Position numbers and translations under genes: made by a program
Shown: positions 1-64,000 of the stretch, piece after piece
How positions within the stretch are numbered: position 1 is the stretch's first letter
Layout of the letters: the number at the start of each line of letters is the position of its first letter
The notes under the pieces: model-generated
Seen by the model: the letters and a program-made list of their open reading frames with translations, nothing else
The model's database searches: none
What the model was told of the DNA's origin: nothing
Origin: Clostridiales bacterium
Lineage (GTDB): Bacteria; Bacillota; Clostridia; Saccharofermentanales; Saccharofermentanaceae
NCBI GenBank assembly: GCA_017561715.1
Contig: JAFZBN010000013.1
Span: forward strand, 1 to 64,000
DNA: 64,000 nt
Direction of reading: 5' to 3'

Positions 1-207
1 GCTTCCTGTGGAAAGATAATTGATCAGAAGCGGAAATACATTCAGTGCGACAAGAAGGAGGACGGCCGGCATAAGGAACACCACCAGCGTCCGTCTCCAG
101 TTGCTGATGATCTTTCTCATTTCCCACTTAAAGATCGTCAAAGTATGTCTCATGCCAAACCCCATTCTCATCAAGTCGATTCCCTTGTTGTGCATATCAG
201 GATTCAT
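1..207 (-). CDS. ABC-2 type transporter permease, N-terminal fragment (cut by window edge)
   Basis: The minus strand reads without a stop from an ATG at 207 into the window edge, giving 69 residues. After a basic, amphipathic start (RHTLTIFKWEMRKI, then SNWRRT) there is a hydrophobic segment, VVFLMPAVLLLVALNVFPLL. That pattern, a short cytoplasmic helix and then the first membrane span, is typical of ABC-2 type permeases, but only the first span is visible. The start is uncertain because no strong ribosome site precedes 207; internal ATGs near 168 and 150 are alternatives. The ATP-binding partner and the rest of the protein lie outside the window. Confidence 0.55.
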   Translation of the reverse strand, partial: MNPDMHNKGIDLMRMGFGMRHTLTIFKWEMRKIISNWRRTLVVFLMPAVLLLVALNVFPLLINYLSTGS

Positions 208-447
208 TCTATAATTCTAAAAGATTTCTTGCAATCTTGATGTTTTCATTATCCCATCCCGGTTCTAAAGAAGAGTAAAGCATAGTTAAAGAAAAGATGG
301 GTAAAGTATGAACAAACTGAAAACAGGCGATTCCGGGATTCGGGCAGCGGGATCCTTCGGGCATTTCGTATTTTGAAACATCAAACGCTGTTTTTGGGTT
401 TTCGCGCTATAATAATATAAGGAATCAAGTTAGCGAGGTCTTACCAC

Positions 448-1686
448 ATGAGCAATAAGGATCAAAAAAGGCACCCGATCGTCATGGTATCGCTTGATGC
501 CGTATCTGACGGTAACGTCGATTATCTGTTGACCTGTCCGAACTTTTCACGTCTGGCCAGGCTGGGACTTTTACACCGGCAGGTGGATTCGATCCTTGTG
601 ACCAGTACCTATCCTGTACACACCTGTATCAACACAGGCCTGATGCCCTGTGACCATGGTGTTTTCGATAATACGTTCCAGGATTCGGTGAAAGGTACGG
701 AAGTGTGGCGTGACCACAAGCGTTTCATCAAGGGAAAGACTCTTCCTGAGCGTGCCTACGAGCATGGGCTTCGCACCTGTGCCATGATGTACCCGATGAC
801 CGCGGGCGAGAAGATCCGCTACCATATGACCGAGATCCCCGGCCGCAGCAATCTGGCTTATCGTGTCATGAAATCCGCGTATTACGGTTCTGCAGGCTTC
901 ATGATGCATTGTATGCTGAAGTACGGAAAACATATCATCAAAGATGGCGAGCGTGGCATGGACATGCTCATCGCCAAGACCGGCGCGGATCTGATCCGCA
1001 AGAATAAAGCCGACTTGTATATGCTTCACCTTCTGGATGTGGACACCTGCAAGCACAATCACGGCGCCACCTCCAAGGAAGCGACCGAGGCGCTCGGCCG
1101 TATCGACGAGTGTCTGGGACATCTTCTGGCGGCCATGGAGTCGGTCGGCATGGAGAACTTCGAGATCCTGATCTTCAGCGACCATTCCAGCCTGGACATC
1201 AAGGAAGACCTGCATCCGAACGAGCTCCTGACAGCACGTGGTTTCTCGCTTCAGGATGTGCATTTCCATACCACACACGGTTGTGCTTTCCTTTATATCT
1301 CCCCGACTGCTTCGGATAAACTCAAGCAGGATGTGGACGATTTCATCAAGGAGTTCCTGCAGATGGATGCTGTATCCCGTGAGCTGAGTGCCGAAGAGAT
1401 GCGCCTGTGCGGCGCTACCGGCGACGGATTCTGTCGTGGCTTCTCTGCCAAGCCCGGCTACGAGCTCGGCAAGTACAGAAAAGGCCAGCACGGTTATCCT
1501 ATGGATCCGGAATATGAAGATTTCAAGATCTTCTACCTCGAGATCGGTAACCAGGCCAGCAAGGCCGCAGCCGAGGCAGGAGACGCGGTCGAAGACGTGG
1601 ATGGTGTTTCACAGGTCCATGGCGGCTGCATCATCGAGGTCGGAAAGAAAGCGATCGATCTGATCGAAGGTACGCCGAAGAAGTGA
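448..1686 (+). CDS. Alkaline-phosphatase superfamily phosphodiesterase / nucleotide pyrophosphatase-like protein
   Basis: The 412-residue protein resembles type I phosphodiesterase/nucleotide pyrophosphatases, two-metal enzymes that hydrolyse phosphodiester or pyrophosphate bonds. Visible family marks are the N-terminal metal site VSLDAVS (about residues 13-19), the nucleophile region STYPVHT with its threonine near residue 53, the second metal site LLDVDTCKHNHG near 193-204, the SDHSS site near 245, and a late KGQHGYP histidine. There is no signal peptide, so a cytoplasmic protein is expected. Start: ATG at 448, after a -10-like TATAAT at 408-413; no good -35 is seen. It is followed by two hairpins and stands alone. 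The substrate cannot be told from sequence; other alkaline-phosphatase-superfamily roles are possible. Confidence 0.75.
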   Translation: MSNKDQKRHPIVMVSLDAVSDGNVDYLLTCPNFSRLARLGLLHRQVDSILVTSTYPVHTCINTGLMPCDHGVFDNTFQDSVKGTEVWRDHKRFIKGKTLPERAYEHGLRTCAMMYPMTAGEKIRYHMTEIPGRSNLAYRVMKSAYYGSAGFMMHCMLKYGKHIIKDGERGMDMLIAKTGADLIRKNKADLYMLHLLDVDTCKHNHGATSKEATEALGRIDECLGHLLAAMESVGMENFEILIFSDHSSLDIKEDLHPNELLTARGFSLQDVHFHTTHGCAFLYISPTASDKLKQDVDDFIKEFLQMDAVSRELSAEEMRLCGATGDGFCRGFSAKPGYELGKYRKGQHGYPMDPEYEDFKIFYLEIGNQASKAAAEAGDAVEDVDGVSQVHGGCIIEVGKKAIDLIEGTPKK

Positions 1687-1697
1687 AGTCGTTTCGA

Positions 1698-1718
1698 GCA
1701 TACCCCCAGGGGGTATGC
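1698..1718. other. Perfect GC-rich palindrome downstream of the phosphodiesterase gene
   Basis: GCATACCCCC and GGGGGTATGC flank a single A. It lies 12 bases past the stop codon and is followed at 1721 by GTGCTTTT, one copy of the repeated octamer described in the findings. The T-run after it is short, so it may be only a weak terminator or an RNA 3'-end stabiliser. Confidence 0.5.
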
Positions 1719-1751
1719 GAGTGCTTTTGCAACGGCAAATACAAATAACAA

Positions 1752-1788
1752 ATGGGGCCACCTCTTCGAGGCAGCCCCATCGTTTTTG
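1752..1788. terminator. Bidirectional terminator between convergent genes
   Basis: ATGGGGC and GCCCCAT pair around a CCTC-TTCG-GAGG-like core, followed on the plus strand by a TTTTT run. It sits between the plus-strand phosphodiesterase gene and the minus-strand pgk-tpi gene. The minus-strand side ends in a T-rich ATTTGTTATTTG, so it can serve both. Confidence 0.75.
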
Positions 1789-1811
1789 TCTATTAACTTC
1801 TATACTCTACA

Positions 1812-3764
1812 TTACTTTGCAGCGTTGCAGATTACGGAGAAGTCCTGAGCCTTCAGGGAAGCACCGCCGACGAGACCGCCGTTGATGTCAGCCTGAGCGA
1901 AGAGACCGGCAGCGTTTCCTGCGTTGCAGGATCCACCATACTGGATCGTGATAGCCTCTGCGCACTTCTCGCAGTAGAGCTCAGCGATGATGCCACGGAT
2001 GAACTTGCAAACTTCTTCAGCCTGCTCGTCTGTAGCTGTCTTGCCTGTTCCGATAGCCCAGATCGGCTCGTAAGCGATCGTGATCTGGCAGAGCTTGGAA
2101 GCCGGGATATCCTTGAAAGCAGCAACGATCTGACCCTTGATCCAATCAAATGTCTCGCCTGCTTCACGCTGAGCCAGGGACTCACCGCAGCAGATGATCG
2201 GCTTTACGCCGTACTTCAGAAGAGCCAGAGCCTTCTTGTTAACTGTCTCGTCTGTCTCAGCGTTGTACTCACGACGCTCGGAGTGACCGATGATGCAGTA
2301 TGTTACGCCCATCTTAGCGAGCCACAGCGGGGAGATCTCGCCTGTGAAAGCACCCTTCTCTTCGAAGTGGCAGTTCTGAGCAGCGATCTTGATGTTTGTG
2401 TAAGCTGTAGCTTCAACAGCAGCAGCCAGAGCAGTAGCCGGAACGCCGAGAGCGATCTTAGCTGTAGCGTCCTTAACGAGCGGCTTCAGTTCTTCGATGA
2501 GCTTAACAGCATCCGCCGGGATACCGCAGTTCATCTTCCAGTTACCGGCTGCGAATGTTCTGCCGATCTCCTTATCGTTCAGGCAATCGATACCCGGGAG
2601 AACCTTACCTTCGATGAACTCGAGGGAAGCACCACCACCTGTGGAGATGTGAGTTACCTTATCTGCATAGCCGAGCTTCTCGATAGCAGCAGCGGAGTCA
2701 CCACCGCCGATGATGGAGATAGCGTCGGACTCAGCGATAGCCTGAGCAAGAGCCTTTGTACCAACTGCGAACTTTTCGAACTCGAATACGCCTGCAGGAC
2801 CATTCCAGATGATCGTCTTAGCAGTCTTGATCTCATTGGAGAACAGTTCGATGGTCTTCGGTCCGATATCCAGACCCATCCAGCCTTCCGGGATCTCTCT
2901 TGTCGGAACGATCTGGGAATTAGCGTTTGCGTCGAAAGCGTCAGCAACGACTGTATCGATAGGTGTCAGGAGCTTAACGCCCTTAGCCTCAGCCTTTGCG
3001 AGGAGTTCCTTAGCGAGCTCGACCTTATCTTCTTCGAAGAGGGAGTCACCAATTGTTCCGCCCTGAGCAACTGCGAATGTGTAAGCCATACCACCACCGA
3101 TGATGATCGTATCAGCCTTGTCGATGAGGTTTTCAATTACGCCGATCTTATCGGAAACCTTAGCACCGCCGAGGATAGCAACGAACGGACGAGCCGGGTT
3201 AGCCAGAGCACCACCGATGAACTTGATCTCTTTCTCGATCAGGTAACCGGAAGCGGACGGCAGGAAGTTTGCAAGACCTGCTGTAGAAGCGTGAGCACGG
3301 TGAGCTGTACCGAATGCGTCGTTAACATAGAGGTCAGCCATGGAAGCAAGTTCAGCAGCGAACTTCGGGTCATTCTTTGTCTCTTCCTTGTGGAAACGGA
3401 CGTTCTCGAGCATGAGGATCTCGCCTTCCTTAAGAGCAGCAGCCTTAGCCTTTGCATCTTCGCCGATAACGTCAGCAGCGAGAGTAACCGGCTTACCGAT
3501 CAGCTCAGCAAGACGCTCTGCAGCCGGCTTCATGGAGAATGCCGGTTCCGGTCCGTTCTTCGGGCGACCCAGGTGAGAAACCAGGATAACCTTTGCGTTA
3601 TTATCTACGAGATACTTGATCGTCGGGAGAGCACCCTTGATTCTCTTATCGTCTGTAATTTCACCAGTTTTTTTGTCGAGCGGTACATTGAAGTCCACAC
3701 GAACGATGACTCTTTTGCCGGATACGTTTAAGTCTTCGACATTCTTTTTCTGAACCATTGCCAT
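1812..3764 (-). CDS. pgk-tpi: Fused phosphoglycerate kinase - triosephosphate isomerase
   Basis: One uninterrupted frame of about 650 residues encodes two glycolytic enzymes. Residues 1 to about 400 are a complete phosphoglycerate kinase: RVDFNVP near the start, VSHLGRP, and the glycine-rich nucleotide site [10 protein letters not shown] late in the domain. From about residue 405 (AAGNWKMN) a complete triosephosphate isomerase follows, with catalytic Lys in NWKMN, His in IGHSERR, Glu in [11 protein letters not shown], and the phosphate-binding YGGSCN and GGLVGGAS loops. No stop, ribosome site or start codon separates the halves, so the product is a true fusion; such fusions are known in Thermotoga. 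The start at 3764 (MAMVQKKN) is chosen because AGGAG lies 10 bases upstream; a GTG nine bases earlier is too close to it. It has its own strong promoter. Confidence 0.95.
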
Positions 3765-3812
3765 AATGTTCACACTCCTATAAGAAAAATTACTTGTTGT
3801 TCAAGCCCTACT

Positions 3813-3841
3813 ATTATACTCGCATCTGCGCGCGGTTTCAA
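3813..3841 (-). promoter_or_regulatory. Sigma-A promoter of pgk-tpi
   Basis: On the minus strand TTGAAA (3841-3836) and TATAAT (3818-3813) are exactly 17 bases apart. The predicted transcript starts near 3806, about 42 bases before the chosen start codon. Confidence 0.8.
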
Positions 3842-3860
3842 TTTAATATTTATAAGAAAA

Positions 3861-3887
3861 GCAGCGCGTCGGGAGGTGACGCGCTGC
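3861..3887 (-). terminator. Terminator of the 3948-4598 lipoprotein gene
   Basis: GCAGCGCGTC and GACGCGCTGC form a perfect 10-bp stem with a 7-base loop. On the minus strand the stem is followed by TTTTCTTAT, as in an intrinsic terminator, 60 bases after the lipoprotein stop codon and upstream of the pgk-tpi promoter. Confidence 0.8.
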
Positions 3888-3947
3888 CTATGGGATAACC
3901 TCGGAAAAATGCTTCCCTTCTCCTCGGAAAAGCTGTATTTCAGGGGT

Positions 3948-4598
3948 TTAGTCAATGCCTATCGGTTCGGGAGCCTCATCGGGCTGGACAAGATTGAAGT
4001 CGACCATGGAATCCACGCTTCCGTCCGGAAGGACGAAGACCATCGTGTATCTTCCCGACGGCATATCTTTCGGGAGATCTCCCTTGATCCAGTAAGTGTG
4101 GGCCGTTTCGTACTGATCGCCGTTCTGGCCGACGATCGGGCGGACCGGGCTGCCCTTTATCTCCGCGTAGGCCTCATCCTTGCACCACGCGTAATCGAGG
4201 TTATATTGAAAAACATACATCGTGATCTCTTCCGGCGCGGATTCTTCGTAAGATTCGCTGATATATGCCTCGACGGTGAATTCCGAGCCGGATACGATCT
4301 CGCTGTACTCCATGTAGTTGATGACCGAGTAGGCGGAGCGGATCTCGCTGATGACCGGTTCTTTTGCCTCAGAAGAATGCATCACGCCTTTTTCGGACTT
4401 ATTCTCCTTATCGGGCTTCCCTTCCAGATCCGGGGGTCTTCTTGCAACCAGTCTTTCGGTGCCGTTGACTTCGGAAGAGATCTTCGTGCTCTTCTTCTCC
4501 CCGGACCTTGTATTTTTACTCTTTCCGCAACCGGTCGCGCTGACCAGGAGCGCCGCGGCCAAAACGGCCGTCAATACTGTCTTACTTGCCTTTTTCAT
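3948..4598 (-). CDS. Lipoprotein of unknown function
   Basis: A 216-residue protein with a Lys-rich start, a hydrophobic stretch and the lipobox SATGC near residue 24, so it should be lipid-anchored on the outer face of the membrane. A charged, Ser/Lys-rich linker runs to about residue 75. The remainder looks like one or two small beta-rich domains (for example SGSEFTVEAYISESYEE and YTMVFVLPDGSVDSMVDF), similar in style to extracellular immunoglobulin-like modules; I do not recognise a named family. GAGGAG lies before the ATG at 4598. The gene is transcribed alone and divergent from the FliB-like gene. Confidence 0.75.
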   Translation of the reverse strand: MKKASKTVLTAVLAAALLVSATGCGKSKNTRSGEKKSTKISSEVNGTERLVARRPPDLEGKPDKENKSEKGVMHSSEAKEPVISEIRSAYSVINYMEYSEIVSGSEFTVEAYISESYEESAPEEITMYVFQYNLDYAWCKDEAYAEIKGSPVRPIVGQNGDQYETAHTYWIKGDLPKDMPSGRYTMVFVLPDGSVDSMVDFNLVQPDEAPEPIGID

Positions 4599-4785
4599 CT
4601 ATGTTTTCTCCTCAGTTCACGTTTTTCATTTCTCGAGTACGTATTCGAATCGGCGGGCTCTTTTCCGCCTTCGTGAAATAAGACGAAACAAAAAACGGAT
4701 CTGTTGCAAAACTTCATCGATCTGTTTTCTCCTTCTTGAAAAGCACCCGCATTCGCTGTACAGTTCTTGTTTGGGAGGAATCACC

Positions 4786-5775
4786 ATGGAAAACGAAGTA
4801 CAGGGCATCGTCATGCCCGATTATTCGATCGGATTTCAGTGCATCGCGGGAAAGTGCCGCCACAGCTGCTGTGTCGGCTGGGAGATCGACATCGACGAAG
4901 ACACATATGAAATGTATAAGACCGTGAAAGGTCCCCTCGGCGAGAAACTGAAGGCCTGCATCTGCACGCCTTCCGAGGCCGGTGAACCTGTTGCCCACTT
5001 CATCATGGGCGAAGATGATCGCTGTCCGTTCCTGAATTCCGACAACCTCTGCGAACTGATCCTCGGACTCGGGGAAGATGCCCTCAGCGAGATCTGTACC
5101 GAGCATCCGAGGTTTTATAAAGACTTTTCCGACCACATGGAGATGGGGTACGGTCTCTGCTGTGAAGAGGCGGCACGCCTTCTTCTTTCTCATAAGGAGC
5201 CGATCCGACTGATCGGACTTTCCGAAAAAGAAGATCTCCGAACGAAGATATTCTCTTATCTTCAGGACAGAACAAAGACTCTCGATGCCCGCATCGAAAG
5301 CATCTGTGAACTTCTTTCCGTCTCCGCGTCAGGTCCGATCCTCGATCCGGAGCCGTCCGATATCGCAAACTGGGGCGCATTCTTAGGAAGTCTCGAAAGA
5401 CTCGATCCCGCCTGGGATATCGAGATCGGGAAACTGAAAGCCGCTTCACTTACCCGTGAAGATCTGGCCTCTTTTGACGATTACATGGAAAAAGAAGACC
5501 GCCTCTTCGAATACGAAAACCTCCTGTGGTACCTGATCTACCGCCATCTCGGGGAATCCCCGTTCGATGACGAAGCAGCGCTGTGCGTAAAATTCGCGGT
5601 ACTCAGTATGAGACTTCTACATTATCTCGGGGCTTGCAAATATATGGAGAACGGTGCTTTTACCAAGGAAGAACAGGTCGAACTTTCGCGCATGTTCTCC
5701 TCGGAGATCGAGTACTCGGATGAAAACATCGACCTCATCTACGATCACTTCTTCGATCTTCAGGATTCCAACTGA
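4786..5775 (+). CDS. FliB-like cysteine-rich protein (flagellin lysine-N-methylase family)
   Basis: A 329-residue protein with the cysteine cluster of FliB/YkgJ-type proteins: CIAGKCRHSCC near residues 20-30, CPFLNSDNLC near 80-90, EICTEHPRF near 105-113 and a later GLCCEE. In this family the cysteines bind a metal or iron-sulfur centre, and FliB methylates lysines on flagellin. No flagellar gene is in the window, so the target here may be another protein and the name is only by similarity. The start at 4786 is chosen for GGGAGGAA six bases upstream; reading further upstream would run through non-coding sequence opposite the divergent lipoprotein gene. The 3' end overlaps the convergent acyltransferase gene by 16 bases. 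Confidence 0.7.
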   Translation: MENEVQGIVMPDYSIGFQCIAGKCRHSCCVGWEIDIDEDTYEMYKTVKGPLGEKLKACICTPSEAGEPVAHFIMGEDDRCPFLNSDNLCELILGLGEDALSEICTEHPRFYKDFSDHMEMGYGLCCEEAARLLLSHKEPIRLIGLSEKEDLRTKIFSYLQDRTKTLDARIESICELLSVSASGPILDPEPSDIANWGAFLGSLERLDPAWDIEIGKLKAASLTREDLASFDDYMEKEDRLFEYENLLWYLIYRHLGESPFDDEAALCVKFAVLSMRLLHYLGACKYMENGAFTKEEQVELSRMFSSEIEYSDENIDLIYDHFFDLQDSN

Positions 5776-7145
5776 TCCTTCATCGCCATGATGACGCTCT
5801 GGATCTCGTAAAGTCTCTGGATGTTTTCAGGGACGAAGCGGGACGCGCCGCACGAAGGCGAATAGAGCTCCATGAACTTGCCGTAATCCATCAGCATGCC
5901 CTTCATGCCGTGGATCTGGAAGGTCTTTGTGACAGGCTTTGCAACCTTCGAAATGTCTCTTCCGACGTGCTTTTTGATCGGCTTTCCTTTCTTGTAGATG
6001 ATGCCCTCTTCCGGCGCGCATTCGGTGCCTTCGTAGGTGATCACGCCATCCTTTACGGTAAGGATGCCTTCACCGACTTTTGCCTGATCGCGCTCACCGC
6101 AAAGCTCGAAAAGAGAGACCTTTTCAGTTAGGGCAAATGACGGATCTTCTACCATCTTTTTGTACAGATCCTGCTCCCACAGATTCCACTTGTGAAGATC
6201 CGGGAAGCACTTATCTTCCGCGGAAACGGTCTCGAAGAAGCCGTACTTGTTCATGAGAACTTTGTTTCCGCATTTGCTGCAGACGAGAAGATTTTTCTTT
6301 CCTTTAAGTCCCTCGATACTTCCGGCGTCGGTCACGGAGATCGTGTTGAGACTTTCGCATTTCGGGCAGATGTTCGCGATGTTCTGAACCCCCGAAGCGA
6401 TGCCCTTCGATCGGAATTCCTGCGGGTGATCTTCGAAATACTCGTACTCGTTATAGACCAGTGCTTTTCGCATATACTGATGGATCTCGTCGACAGACAT
6501 TTCAGCGACCTTTTCCTTCGGCAGAACGTCGGTAAACTCAGCCGTGATGCGGCCTCTTCTGTAAGAGCTCTGGCTCCATCTCGGCCAGGTCATGTAGGCG
6601 CCGTGAGATCGGAAAATGACGACTCCGGAATTTGTCTTTTTGACAAGGGACGCAAGGCCGGTATCAAAGGCGATCGAATGGCCGTCCGTAAAGCGCGTGC
6701 CCTCCGGGAAAATACCGAGGACGCCGCCTCTTCCGAGCACTTTCATCATGGCCCGAACGGTTCGAAGGTCGTTTCGGAACTGGGCTTTCGGGATGCATCC
6801 GCCCCTGGTGATGACGGGCCCGAAGATCTTCCTTCGGAACAGGAATTCGCCCGCGACGAAGTTGATCGGACGACCGCGAAGAGTCGCCGCCATGATGACG
6901 GGATCGATAAATGACGGGTGATTGCCGACGATGACCAGCGGGCCTTCAAGTGCCTTGATCTTTTCGTCCGGCTTGACTTTGATGCCGAAGCGGAGTTTTA
7001 GAACGGGAAGCGCGATACATGTTCCGAAAAACGAATACCAGAACCTGCTCGGCACACAGCCGTATTCCACCTGTTCTTTCTTCGAACCTTTTCCTTTTCG
7101 GGAAGCCTTCTCTTCGCCCACTTTTCCGCCCTTTCGGTCAAACAT
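5760..7145 (-). CDS. PlsC-family 1-acylglycerol-3-phosphate acyltransferase with C-terminal zinc ribbon extension
   Basis: The N-terminal half (roughly residues 60-240) is a phospholipid acyltransferase domain with the catalytic NHPSFID motif (NHX4D) and the substrate motif IFPEGTRF. Such enzymes acylate lysophosphatidic acid at the inner face of the membrane. After about residue 255 comes a four-cysteine zinc ribbon, ICPKCESLNT with LVCSKCGNKV, and a further 150 residues I do not recognise. At about 461 residues it is twice the usual PlsC length, so the C-terminal part may add a regulatory or lipid-sensing role. ATG at 7145 lacks a ribosome site; a GTG at 7121 preceded by AAAGGG is a good alternative. 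It is divergent from the zinc-ribbon membrane protein gene and convergent with the FliB-like gene. Confidence 0.75.
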   Translation of the reverse strand: MFDRKGGKVGEEKASRKGKGSKKEQVEYGCVPSRFWYSFFGTCIALPVLKLRFGIKVKPDEKIKALEGPLVIVGNHPSFIDPVIMAATLRGRPINFVAGEFLFRRKIFGPVITRGGCIPKAQFRNDLRTVRAMMKVLGRGGVLGIFPEGTRFTDGHSIAFDTGLASLVKKTNSGVVIFRSHGAYMTWPRWSQSSYRRGRITAEFTDVLPKEKVAEMSVDEIHQYMRKALVYNEYEYFEDHPQEFRSKGIASGVQNIANICPKCESLNTISVTDAGSIEGLKGKKNLLVCSKCGNKVLMNKYGFFETVSAEDKCFPDLHKWNLWEQDLYKKMVEDPSFALTEKVSLFELCGERDQAKVGEGILTVKDGVITYEGTECAPEEGIIYKKGKPIKKHVGRDISKVAKPVTKTFQIHGMKGMLMDYGKFMELYSPSCGASRFVPENIQRLYEIQSVIMAMKDQLES

Positions 7146-7298
7146 TCACAATTTTGGCAAAAACTGGCATGTTTTGACACAAAATGATAACATCTGTCCA
7201 GTATTATACATTATCAGGTGGGTCGTGTGTAGGAGGAAAACCCGATAATCTCGGCGTTTTCGTTTAGAATATTTTGACAAAGACCCCGAAAGGCGTGT

Positions 7299-8225
7299 AT
7301 GGCAAAGACCTGTTTTTACTGTGGAAAAGAACTGGCAGCGGGGCAAAGATGCTCTTGTCGCGGCTCGTCTAAAACCGGCGCGACGGCTGAGACCCCTGTT
7401 TTCTCTGCTTCTTCTACAGCTTCCGCTTCCTCTTCTTCGTCATCCGCATATTCCGGATCTTCCGCGGGAAGTGCTTCTTCAGGTGCTTTTACCGGAGAAA
7501 CCGGAAAGAAGAAAGCAAAGAGAGAAAAGACAAAGCAGGTCTGGAATGAAGAGCAAAAGGCCCAGAACCGGTTCTCATTCGCGAAATTCATCGATCAGGT
7601 CAGATCGAACTTCCCGTCCATATCCAAACTGATGCGTCCGGTCATGGCCTACATCTGGCACCCGGTCACGACGATCCAGAACAGATCCCAGGTCGTTTCC
7701 ATTCCGAAAGTCCTTCTCATCAACAGCCTGTTTGCGGCGCTGACATCCCTGATGGTCATCTTTACTTCCTTCACGGATTCGCCGTTCCTCGGCATGCTGA
7801 TCTCTCTTATCTTCGGAAAGACCGACCTTTTCTCTGACCATCCGGTCATGGCCTTCTTCGTCATGAGCGCGATCCTCTGGCTTTGCGTCCTGATACTCGC
7901 TTTGTGCTTCACCTGGACTTCACGCCTTGTAAACAGAAAACTCCCGTTCCTTAGGGCTCTGGACACGGTCTCCATCTCCTCGATCTACATGTGCTTCGCG
8001 GACGTCCTGATCTTTTTGTCCGTTCTCTTCGGATCGCGAGGCGCGTTTACGTTGATCTTCGTGGCGATGGTCATCATGGGCATATGCCACTATGTTTCCA
8101 TCAAGCAGGATCTTGCTCTTCGGGATAATTCCGCGTTCAATATGCTGGCCATCAGCTACCTTCTTTTCTACGTACTGGCCCAGCTCGGAACGAACATTTT
8201 CATCCGCATCTTCGTACTCTTCTGA
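7299..8225 (+). CDS. Membrane protein with N-terminal zinc ribbon and Ser-rich linker
   Basis: A 308-residue protein. It opens with a zinc-ribbon-like CFYCGKEL followed by RCSC, then a very Ser/Ala-rich stretch (about residues 30-65) and a basic segment. Five or so hydrophobic helices follow from about residue 125 to the end. This plan resembles YIP1/DUF-type integral membrane proteins that carry a cytoplasmic zinc ribbon, but I do not recognise a precise family. A GAAAGG sequence lies just before the ATG. The next plus-strand gene starts 106 bases later and also encodes a membrane protein, so they may be co-expressed. Confidence 0.65.
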   Translation: MAKTCFYCGKELAAGQRCSCRGSSKTGATAETPVFSASSTASASSSSSSAYSGSSAGSASSGAFTGETGKKKAKREKTKQVWNEEQKAQNRFSFAKFIDQVRSNFPSISKLMRPVMAYIWHPVTTIQNRSQVVSIPKVLLINSLFAALTSLMVIFTSFTDSPFLGMLISLIFGKTDLFSDHPVMAFFVMSAILWLCVLILALCFTWTSRLVNRKLPFLRALDTVSISSIYMCFADVLIFLSVLFGSRGAFTLIFVAMVIMGICHYVSIKQDLALRDNSAFNMLAISYLLFYVLAQLGTNIFIRIFVLF

Positions 8226-8331
8226 TCCACTCTTTTTTCACCGTATTGTTGGGCGTATTCCGTCATGATACAATCGGTGTAAAAGATGGCAAATTGATCC
8301 CGTTTTCGGGAATGAGGTAAAAGCAGGGGAA

Positions 8332-9588
8332 ATGGTCGATCGCGTTTATTTCAGAGATCCCACCAAAGAAGAAGAAAAAGAGATCATCGAACTCGCCGAA
8401 AAGCGCTTTCGCAGTTCGCGTTGTGGCTCGATCGTTGCATGGGGCCTAGGTGTTTTGTTTTTGCTGGCGTCGATCGGCATGTTTATATACCTGTCATCCG
8501 ACTTGAGCGCCGGTCTGGGTCTTCTCCTTCTGGCCGTGATCTGTATCATCATAGGATTTGTGAATAACAGTTCTTCCAAAGCGGTCATCAATGACTTCCG
8601 TCAGGGACATTTTCTCGTACAGGACATCGAGGTGGTCGATATGCTGTTTCAGGATCCTCATTGCCAGGACACTTACGCACTCGCGCTTCGATCCAAAGAA
8701 GGCGATGCTTTCGATCTTCCCGTTTCGTCGGACAGATACAAAGAATTCCATATCGGAATGAAAGGGCTTCTGGCCGTGATGTACGGAGAAGCCGGCTTGT
8801 TTAAGGCCAGTCGTTATTTCTTCATTTCGGAAAAAGAGAGTACCCAGATGAATGAAGAAGCATTTGAATCTTCTTTCTCTTCGGATGGAGAATCATCTGA
8901 ACTTCCTTCCTCGATCCTTTCCTCTTTCGCTAAAAAAGCATCGGCAATTCCGCTGATCATTATGATCTGTGAGCTTCCATACGTGATCGGATTTCTCATC
9001 GCGCTTCAAGGTTTTCAGAACTCGGGAGACCCTAAAGGCTGGACTTTCCCTCTTGCAATTGCGAGTTTTATCTCAACATTCTTTTTGTTTTTCGGGTACA
9101 GAAGTTTTGTCGTTCTGGATTACCTCCTGAAAAAGGGAAAACGGAGCATTGTTATGTTCATCCTATGGTTATGCCTTCTGTTTGTTCCGATGTTTGTAAA
9201 CGCCATCGCACTAGGTGGCGCACCCATGGAGATCTTTCTTCTTGCGCATTTCATCTGGTGTGTCGCGATCGGAGTTTTTGTATTCATGTTTTCTTACAAA
9301 AGACGCGCGATTTCCCGATGCTTAAAAAACAGAAACCTCAAGTGGGCACGAGGTACGATCATTCATACCGCCAAACACTACTACGCACTTTCACGCTACG
9401 GATCTCAAGTCCCGTTTATCACGGTAAGACTCAATAACGGCGGCACGGTGCACTTCGACGTTTTCTGTCAGGATATCGTCCGAGATCTTCGGATCGGTGT
9501 GACGGGTTATGTGATCCGGGTAGAGGACACATTTCGCGGCGAGACCGTTGCCCACTACTACTTTGAGAAAGACCCTGAAGAAGAATGA
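8332..9588 (+). CDS. Multispanning membrane protein of unknown function
   Basis: A 418-residue protein. An acidic/basic cytoplasmic start (PTKEEEKEIIELAEKRF) is followed by two membrane spans (about residues 35-80), a soluble region of about 120 residues, then four more spans (about 205-325). The C-terminal 95 residues look like a soluble beta-rich domain (ARGTIIHTAKHYYALSR to the end). A Ser-rich acidic stretch sits at about residues 170-195. No family is recognised. It ends at a bidirectional terminator opposite asnA. Confidence 0.65.
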   Translation: MVDRVYFRDPTKEEEKEIIELAEKRFRSSRCGSIVAWGLGVLFLLASIGMFIYLSSDLSAGLGLLLLAVICIIIGFVNNSSSKAVINDFRQGHFLVQDIEVVDMLFQDPHCQDTYALALRSKEGDAFDLPVSSDRYKEFHIGMKGLLAVMYGEAGLFKASRYFFISEKESTQMNEEAFESSFSSDGESSELPSSILSSFAKKASAIPLIIMICELPYVIGFLIALQGFQNSGDPKGWTFPLAIASFISTFFLFFGYRSFVVLDYLLKKGKRSIVMFILWLCLLFVPMFVNAIALGGAPMEIFLLAHFIWCVAIGVFVFMFSYKRRAISRCLKNRNLKWARGTIIHTAKHYYALSRYGSQVPFITVRLNNGGTVHFDVFCQDIVRDLRIGVTGYVIRVEDTFRGETVAHYYFEKDPEEE

Positions 9589-9621
9589 GCCTGCTGAAAA
9601 ATGTGCTGAACGAAAAGAAAA

Positions 9622-9649
9622 AGAGGCTGCCTCGTATGAGACAGCCTCT
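9622..9649. terminator. Bidirectional terminator between convergent genes
   Basis: AGAGGCTGCCTC and GAGACAGCCTCT pair with one mismatch around a four-base loop. The minus-strand side is followed by TTTTTC, suiting the asnS-asnA operon. The plus side would end the 8332-9588 transcript. Confidence 0.8.
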
Positions 9650-9675
9650 CGCCATTTCTAATTATTTGTCAGCCA

Positions 9676-10686
9676 TTAAAGAAGATTAACACCGTGCGCA
9701 GCCGCTTTCTCGACTACGTCCTCCGGCCAGATCGAAGACTGAACTTCTCCGATGTGCGCTCTCTGCAGGAAGAACATGCAGATACGGGACTGACCGATAC
9801 CACCGCCGATGGTGTACGGAACCTTGCAGGAAAGTACATCCTTCTGGAACGGAAGCTCTGCTCTCTCTTCGCAGCCTGCGATCTTGAGCTGCTTCGCCAT
9901 GGCTTCTTCGTCAACACGGATACCCATGGAGGAAAGCTCAAGAGAGCATCCGAGTACCGGATAGTAAACGAGGATATCACCGTTCAAGGACCAGTCATCG
10001 TAGTCCGGCGCACGGCCGTCATGCGGCTTTCCGGATTTCAGAGCGCCACCGATCTGCATGAGGAATACCGCGCCGTACTCTTTCGTGATGAGCGTTTCTC
10101 TTTCCTTCGGTGTCTTATCCGGATACATGTCCTCGAGTTCCTGTGTGGTGATGAAGTGGATCTCGTTCGGAAGGAACGGGTCCATAAAGTGATACTTACC
10201 GCACATATAGTACTCGGTCTGCTTGATCGCCATGTAGATGCGGAAAACAGTCTCTTTCAGAGTCTCGATGTTTCTCTGCTCTTTTGTGATGATCTTTTCC
10301 CAGTCCCACTGGTCAACATAGATCGAGTGGAGGTTGTCTGTATCTTCGTCACGACGGATCGCCGTCATATCGGTATAGAGGCCTTCGCCCGGGTGGAAGC
10401 CGTACTTGCAGAGCGCCATTCTCTTCCACTTCGCAAGAGAGTGAACGATCTCAACTTCCTTCTCGTTCAATTCCTTGATACCGAAAGCGACCGGTCTTTC
10501 TACGCCGTTGAGGTTGTCATTGAGTCCTGTCTCCGGCTTTACAAAAAGCGGCGCCGACACACGTGTCAGGTTCAGTGCGTCAGAGAGCGCTCTCTCGAAA
10601 TAGTCTTTAACTTCCTTGATCGCGACTTCTGTTTCGCGGATCGTTTGCGGGCTCTTATAGCCGTCCGGAATAATGATCGTACCCAT
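9676..10686 (-). CDS. asnA: Aspartate-ammonia ligase (AsnA-type asparagine synthetase)
   Basis: A 336-residue protein of normal family length. It makes asparagine from aspartate, ammonia and ATP and is related to class II aminoacyl-tRNA synthetases. Recognisable segments are TEVAIKEVKDYFERAL near the start, YVDQWDWEKII, GKPHDGRAPDYDDW and the class II signature GGGIGQSRICMFFL near the end. ATG at 10686 follows AAAGGAGTG. It is the second gene of the asnS-asnA operon, 67 bases after asnS, so the upstream Asn T-box controls both charging and synthesis of asparagine. One copy of the window-wide octamer (10722) lies in the gap between the two genes. Confidence 0.95.
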   Translation of the reverse strand: MGTIIIPDGYKSPQTIRETEVAIKEVKDYFERALSDALNLTRVSAPLFVKPETGLNDNLNGVERPVAFGIKELNEKEVEIVHSLAKWKRMALCKYGFHPGEGLYTDMTAIRRDEDTDNLHSIYVDQWDWEKIITKEQRNIETLKETVFRIYMAIKQTEYYMCGKYHFMDPFLPNEIHFITTQELEDMYPDKTPKERETLITKEYGAVFLMQIGGALKSGKPHDGRAPDYDDWSLNGDILVYYPVLGCSLELSSMGIRVDEEAMAKQLKIAGCEERAELPFQKDVLSCKVPYTIGGGIGQSRICMFFLQRAHIGEVQSSIWPEDVVEKAAAHGVNLL

Positions 10687-10753
10687 TTTTCAACACTCCT
10701 TTATTGTTCGTTTTCTTATGCAAAAGCACTTGTCCCGTGGGACAGTTCAGATA

Positions 10754-12145
10754 TTAAAGTTCGCAGTTGTTGACCGTTCTCGGGAACGGGATGACGTCAC
10801 GGATGTTGCTTACACCTGTGAGATACATGACGCAGCGCTCAAATCCGAGACCGAAACCGGCGTGTCTTGCGGAACCGAACTTTCTAAGATCCATATAGAA
10901 TCCGTAGTCCTCCGGCTTCATGCCGAGCTCTGTGATACGGGAAGCGAGCTTCTCGTAATCGTCTTCACGCTGGGATCCGCCGATGATCTCGCCGATGCCC
11001 GGAACTAAGCAGTCCATTGCGGCAACTGTCTTTCCGTCTTCGTTGAGCTTCATGTAGAAAGCCTTGATCTCCTTCGGATAATCCGTAACAAATACCGGCT
11101 TCTTGAAGACTTCCTCGGTGAGGTATCTTTCGTGCTCGGTCTGAAGATCGCAGCCCCAGGATACCTTGTACTCGAACTTGTCGTTTACCTTCTCGAGGAT
11201 CTCGATCGCCTCGGTGTAGGTTACGTGACCGAAGTCGGAAGAAGCTACGTGCTGCAGCCTTTCGATGAGGCCCTTATCTACGAAATCGTTGAAGAACTTC
11301 ATCTCTTCCGGAGCGTTCTCAAGTACGAAGTTGATGATGTACTTGATCATAGACTCGGCAAGGAGCATGTCGTCCTTAAGATCTGCAAATGCGATCTCCG
11401 GCTCGATCATCCAGAACTCCGCGGCATGACGAGTCGTGTTACTGTTCTCGGCACGGAACGTCGGTCCGAATGTGTAGATGTTTTTAAACGCCATCGCGAA
11501 GGTCTCACCGTTCAACTGACCGGAAACCGTGAGGTTCGTCGGCTTGTTGAAGAAGTCCTGGCTGTAGTCGATAGAGCCATCCTCGAGCTTCGGGATGTTG
11601 TTGAGATCCAGTGTCGTTACCTGGAACATCTCACCGGCACCCTCGCAGTCGGAACCCGTGATCAGCGGAGTATGTACATATACGAAATCTCTCTCCTGGA
11701 AGAATCTGTGGATCGCGTATGCGCACAGGGATCTTACTCTGAAGACCGCCTGGAACAGGTTCGTTCTCGGACGAAGATGTGTGATCGTTCTTAAATACTC
11801 GATGCTGTGGCGCTTCTTCTGAAGCGGATAGTCCGGAGTGGAATCACCTTCCAAAACGACTTCCGTTGCCTGGATCTCGAAAGGCTGCTTGGCTTCCGGA
11901 GTCGCAACCAGTGTACCTGTAACGATGAGTGCCGCGCCGACATTGGTCTTGCTGATCTTCTCGAAGTTCGGAAGCGCGTCGTGATATACGACCTGGATCG
12001 GCTCGAAGAATGTACCGTCATGCAGTACGATGAATCCGAAAGTCTTGGAATCACGTACGGATCTGACCCAGCCGCCGACTGTCACTTCTTTACCGAGATA
12101 CTGTTCTCTGTTTCTGAAGATCTCTCTTACATCTAAAATGTCCAT
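10754..12145 (-). CDS. asnS: Asparaginyl-tRNA synthetase
   Basis: A 463-residue class II synthetase. The N-terminal OB fold binds the anticodon ([21 protein letters not shown], residues about 25-45). The catalytic domain shows motif 2 around [21 protein letters not shown] and motif 3 [15 protein letters not shown] near the C terminus. ATG at 12145 follows AGGAGGAAGAAAG. The leader carries a T-box with an AAC (Asn) specifier, which independently confirms the amino acid and separates it from aspartyl- or lysyl-tRNA synthetases. asnA follows in the same transcript. Confidence 0.95.
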
Positions 12146-12169
12146 CTTTCTTCCTCCTTTTTCGGGGAA

Positions 12170-12475
12170 ACAAAAACGCCCCGAAGCATCTTTCTTGCTT
12201 CAGGACGATCTATCATCGCGGTACCACCTGAATTGCTGTAATTACAGCCACCTCATCTGGGTTCTAGCAAACCCTGCCGCCTGACGCGCGGCTCTCGGCT
12301 TCCACTACTTTGCGTCTTGCGGCTTTTGTCGTACGCCGCCTTCGGCATTTCATTTTGCAGCTCGGAAGTGTTATTCACCTGTATTCACTCTATGGGGCTT
12401 ACACCGTCCCCCACTCGCTGGAAGCGATAAAACAGGCTACTTCTCTTCGTCATCGCTTTTTCCGTATTCAATTTG
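12170..12475 (-). promoter_or_regulatory. T-box riboswitch, Asn specifier (AAC), upstream of asnS-asnA
   Basis: Read on the minus strand this is a full T-box leader: stem I with the GATGACGAAGAG start and the distal CAGCGAG-type bulge; a specifier loop GAATAACACTTCCGAGC, in which AAC at 12372-12370 is the codon; the conserved T-box bulge in AATTCAGGTGGTACCGCG (12234-12217); and a terminator stem with GAAGC / GCTTC arms and a TTTTT run at about 12175-12170. Uncharged tRNA-Asn should stabilise the antiterminator and switch the operon on. The AAC reading also serves as the key for the second T-box at 25.1 kb. Confidence 0.95.
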
Positions 12476-12480
12476 AAGTT

Positions 12481-12509
12481 AGATTACTCTGCATACAATG
12501 GTTTGTCAA
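12481..12509 (-). promoter_or_regulatory. Promoter of the asnS-asnA T-box leader
   Basis: On the minus strand a perfect TTGACA (12509-12504) is followed after 17 bases by TAATCT (12486-12481). The -10 is only moderately good. The predicted start near 12474 lies just before stem I of the T-box. Confidence 0.6.
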
Positions 12510-12564
12510 GTCCCCGTAAGCGTTATGTAATCTTCATTATGATATAATGTGAAAAAACTGTTAG

Positions 12565-12592
12565 TTGACACGAAAAACGGGGAAGATATACT
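12565..12592 (+). promoter_or_regulatory. Promoter of the Wzz-like gene
   Basis: TTGACA (12565-12570) and TATACT (12587-12592) are 16 bases apart, about 45 bases before the ATG at 12643. A second -10-like TATAAT at 12543-12548 has no clear -35. Confidence 0.6.
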
Positions 12593-12642
12593 ACTTAGGA
12601 GCGCGTTTTCGGACGCCTTAGGTTTCATCACGGGAGAAAAAT

Positions 12643-14124
12643 ATGGAAAACAACGAAGTGCAGATCAGGATCCAGGACGTATTTGCCTCATTTTTAAAGT
12701 CGATTGTATGGATCGCGGCAATCACTATTTTCTTTGCAGGAGCGCTCGGTGCTTTCGGCATCTACAAAGCAAGACACACGAAGGTAAGCGGGGCTTACGC
12801 GGCGAACATCGCGACGAAAGAAAAAGAAGTCGCCGAGAAACAAGATGAGATCTTCAATCTTGAGAAAGAAAACGCAACAATCCGTGACGTTGATATTCCT
12901 TTCACGGAGAACCGTATCAAGAAAGAACAGGAATTAAGCGACAGCAGAAAAGAATATGCGTCTAACAGCATCTATCACTCCATCGACCCGTTCAACGCGG
13001 GCTGCGCGAAGATCACGATCGCGGTGCACGTAGAAATCCCTGAAGATATCGTTGACGATATGCCTGAATATCGCGATAACGAGCAGCGTCGCGCGGCGAA
13101 CGCCTGTGTTTCTATGTACCCTTTCACTGACCAGGCTCTCGAAAAGGTTCGCGGCATCCTCGGTGAAGACTGCGAACTGCGATATATCAAAGAACTCGTC
13201 AACATCACGAATATGAATAATCAGTTCGTCCGCCTTGATGTCTTCTATCCGGAACCGGAAAAGGCAAAAAAGGCTGCCGAGTATCTCTTCGGTGAAATGC
13301 AAAAGAGCATCACCGAGATCGATCCGGCTTTCTCCCTTTCCATTGTTACCGAATTCAGCGGATTTGAAGTCAACTGGCAGGTCTATGACGATCACTCCCT
13401 GCATTCCGATAAGGTCATCCTTGCCGAAAAGAACATGGCGGCGGACATGGATTCTCTGAACGAAAAGAACGCCAAACTGGATCTCAACACACAAAAGATC
13501 AATCTGGCGACCGGCGAACTGAACGCCCTGAACAATGAACTCTCCGCTGCTGAGAATGCTCTTGCCAACGCACGTCAGGCGCAGTCCGCGAAGAAAGGAC
13601 TCGTCAAATTCGGCCTGATCGGTGCTTTTGCGGGATTCTTCATCGCATGCGCATTCTTCTATCTGAAGTATCTCCTCGGCGGAAAGATCAGAAACAGAAA
13701 CAGCATCATCGGCCGTTATCCGTACCCGCTCCTGGGTGTCGTTCCGTCCACGAAGAAGTATCTGTTCGGTAAGACCATCAAGAGACTCGAGGGCGATCCG
13801 GTCTACGCGGATGACGACGTGATCACGGCGATCGCGGCCAACGCCCTTGCGATCGCGGATACCGAAGGTTCCACCGGAAACTGTCTGGTCGGCACCATCG
13901 AAGAAAAGGATCCGTCCCTGAAGGCGCTGAAGGAAGCTCTGGACGGCAAGGTCTCTTATGCCGGCAATATCCTCTCCGAAGCTCGCGCGGTAAAAGCACT
14001 TGATAAGTGCTCTCACGTGATCCTCGTTGAGAAGAGAAATGAGTCCCAGATCGATTCCCTTACGGAAGAGATCACCAAGCTTAAGTCCCTGAAGAAGGAG
14101 ATCCTCGGCATCATCCTTCTGTGA
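12643..14124 (+). CDS. Wzz/CapA-like polysaccharide co-polymerase protein
   Basis: A 493-residue protein with one membrane span near residues 20-42, a long predicted coiled coil and outside domain (about 50-315), a second span near residues 328-348, and a cytoplasmic tail that looks like a degraded BY-kinase-like domain without a Walker A. This is the plan of chain-length regulators of capsule or exopolysaccharide. No glycosyltransferase, flippase or kinase gene is adjacent, so it is an orphan and the role is inferred from topology only. The tail has an octamer copy at 13992. A strong hairpin terminator follows. Confidence 0.65.
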   Translation: MENNEVQIRIQDVFASFLKSIVWIAAITIFFAGALGAFGIYKARHTKVSGAYAANIATKEKEVAEKQDEIFNLEKENATIRDVDIPFTENRIKKEQELSDSRKEYASNSIYHSIDPFNAGCAKITIAVHVEIPEDIVDDMPEYRDNEQRRAANACVSMYPFTDQALEKVRGILGEDCELRYIKELVNITNMNNQFVRLDVFYPEPEKAKKAAEYLFGEMQKSITEIDPAFSLSIVTEFSGFEVNWQVYDDHSLHSDKVILAEKNMAADMDSLNEKNAKLDLNTQKINLATGELNALNNELSAAENALANARQAQSAKKGLVKFGLIGAFAGFFIACAFFYLKYLLGGKIRNRNSIIGRYPYPLLGVVPSTKKYLFGKTIKRLEGDPVYADDDVITAIAANALAIADTEGSTGNCLVGTIEEKDPSLKALKEALDGKVSYAGNILSEARAVKALDKCSHVILVEKRNESQIDSLTEEITKLKSLKKEILGIILL

Positions 14125-14184
14125 TGGATAAAGCATCCGCCGAAAGCAGGCGGATCTGATTCCGAATAACTACCTGAAAAAATG

Positions 14185-14215
14185 AAAAGGTCCGGTTTCT
14201 TACCGGACCTTTTTT
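14185..14215. terminator. Terminator between the Wzz-like gene and mgtE
   Basis: AAAAGGTCCGG and CCGGACCTTTTTT form an 11-bp stem with a 7-base loop. T-runs on both strands suit both converging genes. Confidence 0.85.
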
Positions 14216-14216
14216 C

Positions 14217-15623
14217 TTATGCTACCGTGTGGAAAAGATTGATCAGGAAGATCCACGCACATCCGTAGTAAGTGACTACGGCGACCAGATCGTTGACTGT
14301 CGTGATAAGCGGTCCGGAAGCGACCGCAGGATCGACCTTGATCTTATGAAAGAACATCGGTACTAAGGTTCCGACGAGGCTGCTGACGATCATGGCGAGC
14401 CACAAGGATCCGCCTACGCAGGCCGCAACGGCAAAGGAAAAACCGATCGGATAGTGCTTAAATGTCGCGACATAAAAGCCGATGCCCGCAAATGCCATGG
14501 CGCCTAAGAGCATGCCGTTACAGAATCCGACACGCATTTCCTTTAAGGCAAACTTGAATTTCTCACTGGTCTTCAGGTGCTCATCCATCAGAACACGGAT
14601 CGTAACAGCGAGCGACTGTGTGCCGACGTTTCCTGCCATGTCCAGGATAAGGCTCTGGAAACACACGACGATCGCAAGTTCGGATACGACGGTCTCAAAA
14701 AGTCCGACGACGGTGGAAACGAATAGTCCCAGTACAAGAAGCGTCACCAGCCACGGCAGGCGCTTTTTCATGCTCTCCGGAAGCGTTTCCTTCAGATCCT
14801 CCTCCGCGGTCAAACCGGCGAGTTTCGCGTAGTCATCACCCATCTCGTCATCGACGACTTCGATGATGTCCTGAGAGGTGATAACACCTAAGATCTCGTC
14901 ATTATCGTTCAGTACCGGGATGGAGTCCTCGGCGTAGTCCTTGATCTTCTCGATCGAGGTATCGATCTTTTCATGGTCGTGTACGTACGGGTAAGAAGTA
15001 ACGATCAGGGATTCGAGTTTGGCGTAGTCCCTCGCGCGGATCAGGTCTTTAAGATCGATAACGCCGTAGAACTTATCCTCTTTATCCGTAACGTAGATCG
15101 TGGAAATATTGTCGTTTTCATCTGCCTGGCGGATCAGCTCTTTCATGGCCTGCTTGATCGTCAGGTCGTCTTTTACCACGACAAAGTTCGTGGTCATCTT
15201 GGAACCGATCTCATCGTCCTCGTAGGACTGGATGAGTTTGATGTCCTGGGAACTTTCATCGTCCATCAAGGAGATGATCTTTTCCTGGGTCTCCTCATCG
15301 ACTTCTTCGAGTACGTCAACAGCATCGTCGGCGTCCATGTTTTCGATGATCTTCGCGGCGCTCTGAATATCGAGCTCGGAGATGAACTCTTCAGGTTCTT
15401 CCAGGTATGCGAAAACTTCGGAAGCCTTCTCGGCGCCGAGGATGTGGTAGACCTTTTTACGTTCTTCTTTAGTGATCTGCTCGAGAGCGTCAGCAAGATC
15501 GCTCTCATGGTAATCTTCGAGTTTCGCGCGGATCTCACCTTCCGACTTTTCAGAACGGATCAGCGCGACGATCTCTTCAACTACATTTCTGGTTTCATTC
15601 CTGGTTTCATTCTCGTAATCCAT
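14217..15623 (-). CDS. mgtE: Magnesium transporter MgtE
   Basis: A 468-residue protein of typical MgtE plan: an N-terminal acidic helical domain (residues about 10-130, with MDADDAVDVLEEVDEE), two CBS domains (about 135-255, with ISTIYVTDKEDKFYGVIDL and DSIPVLNDNDEILGVIT), a plug helix, and five membrane spans from about residue 285. The selectivity motif region AGNVGTQ is present. It conducts magnesium inward, gated by the cytoplasmic magnesium-binding domains. AGGAGG precedes the ATG at 15623. A 34-codon ORF with a strong ribosome site lies in its leader, suggesting attenuation or translation control by Mg2+. Confidence 0.95.
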   Translation of the reverse strand: MDYENETRNETRNVVEEIVALIRSEKSEGEIRAKLEDYHESDLADALEQITKEERKKVYHILGAEKASEVFAYLEEPEEFISELDIQSAAKIIENMDADDAVDVLEEVDEETQEKIISLMDDESSQDIKLIQSYEDDEIGSKMTTNFVVVKDDLTIKQAMKELIRQADENDNISTIYVTDKEDKFYGVIDLKDLIRARDYAKLESLIVTSYPYVHDHEKIDTSIEKIKDYAEDSIPVLNDNDEILGVITSQDIIEVVDDEMGDDYAKLAGLTAEEDLKETLPESMKKRLPWLVTLLVLGLFVSTVVGLFETVVSELAIVVCFQSLILDMAGNVGTQSLAVTIRVLMDEHLKTSEKFKFALKEMRVGFCNGMLLGAMAFAGIGFYVATFKHYPIGFSFAVAACVGGSLWLAMIVSSLVGTLVPMFFHKIKVDPAVASGPLITTVNDLVAVVTYYGCAWIFLINLFHTVA

Positions 15624-15752
15624 GATAAAACCGCCTCCTTTTGCAAAATTACGGCATTTTCATGCCGGCAAAAAAGGGAAGCTCATGTGAAAAATGATCC
15701 GGATCAAAATCGAAGGGATACTTCTTTTAGAGAAAACAGCCGGTTTTCGGCC

Positions 15753-15857
15753 TCAGTAAGTCATCTCGTGACGAAGATCTGTTCGTATGTGATTCTCATC
15801 TGAATCGTTTTTCGCAAAACAGCCACGCCTTCGATAACTGCCATCACAACTATCCAC
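15753..15857 (-). CDS. 34-codon leader ORF upstream of mgtE
   Basis: A GTG start at 15857 sits 5 bases after a near-perfect Shine-Dalgarno, AAGGAGGTGA, and reads 34 codons to TGA. The peptide is rich in Asp, Arg, His and Cys (starts MDSCDGSYRRRGCFAKND and ends RHEMTY). It begins about 31 bases after a consensus promoter. The 130 bases between its stop and the mgtE start hold several hairpin-prone stretches: GCCG-AAAAC-CGGC followed by TGTTTT, the palindrome GATCCGGATC before ATTTTT, and CGGCAT-GAAA-ATGCCG. This is the layout of a translated attenuator. Such leader peptides are known for Mg2+ transporters in Enterobacteria (MgtL), but this peptide is unrelated in sequence. Function is inferred from position. 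Confidence 0.65.
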   Translation of the reverse strand: MDSCDGSYRRRGCFAKNDSDENHIRTDLRHEMTY

Positions 15858-15894
15858 CTTCGTCACCTCCTTGTTTTTGGGAATACCTATTGAA

Positions 15895-15923
15895 ATTATG
15901 AACGCCCCAAAAGCAAATGTCAA
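15895..15923 (-). promoter_or_regulatory. Promoter of the mgtE leader
   Basis: On the minus strand TTGACA (15923-15918) and CATAAT (15900-15895) are 17 bases apart. The predicted start near 15888 gives a leader of about 265 bases before mgtE. A second, weaker TTGACT...TATGAA pair lies further upstream (15998-15969). Confidence 0.75.
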
Positions 15924-16100
15924 CGCCGTTTTTGAGGTTTTTTCGGTAAGACCGAAATACTGTTCTTTTTCATAAAAACATTTGTCTGCCCGAGTCAAAA
16001 TTTGGGTTTTACTCTCCCTTGTTTTCTGTTATTATATTTCCAGCAAATTTCCGTTTAGAGTTAGATAGGATATTTAATTTATTAAAGCGAGGAAGAGACC

Positions 16101-19319
<3,219 letters not shown>

Positions 19320-19391
19320 TCTGATGGCCGACGTCCGGCACACAGCGTCAGATTCCTGACCGGTCCTTTTCGATAGGTAAACAAAAGAGAA

Positions 19392-19684
19392 TCCCTGAAC
19401 ACGTCTCCGAAAGTTCTTTTGCAGAGACCGATTCAGGGATTTTCGTCATTTTCCTCTGAAACAGTCTCTGAAAGCAGGTTTACAGAGACTGAAACAGAGG
19501 AATTCGTCATTTTCCTCTGAAAGTGTCTCTGAAAGCAGGTTTACAGAGACTGAAACAGAGGAATTCGTCATTATCCTCTGAAAGTGTCTCCGAAAGCAAG
19601 TTTACAGAGACTGAAACAGAGGAATTCGTCATTTTCCTCTGAAACAGTCTCTGAAAGCAAGTTTACAGAGACTGTTTCAGAGAC
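19392..19684. repeat. Five tandem 61-bp units, each folding into a long hairpin
   Basis: Units start at 19392 (diverged), 19453, 19514, 19575 and 19636, all spaced exactly 61 bases. Each contains CCTCTG-AAA-CAGTCTCTG (or GTGTCTCTG), a 12-base loop, then CAGAGACTG-AAA-CAGAGG; the arms pair except for a symmetric AAA/AAA bulge. In the last unit the second AAA is TTT, giving a nearly perfect 18-bp stem. Units are joined by AATTCGTCATTTT. The period is not a multiple of three, so this is non-coding. It lies between carB and the HtrA gene and could act as a stacked terminator, RNA stabiliser or protein-binding array. Confidence 0.9.
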
Positions 19685-19804
19685 TTATTCCGACAATACC
19701 GCAGAATACGTCTTGGCAATATTACTTTTAAGTTATTTTAAAGTTGACGGGCTAGAGTATACTACAAGGTAGATGAAGCGTTTACCTTGTGAAGAAAGGA
19801 GACG

Positions 19805-21427
19805 ATGTGTCAAATGATTAATGATAATAACTTCACCAATATAAACGGAAGCGGAACTCCTTCTATTCCGGAAGGAAGCGCGCCCATGCGTCCGGGTTCG
19901 GTTTTTCAGACCGCAGGACAGGCCATGCAACCGCCGATCCTCTCTCCTTCTACTGTTTCGCCCGCATATAATATGCCTGTGACCACACAGGAGATCCAGC
20001 CGGCTCCGATCGCGCAGCAGCCGACGCCGGTTCAGCAGGAACCGGAAGTTCAGCCGGTGCAGCAGGCAATTCAGCCGGCTCAGGTACCGGCCGCCCCGGC
20101 GCCGATGCAGCCGCTCCTGACTCCTCAGATGATGGCCCCGGAGCTCCCCAGCTCACCTGTTATCGAGGAGCTTTCCAAGAAGAAAAAGAGAAAAGAGAAA
20201 AAGGTAAAAGAAACCAAGATAAAGGAAAAGAAAGACACCTCGGTAAGCAGAAAGCGTCTGGTCGCCGCATCCCTTGCGTTCTGCATGCTCGGCGCCACTC
20301 TTGGCGTGTGCGGCATGGTCGCGTATGGCATGTACTGGGCAGAGCAGGTCAAGTCAGATGCTGTCGATGAAGCAAAGAAAGCCGTAAAAGACGGTTCCGG
20401 TAAGAAATCCTCGTCGACCGGCGACGGTCAGTCCACGATCCTGCAGGGCGACCGCTCTTACTCCACCATCAACACGAGCAGCGTCGATACAAGTGAGAAG
20501 CACACCGCTTCGGAGATCTACGCCGCTAACGTGAATTCCACGGTCGGTATCTCTACACAGATCAAAGTGAACTACTATGGTTATCAGACAACGGCCGCCG
20601 CGTCCGGTTCCGGTTTTATCCTGACCGATGACGGTTACATCGTTACCAACTTCCACGTCATCGATGACGCAGAAGAGATCAAGGTCACCACTTTCGACAA
20701 CACTTCTTACGACGCAAATGTCGTAGGCTATGACGAAGAAAATGACATCGCGGTCCTCAAGATCGACGCAGAAGGTCTGTCTCCTGTCGTTCTCGGCGAT
20801 TCCGACAAATTGAATGTCGGTGACGATGTTGTCGCGATCGGCAACCCTCTCGGCGAGCTCACATTCTCCCTGACCAAGGGCTGTGTCAGCGCCCTCGACA
20901 GAAGCATTACCATCGACAACATGTCCATGAACCTCATCCAGACGGACTGTGCGATCAACTCCGGTAACTCCGGCGGCGCGCTTTTCAATATGTACGGCGA
21001 GGTCATCGGCATCACGAACGCCAAGTACTCCAATAACGGTTCCGCAGAGGCTACGATCGAGAGCATCGGATTCGCCATCCCGATCAGTACCGCACGCGTC
21101 ATCATCGAGAGCATCATTGAAAAAGGCTACGCGGATAAGCCGTACATCGGTGTCTACGCGGAGACTGTCAATGCAGGTTCTACCAAGTACAACGCGGACG
21201 AAGGCATCGGCATCCACGACATCATGGACGACAGCCCGGCCGAGCGCGCCGGCATTAAGTCCGGGGACGTCATCATCAAGATCGACGGAAAGAAAGTTAC
21301 GGATATTGCTGATCTGAAAATAAATATCAACCGTGTCGGTGTCGGCGGTAAGTTGACTCTGACGATCCTTCGTGACGGTGAGCAGATCGAGATCGTCGTC
21401 GACGTTGAAGCGGATACATCTTCCTGA
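19805..21427 (+). CDS. HtrA/DegP-like membrane-anchored serine protease
   Basis: A 540-residue protein. The cytoplasmic N-terminal 120 residues are rich in Pro, Gln and Ala, followed by a Lys-rich stretch and a single membrane span (about 155-180), so the protease faces outside. The trypsin-like domain shows the full triad: His in TNFHVIDD (about residue 285), Asp in ENDIAVLKI (about 315) and Ser in GNSGGALF (about 390). A PDZ domain follows from about 440 (SPAERAGIKSGDVIIKIDG). It probably degrades or refolds damaged envelope proteins. GGAG is only three bases before the ATG at 19805; an ATG at 19814 is an alternative start. Confidence 0.93.
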   Translation: MCQMINDNNFTNINGSGTPSIPEGSAPMRPGSVFQTAGQAMQPPILSPSTVSPAYNMPVTTQEIQPAPIAQQPTPVQQEPEVQPVQQAIQPAQVPAAPAPMQPLLTPQMMAPELPSSPVIEELSKKKKRKEKKVKETKIKEKKDTSVSRKRLVAASLAFCMLGATLGVCGMVAYGMYWAEQVKSDAVDEAKKAVKDGSGKKSSSTGDGQSTILQGDRSYSTINTSSVDTSEKHTASEIYAANVNSTVGISTQIKVNYYGYQTTAAASGSGFILTDDGYIVTNFHVIDDAEEIKVTTFDNTSYDANVVGYDEENDIAVLKIDAEGLSPVVLGDSDKLNVGDDVVAIGNPLGELTFSLTKGCVSALDRSITIDNMSMNLIQTDCAINSGNSGGALFNMYGEVIGITNAKYSNNGSAEATIESIGFAIPISTARVIIESIIEKGYADKPYIGVYAETVNAGSTKYNADEGIGIHDIMDDSPAERAGIKSGDVIIKIDGKKVTDIADLKININRVGVGGKLTLTILRDGEQIEIVVDVEADTSS

Positions 21428-21452
21428 TCAGGATTCCGTTTCAAAAGCACTG

Positions 21453-22190
21453 TCAGACATCGATCCGTTCGGAGAAGAAACCGAGACCATCTTTTCCGAT
21501 ACGAAGCACAAACGGGAACCGATCCTGACTTATGCACATGTAGTAGTCCTTTTCGGGGAAGTGCTCCTGAAGCAACGGATCGAAAAACCGTTTCCCATCA
21601 TGATTCTTCAGATCCTGTCGCCTTTCTTCAAAGGCCGGCAGGATCTTATTTTCTTCGACAAGTGATTTGATATACTCGGCGCAGAGCTCATCTTCCGCGG
21701 CCTGCTTCTTCGCCGAAAGGCCCATCGCGACGAGGGAGACTTCGAGTTCTTTTCGAGAGGCGCTATCGTCCTTTGCTTTAGAAGCAGCGGTACGGATGTA
21801 CTCCGCGACCGCCTTTGCGTTGACGAGGCTTCCCGTCAGGATCTCGGTCGCGCCAACGGCATTCACGATGCCCTGCGTTCCCGCACTTGTGGTGTGGATG
21901 ATGACTCTTCCTTCGATTCTGTCTTTCTCGGCTTCGACCTGCGACGGGGAGTTCCCGAAATCAAATCCCTCGACCTTGATCCCCTGTCTTTCGCCGATCA
22001 GGACGGATCCCGGGATCTTTTCGTGAAGAGCTTTTGCCTCCTCGATCGAACCCACCGGACGCACGAGTTTTGCGCCCAGATCGTAAAGATAGCACTCCAG
22101 TGAAAAAGCGCGGAATACGTCGATTATGACCGTCAGGCCACGAGCCTCTTTCGCTCCGGGAAGAAGATGCAGGATCTTGCAGTTGGTCAT
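21453..22190 (-). CDS. ComB-family 2-phosphosulfolactate phosphatase-like protein
   Basis: A 245-residue protein with the marks of the ComB family: VIIDVFRAFS near residue 20, IGERQGIKVEGFDFGNSPSQ near residue 66, and TTSAGTQGIV near residue 100. ComB proper removes phosphate from 2-phosphosulfolactate in coenzyme M synthesis, but the family is widespread in bacteria that do not make coenzyme M, where the substrate is unknown. It is the last gene of a minus-strand group after the lipoprotein and GH36 genes (12-base gap), and is convergent with the HtrA gene, 25 bases away. An octamer copy lies in that gap at 21443. Confidence 0.8.
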   Translation of the reverse strand: MTNCKILHLLPGAKEARGLTVIIDVFRAFSLECYLYDLGAKLVRPVGSIEEAKALHEKIPGSVLIGERQGIKVEGFDFGNSPSQVEAEKDRIEGRVIIHTTSAGTQGIVNAVGATEILTGSLVNAKAVAEYIRTAASKAKDDSASRKELEVSLVAMGLSAKKQAAEDELCAEYIKSLVEENKILPAFEERRQDLKNHDGKRFFDPLLQEHFPEKDYYMCISQDRFPFVLRIGKDGLGFFSERIDV

Positions 22191-22202
22191 CTCATAGCCC
22201 TC

Positions 22203-24443
22203 TCAGATCTCGGAAATGTAGTAGAGGACAGAACGGAAATCACCGCTTAAGCAGGGGAAGATGATCCCCGCATTCATGAGCGTACTGCCGTATGCTTCGA
22301 CGACGACCTCCGGCTGATCCTCCGGATCTTCGGCCCATGTGACGCGATAGCGCTTCTTCTCATCTAAGCCCTTTAGGCAGATGAATCTGTCCTGGTTGCA
22401 CGGGCGGTTCATCACATGAATGAACGTCATGAGCATTTCACTCTTATCCTTGGAAACGACGCCGTAGCAGTCGAAAAATCCGTTATCTCGGAAGGACGCG
22501 ATCCTGTAGTAATCGCCGTTTCTTACGAGGTCATTGTACTTATGGAAAAGCGCCGTCTGCTTTTTCATTTCTTCGTGGTCTTCTTTCGAAAGCTGCGTGA
22601 TGTCCAGCTCATATCCGAAGGTTCCCGCGAGCGCGACATGGCCTCTGGTCCGGATCGGCACGGTCCTTCCCGTTACGTGGTTCGGGCAGATCGAAACGTG
22701 CGCGCCGAGAGAGGAAAGCGGATAGAGTGTCGCCGCGCCCTCCTGGATGCGGATGCGCTCGTAGGCGTCCGTGTCGTCGGAAGTCCAGATCTGCGGGCTG
22801 TAGTAGAGCATGCCGGGGTCGAATCTCGCGCCGCCGCTGCTGCAGTTTTCAAGAAGGATGTGCGGGAAAGAAGTCAGAAGTCTTTCCTGAAGATCGTAAA
22901 GACCGAGCACATATCTGTGCAGAAGTTCTCCCTGTCTTTCCGCGGGAAGATCCGCGCTGTAAAGGTCCGCCATATGGCGGTTCATGTCCCACTTCACGTA
23001 GGAGATGTCCGCGGAGTTCAATATCGCGGAGATCGCCGAGATCAGGTAGTCACGGACGTCTTTTCTGGAGACATCGAGGACCAGCTGATTTCTCGAAAGC
23101 GTGATGTCTCTTCCCGGGATCGAGATCGCCCAGTCCGGATGCGCGCGGTAAAGATCCGAGTCCGGAGAGACCATCTCGGGCTCGAACCAGACGCCGAGCT
23201 TCATTCCCATTTCCTTGAGCTTCTCGCTTAATCCGGAAAGGCCTCCCGGAAGTTTTTCCTCATTGACCGTCCAGTCGCCGAGGCTCGTGTTATCGTCATT
23301 TCTCTTGCCGAACCAGCCGTCATCGACGACCAGCATCTCCACGCCGCATTCCTTCGCCTGCTTGGCGATGGCCAGGAGCTTTTCGGTATCAAAATCAAAA
23401 TACGTCGCTTCCCAGTTGTTGATGAGGATCGGGCGCTTCTTATCTCTGTAGGCGCCGCGGATCAGGTGCTTCCTGAAAAGATCATGGAAGTTCCGGCTCA
23501 TCTTGCCCAGACCGCTTGCGGAATACGTCAAAACGACTTCCGGCGCGTAGAATGTTTCGCCGGGCGCAAGGACCCAGTTAAACTCTTCCGGATGGATGCC
23601 CACCGAAACTCTCAGGTCCTCGCTCGGGACCTTCTCGACCATCGAGCTGTAATTTCCGGAATACAGGAACTGAAGTCCGTACACCTCGCCGTCTTCCTGT
23701 GTGATCCCCGGGGATACGATTCCCAGGAAGCTCTGCGTGCGGTTGCCGGTTTTTCCGTTGATCGAGGTCACGCCCGTTCTTCCGAATCCGATCGGACGGA
23801 TCTCTCTTGTGAACTCGCGGGCCCATGTGCCATGGAAAGTCATAAGCTCAAACGCTCTTCCCTGGCGGTCACGTCCGGGCATATCCATCGACGCGGAAAG
23901 CACTCTCTGAAGGACCACATCCGAAGAGCCTCCGTTGACGACTTCTACTCTTCTCGCGATCACGTCGCATTCGGCAAAAGCACTGTAGTACAAAGCGACA
24001 GCAAGCCCCGTGTCCGGATCTTTCAGGTCGATCCGAAGTGTTTCGACTTCGCCTTCGGTGTCAAAGGTGGAAGGAAGCCCCGGGACCGGTGCTTTTCCCG
24101 AAGTGATCTCATAGCCCTGATAGATGAGGTCCACACGCTCCGTGCCGTCTTTGAAAACGGCTTTCAGCGCGCCCTCACGGGTGTCACCCCTGCCCCATCC
24201 CGGGTACTCGAACGAAAACCCGTCCATGAAGATCGCGAGCTCTCTTTTGTTCTTTGTGGGAGTCATCCACGGTGAAAACTTCCTTCGATAGGAAAGGGAG
24301 TCGTCGGAGATCGACGGTCCATAATAGAAATGGCCTAAATATAGGCCATCTTCTATTCCAATCACATAACTTGTATTTTCAGTGTCGATCCGGAAGAAAT
24401 CTTCCTTCGGACTGACGGTAATGTTACTTGGCAAAATCTTCAT
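22203..24443 (-). CDS. Alpha-galactosidase, glycoside hydrolase family 36
   Basis: About 746 residues, typical for bacterial GH36. An N-terminal beta-supersandwich domain covers roughly residues 1-310; the catalytic barrel contains VDDGWFG, FEPEMVSPDSDLY, the nucleophile Asp in YVKWDMNRH and the acid/base Asp in WTSDDTDAYERI. It releases terminal alpha-galactose from raffinose-type oligosaccharides or galactomannan. It has no signal peptide, so uptake must precede hydrolysis. The start at 24443 (MKILPSN) is chosen because GGAAAGAAGCAGG precedes it and it overlaps the upstream lipoprotein gene by 20 bases, which suggests coupled translation; earlier starts would lie deep inside that gene. Confidence 0.93.
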   Translation of the reverse strand: MKILPSNITVSPKEDFFRIDTENTSYVIGIEDGLYLGHFYYGPSISDDSLSYRRKFSPWMTPTKNKRELAIFMDGFSFEYPGWGRGDTREGALKAVFKDGTERVDLIYQGYEITSGKAPVPGLPSTFDTEGEVETLRIDLKDPDTGLAVALYYSAFAECDVIARRVEVVNGGSSDVVLQRVLSASMDMPGRDRQGRAFELMTFHGTWAREFTREIRPIGFGRTGVTSINGKTGNRTQSFLGIVSPGITQEDGEVYGLQFLYSGNYSSMVEKVPSEDLRVSVGIHPEEFNWVLAPGETFYAPEVVLTYSASGLGKMSRNFHDLFRKHLIRGAYRDKKRPILINNWEATYFDFDTEKLLAIAKQAKECGVEMLVVDDGWFGKRNDDNTSLGDWTVNEEKLPGGLSGLSEKLKEMGMKLGVWFEPEMVSPDSDLYRAHPDWAISIPGRDITLSRNQLVLDVSRKDVRDYLISAISAILNSADISYVKWDMNRHMADLYSADLPAERQGELLHRYVLGLYDLQERLLTSFPHILLENCSSGGARFDPGMLYYSPQIWTSDDTDAYERIRIQEGAATLYPLSSLGAHVSICPNHVTGRTVPIRTRGHVALAGTFGYELDITQLSKEDHEEMKKQTALFHKYNDLVRNGDYYRIASFRDNGFFDCYGVVSKDKSEMLMTFIHVMNRPCNQDRFICLKGLDEKKRYRVTWAEDPEDQPEVVVEAYGSTLMNAGIIFPCLSGDFRSVLYYISEI

Positions 24444-24936
24444 CCTGCTTCTTTCCTTCAATATAGATATCGTTGATGTTCTGAATATCCATGCAGAACG
24501 CAACCGCGTTTTCGATCTTCCAGGAAGATCCGGAAGGTCTCATGGACAGCTGGCAGATCGACGAGGATGTGCTTGTCTGGAACGTCAATGTAATACGGAA
24601 ACTAATACTTGTCTCATGTGTGTTTTCGTCCGTGTAGACCGATACGATGGCGACATCCGCGGCATCGTAAAGTCGGGAGTCCAAAGAGGTAACGATCTCC
24701 TCGACCTTATCTTTTTCTTCCGATTTCAGATATGTCTTGATCGATGCGTAATCTCCGATAAGCATGCGGCGGATGAGGTAGTAACTGAGTTCTTTGGCCT
24801 CTGCCTGATATTCTTGGACCGTGCGCGTATCCTTCTCCATGAAAGGCAGTTTCACCGAGCAGCCGCAAAGACCGGAAGCGATCGCTACGATCATCATTAC
24901 TGCGAGAAATTTAATTATTTTGTTCGAAGCTTTCAT
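24424..24936 (-). CDS. Small lipoprotein of unknown function, first gene of the GH36 operon
   Basis: About 170 residues with signal peptide and lipobox SGLCGC, so membrane-anchored outside. The mature part begins with a Lys/Glu-rich helix-forming stretch and continues as a compact alpha/beta domain (for example VTSLDSRLYDAADVAIVSVY). This plan resembles small DUF-type lipoproteins with a cystatin-like fold, but I do not recognise the family. The start at 24936 is preceded by GGGAGGG; an ATG 39 bases earlier has no ribosome site. It overlaps the GH36 gene by 20 bases. Confidence 0.7.
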   Translation of the reverse strand: MKASNKIIKFLAVMMIVAIASGLCGCSVKLPFMEKDTRTVQEYQAEAKELSYYLIRRMLIGDYASIKTYLKSEEKDKVEEIVTSLDSRLYDAADVAIVSVYTDENTHETSISFRITLTFQTSTSSSICQLSMRPSGSSWKIENAVAFCMDIQNINDIYIEGKKQDEDFAK

Positions 24937-24996
24937 AGTCCCTCCCATAATCCCTAACGGACATATGTACAGCAATTTTACTTAAGTCTATGCTAG

Positions 24997-25002
24997 ATTA
25001 TA
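24997..25002 (-). promoter_or_regulatory. -10 element of the lipoprotein-GH36-ComB operon
   Basis: A consensus TATAAT on the minus strand lies 61 bases upstream of the lipoprotein start. The best -35 candidate (TTCATT, 16 bases away) is weak. It diverges from the T-box promoter at 25059. Confidence 0.5.
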
Positions 25003-25058
25003 CACCATGCCTTTAGTCAATGAATATATATAAATGCCAACTTTTTGTAAATTAAGTG

Positions 25059-25087
25059 TTGACAAAGGAAAATCCTCGGATTATTAT
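25059..25087 (+). promoter_or_regulatory. Promoter of the Ile-type T-box leader
   Basis: TTGACA (25059-25064) and TATTAT (25082-25087) are exactly 17 bases apart. The predicted start near 25094 lies at the base of stem I. Confidence 0.85.
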
Positions 25088-25093
25088 CACCTT

Positions 25094-25368
25094 GTTGAAA
25101 AGCTATGACGAAGAAGGTCGTGACCATTTCGCCTCACAGAGAGCCGACGCCTGCTGAAAGTCGGTATCCGGGATGATCCAGATGACTATCGCTTCCGAGC
25201 CGGTACACCGAATAAGTTTTTACTTGAGTAGACTGTACACGTAAGAGCCGCGTTAAGGCGAAGGGTTTGATAGAACCTATTAAGTGGCGAAAAGATTTCG
25301 CAAATTGAGTGGTACCGCGGTAAATAGCCGTCTCAATGTCCAAGGTGGACGTTGGGGCGTTTTTTATT
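25094..25368 (+). promoter_or_regulatory. T-box riboswitch, probable Ile specifier (AUC), upstream of an acyl-CoA ligase fusion
   Basis: All T-box parts are visible: stem I beginning TATGACGAAGAAGG, the CAGAGAG bulge, the antiterminator T-box in AAATTGAGTGGTACCGCGG (about 25303-25320), and a terminator hairpin, GTCTCAATGTCC paired with GGACGTTGGGGC, followed by a T6 run at 25360. The specifier region reads GACTATCGCTTCCGAGC. Aligned on the shared CTTCCGAGC with the asnS leader of this same window (AACACTTCCGAGC, Asn), the codon position reads ATC, isoleucine. Regulation of an acyl-CoA ligase by tRNA-Ile is unusual and is treated as a finding. Confidence 0.9.
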
Positions 25369-25424
25369 GCCTCGAAAAAGCGAAGGAAAGACGCAGCTGA
25401 TAGGGAGCTTATGGAGGAAAGAAA

Positions 25425-27926
25425 ATGAGCGAACTAGAAAAGAACGAAACATTATTGAGAAGCGGAGAACAGGGCGGTCTCCTCGAGCAGAAGATCTCCG
25501 AGGTAGCCAGCCGTATCAAAGCACTGCGTCTGGACATGGGACTCTCCACGAAGGACATGGCCGAAAAGGTCGAGGTCACCGAGGAAGAGTACGTCAAGTA
25601 TGAAGAAGGTCAGGAAGACTTCAGTTTCACCTTCGTATACAAAGTCGCAAATCTTTGTGGAGTTGAGATCTCCGAGCTTATGGAAGGTACGACTCCTGCA
25701 CTTAGAGAATATGCCGTCACCAGAAAGGGCGAGGGTCTCCCGATCACCCGCCGCGCAGGTTACAAGTACATGCGTCTGGGTCATCTTTTCAGAAACAAGC
25801 TGTGTGAGCCTTTCGAGGTCACCATCCCTTATTCCGAAGAAGCCCTGAACCCGCCGTACAAACTCGTTACTCACTCCGGTCAGGAGCTGAACATCGTCAC
25901 AAAGGGCTGCCTGAAGGTCATGCTCCGTGACCACTCCGAGATCCTGTATCCGGGTGATTCCATCTTCTTCGACAGTAGAACACCGCATAACGAGTACGCT
26001 CTCGGCGGCGAGGACTGCACATTCTACGCGATCGTTCTCAATCCGGAAAAGTGGACAGCCGGCGCGACCTACGAAAAGACTGTTCAGACTTCTTATGTAG
26101 AAGACAACAAGACCAATTTCGATCTGGCAGCAGTTCAGAACCCGGTATACAGAAAGTACGTCACGGATGTACTCGATGCCAATAACAAGCTGACATCGAT
26201 CTCCTATACACCGGAAGCAGATAAGTTCAATTTCGCGTTTGACCTCGTCGACGCGATGGCCGATAAGGACCCGAACAAGACATCCATGATGTGGGTCGCA
26301 AAAGACGGTGTTACCGATCACCGCTTCACCTTCGCGGAGATGAAGAAGTACACCGCCATGACGGCAAACTATTTCGAGAGCCTCGGCATCAAGCACGGCG
26401 ATCGTGTCATGCTCGTTCTGAAGCGTCACTACCAGTTCTGGTTCTCGATCCTCGCGCTTCACAAGATCGGCGCGATCGCGATCCCGGCCACAAACCTTCT
26501 GAAGGAACACGACTTCGATTACCGCTATAAGGCGGCAGGCGTTTCCGCGATCGTTATCACGGGCAACGGCGACACCGCTCTGGAAGCTCAGAAGGCAGCC
26601 GATAAGGCAGGCCTCGATATCAAGCTCATCATGGCAAACGGTGCCGATGACGAAAGCGGCGCGAAGTTCCTTTCTGTCCTCGAAGGAAAAGCTTCCGTTG
26701 ACGAAGCAGGCCTTAAGAAAGACGCTGTTCTTTCTTCCGAGGGCGGATTCCTTCCGCTTGAAGGTATGAGCAGCAAGTGGCACAACTTCAACTACGAAAT
26801 GCCTGCATCAAGTGACGTATTTGAGCGTCCGGAAAACGCCACACAGGGCGACGATCCGATGGTCATGTTCTTCACTTCCGGTACCACAGGCTACCCGAAG
26901 ATCGCGGCACACTCCCACAAGTATTCCCTGGGACATTTTGCGACAGCGAAGTACTGGCACAACGTTGATCCGAACGGTCTGCACTTCACGATCTCCGATA
27001 CCGGCTGGGGTAAGTCCCTCTGGGGTAAGCTCTACGGTCAGTGGCTCTGCGAAGCTCCGACATTCACATTCGACTTCGACAAGTTCCACGCCAACGAGAT
27101 CCTGCCGATGTTCGCTAAGTACAACGTAACCACCTTCTGTGCTCCGCCGACCATGTACCGCTTCCTCGTTAAGGAAGATCTCTCACAGTACGATCTGACT
27201 TCCCTGAAGTACGCGACAGTTGCCGGTGAGGCTCTGAACCCTGAGGTATTCAACCAGTTCATGAGAGCGACAGGTATCCGCCTGATGGAAGGCTTCGGTC
27301 AGACCGAGACTTCCCTCGTTATCGGTAACCTCGTCGGATCCGCGATCCGTCTCGGTTCCATGGGTAAGGCCGTTACTCCGTACGATGTACATATCCTCGA
27401 CGAAGACGGCAATGACTGTCCTCCGGGTACTACCGGCGAGATCTGCATCAGAACCGTAGATGTCGTTCCGTGCGGTCTCTATCTCGGTTACTACCAGAAC
27501 GAAGAAAAGACAAAAGAATCCTGGCATGACGGCTACTTCCACACAGGTGATACCGCCTGGAAGGATGAGGATGGCTACATCTGGTATGTCGGTCGTGTCG
27601 ACGATGTTATCAAATCTTCCGGTTACCGTATCGGACCATTCGAGATCGAGAGTGTCATCATGGAGCTCCCTTACGTACTCGAGTGTGCCGTAACAGGAAC
27701 CCCTGACCCGCAGGGCGTCCGCGGTATGGTCGTTAAGGCAACGATCGTGCTTGTTCCGGGCCGTGCAGAACCTACAGAGGAACTGAAAAAAGAGATCCAG
27801 GAATACGTTAAGACCAACACCGCTCCGTACAAGTACCCGCGTGTCGTTGAGTTCGTCACTGAGCTTCCGAAGACCATCTCCGGCAAGATCAAGAGAAACG
27901 TCATCCGTGACGGTAAGGATTCCTGA
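25425..27926 (+). CDS. HTH-cupin regulator fused to AMP-forming acyl-CoA synthetase
   Basis: An 833-residue protein with three parts. Residues about 22-77 are an XRE-type helix-turn-helix (MGLSTKDMAEKVEVTEEEYVKYE), residues about 120-205 a cupin (CLKVMLRDHSEILYPGDSIF), and residues about 230-825 an adenylate-forming ligase. The ligase has the P-loop FFTSGTTGYPK (about 482), the GFGQTET motif (about 625), HTGDTAWKDEDGYIWYVGR and the catalytic Lys in SGKIKRN (about 820). The WGKSLWGKLYGQW segment resembles medium- or branched-chain acyl-CoA synthetases more than acetate-specific ones. HTH-cupin-ligase fusions occur in Clostridia. GGAGGAAAG precedes the ATG. Control by an Ile T-box suggests it activates a short branched acid used for isoleucine synthesis; the substrate is inferred. 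Confidence 0.9.
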   Translation: MSELEKNETLLRSGEQGGLLEQKISEVASRIKALRLDMGLSTKDMAEKVEVTEEEYVKYEEGQEDFSFTFVYKVANLCGVEISELMEGTTPALREYAVTRKGEGLPITRRAGYKYMRLGHLFRNKLCEPFEVTIPYSEEALNPPYKLVTHSGQELNIVTKGCLKVMLRDHSEILYPGDSIFFDSRTPHNEYALGGEDCTFYAIVLNPEKWTAGATYEKTVQTSYVEDNKTNFDLAAVQNPVYRKYVTDVLDANNKLTSISYTPEADKFNFAFDLVDAMADKDPNKTSMMWVAKDGVTDHRFTFAEMKKYTAMTANYFESLGIKHGDRVMLVLKRHYQFWFSILALHKIGAIAIPATNLLKEHDFDYRYKAAGVSAIVITGNGDTALEAQKAADKAGLDIKLIMANGADDESGAKFLSVLEGKASVDEAGLKKDAVLSSEGGFLPLEGMSSKWHNFNYEMPASSDVFERPENATQGDDPMVMFFTSGTTGYPKIAAHSHKYSLGHFATAKYWHNVDPNGLHFTISDTGWGKSLWGKLYGQWLCEAPTFTFDFDKFHANEILPMFAKYNVTTFCAPPTMYRFLVKEDLSQYDLTSLKYATVAGEALNPEVFNQFMRATGIRLMEGFGQTETSLVIGNLVGSAIRLGSMGKAVTPYDVHILDEDGNDCPPGTTGEICIRTVDVVPCGLYLGYYQNEEKTKESWHDGYFHTGDTAWKDEDGYIWYVGRVDDVIKSSGYRIGPFEIESVIMELPYVLECAVTGTPDPQGVRGMVVKATIVLVPGRAEPTEELKKEIQEYVKTNTAPYKYPRVVEFVTELPKTISGKIKRNVIRDGKDS

Positions 27927-27948
27927 TCCTCGAATTAATACAAACAGA

Positions 27949-28010
27949 AAAATACCTTCTTGCTCTGTCCTCGGGCGATGCCCTGCGGAGGAGCTTCGAA
28001 GGTATTTTTT
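27949..28010 (+). terminator. Terminator of the acyl-CoA ligase gene
   Basis: AAATACCTTC and GAAGGTATTT close a long hairpin with an inner CCTC...GAGG stem, followed by a T6 run. Confidence 0.8.
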
Positions 28011-28035
28011 GCTTGTTTTACTTAGTCGAGGATCA

Positions 28036-28405
28036 TCAGGGAATCGTTGCCATTAAATCAGAGATCGCTGTATTGTGCGTGCGAACCCCCGGGGCCAGCT
28101 CGTCCTCCTCGACTCTCCGCCCGGTCTTTTCCGCTTCGTAGTGGGTGTTCTCATACACCCGGATGCCGAAAATGTAGACCTCGGTTCCGACCTTGAATAC
28201 GCGGTTTCCGTCTTTATCTACATATCCCCCTCCATGCACCTTTCGGTACTCATATACGGGGAGAAACGGACCATAGCACATCGTGCCGCCGTCCTTGATC
28301 ATGTATTGTTCCTTCGGAAGAACGAAGAGGAACAGAAAGATCGGAAGCAGGATCAGGAAAAGGACCCCTTTTTATGTTCCACTTTTTTTGCTTATCGGAA
28401 AACAC
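28036..28405 (-). pseudogene. Small membrane protein gene with an apparent one-base frameshift
   Basis: A strong AGGAGGTG precedes a GTG at 28405 that reads basic residues (FSDKQKKWNIK). At the runs AAAAA and GGGG (28365-28373) the frame breaks. Removing one base from either run joins it to a hydrophobic segment LFLILLPIFLFLFVLP and an outside domain that reads on to a stop at 28036; the joined product is 122 residues with a clear N-in membrane anchor. Its translated second part alone would start at an internal ATG (28302) without a ribosome site. It directly follows the zinc-ribbon gene (14-base gap). Whether this is a mutation, a programmed slip on a homopolymer or a sequencing error cannot be told. 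Confidence 0.65.
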
Positions 28406-28418
28406 TTTTCGCCACCTC

Positions 28419-28790
28419 CTATTTCAGGAGCAGCCACAGTCCGACCCCCAGGACGACTGCGCCTGCGATGACCAGTCCCCATACAAGGAGACTTCCTTTT
28501 CCTTTCGTAACTGAATCCGTCGTGGACTTGACCTGCTGTTTCATCTCACGAAGATTCTGATCGATCTGTGCGTCGACCTGTGCTTTTACCTCGGCACGAT
28601 TAGCATCCGCCCACTCGCGGTTTGCCTGCAGCTGCTTTTGGAGCTGTTCGTTGATCGCGTCTTTCTTCTTTTCCAGATCCTGATCGAGATGCGGATTGGG
28701 CGCGTTACAGAACGGGCAGTGCGTGTACGGACGTTCGAAAGGCTCGCCGCACTTAGGACAATATCCGTATTTCGATCTCTCTTCGCTCAT
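28419..28790 (-). CDS. Zinc-ribbon, coiled-coil, tail-anchored membrane protein
   Basis: A 123-residue protein. The N-terminal four-cysteine zinc ribbon (YCPKCGEPF and HCPFCNAPN, residues about 10-35) is followed by a charged coiled coil (about 38-95) and one C-terminal membrane span ending a few residues before the stop. The topology puts the ribbon in the cytoplasm. Its ATG shares one base with the GH3 gene stop (TAATG), so translation is coupled. Function unknown. Confidence 0.75.
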   Translation of the reverse strand: MSEERSKYGYCPKCGEPFERPYTHCPFCNAPNPHLDQDLEKKKDAINEQLQKQLQANREWADANRAEVKAQVDAQIDQNLREMKQQVKSTTDSVTKGKGSLLVWGLVIAGAVVLGVGLWLLLK

Positions 28791-30787
28791 TATGCGTCCT
28801 CTCCGGCTGTGGTCTCTGCCGGCTCAGTATCGAATTCTTCGCCCTTTTCAGCAGCAGAGAATCCGAGCGGCAGCCAGGACTCTTCGGTTCCGATCTGCTC
28901 TACGGAAGAATAGTAAGGCATCGGAAGACGTCCGTAGAATTCCGCCTTGCCAGTAAGGATATCCGATACGGCATTGCCGCCTTCGGAACCCGGGAGATAG
29001 CACATAACGACTTCATCCCAGTCATTTACATAATCGGAAATAAGAACATTTCTTCCTGCGACGATCAGTGTGATGACAGGGATCGCCTGGGACTTTTTCT
29101 TCTCGGAGAAGCTGCCCTTATACTCTGCGATCGTTTGGATCGCTTCTTCCGTTCCCGGAAGCGCGAGCTTACCTGTGATCGACATATCTTCAGTGTCGCC
29201 ATACCACTCGGCATACGGAACCTCACCGACACAAAGAAGGATCACATCGCAGTTCTCCATCTCCTCTTCATCTGTGACGATCTCAAATCCGATCTCGGCG
29301 GCGCTTGCCTGAAGTGCCTCGAGAATCGACGGGCCTTCTGTACAGAAATGTTCGCCGTAAGCTCCGTCGTATCCACCCTGCCAGAGATATGTCCAGCCGC
29401 CGCAAAGAGCGCCGGTATCGTTTGCCGCAGGTCCCATAACAAAGACCTTCATGCCTTCGGTAAGCGTGATCGGGCCTTCCTCCGGAAGCACCAGCGGAAC
29501 CATGGATTCCGCCGCCATCTTACGAGCTACGGAATGCGCGTGCTCACTGTTCCAGTCATAAGAAGGAACGATGTTTTCAAGGAAAGGATCTTCGAAAAGA
29601 CCGCAGTCCATCTTCATCTGAATGATACGTGTGACCGCCTCATCGATCCTCTCCATGGAGATCGAGCCTTCATTCACTGCATCTACGATCAGATCTCTTG
29701 CTTCCTCGAACTCCTCAGCTTCCATGAACATGTCCACACCTGCGTTTACACAGATGATCAGGTTCTCCTTGAAATCAGCACCGGAGCAGTTATGGATGGA
29801 ATCCCAGTCAGAAAGGATAACGCCATTAAAGCCGAGTTCCTCACGAAGCCTTTTGATCATCTCCGCGTTCTCGTGCATCTTTACACCGTTCAGAGATGAA
29901 TGGGAAAGCATGATCGTCGGAACACCCGCGTCGACCAATACCTTATAAACTTCCAGATTCTTCTGGATCTCTTCTTCTGTCATCTGCGCGTCGCCACGGT
30001 CGATCAGGTAATCCCCCTCACCTGTTCCGAACTTGACATAGCCGTCACCGAAGAAGTGCTTCGGGCAGGGAACGATACCCTGTGACATCAGTCCTTTTGT
30101 ATAGGAAAGAGCGAGGTTCTTTACGATGGTCTCATCGCTCGAATAGGATTCGTAAGTTCTTCCCCAGCGTGGATCCTGAGCGGAAGCAACACACGGAGAG
30201 AAAGACCAGAGAAGTCCACAGTGGAGCATATCCGATCCTGTAAGAACACCCTGCTCGAAAGTCAGGGCCTCGTCATTGGCCGCACCGACATTGATGTTAT
30301 GCGGGAAGATAACGGAACCGCTCGCTTCCAGAACACCGTGAACACAGTCATTTCCGTAGATGAAAGGGATACGCGTGCCGGAAAGAAGAGCCGCGTCCTG
30401 ATAACGGGAAACAACCTCAAACCACTCGTCATAAGGCATTGCCGGGTAATCCGGATAGTGAGAAAGAACGGAACCATAGCAGTTCATCAGCATATCATCA
30501 AGAGGCATCTCGTAGTTTGCGCCCTGCATCATCTGCGATGCTTTTTCCTCGATCGTCAGAAGAGAAACGATCTCCTCCGCGGAAAGATCCTCGAACTTCG
30601 GGTTGATGCAGTGGAACAGCGGGAGAGTCTCTTCCGTCTCTGTTTCCTCAGTTTCGGTGTTTCTGTCGATCGGTCTCGGAAGATCGGCAGGCGTCGTTTC
30701 CTTATGGCTCTTCGGTGCACTGCAGGATGTAAAAAGCGCACTGAACATCGTCATGCAGAGTATGGAACTTATGATTTTCTTCTTCAT
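28790..30787 (-). CDS. Glycoside hydrolase family 3 lipoprotein (beta-glucosidase / beta-xylosidase type)
   Basis: A 665-residue protein. A signal peptide with lipobox FTSCS (about residue 21) and a Glu/Thr-rich linker are followed by a GH3 barrel (about 65-400) and the alpha/beta sandwich domain (about 420-640). Visible marks: YGNDCVHG, the KHFFGDG substrate loop, and the nucleophile Asp in GVILSDWDSI near residue 327. It is expected on the cell surface, trimming beta-linked oligosaccharides. AAAGGAAAAACC precedes the ATG. It is followed without a gap by the zinc-ribbon membrane protein gene. Confidence 0.92.
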   Translation of the reverse strand: MKKKIISSILCMTMFSALFTSCSAPKSHKETTPADLPRPIDRNTETEETETEETLPLFHCINPKFEDLSAEEIVSLLTIEEKASQMMQGANYEMPLDDMLMNCYGSVLSHYPDYPAMPYDEWFEVVSRYQDAALLSGTRIPFIYGNDCVHGVLEASGSVIFPHNINVGAANDEALTFEQGVLTGSDMLHCGLLWSFSPCVASAQDPRWGRTYESYSSDETIVKNLALSYTKGLMSQGIVPCPKHFFGDGYVKFGTGEGDYLIDRGDAQMTEEEIQKNLEVYKVLVDAGVPTIMLSHSSLNGVKMHENAEMIKRLREELGFNGVILSDWDSIHNCSGADFKENLIICVNAGVDMFMEAEEFEEARDLIVDAVNEGSISMERIDEAVTRIIQMKMDCGLFEDPFLENIVPSYDWNSEHAHSVARKMAAESMVPLVLPEEGPITLTEGMKVFVMGPAANDTGALCGGWTYLWQGGYDGAYGEHFCTEGPSILEALQASAAEIGFEIVTDEEEMENCDVILLCVGEVPYAEWYGDTEDMSITGKLALPGTEEAIQTIAEYKGSFSEKKKSQAIPVITLIVAGRNVLISDYVNDWDEVVMCYLPGSEGGNAVSDILTGKAEFYGRLPMPYYSSVEQIGTEESWLPLGFSAAEKGEEFDTEPAETTAGEDA

Positions 30788-30857
30788 TGGTTTTTCCTTT
30801 CTTATGTCAGAGGATCCGATGTGAAAGTATGACAGCGATCACGGCCGCCGCCAAAAC

Positions 30858-31556
30858 TCAGCCGCCTTTTACGATCTCGGCGTCAATGACACCGGAAAGT
30901 CCACAGATATAGTCAACGATCGCCTCACGGTTGATCTTCGAACGTGGGCGGACGGTCAGGATAACGGAGTAAACAGAAGAATCTTCCTTCTGACGTCCGG
31001 TGATCGCCAGGTTGCTGATCACCATTCGGTTGTTCTTGCAGTAACGCATTACGCCATTCAGCGCGTTCTTGTCGTTGTACTCCAGAAGGATCTGGAAGGC
31101 TTCGTTGTGCGTGATCTTGCTTCCCAGGATCGAAAACCATGTCTCTGCGATAAGCACCAGGATCGTTGCGAGGATTGCGCCCTCGTAGAACCCCGCACCG
31201 ACAGCAAGGCCGATGATACCGCAGGCCCAAAGACCCGCGGCCGTGGTAAGACCTTTGATACGGCGGTTATTAACGACAATGATCGTACCTCCGCCGATGA
31301 AACCGAGTCCGGATACGACCTGCGCGCCGAGTCTCGAAATGTCTGTCGGAAGCTTCATGTTGAGGTAAAGGTAAATGCCCGTCATCGACGCGATCGCGGC
31401 ACCGATGCAAACGAGAATATGCGTACGGAAGCCGGCCGGGCGGTTCTTATACGAACGCTCGATGCCGATCGCGGCTCCAAGCAGAACTGCCATGAACAGT
31501 CTGATGATGGTACTAAGCAGGGTGATGTCCCTTAATCCGTCAAAAATGCTCAGCAT
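30858..31556 (-). CDS. MgtC/SapB-family membrane protein
   Basis: A 232-residue protein with the MgtC plan: four or five membrane spans in the first 145 residues (LLGAAIGIERSYKNRPAGFRTH, the conserved RxxxxRxAGxRTH region; then GLGFIGGGTI) and a C-terminal ACT-like cytoplasmic domain. MgtC proteins are linked to survival at low magnesium and to control of ATP synthase and phosphate uptake in pathogens; no transport activity is established. GGAGGG precedes the ATG. It follows a second MgtC-like gene by 10 bases. Confidence 0.88.
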   Translation of the reverse strand: MLSIFDGLRDITLLSTIIRLFMAVLLGAAIGIERSYKNRPAGFRTHILVCIGAAIASMTGIYLYLNMKLPTDISRLGAQVVSGLGFIGGGTIIVVNNRRIKGLTTAAGLWACGIIGLAVGAGFYEGAILATILVLIAETWFSILGSKITHNEAFQILLEYNDKNALNGVMRYCKNNRMVISNLAITGRQKEDSSVYSVILTVRPRSKINREAIVDYICGLSGVIDAEIVKGG

Positions 31557-31566
31557 ATGCCCTCCG

Positions 31567-32292
31567 TTACGCTATCAGTTCGTGCAGGGAAATCACGCAC
31601 GGCAGCTCCGCGATCGAGGAGATCATCTCCGAGTGCGAGGATTTCTCTTTGCTCATTTTTATGGAAAAGATCGCCGACGGATAGTTGTTCTCATCAGGAT
31701 CTTCCGGATCGATGTCAAAGATATGCGCTCCCTGACCCTCGATCGTATTCTTTATCTTCTCAACGTCTTTCGTTGATTCAAACTTTACCGTGATGGTGAT
31801 ATTTCTAAGACGACGCTTGAAAAGCACTTCCAGGGGCTGCAGCACTTCCATGGAAAAAATGACCATGATGATCGCCGGGATCACGCACTCGTAAAAAGCC
31901 GCCGCCGAAGCGACACCCAGGACAGCCGCCGCAAAAAGTCCGATTGCCGATGTCAGGCCGCTTACCTGCTGGTGCCCGGAAGCAACGATCGTACCCGCTG
32001 CCAAAAAGCCGATACCGGCCAAAACCTGCGCTCCGAAACGCGAAGCGTCGAATTTCGAACCGACCTCGGCGACAACTTCCGCCCAGCCGGTACGCAGCAT
32101 TTCGTATTCGTAAAATGAGATTAGGAGAGTTAATGCCGATCCGATACTGATCAGCATGTATGTGCGAAGGCCTGCGTTACGCTCCTTCTTTTCGCGTCCG
32201 TATCCGATCAGGCCGCCCGAGAGCATTGCCAGGCAAAGTCGGAAAGCAACGGAGACGAAATTAAATTCTTTCAGATAGTTCCACGCACCCAT
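31567..32292 (-). CDS. MgtC/SapB-family membrane protein, second copy
   Basis: A 241-residue paralogue of the downstream MgtC-like protein. It has the conserved IGYGREKKERNAGLRTYML and GIGFLAAGTIV segments in the membrane part and an ACT-like tail (NITITVKFESTKDVEKIK). It is the first gene of the pair; ACGCTT-AAAAGCAC in its tail region is one of the window-wide octamers (31820). Divergent from the COG0523 GTPase gene, whose -10 TATAAT is at 32373-32378. Confidence 0.88.
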   Translation of the reverse strand: MGAWNYLKEFNFVSVAFRLCLAMLSGGLIGYGREKKERNAGLRTYMLISIGSALTLLISFYEYEMLRTGWAEVVAEVGSKFDASRFGAQVLAGIGFLAAGTIVASGHQQVSGLTSAIGLFAAAVLGVASAAAFYECVIPAIIMVIFSMEVLQPLEVLFKRRLRNITITVKFESTKDVEKIKNTIEGQGAHIFDIDPEDPDENNYPSAIFSIKMSKEKSSHSEMISSIAELPCVISLHELIA

Positions 32293-32414
32293 AAAGGTCC
32301 TGTAACTCTCTCTTTCCTTTTTTTACATACATGGATATTTTACCATGAAAGTCCTTCTTATTCCATCTGTGATATAATGTTCTCCGAAATCGAGACGAAA
32401 GAACGGATATAGCT

Positions 32415-33365
32415 ATGGAAGATTGTCTGGTATATTTTTTCACAGGGTTTCTCGACAGCGGCAAAACCTCCTTTATCCAGAGCTGGGTCGGCGACGGAAG
32501 CTTCCAGGACAAGAAGGTCCTGATCCTTCTGACCGAGGAAGGCGAAGTTGAACTTCCTCCGGAGGAAAAAGCACCGTGCAAGTCCCTGAACATCATCACC
32601 GCGGAGACCGATGAGGTCACGCGTGCTTTTACATACAATCTCGACGCGAAATACCACCCGGACGTAGTCCTGATCGAGTGGAACGGTTCCGTTTCCCCGG
32701 CAAAATTCTTCGACGAGGTCGATGTGCCGGATCGCTGGGCGCTCGCGGCCGCGATCACGATCGTCGATGCTTCCACCTACAACGACTATTACCGCAACAT
32801 GCAGACGCTTTTTGCGGATTACTACCGCTTCTGCGACAACGTTATCTTTAACCGCGTCGATCCGGAAGTCAATAACATACCTAAGCTTCGTGGTTCGGTA
32901 AAATCACTGAACCCCGCCATGAATCTGTCCTTTTTCGGAATGGACGGAAACATGATCGATATCGGGGAATATCTCCCCTACAATCTCGAAGACGACCCGT
33001 GTGTGATCGAGCCTGACGACTTCGGTCTTTTCTACACGGACGCGCTCGACAACGTCAAGCGCTATAACGGTAAACGCATCACCGTCACTGCCCAGGCCAT
33101 CCTCATGCGCGAGCACAGAAAGGAAGCTTTCGTGCTGCAGAGAAAGGCCTACACCTGCTGCGCCAACGATATCGGCGCCATCTCTCTGCTTTGTCTTTAC
33201 AAAGTAAGAGGAGGCTTTCCGGAAAATCAGTGGCTTTCGGTCACCGGCCGTATCGGATTCTTCCGTGACGACTCGCAGGGCACCCCGGTCGCGATCCCGT
33301 GTCTGCAGGTAGAAAACTTCCACATCACGGACGCCCCTGAAAACGACATCATTTATTTCAGCTAA
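32415..33365 (+). CDS. COG0523-type GTPase fused to a DUF1980/TIGR03943-like domain
   Basis: A 316-residue protein. The N-terminal half is a G3E-family GTPase with Walker A GFLDSGKTSF (residues about 11-20) and a NRVD guanine-binding-like motif (about 149), but it lacks the usual CxCC metal site. The C-terminal 110 residues contain RKAYTCCANDIGAISLL, matching the conserved cysteine pair of the DUF1980/TIGR03943 family, usually a separate protein beside zinc or other metal GTPases. This seems to be a fused metallochaperone. A weak ribosome site precedes the ATG. The next gene, 19 bases on, is a second, His-rich COG0523 GTPase. Confidence 0.75.
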   Translation: MEDCLVYFFTGFLDSGKTSFIQSWVGDGSFQDKKVLILLTEEGEVELPPEEKAPCKSLNIITAETDEVTRAFTYNLDAKYHPDVVLIEWNGSVSPAKFFDEVDVPDRWALAAAITIVDASTYNDYYRNMQTLFADYYRFCDNVIFNRVDPEVNNIPKLRGSVKSLNPAMNLSFFGMDGNMIDIGEYLPYNLEDDPCVIEPDDFGLFYTDALDNVKRYNGKRITVTAQAILMREHRKEAFVLQRKAYTCCANDIGAISLLCLYKVRGGFPENQWLSVTGRIGFFRDDSQGTPVAIPCLQVENFHITDAPENDIIYFS

Positions 33366-33384
33366 AAGAAAGAAGGAAACACGT

Positions 33385-34527
33385 ATGGCTACAAAAGTAG
33401 ATATCTTCTCCGGATTCTTAGGTGCCGGAAAGACAACACTCATCAAGAAACTCATCTCTGACGGCTATAACGGTCAGAAGCTCGTTCTCATCGAGAATGA
33501 ATTCGGTCAGATCGGTATCGACGGAGGATTCTTAAAGGAAGCCGGCATTGAGATCACCGAGATGAACTCCGGTTGCATCTGCTGCTCCCTCGTAGGCGAC
33601 TTCGGTACAGCTCTCAAGGAAGTCATCGACAAGTATTCTCCGGACCGCATCCTCATCGAGCCCTCCGGCGTCGGCAAGCTTTCTGACGTAGTCGCTGCCG
33701 TTGAGAAGGTCGAAGGCACCGAAGTATGCGGCACCGTTACCGTCATCGACGCGAGCAAGTGCAAGATCTACCTGAAAAACTTCAAGGAGTTCTACGAGAA
33801 CCAGATCAAATACGCAGGCACGATCATCCTGTCCAGAACAGGCAACATCGCGCAGGGCAAGCTCGACACGGCGATCGAACTGATCCGCGAGATCAACGAT
33901 CACTCCCAGATCATCACGACACCTTGGGAAAAGCTCTCTGGCGTACAGATCAGAGAAGCGATCGAGAATCCGCTCACCGCTGACGATATGGCTGCCGCTC
34001 TCCTCGAGGCGGAAGAGCATGCACACCATCATCACCACCATGATCATGATCACGACGAGCACGATCACGAACATGAGCACGAGCATCATCATGACCACGA
34101 TCACGATGAACATGAACATCACCATCACGACCATGAAGAGCATGAACACCATCATGATCACGAGCACGAGCATGAACACCACCACGACCATGGTCCGGAC
34201 TGCACATGCGGATGCCACGATCACGACCATGATCACGAAGGCCATCACCACGCTGACGAAGTCTTCGATTCCATCGGATTCGAGACATCCAAGTCCTTCT
34301 CCGAGGCAGCGATCAAGGCAGCTCTCGAAGAACTCGACAGCGGCGATTTCGGCATGATCCTCCGCGCCAAGGGTATCGTTTCCGGCGAGGACGGAAACTG
34401 GATCCACTTCGACTATGTACCGGGTGAAGCAGATGTCAGAACAGGCGCTGCCGACGTAACCGGTAAGCTCTGCGTCATCGGCTCCAAGGTAGACAAAGAA
34501 GCGCTGAAGGTGCTTTTCGGACTGTAA
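33385..34527 (+). CDS. His-rich CobW/COG0523-family metallochaperone GTPase
   Basis: A 380-residue G3E GTPase with Walker A GFLGAGKTT (about residue 10), the metal-binding motif GCICCSL (about 63) and a CobW_C-like domain at the end. Between them lies an exceptional run of about 80 residues (34018-34260) made almost only of His, Asp and Glu, with a small TCGCHDHD insert. Such runs bind zinc or nickel and are used for storage or delivery to client enzymes. The two genes probably form a metal-supply unit; loss or shortage of zinc is the usual inducer of this family. AGAAGGAAAC precedes the ATG. Confidence 0.9.
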   Translation: MATKVDIFSGFLGAGKTTLIKKLISDGYNGQKLVLIENEFGQIGIDGGFLKEAGIEITEMNSGCICCSLVGDFGTALKEVIDKYSPDRILIEPSGVGKLSDVVAAVEKVEGTEVCGTVTVIDASKCKIYLKNFKEFYENQIKYAGTIILSRTGNIAQGKLDTAIELIREINDHSQIITTPWEKLSGVQIREAIENPLTADDMAAALLEAEEHAHHHHHHDHDHDEHDHEHEHEHHHDHDHDEHEHHHHDHEEHEHHHDHEHEHEHHHDHGPDCTCGCHDHDHDHEGHHHADEVFDSIGFETSKSFSEAAIKAALEELDSGDFGMILRAKGIVSGEDGNWIHFDYVPGEADVRTGAADVTGKLCVIGSKVDKEALKVLFGL

Positions 34528-34585
34528 GAAGTTCGCCCGATCGACCGATACGATCTTCGCGAAACCTGCGCATCACGTCAAATGA

Positions 34586-34614
34586 AAAAGGCTGTCTCAA
34601 TGAGGCAGCCTTTT
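34586..34614. terminator. Bidirectional terminator after the COG0523 operon
   Basis: AAAAGGCTGTCTC and GAGGCAGCCTTTT pair with one mismatch. The minus-strand T-run could also end a transcript coming from the candidate RNA at 34653-34865. Confidence 0.8.
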
Positions 34615-34652
34615 CACATATAGGCGGAAATTAGTTATGGTCAGTCTTTTGA

Positions 34653-34865
34653 GATGGCAAATACCGCGTTGTATCCTCATTCACAAAAAACAACCCCAAC
34701 CTAGAAGGAGCCCCGCACACGGCGCTGATGAGTGACCACCGCACTACGAGCTAGAATTGGCACATTGCCATCACGCCTGATTCAAAAGCCAAAACACATA
34801 AGCACAGGGATATGCTTACCACACACACAGGCTTTTGCCTCATAACCCCGCAGTATTTGCCATCA
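34653..34865 (-). ncRNA. Candidate structured non-coding RNA
   Basis: GATGGCAAATACCGCG (34653-34668) and CGCAGTATTTGCCATC (34849-34864) form a 16-bp closing stem about 210 bases apart; the one irregular pair is a G-U wobble only if the minus strand is transcribed. Inside are a further 8-bp stem (34783-34790 with 34830-34837), capped by a 6-bp stem (34799-34804 with 34813-34818), and several shorter hairpins. On the minus strand, TTGCAT (34900-34895), 17 bases and TAATAT (34877-34872) place a start near 34865, exactly at the closing stem. No ORF is present. The type of RNA is unknown; 6S or raiA-like RNAs would have this size and shape. Confidence 0.55.
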
Positions 34866-35067
34866 CAAACCATATTACCATGCGTATTATGCGCATGCAA
34901 TGAGATTTTTCGAAAAAATATCAAATACTAAATCGGTTAAAACTAATTAACATTTTTGATTTCTCCCCTATGTACGCGCGCGTGTTTTCTTTTCGCTTTA
35001 TTTCTGATACACTACGTTGGTGTCAGAGTTTTTCTGACGTTTCATTTTCAGTATCAACGGGGATCTC

Positions 35068-36414
35068 ATGAGAAAGTTAACGACACGAGAAATTTCATTT
35101 AAGGACCATTTCACATATGGCAGTATTTTCCGTTTCGTCATGCCTACGATCCTGATGATGCTCTTCACTTCCATGTACGGCGTCGTCGACGGACTTTACG
35201 TCAACAACTATGTCGGAAAGCACGCGTTCGCCGCGGTTACCCTGATCACTCCGCTTCCGCTTCTCATCGGCGCATTTGCCTACATGATCGGTGGTGGCGG
35301 TGCCGCGATCATCGCGCAGGAACTCGCTCGTGGTGAGAAGAAAAAAGCGAGCCGCTACTTCACTTCCCTGACATGCGTTTCCATCATCGGCGCATTCATC
35401 CTGGCTTTCTTCGGAGAGATCCTTCTCGGGCCGATCGCGGAGCTCATGGGCGCGGACGAAGAGATGCTTCCGGTGTGCCTCAACTACGGCCGCATCCTTA
35501 TCTTCAGTATTCCTTTCTACGTTCTTCAGAACGTTTTCCAGAGTTTTCTTACCGCAGCAGAAAAACCGAAGATCGGTCTTGCGATCAACCTTTTCTCTGC
35601 CGCGGTCAACCTCTTTCTTGACTATATCTTCGTCGGTGTTCTGGACATGGGCGTTACCGGTGCCGCGCAGGCCACGGTCGTTTCTCAGGTGATCGGCGGT
35701 CTCCTTCCTTTCGTCTATATCATCGCGAGCAAGAGCTGCCCGCTTTCTTTCACCCGCCCCGAGTGGATCGGCGAGATCATGGGCAATGTCTTCGCCAACG
35801 GTGTTTCCGAGTTCGTCAGTGAGATCTTCCATCCTCTGGCGAGCGTCATGTACAACTACCGTCTCATGAAACTCGTCGGATTGAACGGCGTCGCCGCGTA
35901 CGGTGTCCTTATGAACGTCGGCTTCCTTTTCGGCGCGGTATTCCTTGGCTTTGCCGTCGGTGTCGCCCCGATCTTCAGTTACCAGTACGAAGTCAAAAAC
36001 TACGAGGAGCTGCATAAGACATTTAAGAAGAGTGCGATCTTCGTTGTCGTCATGGGCTTTGTCCTTTACGGCATCGCGCTCTGCATCGAAGGTCCTTTCG
36101 CCAAGCTCTTCTTCGGCAGCGACGAAGCGCTTCTGCATATGACCGAAGAAGGATTCGCGCTCCACAGTAAATCCTACATGGTCATGGGTCTTGCGGTATT
36201 CACCTCGGCCTTCTTCACCGCGCTCCACAACAGTAAGGTGTCCGCCCTGATCTCGTTCTTGAGAACGCTTCTTTTCGAAGTCCTGGCGATCATCATACTG
36301 CCGCATTTCTTCGAGCTCAACGGCATCTGGGCGGCCAGCCTCGTCGCCGAGATCCTGGCGCTTTTCGTAACGATCCTGCTTCTTGTCAGAAACCAAAAGC
36401 AGTATCACTACTGA
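35068..36414 (+). CDS. MATE-family efflux transporter
   Basis: A 448-residue protein with about 12 membrane spans in two six-helix halves, typical of the MATE/NorM family, which exports drugs and metabolites using a Na+ or H+ gradient. Recognisable segments are VMPTILMMLFTSMYGVVDGLYV and IGGGGAAIIAQELARGEKKKA. It is followed by a second MATE gene after about 60 bases, which contains an octamer copy (36421). The 200 bases before it are AT-rich and hold no clear gene. Confidence 0.9.
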   Translation: MRKLTTREISFKDHFTYGSIFRFVMPTILMMLFTSMYGVVDGLYVNNYVGKHAFAAVTLITPLPLLIGAFAYMIGGGGAAIIAQELARGEKKKASRYFTSLTCVSIIGAFILAFFGEILLGPIAELMGADEEMLPVCLNYGRILIFSIPFYVLQNVFQSFLTAAEKPKIGLAINLFSAAVNLFLDYIFVGVLDMGVTGAAQATVVSQVIGGLLPFVYIIASKSCPLSFTRPEWIGEIMGNVFANGVSEFVSEIFHPLASVMYNYRLMKLVGLNGVAAYGVLMNVGFLFGAVFLGFAVGVAPIFSYQYEVKNYEELHKTFKKSAIFVVVMGFVLYGIALCIEGPFAKLFFGSDEALLHMTEEGFALHSKSYMVMGLAVFTSAFFTALHNSKVSALISFLRTLLFEVLAIIILPHFFELNGIWAASLVAEILALFVTILLLVRNQKQYHY

Positions 36415-36472
36415 CGCTCGAAAAGCACTCTCACACGATACCAAAAGGAGCCGGCCCCGCATCAGTTCGCAC

Positions 36473-37864
36473 ATGAAGTTATTCAAAAAAGACGCGCATT
36501 TTTACAAGAAAGTTTTTGTCCTGGGATTCCCGATCGCACTGCAGACATTAGTCACAGTCGGCGTCGGCATGCTCGACAACATCATGCTCAACCACTACTC
36601 GCAGGACACCTTCTCCGCCGCTTCTTTGGCCAATGCCTATGTCCTTATTTTCCAGATCTTCTGCATGGGACTCGGCATGGGCGCGTCCGTTTTAGTCTCC
36701 CGCTACTACGGCATGAAAAAGGCCAACGACAATGTGCAAAAAGCAGACATCTCCCTCAAGCAGACCGTCTGCCTGATGCTCCGTCTGATGTTTCTTTTCG
36801 CGACGATATTCGCGCTCGGCGCGGCTTTCCTGCCAAGACTCATCATGACCACATACACGGGTAAAAAAGAACTCATCGAACTCGGTGCCACCTATCTTCG
36901 CTGGTCCACGCTGACGTTCTTTTTCCTTGGTCTTTCTCTGGTCATCGCCATCGTACTTCGAAGTGTCGGCCAGTCAAGGCTTCCGCTTTACGCCTCGATC
37001 GTCGCGCTTGTCGTGAACCTCACCGGAAACTACATCCTCATCTTCGGTCATTTCGGCGCGCCGAGAATGGGCATCGCGGGCGCCGCTCTCGCGACATTCC
37101 TCGCTCGTGTGATCGAGGCCCTGATCGACGTCGGATATCTGCTCATCTTCGATAAGAAGATCGGATTTAAACTCGTGCACATCTTCATGAAGACCAAAAC
37201 GCTCGTTGCCGAGTACTTCCGTGTCTGCATTCCGGTTCTCATAAGCGACGCGATCCTGGCCTTCGGAAGCAACGCCGTCACCATGGTCATCGGTCATCTG
37301 GGCGGTGACTTTGTCGCGGCAAATTCCATCACGACAGTCACCCAGCAGCTCAGCACCGTCCTCATCCAGGGCGTCTGCCAGGCAGGCGCGATCATCACGG
37401 GACAGTCCCTCGGAAAAGGCCGAAGAGAACAGGCCGAAGAACAGGGCTGGCTCTTCCTCGGCATGGGTCTTGCGCTGGGATTTTTGTCGGCGCTCCTCAT
37501 CTTCTTTACGAAGACTCCGGTCATTCTTTCCTATGGCGAAGAGACGACTGCCGAAGCCGTATCGATCGCGTATCAGCTCCTTAACGCGATCAGTCTGATC
37601 ATCATCTTCCAGGCGACAAACAGCATCATGACCAAGGGTGTCCTTCGTGGCGGCGGAGACACGAAAGTCCTGATGTTCGCGGATAACATTTTCCTTTGGG
37701 CAATGGCTCTTCCCTTGGGCATACTCGCCGGTTTCGTCTTCCACCTTCCGGCGTTTTGGATCTACTTTTTCCTGAAATCGGATCAGATCGCCAAGACGAT
37801 ATGGTGCGTCTGGCGCCTAAAAAGCAGGTGCTGGATCAAGAAGATATCTACGGGAAAGAACTGA
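36473..37864 (+). CDS. MATE-family efflux transporter, second gene
   Basis: A 464-residue MATE exporter, only distantly similar to the first. The start at 36473 (MKLFKKDAHFYKK) fits the family, with the first helix LGFPIALQTLVTVGVGMLDN near residue 17; an AGGAG 20 bases upstream is too far, so translation may be coupled to the previous gene. LGMGASVLVSRYYGMKKANDN and the two-fold repeat of six helices are visible. It is convergent with the lipoprotein gene, two bases from its stop. Confidence 0.88.
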   Translation: MKLFKKDAHFYKKVFVLGFPIALQTLVTVGVGMLDNIMLNHYSQDTFSAASLANAYVLIFQIFCMGLGMGASVLVSRYYGMKKANDNVQKADISLKQTVCLMLRLMFLFATIFALGAAFLPRLIMTTYTGKKELIELGATYLRWSTLTFFFLGLSLVIAIVLRSVGQSRLPLYASIVALVVNLTGNYILIFGHFGAPRMGIAGAALATFLARVIEALIDVGYLLIFDKKIGFKLVHIFMKTKTLVAEYFRVCIPVLISDAILAFGSNAVTMVIGHLGGDFVAANSITTVTQQLSTVLIQGVCQAGAIITGQSLGKGRREQAEEQGWLFLGMGLALGFLSALLIFFTKTPVILSYGEETTAEAVSIAYQLLNAISLIIIFQATNSIMTKGVLRGGGDTKVLMFADNIFLWAMALPLGILAGFVFHLPAFWIYFFLKSDQIAKTIWCVWRLKSRCWIKKISTGKN

Positions 37865-37865
37865 T

Positions 37866-39197
37866 TCAGCCTGCTTTTGCGGCTGTTGTCGCTGATGGTG
37901 CCGCGATCGGATTTCCGTGATCATCCGTTTCAAAAACTTCCGGCATCACGATCCGGATCTGCTGCGTCAGAAACGGCGTTCCGTCACTCGTCGTAACAGT
38001 AAGAGTGATCGTTGTCTCCTGCTCGAAAGGCACCTCCGGAACGAACGAGAATATGAATGTATCCGTCGAATCCGTCAGCACCATCTTCCCCTCGAAAAGC
38101 ACCTGTTCTTCTAAGTCGGTGAACTGATAGGAAAGCTCCAGGTCTTTGTAGAACTTAAGTGCTTTTCCCTCGTAGGAAATAAGCGTCGTATCCGTAAGAT
38201 ATTCCACGACGGGAAGTCCGTCCGCTCCGACCCAATGCGATGTGCTGAGCCAGGTGATCGGGTACGGGATCAGATCGTCGTCCGCGTAGATACCGACATT
38301 CGAGATGTAAACGAGATCTCCGTTCGTGTCGTAGACATGGCAGCAGATCTCACCTGCCGGAAGCGCCGCGCTCGGGCTCCAGGAGCACGCGATCCAGTCC
38401 GTGTTGTTCTTCATGAGGAAAGAATTGGAATAAAGAAGATTTCCGGCCGCGTCCGTGTACTCGTAGTTGATCTCTTTGTTGCTATAGGTATTCCATGTGT
38501 ACACATAAAGGCAGATCTTTCCGTCCGAGCTGTGGTAACCGCCCGTCTCCTGTCCTTTTGTGTCGACCCAGTACGCATCGTAGACCGAGATCGGAAGTTC
38601 GTTTTTACCGGTCGTGGATTCCTCCGGAGGGGCGATCAGGCCATCCGTCTGAGGAAACCCGAACAGTACATCCAGAAGATCTTCCGAGCCCGCCGAAGCA
38701 AAGACCCATTTCTCTTCTTTTACCAATTTCACCGTGATCGTCTTTGTTACGAAAGGCGCGGTATGAATGGCATCCGAGAGTTCTCCTGCGTCGGCAAAAG
38801 CACCGTCCGTTGTCGCGTTTTCCATGATCGCGGTTTCATCTCTGGTAGTGATCGTAATATCCAGGTCAGCCGATTGGGAGCCGATCCCGGTTACCTCGGC
38901 CTGGGCAGTGATCTTGTTGCACCATTCTTCAAATGCTTTTTCTCCGACATTATCGACCGCGGAATGAATAGCGTTTTCCGCCGCTTCGGAATCTTCAAAA
39001 TATGTCGGCATCCTTTTGGTATCCGCGATCTTCACGTACGCGAAAAAGTCGTCGATCATGTTATAGATCAACTTGATGTTGGCCTGGTTTTCATCTTCCG
39101 TGGGAGGCGATTCCCTAGGGCCGCAGGCACATGCGAGCCCTGCCAAAAGAACTATGACGCAGCCTAAGCCTGCTATTTTTGTCCCTGCGCGTTTCAT
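37866..39197 (-). CDS. Lipoprotein with Ig-like repeats, coupled to an HTH gene
   Basis: A 443-residue protein with signal peptide and lipobox LACAC near residue 24. The first 200 residues resemble a DUF5105/DUF4878-like all-alpha-beta lipoprotein module (NIKLIYNMIDDFFAYVKI onward). The rest looks like two or three beta-sandwich domains. The start overlaps the HTH gene's stop by four bases (ATGA), so the two are one transcript. Function unknown; the HTH partner may regulate the pair. It contains three octamer copies (38095, 38159, 38796). Confidence 0.7.
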   Translation of the reverse strand: MKRAGTKIAGLGCVIVLLAGLACACGPRESPPTEDENQANIKLIYNMIDDFFAYVKIADTKRMPTYFEDSEAAENAIHSAVDNVGEKAFEEWCNKITAQAEVTGIGSQSADLDITITTRDETAIMENATTDGAFADAGELSDAIHTAPFVTKTITVKLVKEEKWVFASAGSEDLLDVLFGFPQTDGLIAPPEESTTGKNELPISVYDAYWVDTKGQETGGYHSSDGKICLYVYTWNTYSNKEINYEYTDAAGNLLYSNSFLMKNNTDWIACSWSPSAALPAGEICCHVYDTNGDLVYISNVGIYADDDLIPYPITWLSTSHWVGADGLPVVEYLTDTTLISYEGKALKFYKDLELSYQFTDLEEQVLFEGKMVLTDSTDTFIFSFVPEVPFEQETTITLTVTTSDGTPFLTQQIRIVMPEVFETDDHGNPIAAPSATTAAKAG

Positions 39198-40285
39198 CGT
39201 CTTGACATCAGGCGGATCGCGTACATCTGCCAGACCTCTTCACTGATGAGGACGTATTCCTCAACCAGTTTGTGGTACATGGCTTCCGGATCTGCCACAT
39301 AAAAGTTCTTCCTTACCGAGTTACCGTTCGGATCTATGAAAGAAAGAACGATCCTGATATATCCGTTTTTGAAAAAGTACTTGTGTCCTGTCTCTTCGAT
39401 CTCGGCAAAATCCTTAAGCTCCTCCGGAAAGATCCATTTCTCGATCGGAACGGACGGAAGACGTACCGGGATGCTCTTGGTGGCATCCGGATTTCCTGCC
39501 GACGGCAGGTTGCTTCTCATGACCTGACGGCCTTCGTTGCTGAGCTGACGACGATAGGACGTTGCCTGCTGTTTCTTAAGATCCGCGAGCTCCGCGTATG
39601 TTTCCATCGGCGTGTACGGGTCTTCGTTTGCCTTCTTGGCAAGCTCGTTGATTCTTTCCGTGTACTTACCGTATTCCTCGGCAAAAGCTTTCTTGTCCTG
39701 CACGAGAAGTTCCACGGGGATAAGTTTCGTCTGCTTGGTAACAGAGAGGATGCTTCCCATGATGAGGTTGTCGAAATCCTCTTTATTGCACCATGTGCTG
39801 TCCTGCATGTCTTTTCCGAGCTGGATCGCGGCGACCTCTTTCCAGTTCGTATTTACTTCCTTACCGGCTCTTTTTCCGTCCGGAAGATAGATCTTATCGA
39901 TATGCGGAAGGATGTATCTGTTTACCCAGGATCTCGGCGCGTGCAGGATCTGGCAGATGTCCTGAACGGAGATCGTGTGCGTTGTCGAAAGCGCCTTGAT
40001 CGCTTCCGGCCAGGTGCGAAGCTGCTCCCAGCTCTGACGCGACGGCTTCAAAACCTCCTGTGAAGGCGCCTTTTCGCCGTCTTCCTGAGAATACGGGAAC
40101 CATTCTTTCGGATAAACACCGAGGAAGTCCGCCATCTTCTGGGCATCTTCTTCCTGTGGGATACGTGTTCCCTTCAGATAACGAGAAACCGAACACTCGG
40201 AAATACCCAGTTTCGCAGCCATCTGTTTCTGCGTCAGGTTCTTTTCGCGAAGTATCTCTTTGATATTCTCGTTTAATGCCAGCAT
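39194..40285 (-). CDS. XRE-family HTH protein with a long C-terminal domain
   Basis: A 363-residue protein. Residues about 3-65 are an XRE helix-turn-helix (NLTQKQMAAKLGISECSVSRYL). Residues about 95-150 look like a second winged-helix or HTH (TISVQDICQILHAPRSWVNRYI), and the last 120 residues are a beta-rich domain. I do not recognise the family as a whole. The start at 40285 is preferred because GGGAGG lies eight bases before it; an ATG six bases upstream is too close. It is divergent from guaA, and its stop overlaps the lipoprotein start. Confidence 0.75.
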   Translation of the reverse strand: MLALNENIKEILREKNLTQKQMAAKLGISECSVSRYLKGTRIPQEEDAQKMADFLGVYPKEWFPYSQEDGEKAPSQEVLKPSRQSWEQLRTWPEAIKALSTTHTISVQDICQILHAPRSWVNRYILPHIDKIYLPDGKRAGKEVNTNWKEVAAIQLGKDMQDSTWCNKEDFDNLIMGSILSVTKQTKLIPVELLVQDKKAFAEEYGKYTERINELAKKANEDPYTPMETYAELADLKKQQATSYRRQLSNEGRQVMRSNLPSAGNPDATKSIPVRLPSVPIEKWIFPEELKDFAEIEETGHKYFFKNGYIRIVLSFIDPNGNSVRKNFYVADPEAMYHKLVEEYVLISEEVWQMYAIRLMSRR

Positions 40286-40380
40286 GCGCATATCCTCCCA
40301 AAATAATCATCACGATTATATCAAAGATAAACTTTCCGTGTCGAAACTGAATCGGACATAAAATGAAACAATTAGTGAAC

Positions 40381-40446
40381 AAGAAAGGCAACTAACACTT
40401 CTTGAGCTGACCTTCGGAGGCTCGGCGAAGTGTCTTTGCCTTTCTT
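40381..40446. other. Long hairpin between divergent genes
   Basis: AAGAAAGGCAA (40381-40391) pairs perfectly with TTGCCTTTCTT (40436-40446); inside, CACTTC/GAAGTG and GAG...CTC continue the stem to a CC-TTCG-GG cap. It lies between the HTH gene and guaA, which are both transcribed away from it, so it is not a normal terminator. It could be part of a 5' leader, a small RNA or a miniature repeat. Confidence 0.7.
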
Positions 40447-40545
40447 GGGAAATTGTTTCCTTATCCGAGGAGGGTAACTTCAATTTGTGGTTCGTTTGGG
40501 GTATGATGAATGTATGCATTATTACGATACAAAGGAGTACCGCTT

Positions 40546-41526
40546 ATGGAAAACAAACGTCCCGAGGAAATGGAAAGAATTACCACTCGCGCCCTGGCTG
40601 ACGCTTTTATCGAGGAGCAGATCGCTGCCGTAAAAGCACAGGTCGGTGACAAGAAAGTCCTGCTGGCTCTGTCCGGTGGTGTTGACTCTTCTGTCGTTGC
40701 CGCTCTTCTCATCAAGGCCATCGGCAAGAACCTGATCAACGTTCACGTGAATCACGGACTTCTCAGAAAAGGCGAACCGGAGCAGGTCATCGAGGTCTTC
40801 AGAAACCAGATGGATGCCACACTCGTTTATGTAGACGCGACTGAGCGTTTCCTCACGAAGCTCGAGGGCGTGGATGAGCCGGAGAGAAAGAGAAAGATCA
40901 TCGGCGAAGAATTCATCCGTGTATTCGAAGAAGAAGCCAGAAAGCTTCCGGACGTTGACTTCCTTGCACAGGGCACCATCTATCCGGACATCCTCGAGAG
41001 TGGCCCGGTAAAGGCGCACCATAACGTAGGCGGTCTCCCGGACGATATTCATTTCGAAGGTCTCGTTGAGCCTCTGAAGTTCCTCTACAAAGACGAAGTA
41101 CGTGTTGTCGGTGAAGCACTCGGTCTTCCGGCAAACATGGTTTACCGTCAGCCGTTCCCGGGTCCGGGTCTCGGCGTACGCTGCACAGGTGCGATCACAC
41201 GTGACCGTCTCGAGATGGTCCGCGAGTCTGACGCGATCCTCCGTGAGGAATTTGCAAATGCAGGTCTCGAAGGAAAAGTATGGCAGTACTTCACACTCGT
41301 TCCGGATTATAAGTCCGTCGGTGTAAAGAACAATGTACGTGCTTTTGAAAACTTCGTAGTTATCCGTGCCGTCAACACCAGAGATGCCATGACAGCTACG
41401 ATCGAAGAGATCCCGTATGAGCTCCTCGGCAAGATCGTTAACCGCATCATCACAGAAGTACCGGGCGTTAACCGTGTACTTTACGACCTGACACCGAAGC
41501 CGACAGGAACGATTGAATGGGAATAA
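40546..41526 (+). CDS. guaA: GMP synthase, ATP-pyrophosphatase subunit only
   Basis: A 326-residue protein matching only the C-terminal part of usual bacterial GuaA: PP-loop LALSGGVDSSVVAALL (about residues 40-55), the GTIYPDILESG and FPGPGLGVRC segments and the GMP-binding dimerisation tail ending PTGTIEWE. The N-terminal glutamine amidotransferase domain is absent and not encoded nearby. It aminates XMP to GMP, so here a separate amidotransferase (as in Archaea) or free ammonia must be used. AAAGGAG precedes the ATG at 40546. The last 15 bases (ATTGAATGGGAATAA) are the integration-type repeat that recurs three times downstream. Confidence 0.93.
   Translation: MENKRPEEMERITTRALADAFIEEQIAAVKAQVGDKKVLLALSGGVDSSVVAALLIKAIGKNLINVHVNHGLLRKGEPEQVIEVFRNQMDATLVYVDATERFLTKLEGVDEPERKRKIIGEEFIRVFEEEARKLPDVDFLAQGTIYPDILESGPVKAHHNVGGLPDDIHFEGLVEPLKFLYKDEVRVVGEALGLPANMVYRQPFPGPGLGVRCTGAITRDRLEMVRESDAILREEFANAGLEGKVWQYFTLVPDYKSVGVKNNVRAFENFVVIRAVNTRDAMTATIEEIPYELLGKIVNRIITEVPGVNRVLYDLTPKPTGTIEWE
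41512..41526 (+). repeat. guaA 3'-end repeat, copy A (native)
   Basis: ATTGAATGGGAATAA encodes the GuaA C terminus IEWE and the stop. It is the reference for three further copies at 43260, 45847 and 48174. Confidence 0.85.
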
Positions 41527-41534
41527 TGACAAAG

Positions 41535-41577
41535 TCCCCGGAAGCCCTGATATCTCAAGGTTTTCGGGGATATTTTT
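41535..41577 (+). terminator. Terminator of guaA
   Basis: CCCCGGAAGCC and GGTTTTCGGGG form a long imperfect stem with an inner TGA/TCA pair, followed by ATATTTTT. A clearly related hairpin follows repeat copy C. Confidence 0.85.
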
Positions 41578-41655
41578 AGCCTTTTGACCCAATGTCGAAG
41601 TACATCGTCAGTGGTATTGCGCTGGGGTCTGTGAAGGGATAAGGAGGAGTTCTCG

Positions 41656-43122
41656 ATGAAGACGAAACGTGGGTTGGCTTTTCTTATGGCTCTTGCGATG
41701 CTTATGGGAGTGTCGGGCTGTAAGAAGAAGAAAAAAGCACAGACGTACCAATACACGTGTACAGAAAGGAATCACCGCGGGATCTCGGAAGTGTCTGTCA
41801 AACTATATCCGGAAGATTCGGATGTTGACTTTTATATCAGTGCATTTGAAAACACTAACAGCGACAAGGTCGCCGGTGTTGTCGGCTGCTCGGTCGATCT
41901 GTTATGGATTCCCAAAAACGTCTGGTTATCGCGTGAGCAGGAATATATGGAGGCGCATCCTGTTCCGAAAGCCGAGAAAGTCACTGTCGAGATCAAGTAC
42001 GAAGAGGAATATCTGCGGGGTGTTCCGGAAGAGAACCTTCTTCTTCTTTACAGCCTTGATGACAGGTTTGACTGTATCGAGGTCCCTGGAGCAGAACATG
42101 ATCTGAACAAAAACTGTTTCACAGCAGATATCACGGACCTGGAAGGAAACTTACTGCTGGTGGATGCGTATGAATACTATAAGAGTCAGGGCAAGGATGC
42201 TTCGAAGTATAAGTATGAACTGCCGGATGAAATCAAGAATCTGTCCGACTGGGAGAAAGAATTCGACACGGGAAGCATCATGGAGATCGCAGATCTTGAG
42301 TGGCTGAATAATCATAAGGGTGCGACATTCCATGTCTCTACACCGCAGCAGCTGGCCGCCGTGGTCTACTATGTGAATACCAATAATTCTTTCGGCACCC
42401 AGCTTTATCTCGATGCGGATATCGATCTTACGGGATATGACTGGATGCCGATGGGATGGATCTCAGAAAGAAGCGATGAAGTACATGAGTTCGTCGGTCT
42501 GATCGACGGACAGGGACACACCATCAAGGGACTGCATCTGGATGGCGGGCGCGGGGACTGCGGCTTTGTCGGATACAGCACGAACCTCACCATGAAGAAC
42601 ATCACCTTTACCGGTGCGGAGGTCTCCGGGTACTGGAACACGGGCATCTGCGCCGGGGAGGTCATCGGTAATGGAACATGGGAGAATGTACACGCCGAAG
42701 GAAATCTTTCATCCGATCACTCGGGCGGACTCGTCGGATGGGTGACGGACCTGAAATTTGAGAACTGCTCGGCGTCTTATACGATCGACGGCGGGTCGGA
42801 AGTTTTCTCCTATCTGACCTATCCGGAGAAGAAGGCAGCAGAGCTCGGCATCAACGAGGTCTTTACGCTCACGCTCGATGCGGATAACAATATCAAGTGT
42901 GTCTATGTCCCGGGATATATGAACCTGCAGTTCCATGTCGAAAGAAATGGCGAAACTGTACTGAGTGGCGGTCCGGACGAGCCCGATCCGAATACGAACG
43001 AAATAACATTTGAGCGCAGCTGGTATGCATACCGCGGTAAGGGAGATTACAAAGTATACCTGGAGGCGTATGTCGATGGCATCTATCTACGCGTCAGTAA
43101 CATCATCGAGGTAACGATCTGA
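41656..43122 (+). CDS. Beta-helix/GLUG-type surface lipoprotein
   Basis: A 488-residue lipoprotein with signal peptide and lipobox GVSGC (about residue 22), then a Lys-rich start. From about residue 230 there are repeated short segments such as GLIDGQGHTIKGLHL, GDCGFVGYSTNLTMKNITFTG and SGGLVGWVTDLKFENC, as in GLUG-containing parallel beta-helices of surface proteins. Role unknown, possibly binding polysaccharide or other surfaces. AAGGAGGAG precedes the ATG. It is the first gene of the island after guaA. Its signal peptide is followed by an octamer copy at 41733. Confidence 0.75.
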   Translation: MKTKRGLAFLMALAMLMGVSGCKKKKKAQTYQYTCTERNHRGISEVSVKLYPEDSDVDFYISAFENTNSDKVAGVVGCSVDLLWIPKNVWLSREQEYMEAHPVPKAEKVTVEIKYEEEYLRGVPEENLLLLYSLDDRFDCIEVPGAEHDLNKNCFTADITDLEGNLLLVDAYEYYKSQGKDASKYKYELPDEIKNLSDWEKEFDTGSIMEIADLEWLNNHKGATFHVSTPQQLAAVVYYVNTNNSFGTQLYLDADIDLTGYDWMPMGWISERSDEVHEFVGLIDGQGHTIKGLHLDGGRGDCGFVGYSTNLTMKNITFTGAEVSGYWNTGICAGEVIGNGTWENVHAEGNLSSDHSGGLVGWVTDLKFENCSASYTIDGGSEVFSYLTYPEKKAAELGINEVFTLTLDADNNIKCVYVPGYMNLQFHVERNGETVLSGGPDEPDPNTNEITFERSWYAYRGKGDYKVYLEAYVDGIYLRVSNIIEVTI

Positions 43123-43130
43123 TATAAGAA

Positions 43131-43158
43131 GGGGTTGTTCCAGTAGCTGGACAACCCC
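43131..43158 (+). terminator. Terminator of the GLUG lipoprotein gene
   Basis: GGGGTTGTTCC and GGACAACCCC form a strong stem; the T-run after it is weak. An octamer copy follows at 43175. Confidence 0.65.
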
Positions 43159-43259
43159 TCATTTGCCTTCGGGAGTGCTTTTCACTAAGAAATGGCAAAT
43201 GCGTCCATGAGATTGATCGAGTTCGACAGCAGGTCTCCCGGGGAGACGTGATCGGGATC

Positions 43260-43274
43260 ATCGAGTGGGAATAA
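43260..43274 (+). repeat. guaA 3'-end repeat, copy B
   Basis: ATCGAGTGGGAATAA matches the guaA end at 13 of 15 positions and again spells IEWE-stop. It lies between the GLUG lipoprotein gene and the solute-binding lipoprotein gene. Confidence 0.75.
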
Positions 43275-43399
43275 TTCGTGACTGCTTTTTCTCTTGGCAA
43301 GAATGACGTATAAGTCACGCCATTCTCCGAGCGTGTTGTAAAATAGAATTGAGGTGTTGGAATGGCTATGCATTTGTATCAGGGTGAGGGAGCATTATT

Positions 43400-45772
43400 A
43401 TGGGAATATTCAAACGCACAGTTTCTTTGTTTTTATGTCTAAGCCTCGGCGTTTCGCTGGCGGCCTGTAAGAAATCATCATCGACACCGAAAGAGCCGGG
43501 CATCGTTAATAAGGATGATCCCTGGTTCAGTTCCAATCGGTTTGCGTTGGATCTGAATAAAAGCGACTCGGCTATGCTCACGCAGACGGACGCCGTGTCG
43601 TTAAACGGGAAAATCTTCCATACCTATTCTGCTTTTGATATGACTACATTCCAGAATTCAACCACTCTGGATGTGTACGATGAACAGGGCGCAAGGGAGA
43701 GCTCCATACCACTCAGCTTTCCCAGTGGAAATGGTGCTCCTCAAGGACTTATGCGATTGATTCCCTCCGATGACGATGACAGTGTTGTCGGTCTGATTCA
43801 GTATTTAGATCCCGCGAGCAATACAAACACCACTTACTTTGCAGATATCGACACGAAGACAGGCACAGCTACATTGAATGACCCCATCACAGGAAAAGAC
43901 GGCGCGGTCGTCACTGCTCCTGTCACGGGTACGTATCTTCTTGGAGAGTACCTGATCTTCAATCTGACTGACTTTGATACAGGAGCATTCCGCGCTTTGG
44001 TCTATCAGGACCAGTCCCTCAAGTGCGAGATAGATTTTTCCTCTATCAACGGTGTTTCCAACGCTCGGGATTATTCCTATAACAGCAAAACCGGTCACGC
44101 ATTTGTGAATGTTCAGGCAGCGAACAACGCTTCATATCTCTGCGAGGTGGATCTGAAAGACGGAAAGATCCTGAACAAAGAAGTGCGGGACAACGACAAA
44201 GATGAAGTGGATCTGACTGCATATCAATACTCCGCTCAGGGAGAGCTTCTTCGTCTGGACAGCCTCGGAAACATCTACAAATATGATCCGGAAACACGCC
44301 AGGAAGTAAAAGTGTTTGAGAACAACTGGTATTCTCCGTATTTTTCCGATTTCGATCCCGAAAAGAATTACGTGGCAAAAGTACTCTCGTTTACGGATGA
44401 TAAGGTCATCTTGTACTTCTATGGCGGAAATGGGATCACTACCGCGAAACCGATACTTGACGACTTTACCATCACGGTCCTTTCCAAAGAGAAAAACAAT
44501 CCCCACGCCGGAAAACAGGTCATAGAGATCAGCGCGCCGCTGGATATGGTTTTTTCAGACTATATGTCACAGGCCATCGTCGCTTTTAACGAGCAGGACG
44601 CAGAATACCTGATCCGCATATGGAATAAATACAGCGAGGGGATCCAGACCGGAAGCATGCATCTCGGAATCGATCCCGAGGATGCAAAGGCTTATACGGT
44701 CATCCGAGAATTAGGCGGATCCGACTGTCCGGATCTGGTGCTCAACATGGATAATCCCGAAGCAATAAACGGAGATCTTCTCCTGGATCTTTCGACTCTT
44801 GTAGAAGAGAGCACAAAACAGGCGCTTTTCGATAATATCCTTGAAACAAGCCAAGTAAACGGGAAACTGTTTTATATTCCGGTAACACTGGAAGTCGACG
44901 GTCTGGTAGTGAAAAGCAGTCTTCTGGAGAAGGATCGTGTCGGAATTACTTTTGACGAATATGATCAGTTTGTGGAGAACTCTCTTTCCGGCGTTCAGCC
45001 ATACGATTATCCTTACTCTGAATATAACTACAGAAATGAGTTTTTCCTCTCCTGTGTTGACATAAAGTCAGCCATTGAAGGCGATACCGTAAACTTCGAC
45101 TCGGAGCAGTTCCGCCAGGCGGCTGAATATGCGAAGACGCATTTTTCGGAGAATGCAGCAGATCCGAATAATGAGATCCCTTATGAAGATGAGATCCTTC
45201 GTCCAATCGTTGATGCAAGATATGTGAAGATGACAAGTTTTATCGACTATGTTCTTGCCACAACTTCGGAAAGTGACGCCTTCTCTTTCATCGGTACTCC
45301 GTCCGTCGACAGCCGGGGACCCTGGTTTAAGTCGGAAGAAAGCATTTCCGTGGCTAAAAAAACAGATCGCCAGGAGGGTTGTAAAAAGTTTATCAACTTC
45401 CTTCTTTCCGGAAGCTTCATCACAGAGGACAGTCAGATGTTTGCTTCGATCTGCACAAACAAAGAAGTTCTGTCCCGTGAGATCTCACTGATCTCAGACT
45501 ACTATAACAGTGTCTATGAGCAGGTGACAAAGTCGAAGAATGTGGATCTTTCCGATTTGCTTATTGAAGGTCATAAGAAGATCCATCCGGAAATGCAGGA
45601 GAGTTTCCTTTCGATGCTGTCGAACCTGTCTGTCTACTATATCGAAGACAAAGACATCCGAAACATCATCTGTGAAGAACTGGCACCGTACTATGTCGGA
45701 GATCATTCCATAGATGACACCATCAAATTTATCAACGACAGGGTCAGCAAGTACATCAATGAAACAAAGTGA
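43400..45772 (+). CDS. Chimeric solute-binding lipoprotein (NPHAGK family), copy 1
   Basis: A 790-residue lipoprotein (lipobox SLAAC, about residue 25). A first half of about 340 residues looks like a beta-propeller or similar repeat domain, beginning with NKDDPWFSSNRF. After the junction NPHAGK (residues 367-372) comes a bacterial extracellular solute-binding domain with DLVLNMDNPEAINGDLLLDLSTL and GKLFYIPVTLEVDGLVVKSSLL. No permease or ATPase gene is next to it. Two further genes with the same plan lie at 59-64 kb. GAGGGAG precedes the ATG. Ligand unknown; a sensor rather than transport role is possible. Confidence 0.8.
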   Translation: MGIFKRTVSLFLCLSLGVSLAACKKSSSTPKEPGIVNKDDPWFSSNRFALDLNKSDSAMLTQTDAVSLNGKIFHTYSAFDMTTFQNSTTLDVYDEQGARESSIPLSFPSGNGAPQGLMRLIPSDDDDSVVGLIQYLDPASNTNTTYFADIDTKTGTATLNDPITGKDGAVVTAPVTGTYLLGEYLIFNLTDFDTGAFRALVYQDQSLKCEIDFSSINGVSNARDYSYNSKTGHAFVNVQAANNASYLCEVDLKDGKILNKEVRDNDKDEVDLTAYQYSAQGELLRLDSLGNIYKYDPETRQEVKVFENNWYSPYFSDFDPEKNYVAKVLSFTDDKVILYFYGGNGITTAKPILDDFTITVLSKEKNNPHAGKQVIEISAPLDMVFSDYMSQAIVAFNEQDAEYLIRIWNKYSEGIQTGSMHLGIDPEDAKAYTVIRELGGSDCPDLVLNMDNPEAINGDLLLDLSTLVEESTKQALFDNILETSQVNGKLFYIPVTLEVDGLVVKSSLLEKDRVGITFDEYDQFVENSLSGVQPYDYPYSEYNYRNEFFLSCVDIKSAIEGDTVNFDSEQFRQAAEYAKTHFSENAADPNNEIPYEDEILRPIVDARYVKMTSFIDYVLATTSESDAFSFIGTPSVDSRGPWFKSEESISVAKKTDRQEGCKKFINFLLSGSFITEDSQMFASICTNKEVLSREISLISDYYNSVYEQVTKSKNVDLSDLLIEGHKKIHPEMQESFLSMLSNLSVYYIEDKDIRNIICEELAPYYVGDHSIDDTIKFINDRVSKYINETK

Positions 45773-45846
45773 TCGAGGTCGTGAATACTTTTTCTCCGCG
45801 CCGAATGCTGACGCAAAGGCGCGTTGAAAAAGATTCACTCTTGCGT

Positions 45847-45861
45847 ATCGAGTGGGAGTAA
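45847..45861 (+). repeat. guaA 3'-end repeat, copy C
   Basis: ATCGAGTGGGAGTAA matches at 12 of 15 positions. It is followed by the same kind of hairpin (45870-45913) and the same GCCTTTTTGACC sequence as after guaA, so the duplicated block is about 75 bases long, about four-fifths identical by eye. Confidence 0.8.
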
Positions 45862-45869
45862 TACCAAAA

Positions 45870-45913
45870 TCCCCGAAAGCCTTGAATTCTCAAGGTTCTC
45901 GGGGATTCTTTTT
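45870..45913 (+). terminator. Terminator, copy of the guaA terminator
   Basis: CCCCGAAAGCC and GGTTCTCGGGG, with the same inner TGA/TCA and a stronger T-run than at guaA. The two arms have changed together, so the structure appears conserved. Confidence 0.8.
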
Positions 45914-45957
45914 GCCTTTTTGACCAAACATTGACCCAAATTTGCCATAGATGAAAG

Positions 45958-47109
45958 TTACTGTTGAAAGAAATCATATACAACATTATAGGTATTTACA
46001 ATATGACCAGCAAACCCGCCTTGGAATGGCAGGACGATGATGAATTTGTGAGACGGATCCATATAACATTGGAAATCCTTGTAGCTTTGCGTCTCACAAC
46101 CCGATTCATTTCCATAAATGATAAGAGAAATGGAACCATCATTATACTGGATAATATCATAACCATATTCTTTTGCCCACGTTCCGAAGCAGTCGCTTCT
46201 GACGATCTCAAAACTATAGTCCTGAAATCTTCCTACAGCGCTCAAATCATTCGTCGAAGCAATGTGATCCAGGTGCTTCTCCGCATATTCTTTCAGTTCA
46301 CCCTCTGTGGATACTTCTGCCGGTGTAGTTTCAAAATATACATAATCTATCATGTTCAGATAATCAAATGTATAATTGTCTATCAACGCCCATACATCCA
46401 AGTGGTCATTCTGAAAACAAAGAGTTTCATCATACAGATACTCATAGGTGATTCCAAGTTCTTTAATGATCGAATCCAGGGAAACGCCGTGCGGATATTC
46501 ATCCTCCTGGATGTGATGGTACTCTCTGAGATAATCACCATCAACGACAGTTATCTTCTTACTAACAGGTATCTCCATTCTCTGCATGGTTAATTCATTA
46601 GCCAGTTTAACGATCGTATCCCAGTTTTCCGGAAGAGCACCATACATCGTCCTTATAACAGGATGAGTCGTGCCATCCGGATCTTTGTATTCCATATCGA
46701 TCTTTAAGGCAAAAGGTCCGTCCGCCTCAGTCGTATCATTCGGGATAGCTTCAACCTCTTTAATGAAATCCATCGCACTTTGACTGCTGAGAAGAGAATA
46801 ATCATAATCTTCATCCACCATGAAAGATACCTCTCCCCTGTATTCATACCAGTACTTTACGGTATCTATATAGAAGCAGTAATGCTGTCTCGTATTTACT
46901 TTATAGTGCCCGATCGCAGGCACAAAATTGAGCCTTGTGATTCCCGTTTGGGGTTCGTGATCGGATTCGTCCTGGGCTTCATTTTGGGATTCATCAGACT
47001 TCAAACTTCGGTCATTATTGTCGCTTCTGTTGCCACAGCCTATAAAGCAAAACAGCACCGCGCCGATCATCAGAACAGCAGCTAATCTGAATAAAGATGT
47101 CTTTTTCAT
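45958..47109 (-). CDS. Lipoprotein of unknown function
   Basis: A 383-residue protein with lipobox CFIGC (about residue 23) and a Asp/Glu/Ser-rich linker up to about residue 55. The rest is an uncharacterised alpha/beta region with many Tyr and aromatic residues. No family is recognised. GGAGGAAATT precedes the ATG at 47109; earlier in-frame ATGs lack a ribosome site. It is in the island between repeat copies C and D, lower in GC than the flanking chromosome, and on the opposite strand to guaA. Confidence 0.7.
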   Translation of the reverse strand: MKKTSLFRLAAVLMIGAVLFCFIGCGNRSDNNDRSLKSDESQNEAQDESDHEPQTGITRLNFVPAIGHYKVNTRQHYCFYIDTVKYWYEYRGEVSFMVDEDYDYSLLSSQSAMDFIKEVEAIPNDTTEADGPFALKIDMEYKDPDGTTHPVIRTMYGALPENWDTIVKLANELTMQRMEIPVSKKITVVDGDYLREYHHIQEDEYPHGVSLDSIIKELGITYEYLYDETLCFQNDHLDVWALIDNYTFDYLNMIDYVYFETTPAEVSTEGELKEYAEKHLDHIASTNDLSAVGRFQDYSFEIVRSDCFGTWAKEYGYDIIQYNDGSISLIIYGNESGCETQSYKDFQCYMDPSHKFIIVLPFQGGFAGHIVNTYNVVYDFFQQ

Positions 47110-47195
47110 AATTTCCTCCACTTGTTCAGGATTACTCACGGATAGCATTGCCATGGATTCAAATCCGCACTTTCTTTTCTGAAAGCGGACTGTCT

Positions 47196-47945
47196 TTACT
47201 CGTAATACTCATTGAGTTTTTCCTCTCCCCATTTCCCGGTTTTCGAATCATATGTCTGATAGTGCTCACAATAATAATCCGCAGTGAAAAGATCCCTGTA
47301 TCCTAAGCTGATATCTCCATCGTTAAAATCGATATATCTTCCCAGAACAGAGATGAAGCCCCGTCCCATATAACGATCAGGCTCTTTCTCGATCTCTTTC
47401 TTTTTTGCTTCGGAATAGAAGATCTTGACAATACAAATACGGTCTTCACCGGAAACTGTCGTTGCCCAGCCATCGACAGACTTTTCATCTTCGAACTCAC
47501 GGATCACATTTTTCTCGATATCCTCCTCTGCCCAAACATCCTCTGCCCAATCCGGATTCCTGTCAAAGTTATATAGATAGTTGGGCGCATCAAATGTTTT
47601 CTGATCAAAGATCGTCACGACAGTATTCTCGTAAACATAGATCTCCTTTAGTCCAAACATATTGTCCGAAGGGACCTTGTAATGTTCGATCAGTTTTTCG
47701 TCTTCTGCCGGAAGGAAAGTAATGTGATCCGGAACATCGTGGATATTGGCTAAATATGCGGATTCGTCCGCGAGAAGAGGTATGTCATCGGCCGACTTTC
47801 TATCCTCGACCGGATGGGTATATGTGGTGAAAGAATCTTCCTCCGGAAAAGGATTCTTCTTCTTTTTCTTACATCCCGACACACAGGATCCTGCGCATGC
47901 GGTCAAAGTGACTAAAGCAAGTATTCTTATAACAGTTTTTTTCAT
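47196..47945 (-). CDS. Lipoprotein of unknown function
   Basis: A 249-residue protein with lipobox CVSGC (about residue 23) followed by KKKKK. The rest is hydrophilic, with Asp/Glu-rich and aromatic segments (EDVWAEEDIEKNVIREFE). It precedes the 45958-47109 gene by 87 bases on the same strand, so they may be co-transcribed. No family recognised. It belongs to the island cassette bounded by repeats C and D. Confidence 0.7.
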   Translation of the reverse strand: MKKTVIRILALVTLTACAGSCVSGCKKKKKNPFPEEDSFTTYTHPVEDRKSADDIPLLADESAYLANIHDVPDHITFLPAEDEKLIEHYKVPSDNMFGLKEIYVYENTVVTIFDQKTFDAPNYLYNFDRNPDWAEDVWAEEDIEKNVIREFEDEKSVDGWATTVSGEDRICIVKIFYSEAKKKEIEKEPDRYMGRGFISVLGRYIDFNDGDISLGYRDLFTADYYCEHYQTYDSKTGKWGEEKLNEYYE

Positions 47946-48071
47946 ACGTTGATCCCCCCTATGATTATAAGACGATACGTCGGATAGAACTGTTGCAAAG
48001 AGGCATCTTCATGATAACACTTTATTAGGGAAGAGCGGTGCATGAATGGTTTTTCCGACTCTGTCCGGCGC

Positions 48072-48119
48072 TTACTTCGCCTCGCTGACATACTTGTCTA
48101 CGCGGTCGTTAACGAAATG
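48072..48119 (-). pseudogene. Remnant of a solute-binding lipoprotein C terminus
   Basis: The minus strand reads HFVNDRVDKYVSEAK then TAA, closely matching the end of the 43400-45772 protein (KFINDRVSKYINETK). Upstream the similarity stops at once, so only a fragment is left. It lies just before repeat copy D and shows that the island once held another member of the NPHAGK family, in the opposite orientation. Confidence 0.7.
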
Positions 48120-48173
48120 CTCAGGTATCACGATTGCGAACAGCTCTCACTATCCTGAATATCGACAGGAACG

Positions 48174-48188
48174 ATTGAGTGGGAATAA
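48174..48188 (+). repeat. guaA 3'-end repeat, copy D
   Basis: ATTGAGTGGGAATAA differs from guaA by one base. The match extends upstream through CGACAGGAACG, so 25 of 26 bases (48163-48188) equal the end of guaA (41501-41526) and would encode TGTIEWE. This is the best preserved duplicate and probably the outer boundary of the island. Confidence 0.9.
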
Positions 48189-48212
48189 GGGATTAATCAA
48201 GTAGAATGAACG

Positions 48213-48245
48213 AAAGAGAGCCGCTGTATAGTGGCTCTCTTTTTT
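48213..48245. terminator. Bidirectional terminator next to copy D
   Basis: AAAGAGAGCC and GGCTCTCTTTTTT form a 10-bp stem. It also serves the minus-strand GNAT gene that ends at 48245. A similar GAGAGCCAC stem is found at 52757. Confidence 0.75.
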
Positions 48246-48688
48246 CATCTCTTCTTCGAATAATAAATGAATTCTCTGTCCCGGCGAACTTCCGTGTACC
48301 CGAGTTTCGTATAAAACGCATTCGTTCTTTTGTTCCAGATCGGGGTATCAAGTACGAATTCTTTTGCATCGGAAAACATCGATTCAATACTCTCCATCAT
48401 GAATATCCCGTAACCTTTTCGGAAGTGTTCCGGAGATACGAATATCCTTCCGACATTAAGTTTATCCTGCTCCTCGAAAAGCACCGCTCCGCCCACGATC
48501 ATGCCCTGGTCATCCACCAGTTTGTAGAGGTTACCCAGCCGGGCCATCTTCATGTGGAACGGCGTGGACTTGTATCCGGGCGGGCCTCCCGCGGAGGGTG
48601 ATCCTACCTCAATATCGCTGTCAAAAGCATGCTTCGAGATCGCGACCAAAATCACGGCATCAGAAGTGCCGGCTTTCATTAATTTCAT
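48245..48688 (-). CDS. GNAT-family N-acetyltransferase
   Basis: A 147-residue protein with a GNAT fold: core motif IFVSPEHFRKGYGIFMMES (acetyl-CoA binding) and the late NKRTNAFYTKLGYTEV region. Substrate unknown. The start at 48688 is two bases after the stop of the HTH-GyrI gene, so the pair is one operon. The gene lies just outside repeat copy D. One octamer copy at 48477. Confidence 0.8.
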   Translation of the reverse strand: MKLMKAGTSDAVILVAISKHAFDSDIEVGSPSAGGPPGYKSTPFHMKMARLGNLYKLVDDQGMIVGGAVLFEEQDKLNVGRIFVSPEHFRKGYGIFMMESIESMFSDAKEFVLDTPIWNKRTNAFYTKLGYTEVRRDREFIYYSKKR

Positions 48689-48690
48689 AC

Positions 48691-49398
48691 TCAGCACGCC
48701 TCCATCGCCATGAAGATATCCATGTAGTGTACGCCGTCCTTGTCATACTCGTACTCGAAACAAGCGACGATACCCTCCGGCATCTTCTCTTTAACCACAT
48801 GCACCTGGAGATAATCCAGGATCCGTCTGTACCCGTTCGGGATCCTCTCAAACGGGCGGATGTGCGGTTCCGTGACTGTGATCACTGCATACTCCGCTTC
48901 TGCATTCGTCGCGTATTCCACCCCCGGACAGTTCGTTTCAAAACCTTCCGGAAGCACATATGCCGCCACATAACCGTGCAGATTAAAGCGCATCTGCTGT
49001 TCCTGAGAAACGAACGGGAAATCCCATCCGATCAGTTTCGCCCCCGGATCGGCAGCCAGAAGGCCGCTCGTCTTTCCCCAATTCTGCATATGCGTAATAA
49101 CATCTTCCTCAGGGTTCGGAGAGATCATCACATATCTCGCCATGCGGAACGCGGGGAGCTTGCGCTTCGTCACTTCCGAATAGATATTCTCCTTCGCGGA
49201 CAGATCTTCTCTTACGAGCTCATCCATCTTGCATGAGAAGATATCACACATCTCAACAAGCCGGTCGAGCTCCGGTACGACCTCGTCTGTTTCCCAGCGC
49301 GAGACCGTCTGACGCGTCACTTTCAGCAGGTCAGCAAACTGCTCCTGCGTCATCGTCTTCTGTTTCCGTAGATAACTGATATTCGTTCCTAAACTCAT
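48691..49398 (-). CDS. HTH regulator with GyrI-like effector domain
   Basis: A 235-residue protein. Residues 1-65 are an XRE helix-turn-helix (MTQEQFADLLKVTRQTVSRWE) and residues about 80-235 a GyrI/SOUL-like small-molecule-binding domain (GWDFPFVSQEQQMRFNLHGYVAAY). Such proteins often control multidrug response genes. The start at 49398 is preceded by AGAGGTAAGACC. GCAACA-CGTCA-TGTTGC, about 110 bases upstream, is a likely operator. Confidence 0.8.
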   Translation of the reverse strand: MSLGTNISYLRKQKTMTQEQFADLLKVTRQTVSRWETDEVVPELDRLVEMCDIFSCKMDELVREDLSAKENIYSEVTKRKLPAFRMARYVMISPNPEEDVITHMQNWGKTSGLLAADPGAKLIGWDFPFVSQEQQMRFNLHGYVAAYVLPEGFETNCPGVEYATNAEAEYAVITVTEPHIRPFERIPNGYRRILDYLQVHVVKEKMPEGIVACFEYEYDKDGVHYMDIFMAMEAC

Positions 49399-49506
49399 GG
49401 TCTTACCTCTGATCAAGTTATATTCCATCGGCCATCCGGTAAGACCATTATTCCACATGTTGCGTGTCAGTTCCACCAACTAAGACGTGCTTTTTCTTTA
49501 TTCTCT

Positions 49507-49523
49507 GCAACACGTCATGTTGC
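49507..49523. promoter_or_regulatory. Candidate operator (inverted repeat)
   Basis: GCAACA and TGTTGC flank CGTCA. Related TGTTGC half-sites occur at about 49457 and, with a mismatched partner, 49519-49537. They lie between the HTH-GyrI gene and the divergent protease gene. Binding is inferred. Confidence 0.4.
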
Positions 49524-49654
49524 ATATCATGCACAACGCTTCTTGATCGTTGATCATAAGAAGATCCGTCCGGCATGATTTCAAATCTGTCACTTTTTCT
49601 CAATTAGTTTTGCCTATAATCTATAGCAGATCAATCGGGGAAGAGGGTAATATC

Positions 49655-51046
49655 ATGTTCAGATCTCAAAGAGTAAGAAGTGCTTTTGTAGCGGGAGTGT
49701 TAGTAGTATCTATGTTGGCCGGGACCGGCTGCCAAAAGAGTACTGACTCAAAAGAAACCACCAAATCCCGATCCGAGTCTTCGGAGCAAGTCGACACTTC
49801 TTTGGAATCAGGATCCTCGGAAAAACAGGAATCTTCTTCCGATAAACCAGAATCAACAGATCTGACATCGAACGAATCCTATGGCGACGAAGAATTCAAG
49901 CAAGAAGCTCTGAAACTGGCACAGGAACTGGGCGTAAAGGAAGATGAACTTCACGGTCAGTACGAGCTTTTCATAAAGTATATTGACTGCATTGATCAGA
50001 ACACGGAAATAGGTACATTGAAAGATTATGTACTCCACCTTTTCCCTGTCGTTGCCGATCACCTAAAGCCGGAAGATGAATCCTACTTTTTCCAGAATCT
50101 TTCTGAGCTGAGAGCAGAGATCGGTGAGACGCAGACGCCTTCTGCCGCAGAGTTTTATCCCGGCAGTAACCTTGTCCTGATAAACGGAAATGGCGAAAAT
50201 GGGGAGTCCGGCGCAAGTTATAGCATAATGTATCACGAGCTGATGCACTTCATCGATTTCTCGATCGGCGGCGACTACCGTTCGAACGTATACTATACAG
50301 GCACCCGCTTTGCACACGGGGAAGAACTTACGGATAAGGAATGGGAGAACTGCATATCAGTAGAAACAGATTTCATCACAGAAGGCGGTGCCGATTACTA
50401 TGCAGGTAAATACTATCGGAAGACCACGGAAGGCTACAACACTCCGGCCAGTTTTCTTTCCGGGATCGAATGGATCTACGGAGAAGAAACCGCAGACCGT
50501 CTGTTTTTCAGTTCTGACTCGACGATGGAGTTTATCCTTCTTCTAGAGGATGCCGGAATCTCGGATCAGAAGATCGTCGATATCCTCAGAACCTTTAATT
50601 TTCAAACGTATGGTTCGAACCAGTTGCCGGAGATCCCGGTCCGCATGGAAGATGTACTGGTCGATCTTTATGAAAGCAAGAAAGGCTCCGGGTGGAAGGA
50701 AGATAAGGTCTTCATGCAGATCTTAAACGAGATCCATGCCTGGACGATCGAGGATTGTCCGTTTGCACACGAAGAACTGAAAACTCTTCTCCTCGATTAC
50801 CCTGCCATGAAAAAAATGTCGCAAAGCGTGTTGAGCCAGATCGATCAGCGCACTTCGCAGGAACTGATCCGTTTTTTCAAACTGATCCTTCTCGATGGAA
50901 AACCGTATCTGGCAGCGGATCTGTTTGCTTCATATGAGTTTGACAGAAACGAAGCGATCTCCCTCATTGTCGAGTATGACTTTGATCAGGAGAAAGTCAT
51001 CTCGTATGAGTACTATGTTCCGGACTATCCGAAGTGGATCATTTGA
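49655..51046 (+). CDS. Zinc-metalloprotease-like lipoprotein
   Basis: A 463-residue protein. Signal peptide with lipobox LAGTGC (about residue 26), a Ser/Glu-rich linker to about residue 75, then a globular region with the gluzincin-type zinc motif YHELMHFIDF (HExxH, about residue 195) and downstream ITEGGADYYAG, which would provide the third ligand. The protein is expected on the cell surface. I do not recognise a named peptidase family. AGAGGG precedes the ATG at 49655; the octamer occurs just inside the start (49680) and in front (49487). Confidence 0.75.
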   Translation: MFRSQRVRSAFVAGVLVVSMLAGTGCQKSTDSKETTKSRSESSEQVDTSLESGSSEKQESSSDKPESTDLTSNESYGDEEFKQEALKLAQELGVKEDELHGQYELFIKYIDCIDQNTEIGTLKDYVLHLFPVVADHLKPEDESYFFQNLSELRAEIGETQTPSAAEFYPGSNLVLINGNGENGESGASYSIMYHELMHFIDFSIGGDYRSNVYYTGTRFAHGEELTDKEWENCISVETDFITEGGADYYAGKYYRKTTEGYNTPASFLSGIEWIYGEETADRLFFSSDSTMEFILLLEDAGISDQKIVDILRTFNFQTYGSNQLPEIPVRMEDVLVDLYESKKGSGWKEDKVFMQILNEIHAWTIEDCPFAHEELKTLLLDYPAMKKMSQSVLSQIDQRTSQELIRFFKLILLDGKPYLAADLFASYEFDRNEAISLIVEYDFDQEKVISYEYYVPDYPKWII

Positions 51047-51186
51047 TTTCGTTGGCCCGAAAGCACGATTAAGTGGGACAAATTCGATCCCGATTTCGTC
51101 TGATAAATAGAACATGTTTCAGATTTATCACGGAAAGAATTTCAGAAGACTTTTCCGTCGAGCTTTAAGGACGAGAGGGATACGGT

Positions 51187-52008
51187 ATGAAAAAGATGAT
51201 CTCTGTTTGTTTGGCTTTGATGATGGCGCTTTCGATGGCGGCATGTAAGGCATCAGACAAAAAGAAAACAGACGCTGTTACGGAAACCACAACCGAAACT
51301 GACAGTACTTTTCCGGACGAATTGCTTGATACTAAAGACCTGGCATTTACGGCATCCTGCGAAAACGGCGGACCATTTAATTGGGGAACTGATTATTGGA
51401 CAAGGATCAGTTATTACGTTTATTACAACGGGATCATTGAGATAAAGACCAGTTATACATTAAGCGGTGAATCAGATGTAGAAAAAGAGATCAGTTATAC
51501 AGATCTCAAGAGGATCAGAACTCTGGCTGATGATTTCAGAAAAAACAGATCCCAGTATGATCTGGATTATTCCAATTGTTATGACATGGACAGTTGGAGC
51601 TTTGCTACTTACGATGTCAATGGCAGCAGAACATCAGTCTATGGCGGATACACCGTTGGAATTACAGAGCTCGTCGGCATACAAAATACTCTTGCCTATT
51701 ACGAGGATAAGGAGACGACGTCTGACCGAGCATACGATCTGTTCGAAGGTAAGTATGTGTGTCCTGATGACAATCAGCAGTATGTATCACTCTATAAGAC
51801 AGATGGCCGGGTTTATCTTGAAGTCAAACCTGCAGGCCAGCCAAATGCTGTAGTCTATGAAATAAGTGACGTAGAATTACAGGAGGAAAATGTCTTTTTC
51901 GGTTATGTTCAAGATGGCGGTTGGCACTATTTCTCTTATAGTTATTCGGCAGACAAGACCACGATCCAGGACACGGATACTTCTGTAACTTACAATAAGC
52001 AGATGTGA
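51187..52008 (+). CDS. Lipoprotein of unknown function, tandem copy 1
   Basis: A 273-residue lipoprotein. The signal peptide MKKMISVCLALMMALSMAAC leads into a Thr-rich linker and then a beta-rich domain (YYVYYNGIIEIKTSYTLS; DSWSFATYDVNGSRTSVYGG). A second small domain begins at about residue 185 (GKYVCPDDNQQYVSLY). No family is recognised. The start ATG follows GAGAGGGATACGGT. The first 63 coding bases differ from the next gene's by only two bases. Confidence 0.75.
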   Translation: MKKMISVCLALMMALSMAACKASDKKKTDAVTETTTETDSTFPDELLDTKDLAFTASCENGGPFNWGTDYWTRISYYVYYNGIIEIKTSYTLSGESDVEKEISYTDLKRIRTLADDFRKNRSQYDLDYSNCYDMDSWSFATYDVNGSRTSVYGGYTVGITELVGIQNTLAYYEDKETTSDRAYDLFEGKYVCPDDNQQYVSLYKTDGRVYLEVKPAGQPNAVVYEISDVELQEENVFFGYVQDGGWHYFSYSYSADKTTIQDTDTSVTYNKQM

Positions 52009-52052
52009 TCATGAAGTTGATTTTGAGAGGCAAGATCGAGGGGGAAAACGGT

Positions 52053-52541
52053 ATGAAAAAGATGATCGCTGTTTGTTTGGCTTTGATGATGGCGCTTCCG
52101 ATGGCGGCATGTAAGAATAAAAAATCCAAAAAGAAAGATATCGATGATATCAAATCGATCGACGGTATCATGCTTAAGGTCAGTTCGACTTCTTATGAGC
52201 TTCAGGACCCGAATTACGATCTGCGGACGGGAGAAGTCTTTTATGTTCGTTATGATGGAACGCTTGAGTGCACCGAATATTGGTCAATAAGCGACAATAA
52301 GGAATACTCAACAGTACTTTCCGACAGCGATCTTGTGGACGTGTATGAATTTTGCCAGGAATACGGTGACGGCGAAAAATTAAAGGACTATGAAGAACAG
52401 GCAGCTGATGGAGAGAAGCTGGAGTTTACCTACATAGATGAAGATGGAGAAGAGCATTTTATCTACTTTGGCTACTGCTATCAGAACGAGGCTCTTTGGA
52501 ATCTTTATACTCGGTTAGGGAGTTACATCCGCAACCTTTAA
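52053..52541 (+). CDS. Lipoprotein of unknown function, tandem copy 2
   Basis: A 162-residue lipoprotein whose signal peptide MKKMIAVCLALMMALPMAAC is nearly identical at the DNA level to that of the preceding gene, although the mature proteins have diverged strongly. The mature part keeps a similar pattern (YVRYDGTLECTEYWS and LSDSDLVDVYEFCQEY), so it may be a shortened paralogue of the first domain. GAGGGGGAAAACGGT precedes the ATG. The 270 bases after it contain a terminator and no other gene until the small ORF at 52816. Confidence 0.75.
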   Translation: MKKMIAVCLALMMALPMAACKNKKSKKKDIDDIKSIDGIMLKVSSTSYELQDPNYDLRTGEVFYVRYDGTLECTEYWSISDNKEYSTVLSDSDLVDVYEFCQEYGDGEKLKDYEEQAADGEKLEFTYIDEDGEEHFIYFGYCYQNEALWNLYTRLGSYIRNL

Positions 52542-52756
52542 TTCGAGATACCACCAGGAAGAAGTTGTTTTTGATTGATCGAACAGATCGAGAAAGCTTA
52601 TAACTGGATACCGGAAAGCTCCGAAGAGAAAGCCGCCTGAAAAACGGCGAGGCCGGTTTTTAAATCGTACGATTTCGAACCATTCTCATAAAGCGGAATA
52701 TGCAAAGAACAGCCAGAAAAGCATCGCCAAGAAATGATTAAGATTGTCTAAAGCCG

Positions 52757-52788
52757 AAAAAGAGAGCCACAAAAAGTGGCTCTCTTTT
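52757..52788. terminator. Bidirectional terminator
   Basis: AAAAAGAGAGCCAC and GTGGCTCTCTTTT form a 13-bp stem with T-runs on both sides. It separates the tandem lipoproteins from the minus-strand sigma operon. Confidence 0.85.
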
Positions 52789-52815
52789 CTTTGCTTATGT
52801 TAGTGACGTGAGATC

Positions 52816-52926
52816 TTATGCGTCGCTTTCTTCTTCAACAGCTTCTGCAGGATCTACCAGCGGGATATCGATGTCAAGTGTGAAGCGCCCTCTTTCGTCA
52901 ATAAGCTTACTGACGAAGTATGTCAT
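52816..52926 (-). CDS. 36-residue acidic ORF coupled to the sigma-factor gene
   Basis: ATG at 52926 overlaps the stop of the sigma fusion gene (ATGA) and reads 36 codons. The product starts MTYFVSKLIDERGRFTLDI and ends in an acidic DPAEAVEEESDA tail. The stop-start overlap and position before the terminator favour translation, but it is short and unrecognised. It could be a small partner of the sigma factor or the remnant of a longer gene. Confidence 0.45.
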   Translation of the reverse strand: MTYFVSKLIDERGRFTLDIDIPLVDPAEAVEEESDA

Positions 52927-54320
52927 ATGCAGGAACTCTCTGTATCTCCCGAACCGAGCGTCATGAGCGAATCGCGACCCAGAATCCTCATCAATGCTTC
53001 ACAAGAGGCACTATAGTATTCATCCCATGTATCTCTGTCCGGCGCGACGATGAGCAGACTGGCGCGGCTTCCCGGATCCAGTGTGCCGTCGTCATTGCGA
53101 ATGATGTGGATACTGATCTGATCAAAGCCTCCCGCATTCCCCATAGACTCCAGATGCCAGAAATAGAACACCCAGTTGACACCATCTTCCTGGAACTTCA
53201 GATCATTCGGATATACCGTACAACGGTCCGGGAAATTTTCCAAGGTTGTGTCCGCCGGTGTCTGGGAGATCTCAATGATGTTTTCAATGATCTCTTCCCT
53301 ATTCTTTCCATCGAATGCTAAGAAAATGGTTCCTGACGGATTCGGCTTACCTGCGTTGGTGTAGACCGTTGTTTCCGTGGTCGTTTCTTCTGTCGGTTCA
53401 GCAGTTGTTTCGGAAGTTGATTCTTTCTTTTCACTTTCTTCTGTCAGATCGATGCTTTCCTCGACGTCCTTGCCGTTAGCTTCTTCTGTCGTAACTTCGG
53501 TCGTTTCTTTTCTCGTTGTTTCCTCTTTCTTGTCTGACGTGTTATTGATGTTTAATGCGATGATTCCGGCCAAAGCGCCTACTGCCAGTGCAGAAGCGCA
53601 GCCGATGATGATTTTCTTGCTCATGATACCTGTTCCTTTCTTGATCGCCTCCTTGGCGATTTGTTTCCCTGCTTCCGAGGAAGCAGCCTCAGCAGATGCG
53701 GACAGGTGAAGTAATGAAGCGGGCATGGGTTTGATCGGTACCTGCTCGGCTTCTTTTGTAAAAAGCTTCGTTAAGAACGGCAGCGGCATACCAAACAGCT
53801 TCGTGTTACTTTCTTCTTCATATTTCTCTACCTCCTTCTTGATCTTTTTACGGGCATAGTTCAGACGCCAGAGGACCGTTCCCTGAGGGACACCCAGGGC
53901 TTCCGCGATCTCTTTTGTGCTCATCTCATTAAAGTAGAATAAGATGATCGTTCTTCTGACTTCTTCCGAAAGAGAATTCTCGATAATGTCCATAACGATC
54001 TTGCGCGTCTCGGCCGATTCCACGATCGAATCCGGAAGAAAATCCTCGGGAACCGTCTCGAGGTTTTCAAGGACCTCGTCTTCAACGTTCGTCGTTCTAA
54101 CCGATTTCAGACGTGTAAGGCACTTGTTTGCAGCGATCTTCTTAAGAAGGGCGACTACTTTGCTCGTGTCTTCCAGATTGCCGTAGTGCTCAATAAAGGA
54201 AATGAATGTGTCCTGCACGACATCCTCAGCGTCGGCTTCATTCTTAAGAAGAGCCATGGCTGTCCAGTACACGGCGCGGTAACCTTCGTTATAGATCTTT
54301 TCAAGTTCTTTCTCTGTCAT
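52923..54320 (-). CDS. ECF sigma factor fused to a membrane anchor and extracytoplasmic domain
   Basis: A 465-residue protein. Residues about 1-75 are sigma region 2 (AVYWTAMALLKNEADAEDVVQDTFISFIEH) and about 110-165 sigma region 4 (STKEIAEALGVPQGTVLWRLNYARKKIKK). After a linker there is one membrane span (about residues 236-258, IIIGCASALAVGALAGIIAL), a Thr/Glu-rich stalk (about 262-330) and an outside domain of about 130 residues of unknown family. This joins the polymerase-binding part and a possible sensor in one chain, unlike the usual sigma/anti-sigma pair. AGGAGGCAAGTT precedes the ATG. It lies downstream of, and 94 bases from, the TIR gene on the same strand. Confidence 0.88.
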   Translation of the reverse strand: MTEKELEKIYNEGYRAVYWTAMALLKNEADAEDVVQDTFISFIEHYGNLEDTSKVVALLKKIAANKCLTRLKSVRTTNVEDEVLENLETVPEDFLPDSIVESAETRKIVMDIIENSLSEEVRRTIILFYFNEMSTKEIAEALGVPQGTVLWRLNYARKKIKKEVEKYEEESNTKLFGMPLPFLTKLFTKEAEQVPIKPMPASLLHLSASAEAASSEAGKQIAKEAIKKGTGIMSKKIIIGCASALAVGALAGIIALNINNTSDKKEETTRKETTEVTTEEANGKDVEESIDLTEESEKKESTSETTAEPTEETTTETTVYTNAGKPNPSGTIFLAFDGKNREEIIENIIEISQTPADTTLENFPDRCTVYPNDLKFQEDGVNWVFYFWHLESMGNAGGFDQISIHIIRNDDGTLDPGSRASLLIVAPDRDTWDEYYSASCEALMRILGRDSLMTLGSGDTESSCI

Positions 54321-54414
54321 AACTTGCCTCCTTCATATCCGCATCTACTCTCTAAACGACTGAGAGACACGAATTATTGGGTAGGATAGAAAAAATTGTT
54401 TTCAAATACGGATT

Positions 54415-56778
54415 TCACGCTTCAAGATCGATCCACATCGCGGGACGGATGGCGTTCATGTTGACAAAAACGCCTCGGCCGCCGAAGTTCACGGTGCCGT
54501 CGTTGCTGACGTATGCGCCTGTCGATCTGAGCCACCATGTGCACGATCCGTTATCTCCTCTGATCCCGCCTTGCGCAAGGCAGTACGGGGTTGCCTGACA
54601 AACACGAGCGCTGTTGTTTGAACTGAAATACAGATTCGCTTCCGTGCTGTTCAGAAGGAATACCTTATCTACGGTGTCGTTTCCGTATGTGGTGCTGTAG
54701 GAGTGCGTCTTGTCAGAAGCTACGGAAACGCTCATGATCATGTTCTTTTCTTCCGCGGAAAAAGCACTGTTCACGAATGTCTCGTTCAGCCACTTTCGAA
54801 GCGAGCATGTCTCCCATGTCACGTCGGTATTACTCTCGTTATATCTTTTGCAATCGAGCGCGTCTTTGCTGATGACATAGATCCTGTTCCCCTCATTTTT
54901 CAAAACGAGCCATTCGATGTCGGAAACTTCACTTCCCGACGCCTGAGGATAGCGGCCGAACGTGATCTTTACGAAACGCTTGTAGGTAGATACCTGCTTG
55001 AGCTCCTTCTCACTTACGATCTCTACGATACGGGGATTAGACAGAAGCACCTTGATCGCCTGGCCGAAACTCCAGTCGTTTCTGCTATCGCCTTTTCCCT
55101 CTTCGATTTTTGTTTCAAGAGAAGATACGGTTTCTCGGGCGGCTACAAGCGCTTCCATCGCCTGCTCTTTCGTCGAGAATCCGTTGAGTTGACTGCTTAC
55201 GGCTGCCAGCTGGACATCGAACTGCTTTACTGCCTCGGATGCTTCCGAGATCTCACTTTCAAGGCGCTTCTTCTCCTTGCCGGAGAACATTCCGAGAGAA
55301 TCACGCCGGGAACTGAGCGCGCTGAGTTTTTCGGCCGCCGCGGTCCTTTCCACGTTGAGTTTTCTCGCCTTAAATGCCACCTGGTCAAAGTTTTCGCAAG
55401 TGCTTTCAAGAACGACTACTCTCTGCTTCGATTCTTCCAGCTGATGCTCCAGGGACTGTCTGTTGGACGTTAATGTGGCGATGACTTTTTTCGCCGCATC
55501 CTGCGCTTCTATTTCGGCCTGCCTTTTTCTTTCTTCTTCGGCTTTGATGCGCATCATTTCCGCCGATTTATACGCGGCGATATAACCGTTGATGTCGGCT
55601 CTTAAAGAATCGCTTCCGTAGCGCAGAGCTTTCTTTGTATTTACGTTATTCTCAAATTCAGTTACATCGTTCAGAAGGCCGAGATGCGCGACTTGCAGAT
55701 CCGCCATCGCTTTTACCAGATATGCCTCACCGTCTTCCGGATCGATATCCAGTACCTTTTCCGCGTATCTGTCCGCACTTCTCCATTCACCTTCCGAGAT
55801 GAACATGAATGCTCTCTTGATCAGACCGATCTTTGTCAGATCGCCTTCTTTTACCGCCACCGGGGCCGTTCCGATCTGGGTCTTGGATCCCAGGATCTTT
55901 TCGATGCCGCGCAGAAGGTCCTGAATGGCGCCGACTTTTCCCATATCCTGGGCCTGAAGTCTTGCGAATTCCTTGGGCATGTCATAAGCGTCGATCCCTT
56001 TGTAGCAGGGGATCAACGTCTTCTTTGCGCCCTTTTCGATCAGGCTTAAGAAACGGCTCCACTCGTTTTTCACCCAGACGGCGTTATAGTATTCGTAGTC
56101 CGTTCCGAATGCGAGCATGATCTTAGCTGAGTTGAGAGCCGCGAAAATGTAGGGTTCATATTCCTGACCCAGTTTGTCTTCGAGAGTGATTCGAGAGAAA
56201 AATACTTTGTAGCCCTTTTCGACCAGCGCGGTGTATACATCCTGCGCGATCACGCTGTCGATCGTACGATTGCCTGAATCGTCGGTCTCTTTGTAGCAGA
56301 TAAAGATGTCGTACGGGGCTTCTTTGGAAGATACTTCATTGATCCCGATGCGCAAAGCTTCGATCGCTTTCGCTTCGTCTCTATAGACGGCACGGGAAGC
56401 AGGATCCGAGCATTCCATTACCATCTCGAAATCCTGGTCTTCCATTATGCTGTCAAAAGATGATCTGTGACATGTCGGGACCTTTTTGCCGGTTCCGGGA
56501 TCGTCCACATACTCGATTCCGTACTTGCAAAGAAGAAGTCCCCAGTAGGCTTCTGCCTCTTCCGGAAAATCCGATATGATCGTCTCATATACGCCGGAAG
56601 CCTTATCGAATTCGCACGCGTATCTTAATCTGTTCGCGCGTGAAAACAGATTGATCTTTTTCTCATCGTCTAATTGCGGGACAGTCTGGATCGAACCGCA
56701 GTATTCACATTCACATACGGTCATTCCTTCGACAATATCGAGATTGCCGCCGCACATTTTACATTTGAATACTGCCAT
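54415..56778 (-). CDS. TIR-domain protein with zinc ribbon, coiled coil and DUF6273-like C terminus
   Basis: A 787-residue protein. Residues 1-35 form a zinc ribbon (CKMCGGNLDI and CECEYCGSIQ). A TIR domain covers about 145-290: YDIFICYKETDD, VFFSRITLEDKLGQEYEPYIF, and WVKNEW, whose Glu is a candidate NAD-cleaving residue. About 320-560 holds TPR-like and long coiled-coil segments. The last 170 residues look like DUF6273, a C-type-lectin-like fold (ITFGRYPQ, WWLRSTGAY, IRPAMWIDL). It is the last gene of an operon with an SPFH protein and a membrane protein. TIR proteins often act as NADases in defence or stress; that role here is inferred. One octamer copy at 54760. Confidence 0.85.
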   Translation of the reverse strand: MAVFKCKMCGGNLDIVEGMTVCECEYCGSIQTVPQLDDEKKINLFSRANRLRYACEFDKASGVYETIISDFPEEAEAYWGLLLCKYGIEYVDDPGTGKKVPTCHRSSFDSIMEDQDFEMVMECSDPASRAVYRDEAKAIEALRIGINEVSSKEAPYDIFICYKETDDSGNRTIDSVIAQDVYTALVEKGYKVFFSRITLEDKLGQEYEPYIFAALNSAKIMLAFGTDYEYYNAVWVKNEWSRFLSLIEKGAKKTLIPCYKGIDAYDMPKEFARLQAQDMGKVGAIQDLLRGIEKILGSKTQIGTAPVAVKEGDLTKIGLIKRAFMFISEGEWRSADRYAEKVLDIDPEDGEAYLVKAMADLQVAHLGLLNDVTEFENNVNTKKALRYGSDSLRADINGYIAAYKSAEMMRIKAEEERKRQAEIEAQDAAKKVIATLTSNRQSLEHQLEESKQRVVVLESTCENFDQVAFKARKLNVERTAAAEKLSALSSRRDSLGMFSGKEKKRLESEISEASEAVKQFDVQLAAVSSQLNGFSTKEQAMEALVAARETVSSLETKIEEGKGDSRNDWSFGQAIKVLLSNPRIVEIVSEKELKQVSTYKRFVKITFGRYPQASGSEVSDIEWLVLKNEGNRIYVISKDALDCKRYNESNTDVTWETCSLRKWLNETFVNSAFSAEEKNMIMSVSVASDKTHSYSTTYGNDTVDKVFLLNSTEANLYFSSNNSARVCQATPYCLAQGGIRGDNGSCTWWLRSTGAYVSNDGTVNFGGRGVFVNMNAIRPAMWIDLEA

Positions 56779-56814
56779 TTCGTTTCACACCTTAACTCTT
56801 AAATCAGAGGATCC

Positions 56815-57504
56815 TTACTTGCCCATCTTGCAGATGCGATTTCTCTCGGAAAGACCCGTAAGCAGTTTTCCGCAGTAGGATTTCGCGGTCTCGATGTCGC
56901 CGCTTCCGAGAGCGTTCTTCAGTTCTTTCAGCTGAGCATCCAGATCCGCTTCCAGCGCGCTTGTCGCGTCAGAAGAGACCGGATCGCTGAACTTGAATTC
57001 GTCGGCGAGCTTCTTTAGATCCTTTTTCAGAGCTTCATCCGGGCACTGGTCAGCAAGACCTGCGGATACTGCCTGAAGGGAACGCATATTGGAGATGTTC
57101 TGCTTTACCTGAGCCTCCTGACGGACGATCTCATCACGAACCGTCTCGGCAGCGATGCAGCCGATCGCGGCGATCGCGAAGATAATGACGTTGATAATGA
57201 GTGCTGCCCAGGCAGGGAGTTTGGATGCCCAGCACATTTCGGCAATACTTACTACGATCTGAACGACCAGGTAAGTAATACCGATCCTTACGATCGGGAA
57301 ACCATAGAATCTGCTCTTCGGGCTCTTTCCGCCGGAAAGAGCGACACCAAATACATAGAACTGGAGAGCGATCGCGATCACTCCGGAAACAAACGCGATC
57401 CAGAATGTCGCCGTCATGCTGAAGGGTGCCGCAAAAGCGACCACGCTGAATACAGCCAATACTATCGCCAGTACAATACATCCACGTAATCCGTTCTTGC
57501 TCAT
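56815..57504 (-). CDS. Membrane protein of the SPFH-TIR operon
   Basis: A 229-residue protein with four membrane spans in the first 125 residues and a cytoplasmic coiled-coil tail of about 100 residues (ALEADLDAQLKELKNALGSGD). It follows the SPFH gene by 3 bases and precedes the TIR gene by 36 bases. Function unknown; it may anchor the other two products at the membrane. Confidence 0.8.
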   Translation of the reverse strand: MSKNGLRGCIVLAIVLAVFSVVAFAAPFSMTATFWIAFVSGVIAIALQFYVFGVALSGGKSPKSRFYGFPIVRIGITYLVVQIVVSIAEMCWASKLPAWAALIINVIIFAIAAIGCIAAETVRDEIVRQEAQVKQNISNMRSLQAVSAGLADQCPDEALKKDLKKLADEFKFSDPVSSDATSALEADLDAQLKELKNALGSGDIETAKSYCGKLLTGLSERNRICKMGK

Positions 57505-57507
57505 AGA

Positions 57508-58911
57508 TCACTCACCCCTCTTCTTTCCGCAGTTGTTGCAAAAGTTTCCGAAAATGCCTTTCTGTCCGCAGGAGCAATCCCAACGGGATTCCTGTGTCGG
57601 ACGCGGGGCACCGCAGTTATTACAGAAGTTTCCGACTACGCCTTTGTTTCCGCAGGTGCAGTCCCAGGTATCCGCAGAAGGAGCAGCAGGAGCCGCCGCT
57701 GTGTTATTGTCCGCCGGCTGCTGTGTGCCGATACCCTGCATCATATTGCCGATCTGCGGCATGATCGCGTTTGCGGCCGCCATTCCGACACCGAGTCCCA
57801 TCATGTCGCCGACGATGCTGCTTCCGCCACCACCATTGGAAACCTCCGGACCCATATTGCCGATGCCTTCGGCATACGCTTTCTGAACCTCCGCCTGGAG
57901 GACATCTTTCTGGTTATAGCCCTTCGCTCTCATGATCTCGGCTTCTGTCAGGCCGGCCATCTTAGCTGCCTCGGCATCTGCCTGAGCGGCGATGATCTTT
58001 CTTTCAGCTTCGCGCTTTAAGATCTCCGTCTCGGTCGTCTGCTTCTGCAGTTCCGCTTCTCTGTGCGCAACTTCGATCGCAGCCTTGCTCTGCTCCTGAG
58101 CGGTGCGGTACTGCGCTTCGCTCTGAGCCTGTGCGGTCTTCACTGTCGCTTCTGCCTGAATGATCCTTGTCTGGAGAGTGATCGTGTGGAGTTCTCTGAT
58201 CCTCTTGAAGTTCGGGTCATTTTCCGGAAGAACTACGCTGGTTACGTAGAACTGCGGGATCGTAAGACCATACTCCTCGAATCCGGGCAGGATCTTTTCG
58301 CGCAGATTATCGGAAATGATACCCAGGTTCGAATCGATCTCGAGGATATCGATCGCCTGTTCCTTGATGACTGCCGGAAGATTTGTCTTAACCGCGGTGG
58401 AGATCAAAGGACGGAAGGATTCCTGAAGTGACTTGGTGAATCCGGGACCGTCTTCCCAGGCGATGCCCTTCATGGTGCCGACCAGCTGAATAAGCAGGTT
58501 TCTGGAATTGGAGACCTGAACGTTCATCTCACCGGAAGCGCCCAGATCCAAAGGTGTTCCTGTCAGAGGATCGATGAATCTGACCTTATCCGGAGTGCCC
58601 CATTTGATGGCCATCTGAACGGTCTTGTTAATGAAATATACTTCCGCGTGGAAAGGACTCTGCGGTCCTGTTGCCAGCTTATATGCCTTTCCGATAAGCG
58701 GGAGGTTCTGCGTTTCAAGAGTATAACGTCCCGGTCCGAATGTATCCAGTGCCTGGCCGTCTTTAAAGAAGACCGCTTCCTGGCTTTCGTGTACGATCAA
58801 CTGGGATCCGTAGTTGAAATCCTCAATAGGATGCTTCCAAATGAAGGTGTCGTTGTCGCCCTCATACTTAATTACGCTGAACAGTCCTTCTTTTTTCATC
58901 TCTTCAGACAT
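57508..58911 (-). CDS. SPFH-domain protein (YdjI-like) with two C-terminal zinc ribbons
   Basis: About 467 residues. The SPFH/band-7 core (about residues 20-230) and a long Ala/Glu/Gln-rich coiled coil (about 230-330) resemble the YdjI/virion-core-like SPFH group, which forms membrane-bound oligomers and in Bacillus works with PspA-type stress proteins. A Gly/Met-rich segment follows, then two zinc ribbons: DCTCGNKGVVGNFCNNCG and DCSCGQKGIFGNFCNNCG. The start at 58911 has GGAGGGACGATCT before it. It is the first gene of the operon ending with the TIR protein. Confidence 0.88.
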   Translation of the reverse strand: MSEEMKKEGLFSVIKYEGDNDTFIWKHPIEDFNYGSQLIVHESQEAVFFKDGQALDTFGPGRYTLETQNLPLIGKAYKLATGPQSPFHAEVYFINKTVQMAIKWGTPDKVRFIDPLTGTPLDLGASGEMNVQVSNSRNLLIQLVGTMKGIAWEDGPGFTKSLQESFRPLISTAVKTNLPAVIKEQAIDILEIDSNLGIISDNLREKILPGFEEYGLTIPQFYVTSVVLPENDPNFKRIRELHTITLQTRIIQAEATVKTAQAQSEAQYRTAQEQSKAAIEVAHREAELQKQTTETEILKREAERKIIAAQADAEAAKMAGLTEAEIMRAKGYNQKDVLQAEVQKAYAEGIGNMGPEVSNGGGGSSIVGDMMGLGVGMAAANAIMPQIGNMMQGIGTQQPADNNTAAAPAAPSADTWDCTCGNKGVVGNFCNNCGAPRPTQESRWDCSCGQKGIFGNFCNNCGKKRGE

Positions 58912-59140
58912 AGATCGTCCCTCCTCATCGCTGATCACAAGGATTTTTATAACCGATAAGAAAAAACCTGACCGGCTCTTCTTATCCGTAACGCTTGTAG
59001 TATAACAGATAACAAGATCCTTTGATAGGTTCTTTGACCCCCAATAGATACCTCTAATCTGCGAAATGTGTTCCTTGGAGAGCTTTTTGAGACTTATTTA
59101 TTTGCCTGGAGCGCGACACAAAGCGCCGCGAAGATCACTT

Positions 59141-61612
59141 TTACTTCTCGTTGACGATCGTGGTGGCGCGATTCTGGATCACGTTCAGCACATCTTCTAT
59201 GCTGCGATCACCGGCAAAATATCCTGCCGCTTCCTCTTGGATAATGGCGAAAAGCTCGGGGTCTCCGCTGCTGGAGATCGTGACATTCTCGATCAGTTTT
59301 CTTACCTCGTCAATATCCTCTTCTGACACGCGGTAATCTATATACTCCGCCTGTCTTGGGTCATCCCAGTAAGAATCCTCAAAGTAATCATTTCTGCTCT
59401 TCATGATCGTTTGGCTTTCTTTTTCGAACGTATCTCTCTTTATGGATATCGCCTCGAAAGGAGTGACGTTCGTCGGCTCTTCTTTCATAAACGCAGAAAT
59501 GAAATCCCATGCCTGCTCTTTATTCGTACTCGAAGAAAGAATACCCATCGATAAGGTCGGGTGCACGATCATTCCGGTCCTTTCTTTTGCCGGATACCCC
59601 AAAAATGTGATATTGGCGGGGCTGAGGCCTTTAAATGTACTATAGTCATATACCGTGCGGATGGTTCTATGCCGGGCAAGAAGTTTTCCATTCCGGACTT
59701 TTACAGAAGTAAGATCAAAGTTTTCATCTGAAATACAAGACTTGTGAAAACCGTAGTCCTTCTCAAAATAGCCGTACCCTTCATCGTTCGGGATCTGTTC
59801 TATGCCGTATGCCTTAGCCATAGAAAGGATCCGTCTCATATCCTCGTTTACAAAGTCGACCTTTTTATTCGGATAATCAACAAACTGCGAAAGCGAAGAC
59901 TTCAGGAAAAGCATAAGAAGATCCAAGCATGGGGTCGCTTCCAGAAAACTGACCTGATCCGGAGTATTTCGGAACGCTTCTTCAAATTCATCATATGTCC
60001 AGCCGACGGAACACGGGATCTGATCCGCATTGACCCCGAGGCCTGAAAGTTCAAATTTCAGCGGAATGTGATACAGTTTCCCTTCCGTTTCGCAAGCGCG
60101 GAAAATGTTGTCGAAATACTCACTTCTGTCGATCCCTTTTTCACCATCGAGATACTGATTCATATCCTCCATGATCGAATTGTTCCGGAAAGCGATCGAA
60201 TCAGACATATTTACGAGAATGTCCGGTCCGTTTCCCGTGAGCGAATCCAGATAGATCGACTGTTCCAGCGAAATCAGGCCCTCTCCGGGTCTTAATCCTT
60301 CTGTATAATCCACAAAGACGATGCGCGATCGGCTGTCCGTATTCCCGGAGTAACGGCTGGCAAAAGCAAGCAGATCCGGATATTCGAAAACATTCTCTCC
60401 GCCGATCACAAGGATCTTTTTCCCCGCGTGCGGATTCTTCTCTGCCCGGGTAAGCTGTATTAAATGCGGGATCGCATATCCATACATTTCTCTCGTTCCA
60501 TATCCGATAACACTAAATTCATTCTCATTCTTCGGGATGATCTCGGTTTCTTCAAAGATCCCGCTGATCAGCAAAGATCGGTCCACATCGGCATCGTTCC
60601 AATTGAATACTTCTTCGATCGTTCCTTTCATAACGTCATATCGCAGACACCCGCTCGACGTATTGATGAATACACCGTCTCGCATCGGCTTCACATGCTC
60701 ATAAGCCGACAGAGCATCTGCATTTATCCCGGAGCCCAGATGCCCGGTCGTCAGGTCCACTTCCTTAAACTGGATGAGGCCTTCCGTTCCGAATTCCGAC
60801 TTTCGGGACATCACGTAGTACTTTCCATCCTGAAGTACCAGATCACCATCGAGCCGCCTCTCTCCGTCGGAGATCTTTGAGGTTATTTTTCCATCACGGT
60901 CAAATACATATATATTTTCTTCATCGTTTAGAAGAAAAGATCCATCATCCAAAACATGTATATCGGAATAAAACGGGGCCTCGCTGCCTCCATCAACAGG
61001 TATGATCCTGATCGAATTTCCGGAAGAGTCGAGCTCTTCGATCCGGTATTCAGGCTTAGGGTCGCCGGATGGTCCTTCGATCCCGCCGGGTACGAATGAC
61101 ATGTCTGCACGCTCAAGCAAGTATATCCCGCCGTCCGTACCCTGCGTCATGGCTTCAATGGGCACCTTGCCATCGAGATACTTGATCAGTTTTCCTTCCG
61201 CGTTAAACAGTGCCGTTTCGACAAAGGAATAATCGGCCGGATCATACGCGAGTATTTCTCCACCATCTTCCGTATATTCGACCTGCCTTAGGAGTTCATT
61301 TGGAATATTATAGGAACCAACATATTCAGCTATGGCGACATCTCCGTTAAAAAAGCATTTCCTGAACATTAAAAATTGCAGGTCTCTTCCTTCATCCAAA
61401 GGGATCTGGAGCTTGTTCGTCTCCGAATTGAAATACGGATCCGACTCTTTTATTGTCCTTCCGGCTCGATACCTGTCCTTATCAGCCGATTGCTTTTTGC
61501 ATCCCACAAAAGAGAGCGGCAAAGACAAAAGGACCGTTGTCGCCAGCATTCCTGACATCGTTTTCTTTAAAAGGATCTTCTTACGTTTACCCAACAAGCA
61601 TACGTCTGCCAT
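59141..61612 (-). CDS. Chimeric solute-binding lipoprotein (NPHAGK family), copy 2
   Basis: About 823 residues. Signal peptide with a very basic start and lipobox SFVGC (about residue 38), then KESDPYFNSET and a propeller-like half rich in short repeats. NPHAGK (60436-60419, about residue 393) joins it to a solute-binding domain (DILVNMSDSIAFRNNSIMEDM; GKLYHIPLKFELSGLGVNADQ). The start is uncertain; 61612 is chosen because it gives a normal signal peptide. The gene is divergent from the third family member with 180 bases between starts. No transporter genes adjoin. Confidence 0.8.
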   Translation of the reverse strand: MADVCLLGKRKKILLKKTMSGMLATTVLLSLPLSFVGCKKQSADKDRYRAGRTIKESDPYFNSETNKLQIPLDEGRDLQFLMFRKCFFNGDVAIAEYVGSYNIPNELLRQVEYTEDGGEILAYDPADYSFVETALFNAEGKLIKYLDGKVPIEAMTQGTDGGIYLLERADMSFVPGGIEGPSGDPKPEYRIEELDSSGNSIRIIPVDGGSEAPFYSDIHVLDDGSFLLNDEENIYVFDRDGKITSKISDGERRLDGDLVLQDGKYYVMSRKSEFGTEGLIQFKEVDLTTGHLGSGINADALSAYEHVKPMRDGVFINTSSGCLRYDVMKGTIEEVFNWNDADVDRSLLISGIFEETEIIPKNENEFSVIGYGTREMYGYAIPHLIQLTRAEKNPHAGKKILVIGGENVFEYPDLLAFASRYSGNTDSRSRIVFVDYTEGLRPGEGLISLEQSIYLDSLTGNGPDILVNMSDSIAFRNNSIMEDMNQYLDGEKGIDRSEYFDNIFRACETEGKLYHIPLKFELSGLGVNADQIPCSVGWTYDEFEEAFRNTPDQVSFLEATPCLDLLMLFLKSSLSQFVDYPNKKVDFVNEDMRRILSMAKAYGIEQIPNDEGYGYFEKDYGFHKSCISDENFDLTSVKVRNGKLLARHRTIRTVYDYSTFKGLSPANITFLGYPAKERTGMIVHPTLSMGILSSSTNKEQAWDFISAFMKEEPTNVTPFEAISIKRDTFEKESQTIMKSRNDYFEDSYWDDPRQAEYIDYRVSEEDIDEVRKLIENVTISSSGDPELFAIIQEEAAGYFAGDRSIEDVLNVIQNRATTIVNEK

Positions 61613-61792
61613 ACCGATACCCATTCTTTCCGTGCCCACGATTTCCCCAATGACACTTCCCGACTTCATCTTAACATGGTGCTGATAACGCAAAATGACA
61701 ATCGTGTCACGTCTGGTCCGATCGGCAAGTATAAAATGATTTTAACATCATGAGAATGACTTGTTGCTTTATGACATAATGGAGGACCCCCA

Positions 61793-64000
61793 ATGAAAAG
61801 AAAAACACGTACTTTACTGGCTCTGGCGATCTCTGCCCAAATGATCTTTTCCCTGACCGCGTGCGGTTCGAAAAAGAGTGACACTAACGGAAGCGATGGG
61901 AACGCAAATGGAAACGCGGCCGCAACTTCCGATTCGGGCAGTTCGAATTCTAATTCCGGAAGCAGGATCGTTTCGGAAAGCGATCCCTACTATAACGTGA
62001 CCACCTCTTCGCTTGAGGCAAATGTCGCGCATGACAAAGAGATCCAGATGAGCGATATCGTCTCTCACTACATCGTCGGTGACCGTATCCTCGCGGAAGT
62101 ATTCGTTAATTACGTAATGCCTGAAGAGATCTTGAAGGAGCAGATGGATCTCGATCTTTACGACGAAGCGCAGATGGCAAGATATGATGAGATCTGCGAT
62201 GAATATGAAGACTCCTCACTTCAGATGTTCGATCTCGACGGTAAATTCCTTACTGAGATCGAGCTCGAAAATGGCGCTGTGTTTTCAGGTGCTTTCCCCG
62301 GAAAAGACGGAGAGATCCTGCTCGTTACCAACAAGGTGAATCTGAAAGACTGTAAGGCAACACCTTCTGTCTCGGTATATTCTTCTTCCGGCGAAAAGCT
62401 CCGCGACATCGCGCTTCAGGTCGATGACGACCTCATGGATGTCCGTCTCTACGTCCTTGATAACGGAAACATGCTCGTGGCAAGCATCGGAAAATTCTGG
62501 ATCCTCGACGGCGAGGGAAAAGTGCTTTCCGAGGAGTCTAATCCGGAACTCAATGGTATGGTCCTGCATTCCGGCGGCAAGTGGTTCGCGGTAATGCCGG
62601 ACTATTCGTCCTATGACTCATCGATCTACGTTCAGGAGATCGACACGGATAGCGGCAAACTGGCCGGAAGACCGTTTAAATGCAGTGAAGCGGTGCTTTA
62701 CGCAAGACAGGGTGAGCAGGATTGCTTCCTCCTGAACGCGAACGGCATCGATAAATTCGACATCGAGACACAGACGAAAACTCAGGTGCTCGCGTGGAAA
62801 GACACCGATGTGAATTCCTCCACACTGAATCTCGTAGGTGCGCGTATTGCTTCGGAAAATGACATGATCTTCTTCCAGTTCGATGCCGTCTCCGACGCCG
62901 GACGCAGCTCGATGGATCTGAAATCGGAAGGCGCGAACCTGGTTTCCGTCGTGCATCTTTCGAAGGCGGATAAGAATCCGCATGCCGGCAAGACTCGTCT
63001 GAGACTCGGAATCAACGAGAAGATCAACGGAACTTTCCAGGAGCAGGTCCTCACATATAACAAAGATCCTCAGAATACGGCCAGGATCGAAGTCATCGAC
63101 TACACCGCCGACGTTATGGATTCCGGTGATGAGAAGGAGATCGAAAACGGCCTTTTGGAAAGCCAGAATCAGCTGATCATGGATATGCTCTCCGGAAACG
63201 GTCCGGATATCCTGGTCGGGTACTCCGAGCTCTCCCAGTTCAATACGGATACGATGCTCGTCGATCTGAACTCTCTGATCGATTCGGACAGCTCGTTCAA
63301 CCGCGATGACTATTACGACAACATCCTCCGTTCTTTTGAAACGGACGGAAAACTCTATACGATCCCTCTGACCTACACACTGGAGGGAATGGCGGTCAAC
63401 ACATCTTTCAACGGCGCGAAGGAAAACTGGACATTCGCCGAATTCGACCAGATGGCATCTTCGCTTTCCCCGGACGTGCAGCCTATCGCTTCACAAAGTT
63501 CCGATGAGCTTCTGAAACTGTGGATGAAGAGCCTTTCTTCCCACTTCATCGACGTTACGAACAAGACCGTCGACTTCGAGTCAGAAGAATTCCGTTCTTT
63601 ACTGGAGACCGTAAAGAAGTACGGCAAGGGCACCAATACGGATTACGACTGGGAGGTTGCTCTGGACACCGGATACATAATGAACGATGCGCAGCTTTTC
63701 AGAAAGAACATGGTCGCGAGCAGTTATATCTGTCTTTCAGATCTCAACACGTATGCTTCCTTGAGTAAAGAAAGCGCCGGCCACACCGTTGCTTTTTCCG
63801 GAGTACCGTCGCTCTCGGGCATGGGCATGGCGGCAAAGGGCCAGCTGTCGATGGCGATCACGGCATCCTGCGGATCTCCGGATCTCGCATGGGATTTCAT
63901 CCGCTCGTTCCTTAGCGAAGATGCGCAGCACGAGCTGAGCTTCAACACGGATACGCTCCCCATCAACAAAAACGCGTATAAGAAGAACTGCCAGATCGAG
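61793..64000 (+). CDS. Chimeric solute-binding lipoprotein (NPHAGK family), copy 3, cut by window end
   Basis: The first 736 residues are visible. Lipobox SLTAC (about residue 24), a Asn/Ser/Gly-rich linker, SESDPYYN, then the propeller-like half and the NPHAGK junction at residues 395-400 (62975-62992). The solute-binding domain follows with DILVGYSELSQFNTDTMLVDL and GKLYTIPLTYTLEGMAVNTSF. GGAGG precedes the ATG. Its stop lies beyond 64000. It is divergent from copy 2, so the two may share a control region at 61613-61792. Confidence 0.85.
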   Translation, partial: MKRKTRTLLALAISAQMIFSLTACGSKKSDTNGSDGNANGNAAATSDSGSSNSNSGSRIVSESDPYYNVTTSSLEANVAHDKEIQMSDIVSHYIVGDRILAEVFVNYVMPEEILKEQMDLDLYDEAQMARYDEICDEYEDSSLQMFDLDGKFLTEIELENGAVFSGAFPGKDGEILLVTNKVNLKDCKATPSVSVYSSSGEKLRDIALQVDDDLMDVRLYVLDNGNMLVASIGKFWILDGEGKVLSEESNPELNGMVLHSGGKWFAVMPDYSSYDSSIYVQEIDTDSGKLAGRPFKCSEAVLYARQGEQDCFLLNANGIDKFDIETQTKTQVLAWKDTDVNSSTLNLVGARIASENDMIFFQFDAVSDAGRSSMDLKSEGANLVSVVHLSKADKNPHAGKTRLRLGINEKINGTFQEQVLTYNKDPQNTARIEVIDYTADVMDSGDEKEIENGLLESQNQLIMDMLSGNGPDILVGYSELSQFNTDTMLVDLNSLIDSDSSFNRDDYYDNILRSFETDGKLYTIPLTYTLEGMAVNTSFNGAKENWTFAEFDQMASSLSPDVQPIASQSSDELLKLWMKSLSSHFIDVTNKTVDFESEEFRSLLETVKKYGKGTNTDYDWEVALDTGYIMNDAQLFRKNMVASSYICLSDLNTYASLSKESAGHTVAFSGVPSLSGMGMAAKGQLSMAITASCGSPDLAWDFIRSFLSEDAQHELSFNTDTLPINKNAYKKNCQIE

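Follow-up and report, generated by a model that had tools for sequence, protein, structure and literature searches.

Staphylococcal RNAIII combines long-range closing helices and a pyrimidine-rich motif that pairs with Shine-Dalgarno sequences with coregulation with secreted-protein genes, and these features would have their counterparts in the putative small RNA described here, which lies in a 64,000-nucleotide stretch of DNA (the window) from an uncultured rumen clostridium. There is no sequence relation between RNAIII and this RNA, and no agr genes are shown beside the latter; the analogy serves as a lead only. A second described system, 6S RNA (RF00013), is likewise an RNA of ~200 nt closed by a long end stem, but the present RNA differs in having a branched interior and no match to the 6S model, and the genome contains a separate 6S candidate. 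The raiA/ModT RNA (RF03072), whose consensus motif corresponds to the first 215 nt and whose published consensus comprises two pseudoknots and eight stems, shares with the present RNA a folded core of ~210 nt, its own sigma-A type promoter, a terminator extension, and occurrence in Bacillota (PMC11706538). Whereas raiA/ModT is found in >2,500 species, the present RNA is known from a handful of species within a single genus, and the Rfam model of raiA/ModT finds no match here at any reported threshold.

A sequence-only reading of the window had suggested 6S and raiA as identities for the RNA; to the extent that the models can decide, it is neither. Rfam searches of positions 34530-35067 at E values up to 10 gave no match to RF00013 and none beyond chance to any other family, and the copy of the RNA in the most diverged carrier (G012) gave none beyond chance at E values up to 5. 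RF03072 had no match in the window, in the G012 homolog, or in 41 relatives, the last of these searches having been run without a positive control. The genome's 6S candidate, at G000:C21:270584-270771, scores 41.9 bits (E = 4e-7), short of the curated cut-off of 46.4, and such a candidate is present in 26 of the 26 genomes searched. Thus, although its length and layout (a ~212-nt core with its own promoter and terminator) resemble those of raiA/ModT, it is extremely unlikely that the RNA is an unrecognised member of a known family, be it 6S, raiA/ModT, or another. With gathering and permissive thresholds alike, the only Rfam matches in the window were T-boxes elsewhere, of which two leaders exceed the cut-off (12198-12462 on the minus strand and 25096-25338 on the plus strand), each located just 5′ of a large ORF.

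A Putative Structured RNA in the cobW-MATE Gap

The interval that separates cobW (33385-34527, plus strand) from a MATE gene (35068-36414, plus strand) contains a 212-nt segment on the minus strand, running from 34864 to 34653, that is closed by a 16-bp stem, P1. The 5′ arm of P1, GATGGCAAATACTGCG (34849-34864, minus strand), and its 3′ arm, CGCGGTATTTGCCATC (34653-34668, minus strand), form 15 Watson-Crick pairs and one G-U pair, with 180 nt between them, in agreement with the 16-bp closing stem, about 210 bases apart, that had been proposed at the outset. When the full 64 kb was scanned for inverted repeats, eight pairs of at least 13 nt within 400 bp were found, and P1 is the sole pair among them that is at least 90% complementary and has its arms separated by more than 100 nt. 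Another gap between ORFs, at 19455-19693, holds inverted repeats of CTCTGAAACAGTCTCTGAAA that are related to one another.

The RNA fold of positions 34640-34880 on the minus strand has a predicted energy of −86.4 kcal/mol (z = −3.28), and a fold as good was obtained in 1 of 200 shuffles. The plus strand folds well too, because the closing stem is symmetric; therefore, energy alone does not give the strand. The predicted interior comprises an 8-bp stem, P2 (34830-34837/34783-34790; CAAAAGCC/GGCTTTTG), which encloses a 9-bp hairpin stem, P3 (34811-34819/34798-34806), with GCATATCC at its tip, and a two-part hairpin of 13 bp, P5 (34737-34750/34712-34724), all on the minus strand. The earlier proposal of inner 8-bp and 6-bp stems came close to these predicted helices. 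Adjoining P5, at 34691-34711 on the minus strand, is the pyrimidine-rich motif TCCTTCTAGGTTGGGGTTG, which resembles a Shine-Dalgarno complement and may have a pairing role.

Transcription Signals and Coding Potential

A promoter-like site was read from the sequence on the minus strand at 34872-34900, and ends 7 nt upstream of the 212-nt fold. It consists of TTGCAT (34895-34900), a 17-nt spacer, and the extended −10 element TGG-TAATAT (34872-34877), the latter corresponding to TGGTAATAT, so that transcription would start at about 34865-34867. The site was missed by a consensus scan because its −35 element is weak (3/6), but the site is kept in four species—those of the window, G014, G007, and G012, the last in the form ATTGCAC...ATGGTAAGATG. 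A promoter with 17-base spacing, starting at the closing stem, had been part of the original proposal.

On the 3′ side, a terminator-type hairpin with a T run lies at 34585-34614 (minus strand), where a same-strand terminator had been anticipated, and a homologous hairpin follows the RNA in G012. This hairpin, probably shared with the convergent cobW gene, is missing from the minus-strand terminator scan because its U-run is mostly paired. A near-identical terminator hairpin (AAAAAGGCTGTCTC...GGCAGCC) recurs at many loci across the genus.

No ORF is conserved among the copies of the RNA, which bears out the statement that none explains it: single-base indels among copies that are 90-98% identical disrupt the only frame, a 57-codon ORF (34751-34924). 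A coding role was accordingly rejected, the frames not being conserved between copies. In having its own promoter and terminator, both recognized by sequence only, and no conserved ORF, the locus would fit an independent, trans-acting small RNA.

Conservation and Compensatory Changes

The RNA is carried by four species of one genus (4 of its 23 genomes), adjoining the same cobW gene in each, and the carriers in the cobW tree are G007, G000 (the genome of the window), G014, and G012. Identity to the window copy is 95% in G014, 90% in G007, and ~50% (interior) in G012. The G012 copy also lies next to cobW, on the corresponding side, in flanks that are 15-25% identical, and the four-fold sites of cobW and MATE differ by about 0.47 between G012 and the window. 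Nevertheless, G012 retains unchanged the 14 nt that open the 5′ arm of P1 and the 12 nt that end its 3′ arm, and neither stretch differs among the four species. Lack of such conservation had been named at the outset as counting against the proposed RNA; the arms proved to be conserved. Also kept in G012 are P3 with its GCATATCC tip, CTCGTAG, TCCTyCTAGGnnGGGG, and the terminator; the interior of the copies conserves blocks of sequence without a frame.

Beyond these species, searching with a covariance model of the RNA brought up no additional member among 148 relatives, 115 genomes of the family, or 188 of the order (overlapping sets), and a search of 85k genomes for the exact-arm pattern with 11-nt arms returned only three members of the genus and one chance match in coding sequence. 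G022, a close relative, lacks the RNA, with MATE following 62 bp after cobW, and in G006 a contig edge falls at the cobW site. The gap in G009 (L098), also without the RNA, contains several copies of a TACGACTAAA-type repeat, seen in L060. Viral and phage collections gave no convincing match; one viral/phage contig (L086, 12629-12648, in the intergenic region 12500-12690) shares TCCTTCTAGGnnnGGGGTTG and GATGCGATAG, but has no stem and no match to the model, and was set aside as probably chance. This patchy distribution within the genus counts against the proposed small-RNA gene, which would be lineage-restricted.

In the four-sequence alignment, 92.6% of the cells of the predicted structure are paired. 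Five pairs have changed on both sides, compared with a shuffle mean of 1.2 (1 of 500 shuffles was as high) and at most 2 in slid versions, a count that comes from four sequences, three of them close, and rests largely on one diverged sequence. The structure tested was derived from the same four-sequence alignment. Within P3 (34798-34819), which G012 keeps, an A-U pair has become G-C by changes on both sides. P5 (34712-34750), which starts with the invariant CTCGTAG, has been rebuilt with different pairs: TGCGGTG/CGCCGTG and CTCGTA/TGCGGG in the window correspond to GCGAAAA/TTTTTGT and CTCGT/ACGAG in G012. P2 (34783-34837) is kept in part in G012 (AAAAG/CTTTT), P4 is not kept in this diverged copy, and the pyrimidine-rich motif is present as TCCTyCTAGGnnGGGG in 4/4 species. 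Changes on one side that keep a standard pair were found in P1, P3, and P5 (U-G/U-A, C-G/U-G, or G-C/G-U); on the plus strand these would be A-C mismatches, and hence they fit the minus strand only. The minus-strand assignment, originally argued in part from a single wobble pair, is borne out in this way, and the four homologs, the kept arms and promoter, and the paired changes together support a structured RNA on the minus strand that has a promoter and a terminator of its own.

Recurrence of the Arms and Start Motif

A search of the window's own genome for the arms revealed a second inverted pair of an exact 14-mer, GATGGCAAATACTG, spanning 586 bp (G000:C21:258255-258840; L122:2756-3341), with no further inverted pair at up to two mismatches. 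On the transcribed strand, this second locus begins with a homologous promoter region and has an arm near +1; a ribosome-binding site then precedes an NlpC/P60 gene (PF00877), and behind the inverse arm comes a gene for a 740-aa lipoprotein with a weak, below-cut-off match to SBP_bac_1; the only Rfam match there is a tRNA. Its upstream region aligns locally with that of the RNA (34907-34973, minus strand), none of 1000 shuffles aligning as well. The upstream core ATTTAGTATTTGAT (34920-34933, minus strand) is partly kept in G012.

Identical inverted ends around different contents at two places in one genome are what would be expected of recombination or transposition ends—an invertible segment or MITE-like element with the interior as cargo. 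Such an origin is nonetheless very improbable: similarity between the loci does not stop at the inverted ends but runs ~110 bp beyond the arms, the RNA copies occupy the same site in the same orientation in 4/4 cases, no target-site duplication is seen in the window or second-locus sequences, and the genome has no additional inverted pairs at up to two mismatches.

In G011 and G015, the place that the RNA takes in other species within the cobW-MATE gap (L101 and L100, respectively) is occupied by a homologous gene for a lipoprotein of 736-738 aa, read in the direction of the RNA. Its promoter, ATGGTARRATG...ATGGCAAATA, has the same −10/+1 motif without a second arm. Beyond a core of ~22 bases, the upstream regions of the two genomes give no clear alignment with that of the RNA, so that homology of these regions rests on position and on the core. 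The occurrence of the start motif without the RNA in these two genomes suggests that its first role may be transcriptional. The shared site, strand, and −10/+1 motif, together with a 30-codon ORF in the window copy that has the look of a signal peptide, could also mean that the RNA is a decayed lipoprotein gene, retaining the promoter and leader seen in G011 and G015 ahead of remnant sequence. This is very unlikely, given that the RNA copies are well conserved with their structure kept while frames differ between them, and that the interior shows only short chance matches to the lipoprotein genes.

The main rival to an RNA is a purely DNA-level operator pair, in which a regulator would bind GATGGCAAATAC at +1 and an inverted copy 200-570 bp downstream to repress by looping, the transcript being incidental or a decayed gene. 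The arms are indeed invariant in sequence, beyond mere complementarity; they recur at the same +1 position at another promoter of the genome, and a single copy stands at +1 of the G011 and G015 lipoprotein genes. DNA sites, however, need neither the compensatory changes that keep P3 and P5 nor the alternation between G-U and Watson-Crick pairs at the variable arm positions, and the interior conserves blocks of sequence without a frame. With the inner compensatory changes thus unaccounted for, operators without a functional RNA are judged unlikely. Conservation of the arms in exact sequence does suggest that the sequence itself is recognised, whether by a promoter regulator, a pairing partner, or both.

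Elsewhere in the genus, nlpC-SBP operons lack the motif, and this holds for the RNA carriers G007 and G012 too; as the arms of the second locus are not kept there, that operon is not a conserved target. ATGGCAAATAC was considered as the mark of a regulon and rejected, since its genus-wide excess over a reversed control lies mostly inside genes when the contexts are read. In G007 (L159), the nlpC-SBP genes are preceded by a fragment of an AgrC-like kinase and by a peptide of 47 aa whose match to AgrD (TIGR04223) stays below threshold, at 17.1 bits versus 19; these neighbours hint at quorum-sensing control of this operon type.

Proposed Function and Implications

The cobW-MATE gap very probably encodes a folded RNA of ~210 bases with its own promoter and terminator; from the likely start to the terminator, the gene would be ~280 nt in length, of which the folded core accounts for 212 nt. 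On balance, the evidence favours a free-standing small-RNA gene, convergent to cobW, that would be coexpressed with secreted-protein genes and whose product would act as a base-pairing regulator. In the most economical account, the RNA would sit behind a promoter type also used by secreted lipoprotein and NlpC genes, and a shared regulator would drive them together; coregulation with secreted-protein genes is probable, and action on such genes is possible.

The nlpC leader and the nlpC-SBP junction carry complements of the arms and of the Shine-Dalgarno-complementary motif, and cofolding with the RNA yields predicted gains of −7.6 kcal/mol for the nlpC leader and −10.7 kcal/mol for the SBP leader, compared with a median of −0.1 when 38 window leaders were cofolded as controls, one of which does comparably well (−8.9). 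These pairing energies make pairing at the two sites possible, but the candidate sites are not conserved along with the RNA. Mechanistically, the closing stem could guard both ends and hold the pairing sequences until it opens, whereupon the freed arms and the pyrimidine-rich motif could pair with the nlpC leader and the nlpC-SBP junction. The start motif may be the older element, which a 3′ arm then turned into a closing stem.

A more far-reaching version, regarded as quite doubtful, is that promoter and inverted arms form an exchangeable frame that can be filled in different ways, with a structured RNA beside cobW and with an nlpC message at the second locus. The long-range stem would then serve as an RNA switch common to both. 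The small RNA would compete with its protein-coding counterpart for one and the same pairing sequence, and the identical arms would let an sRNA and an mRNA of a single regulon regulate each other.

Taken as a small-RNA gene, the locus adds a structured RNA without an Rfam family from uncultured rumen clostridia. It may also offer a rare view of a young RNA gene, for at one chromosomal site some sister lineages carry the RNA, some a lipoprotein gene that shares its −10/+1 motif, and others neither of these. The arms held in common with a second locus of the same genome provide a direct, testable hypothesis of regulation.
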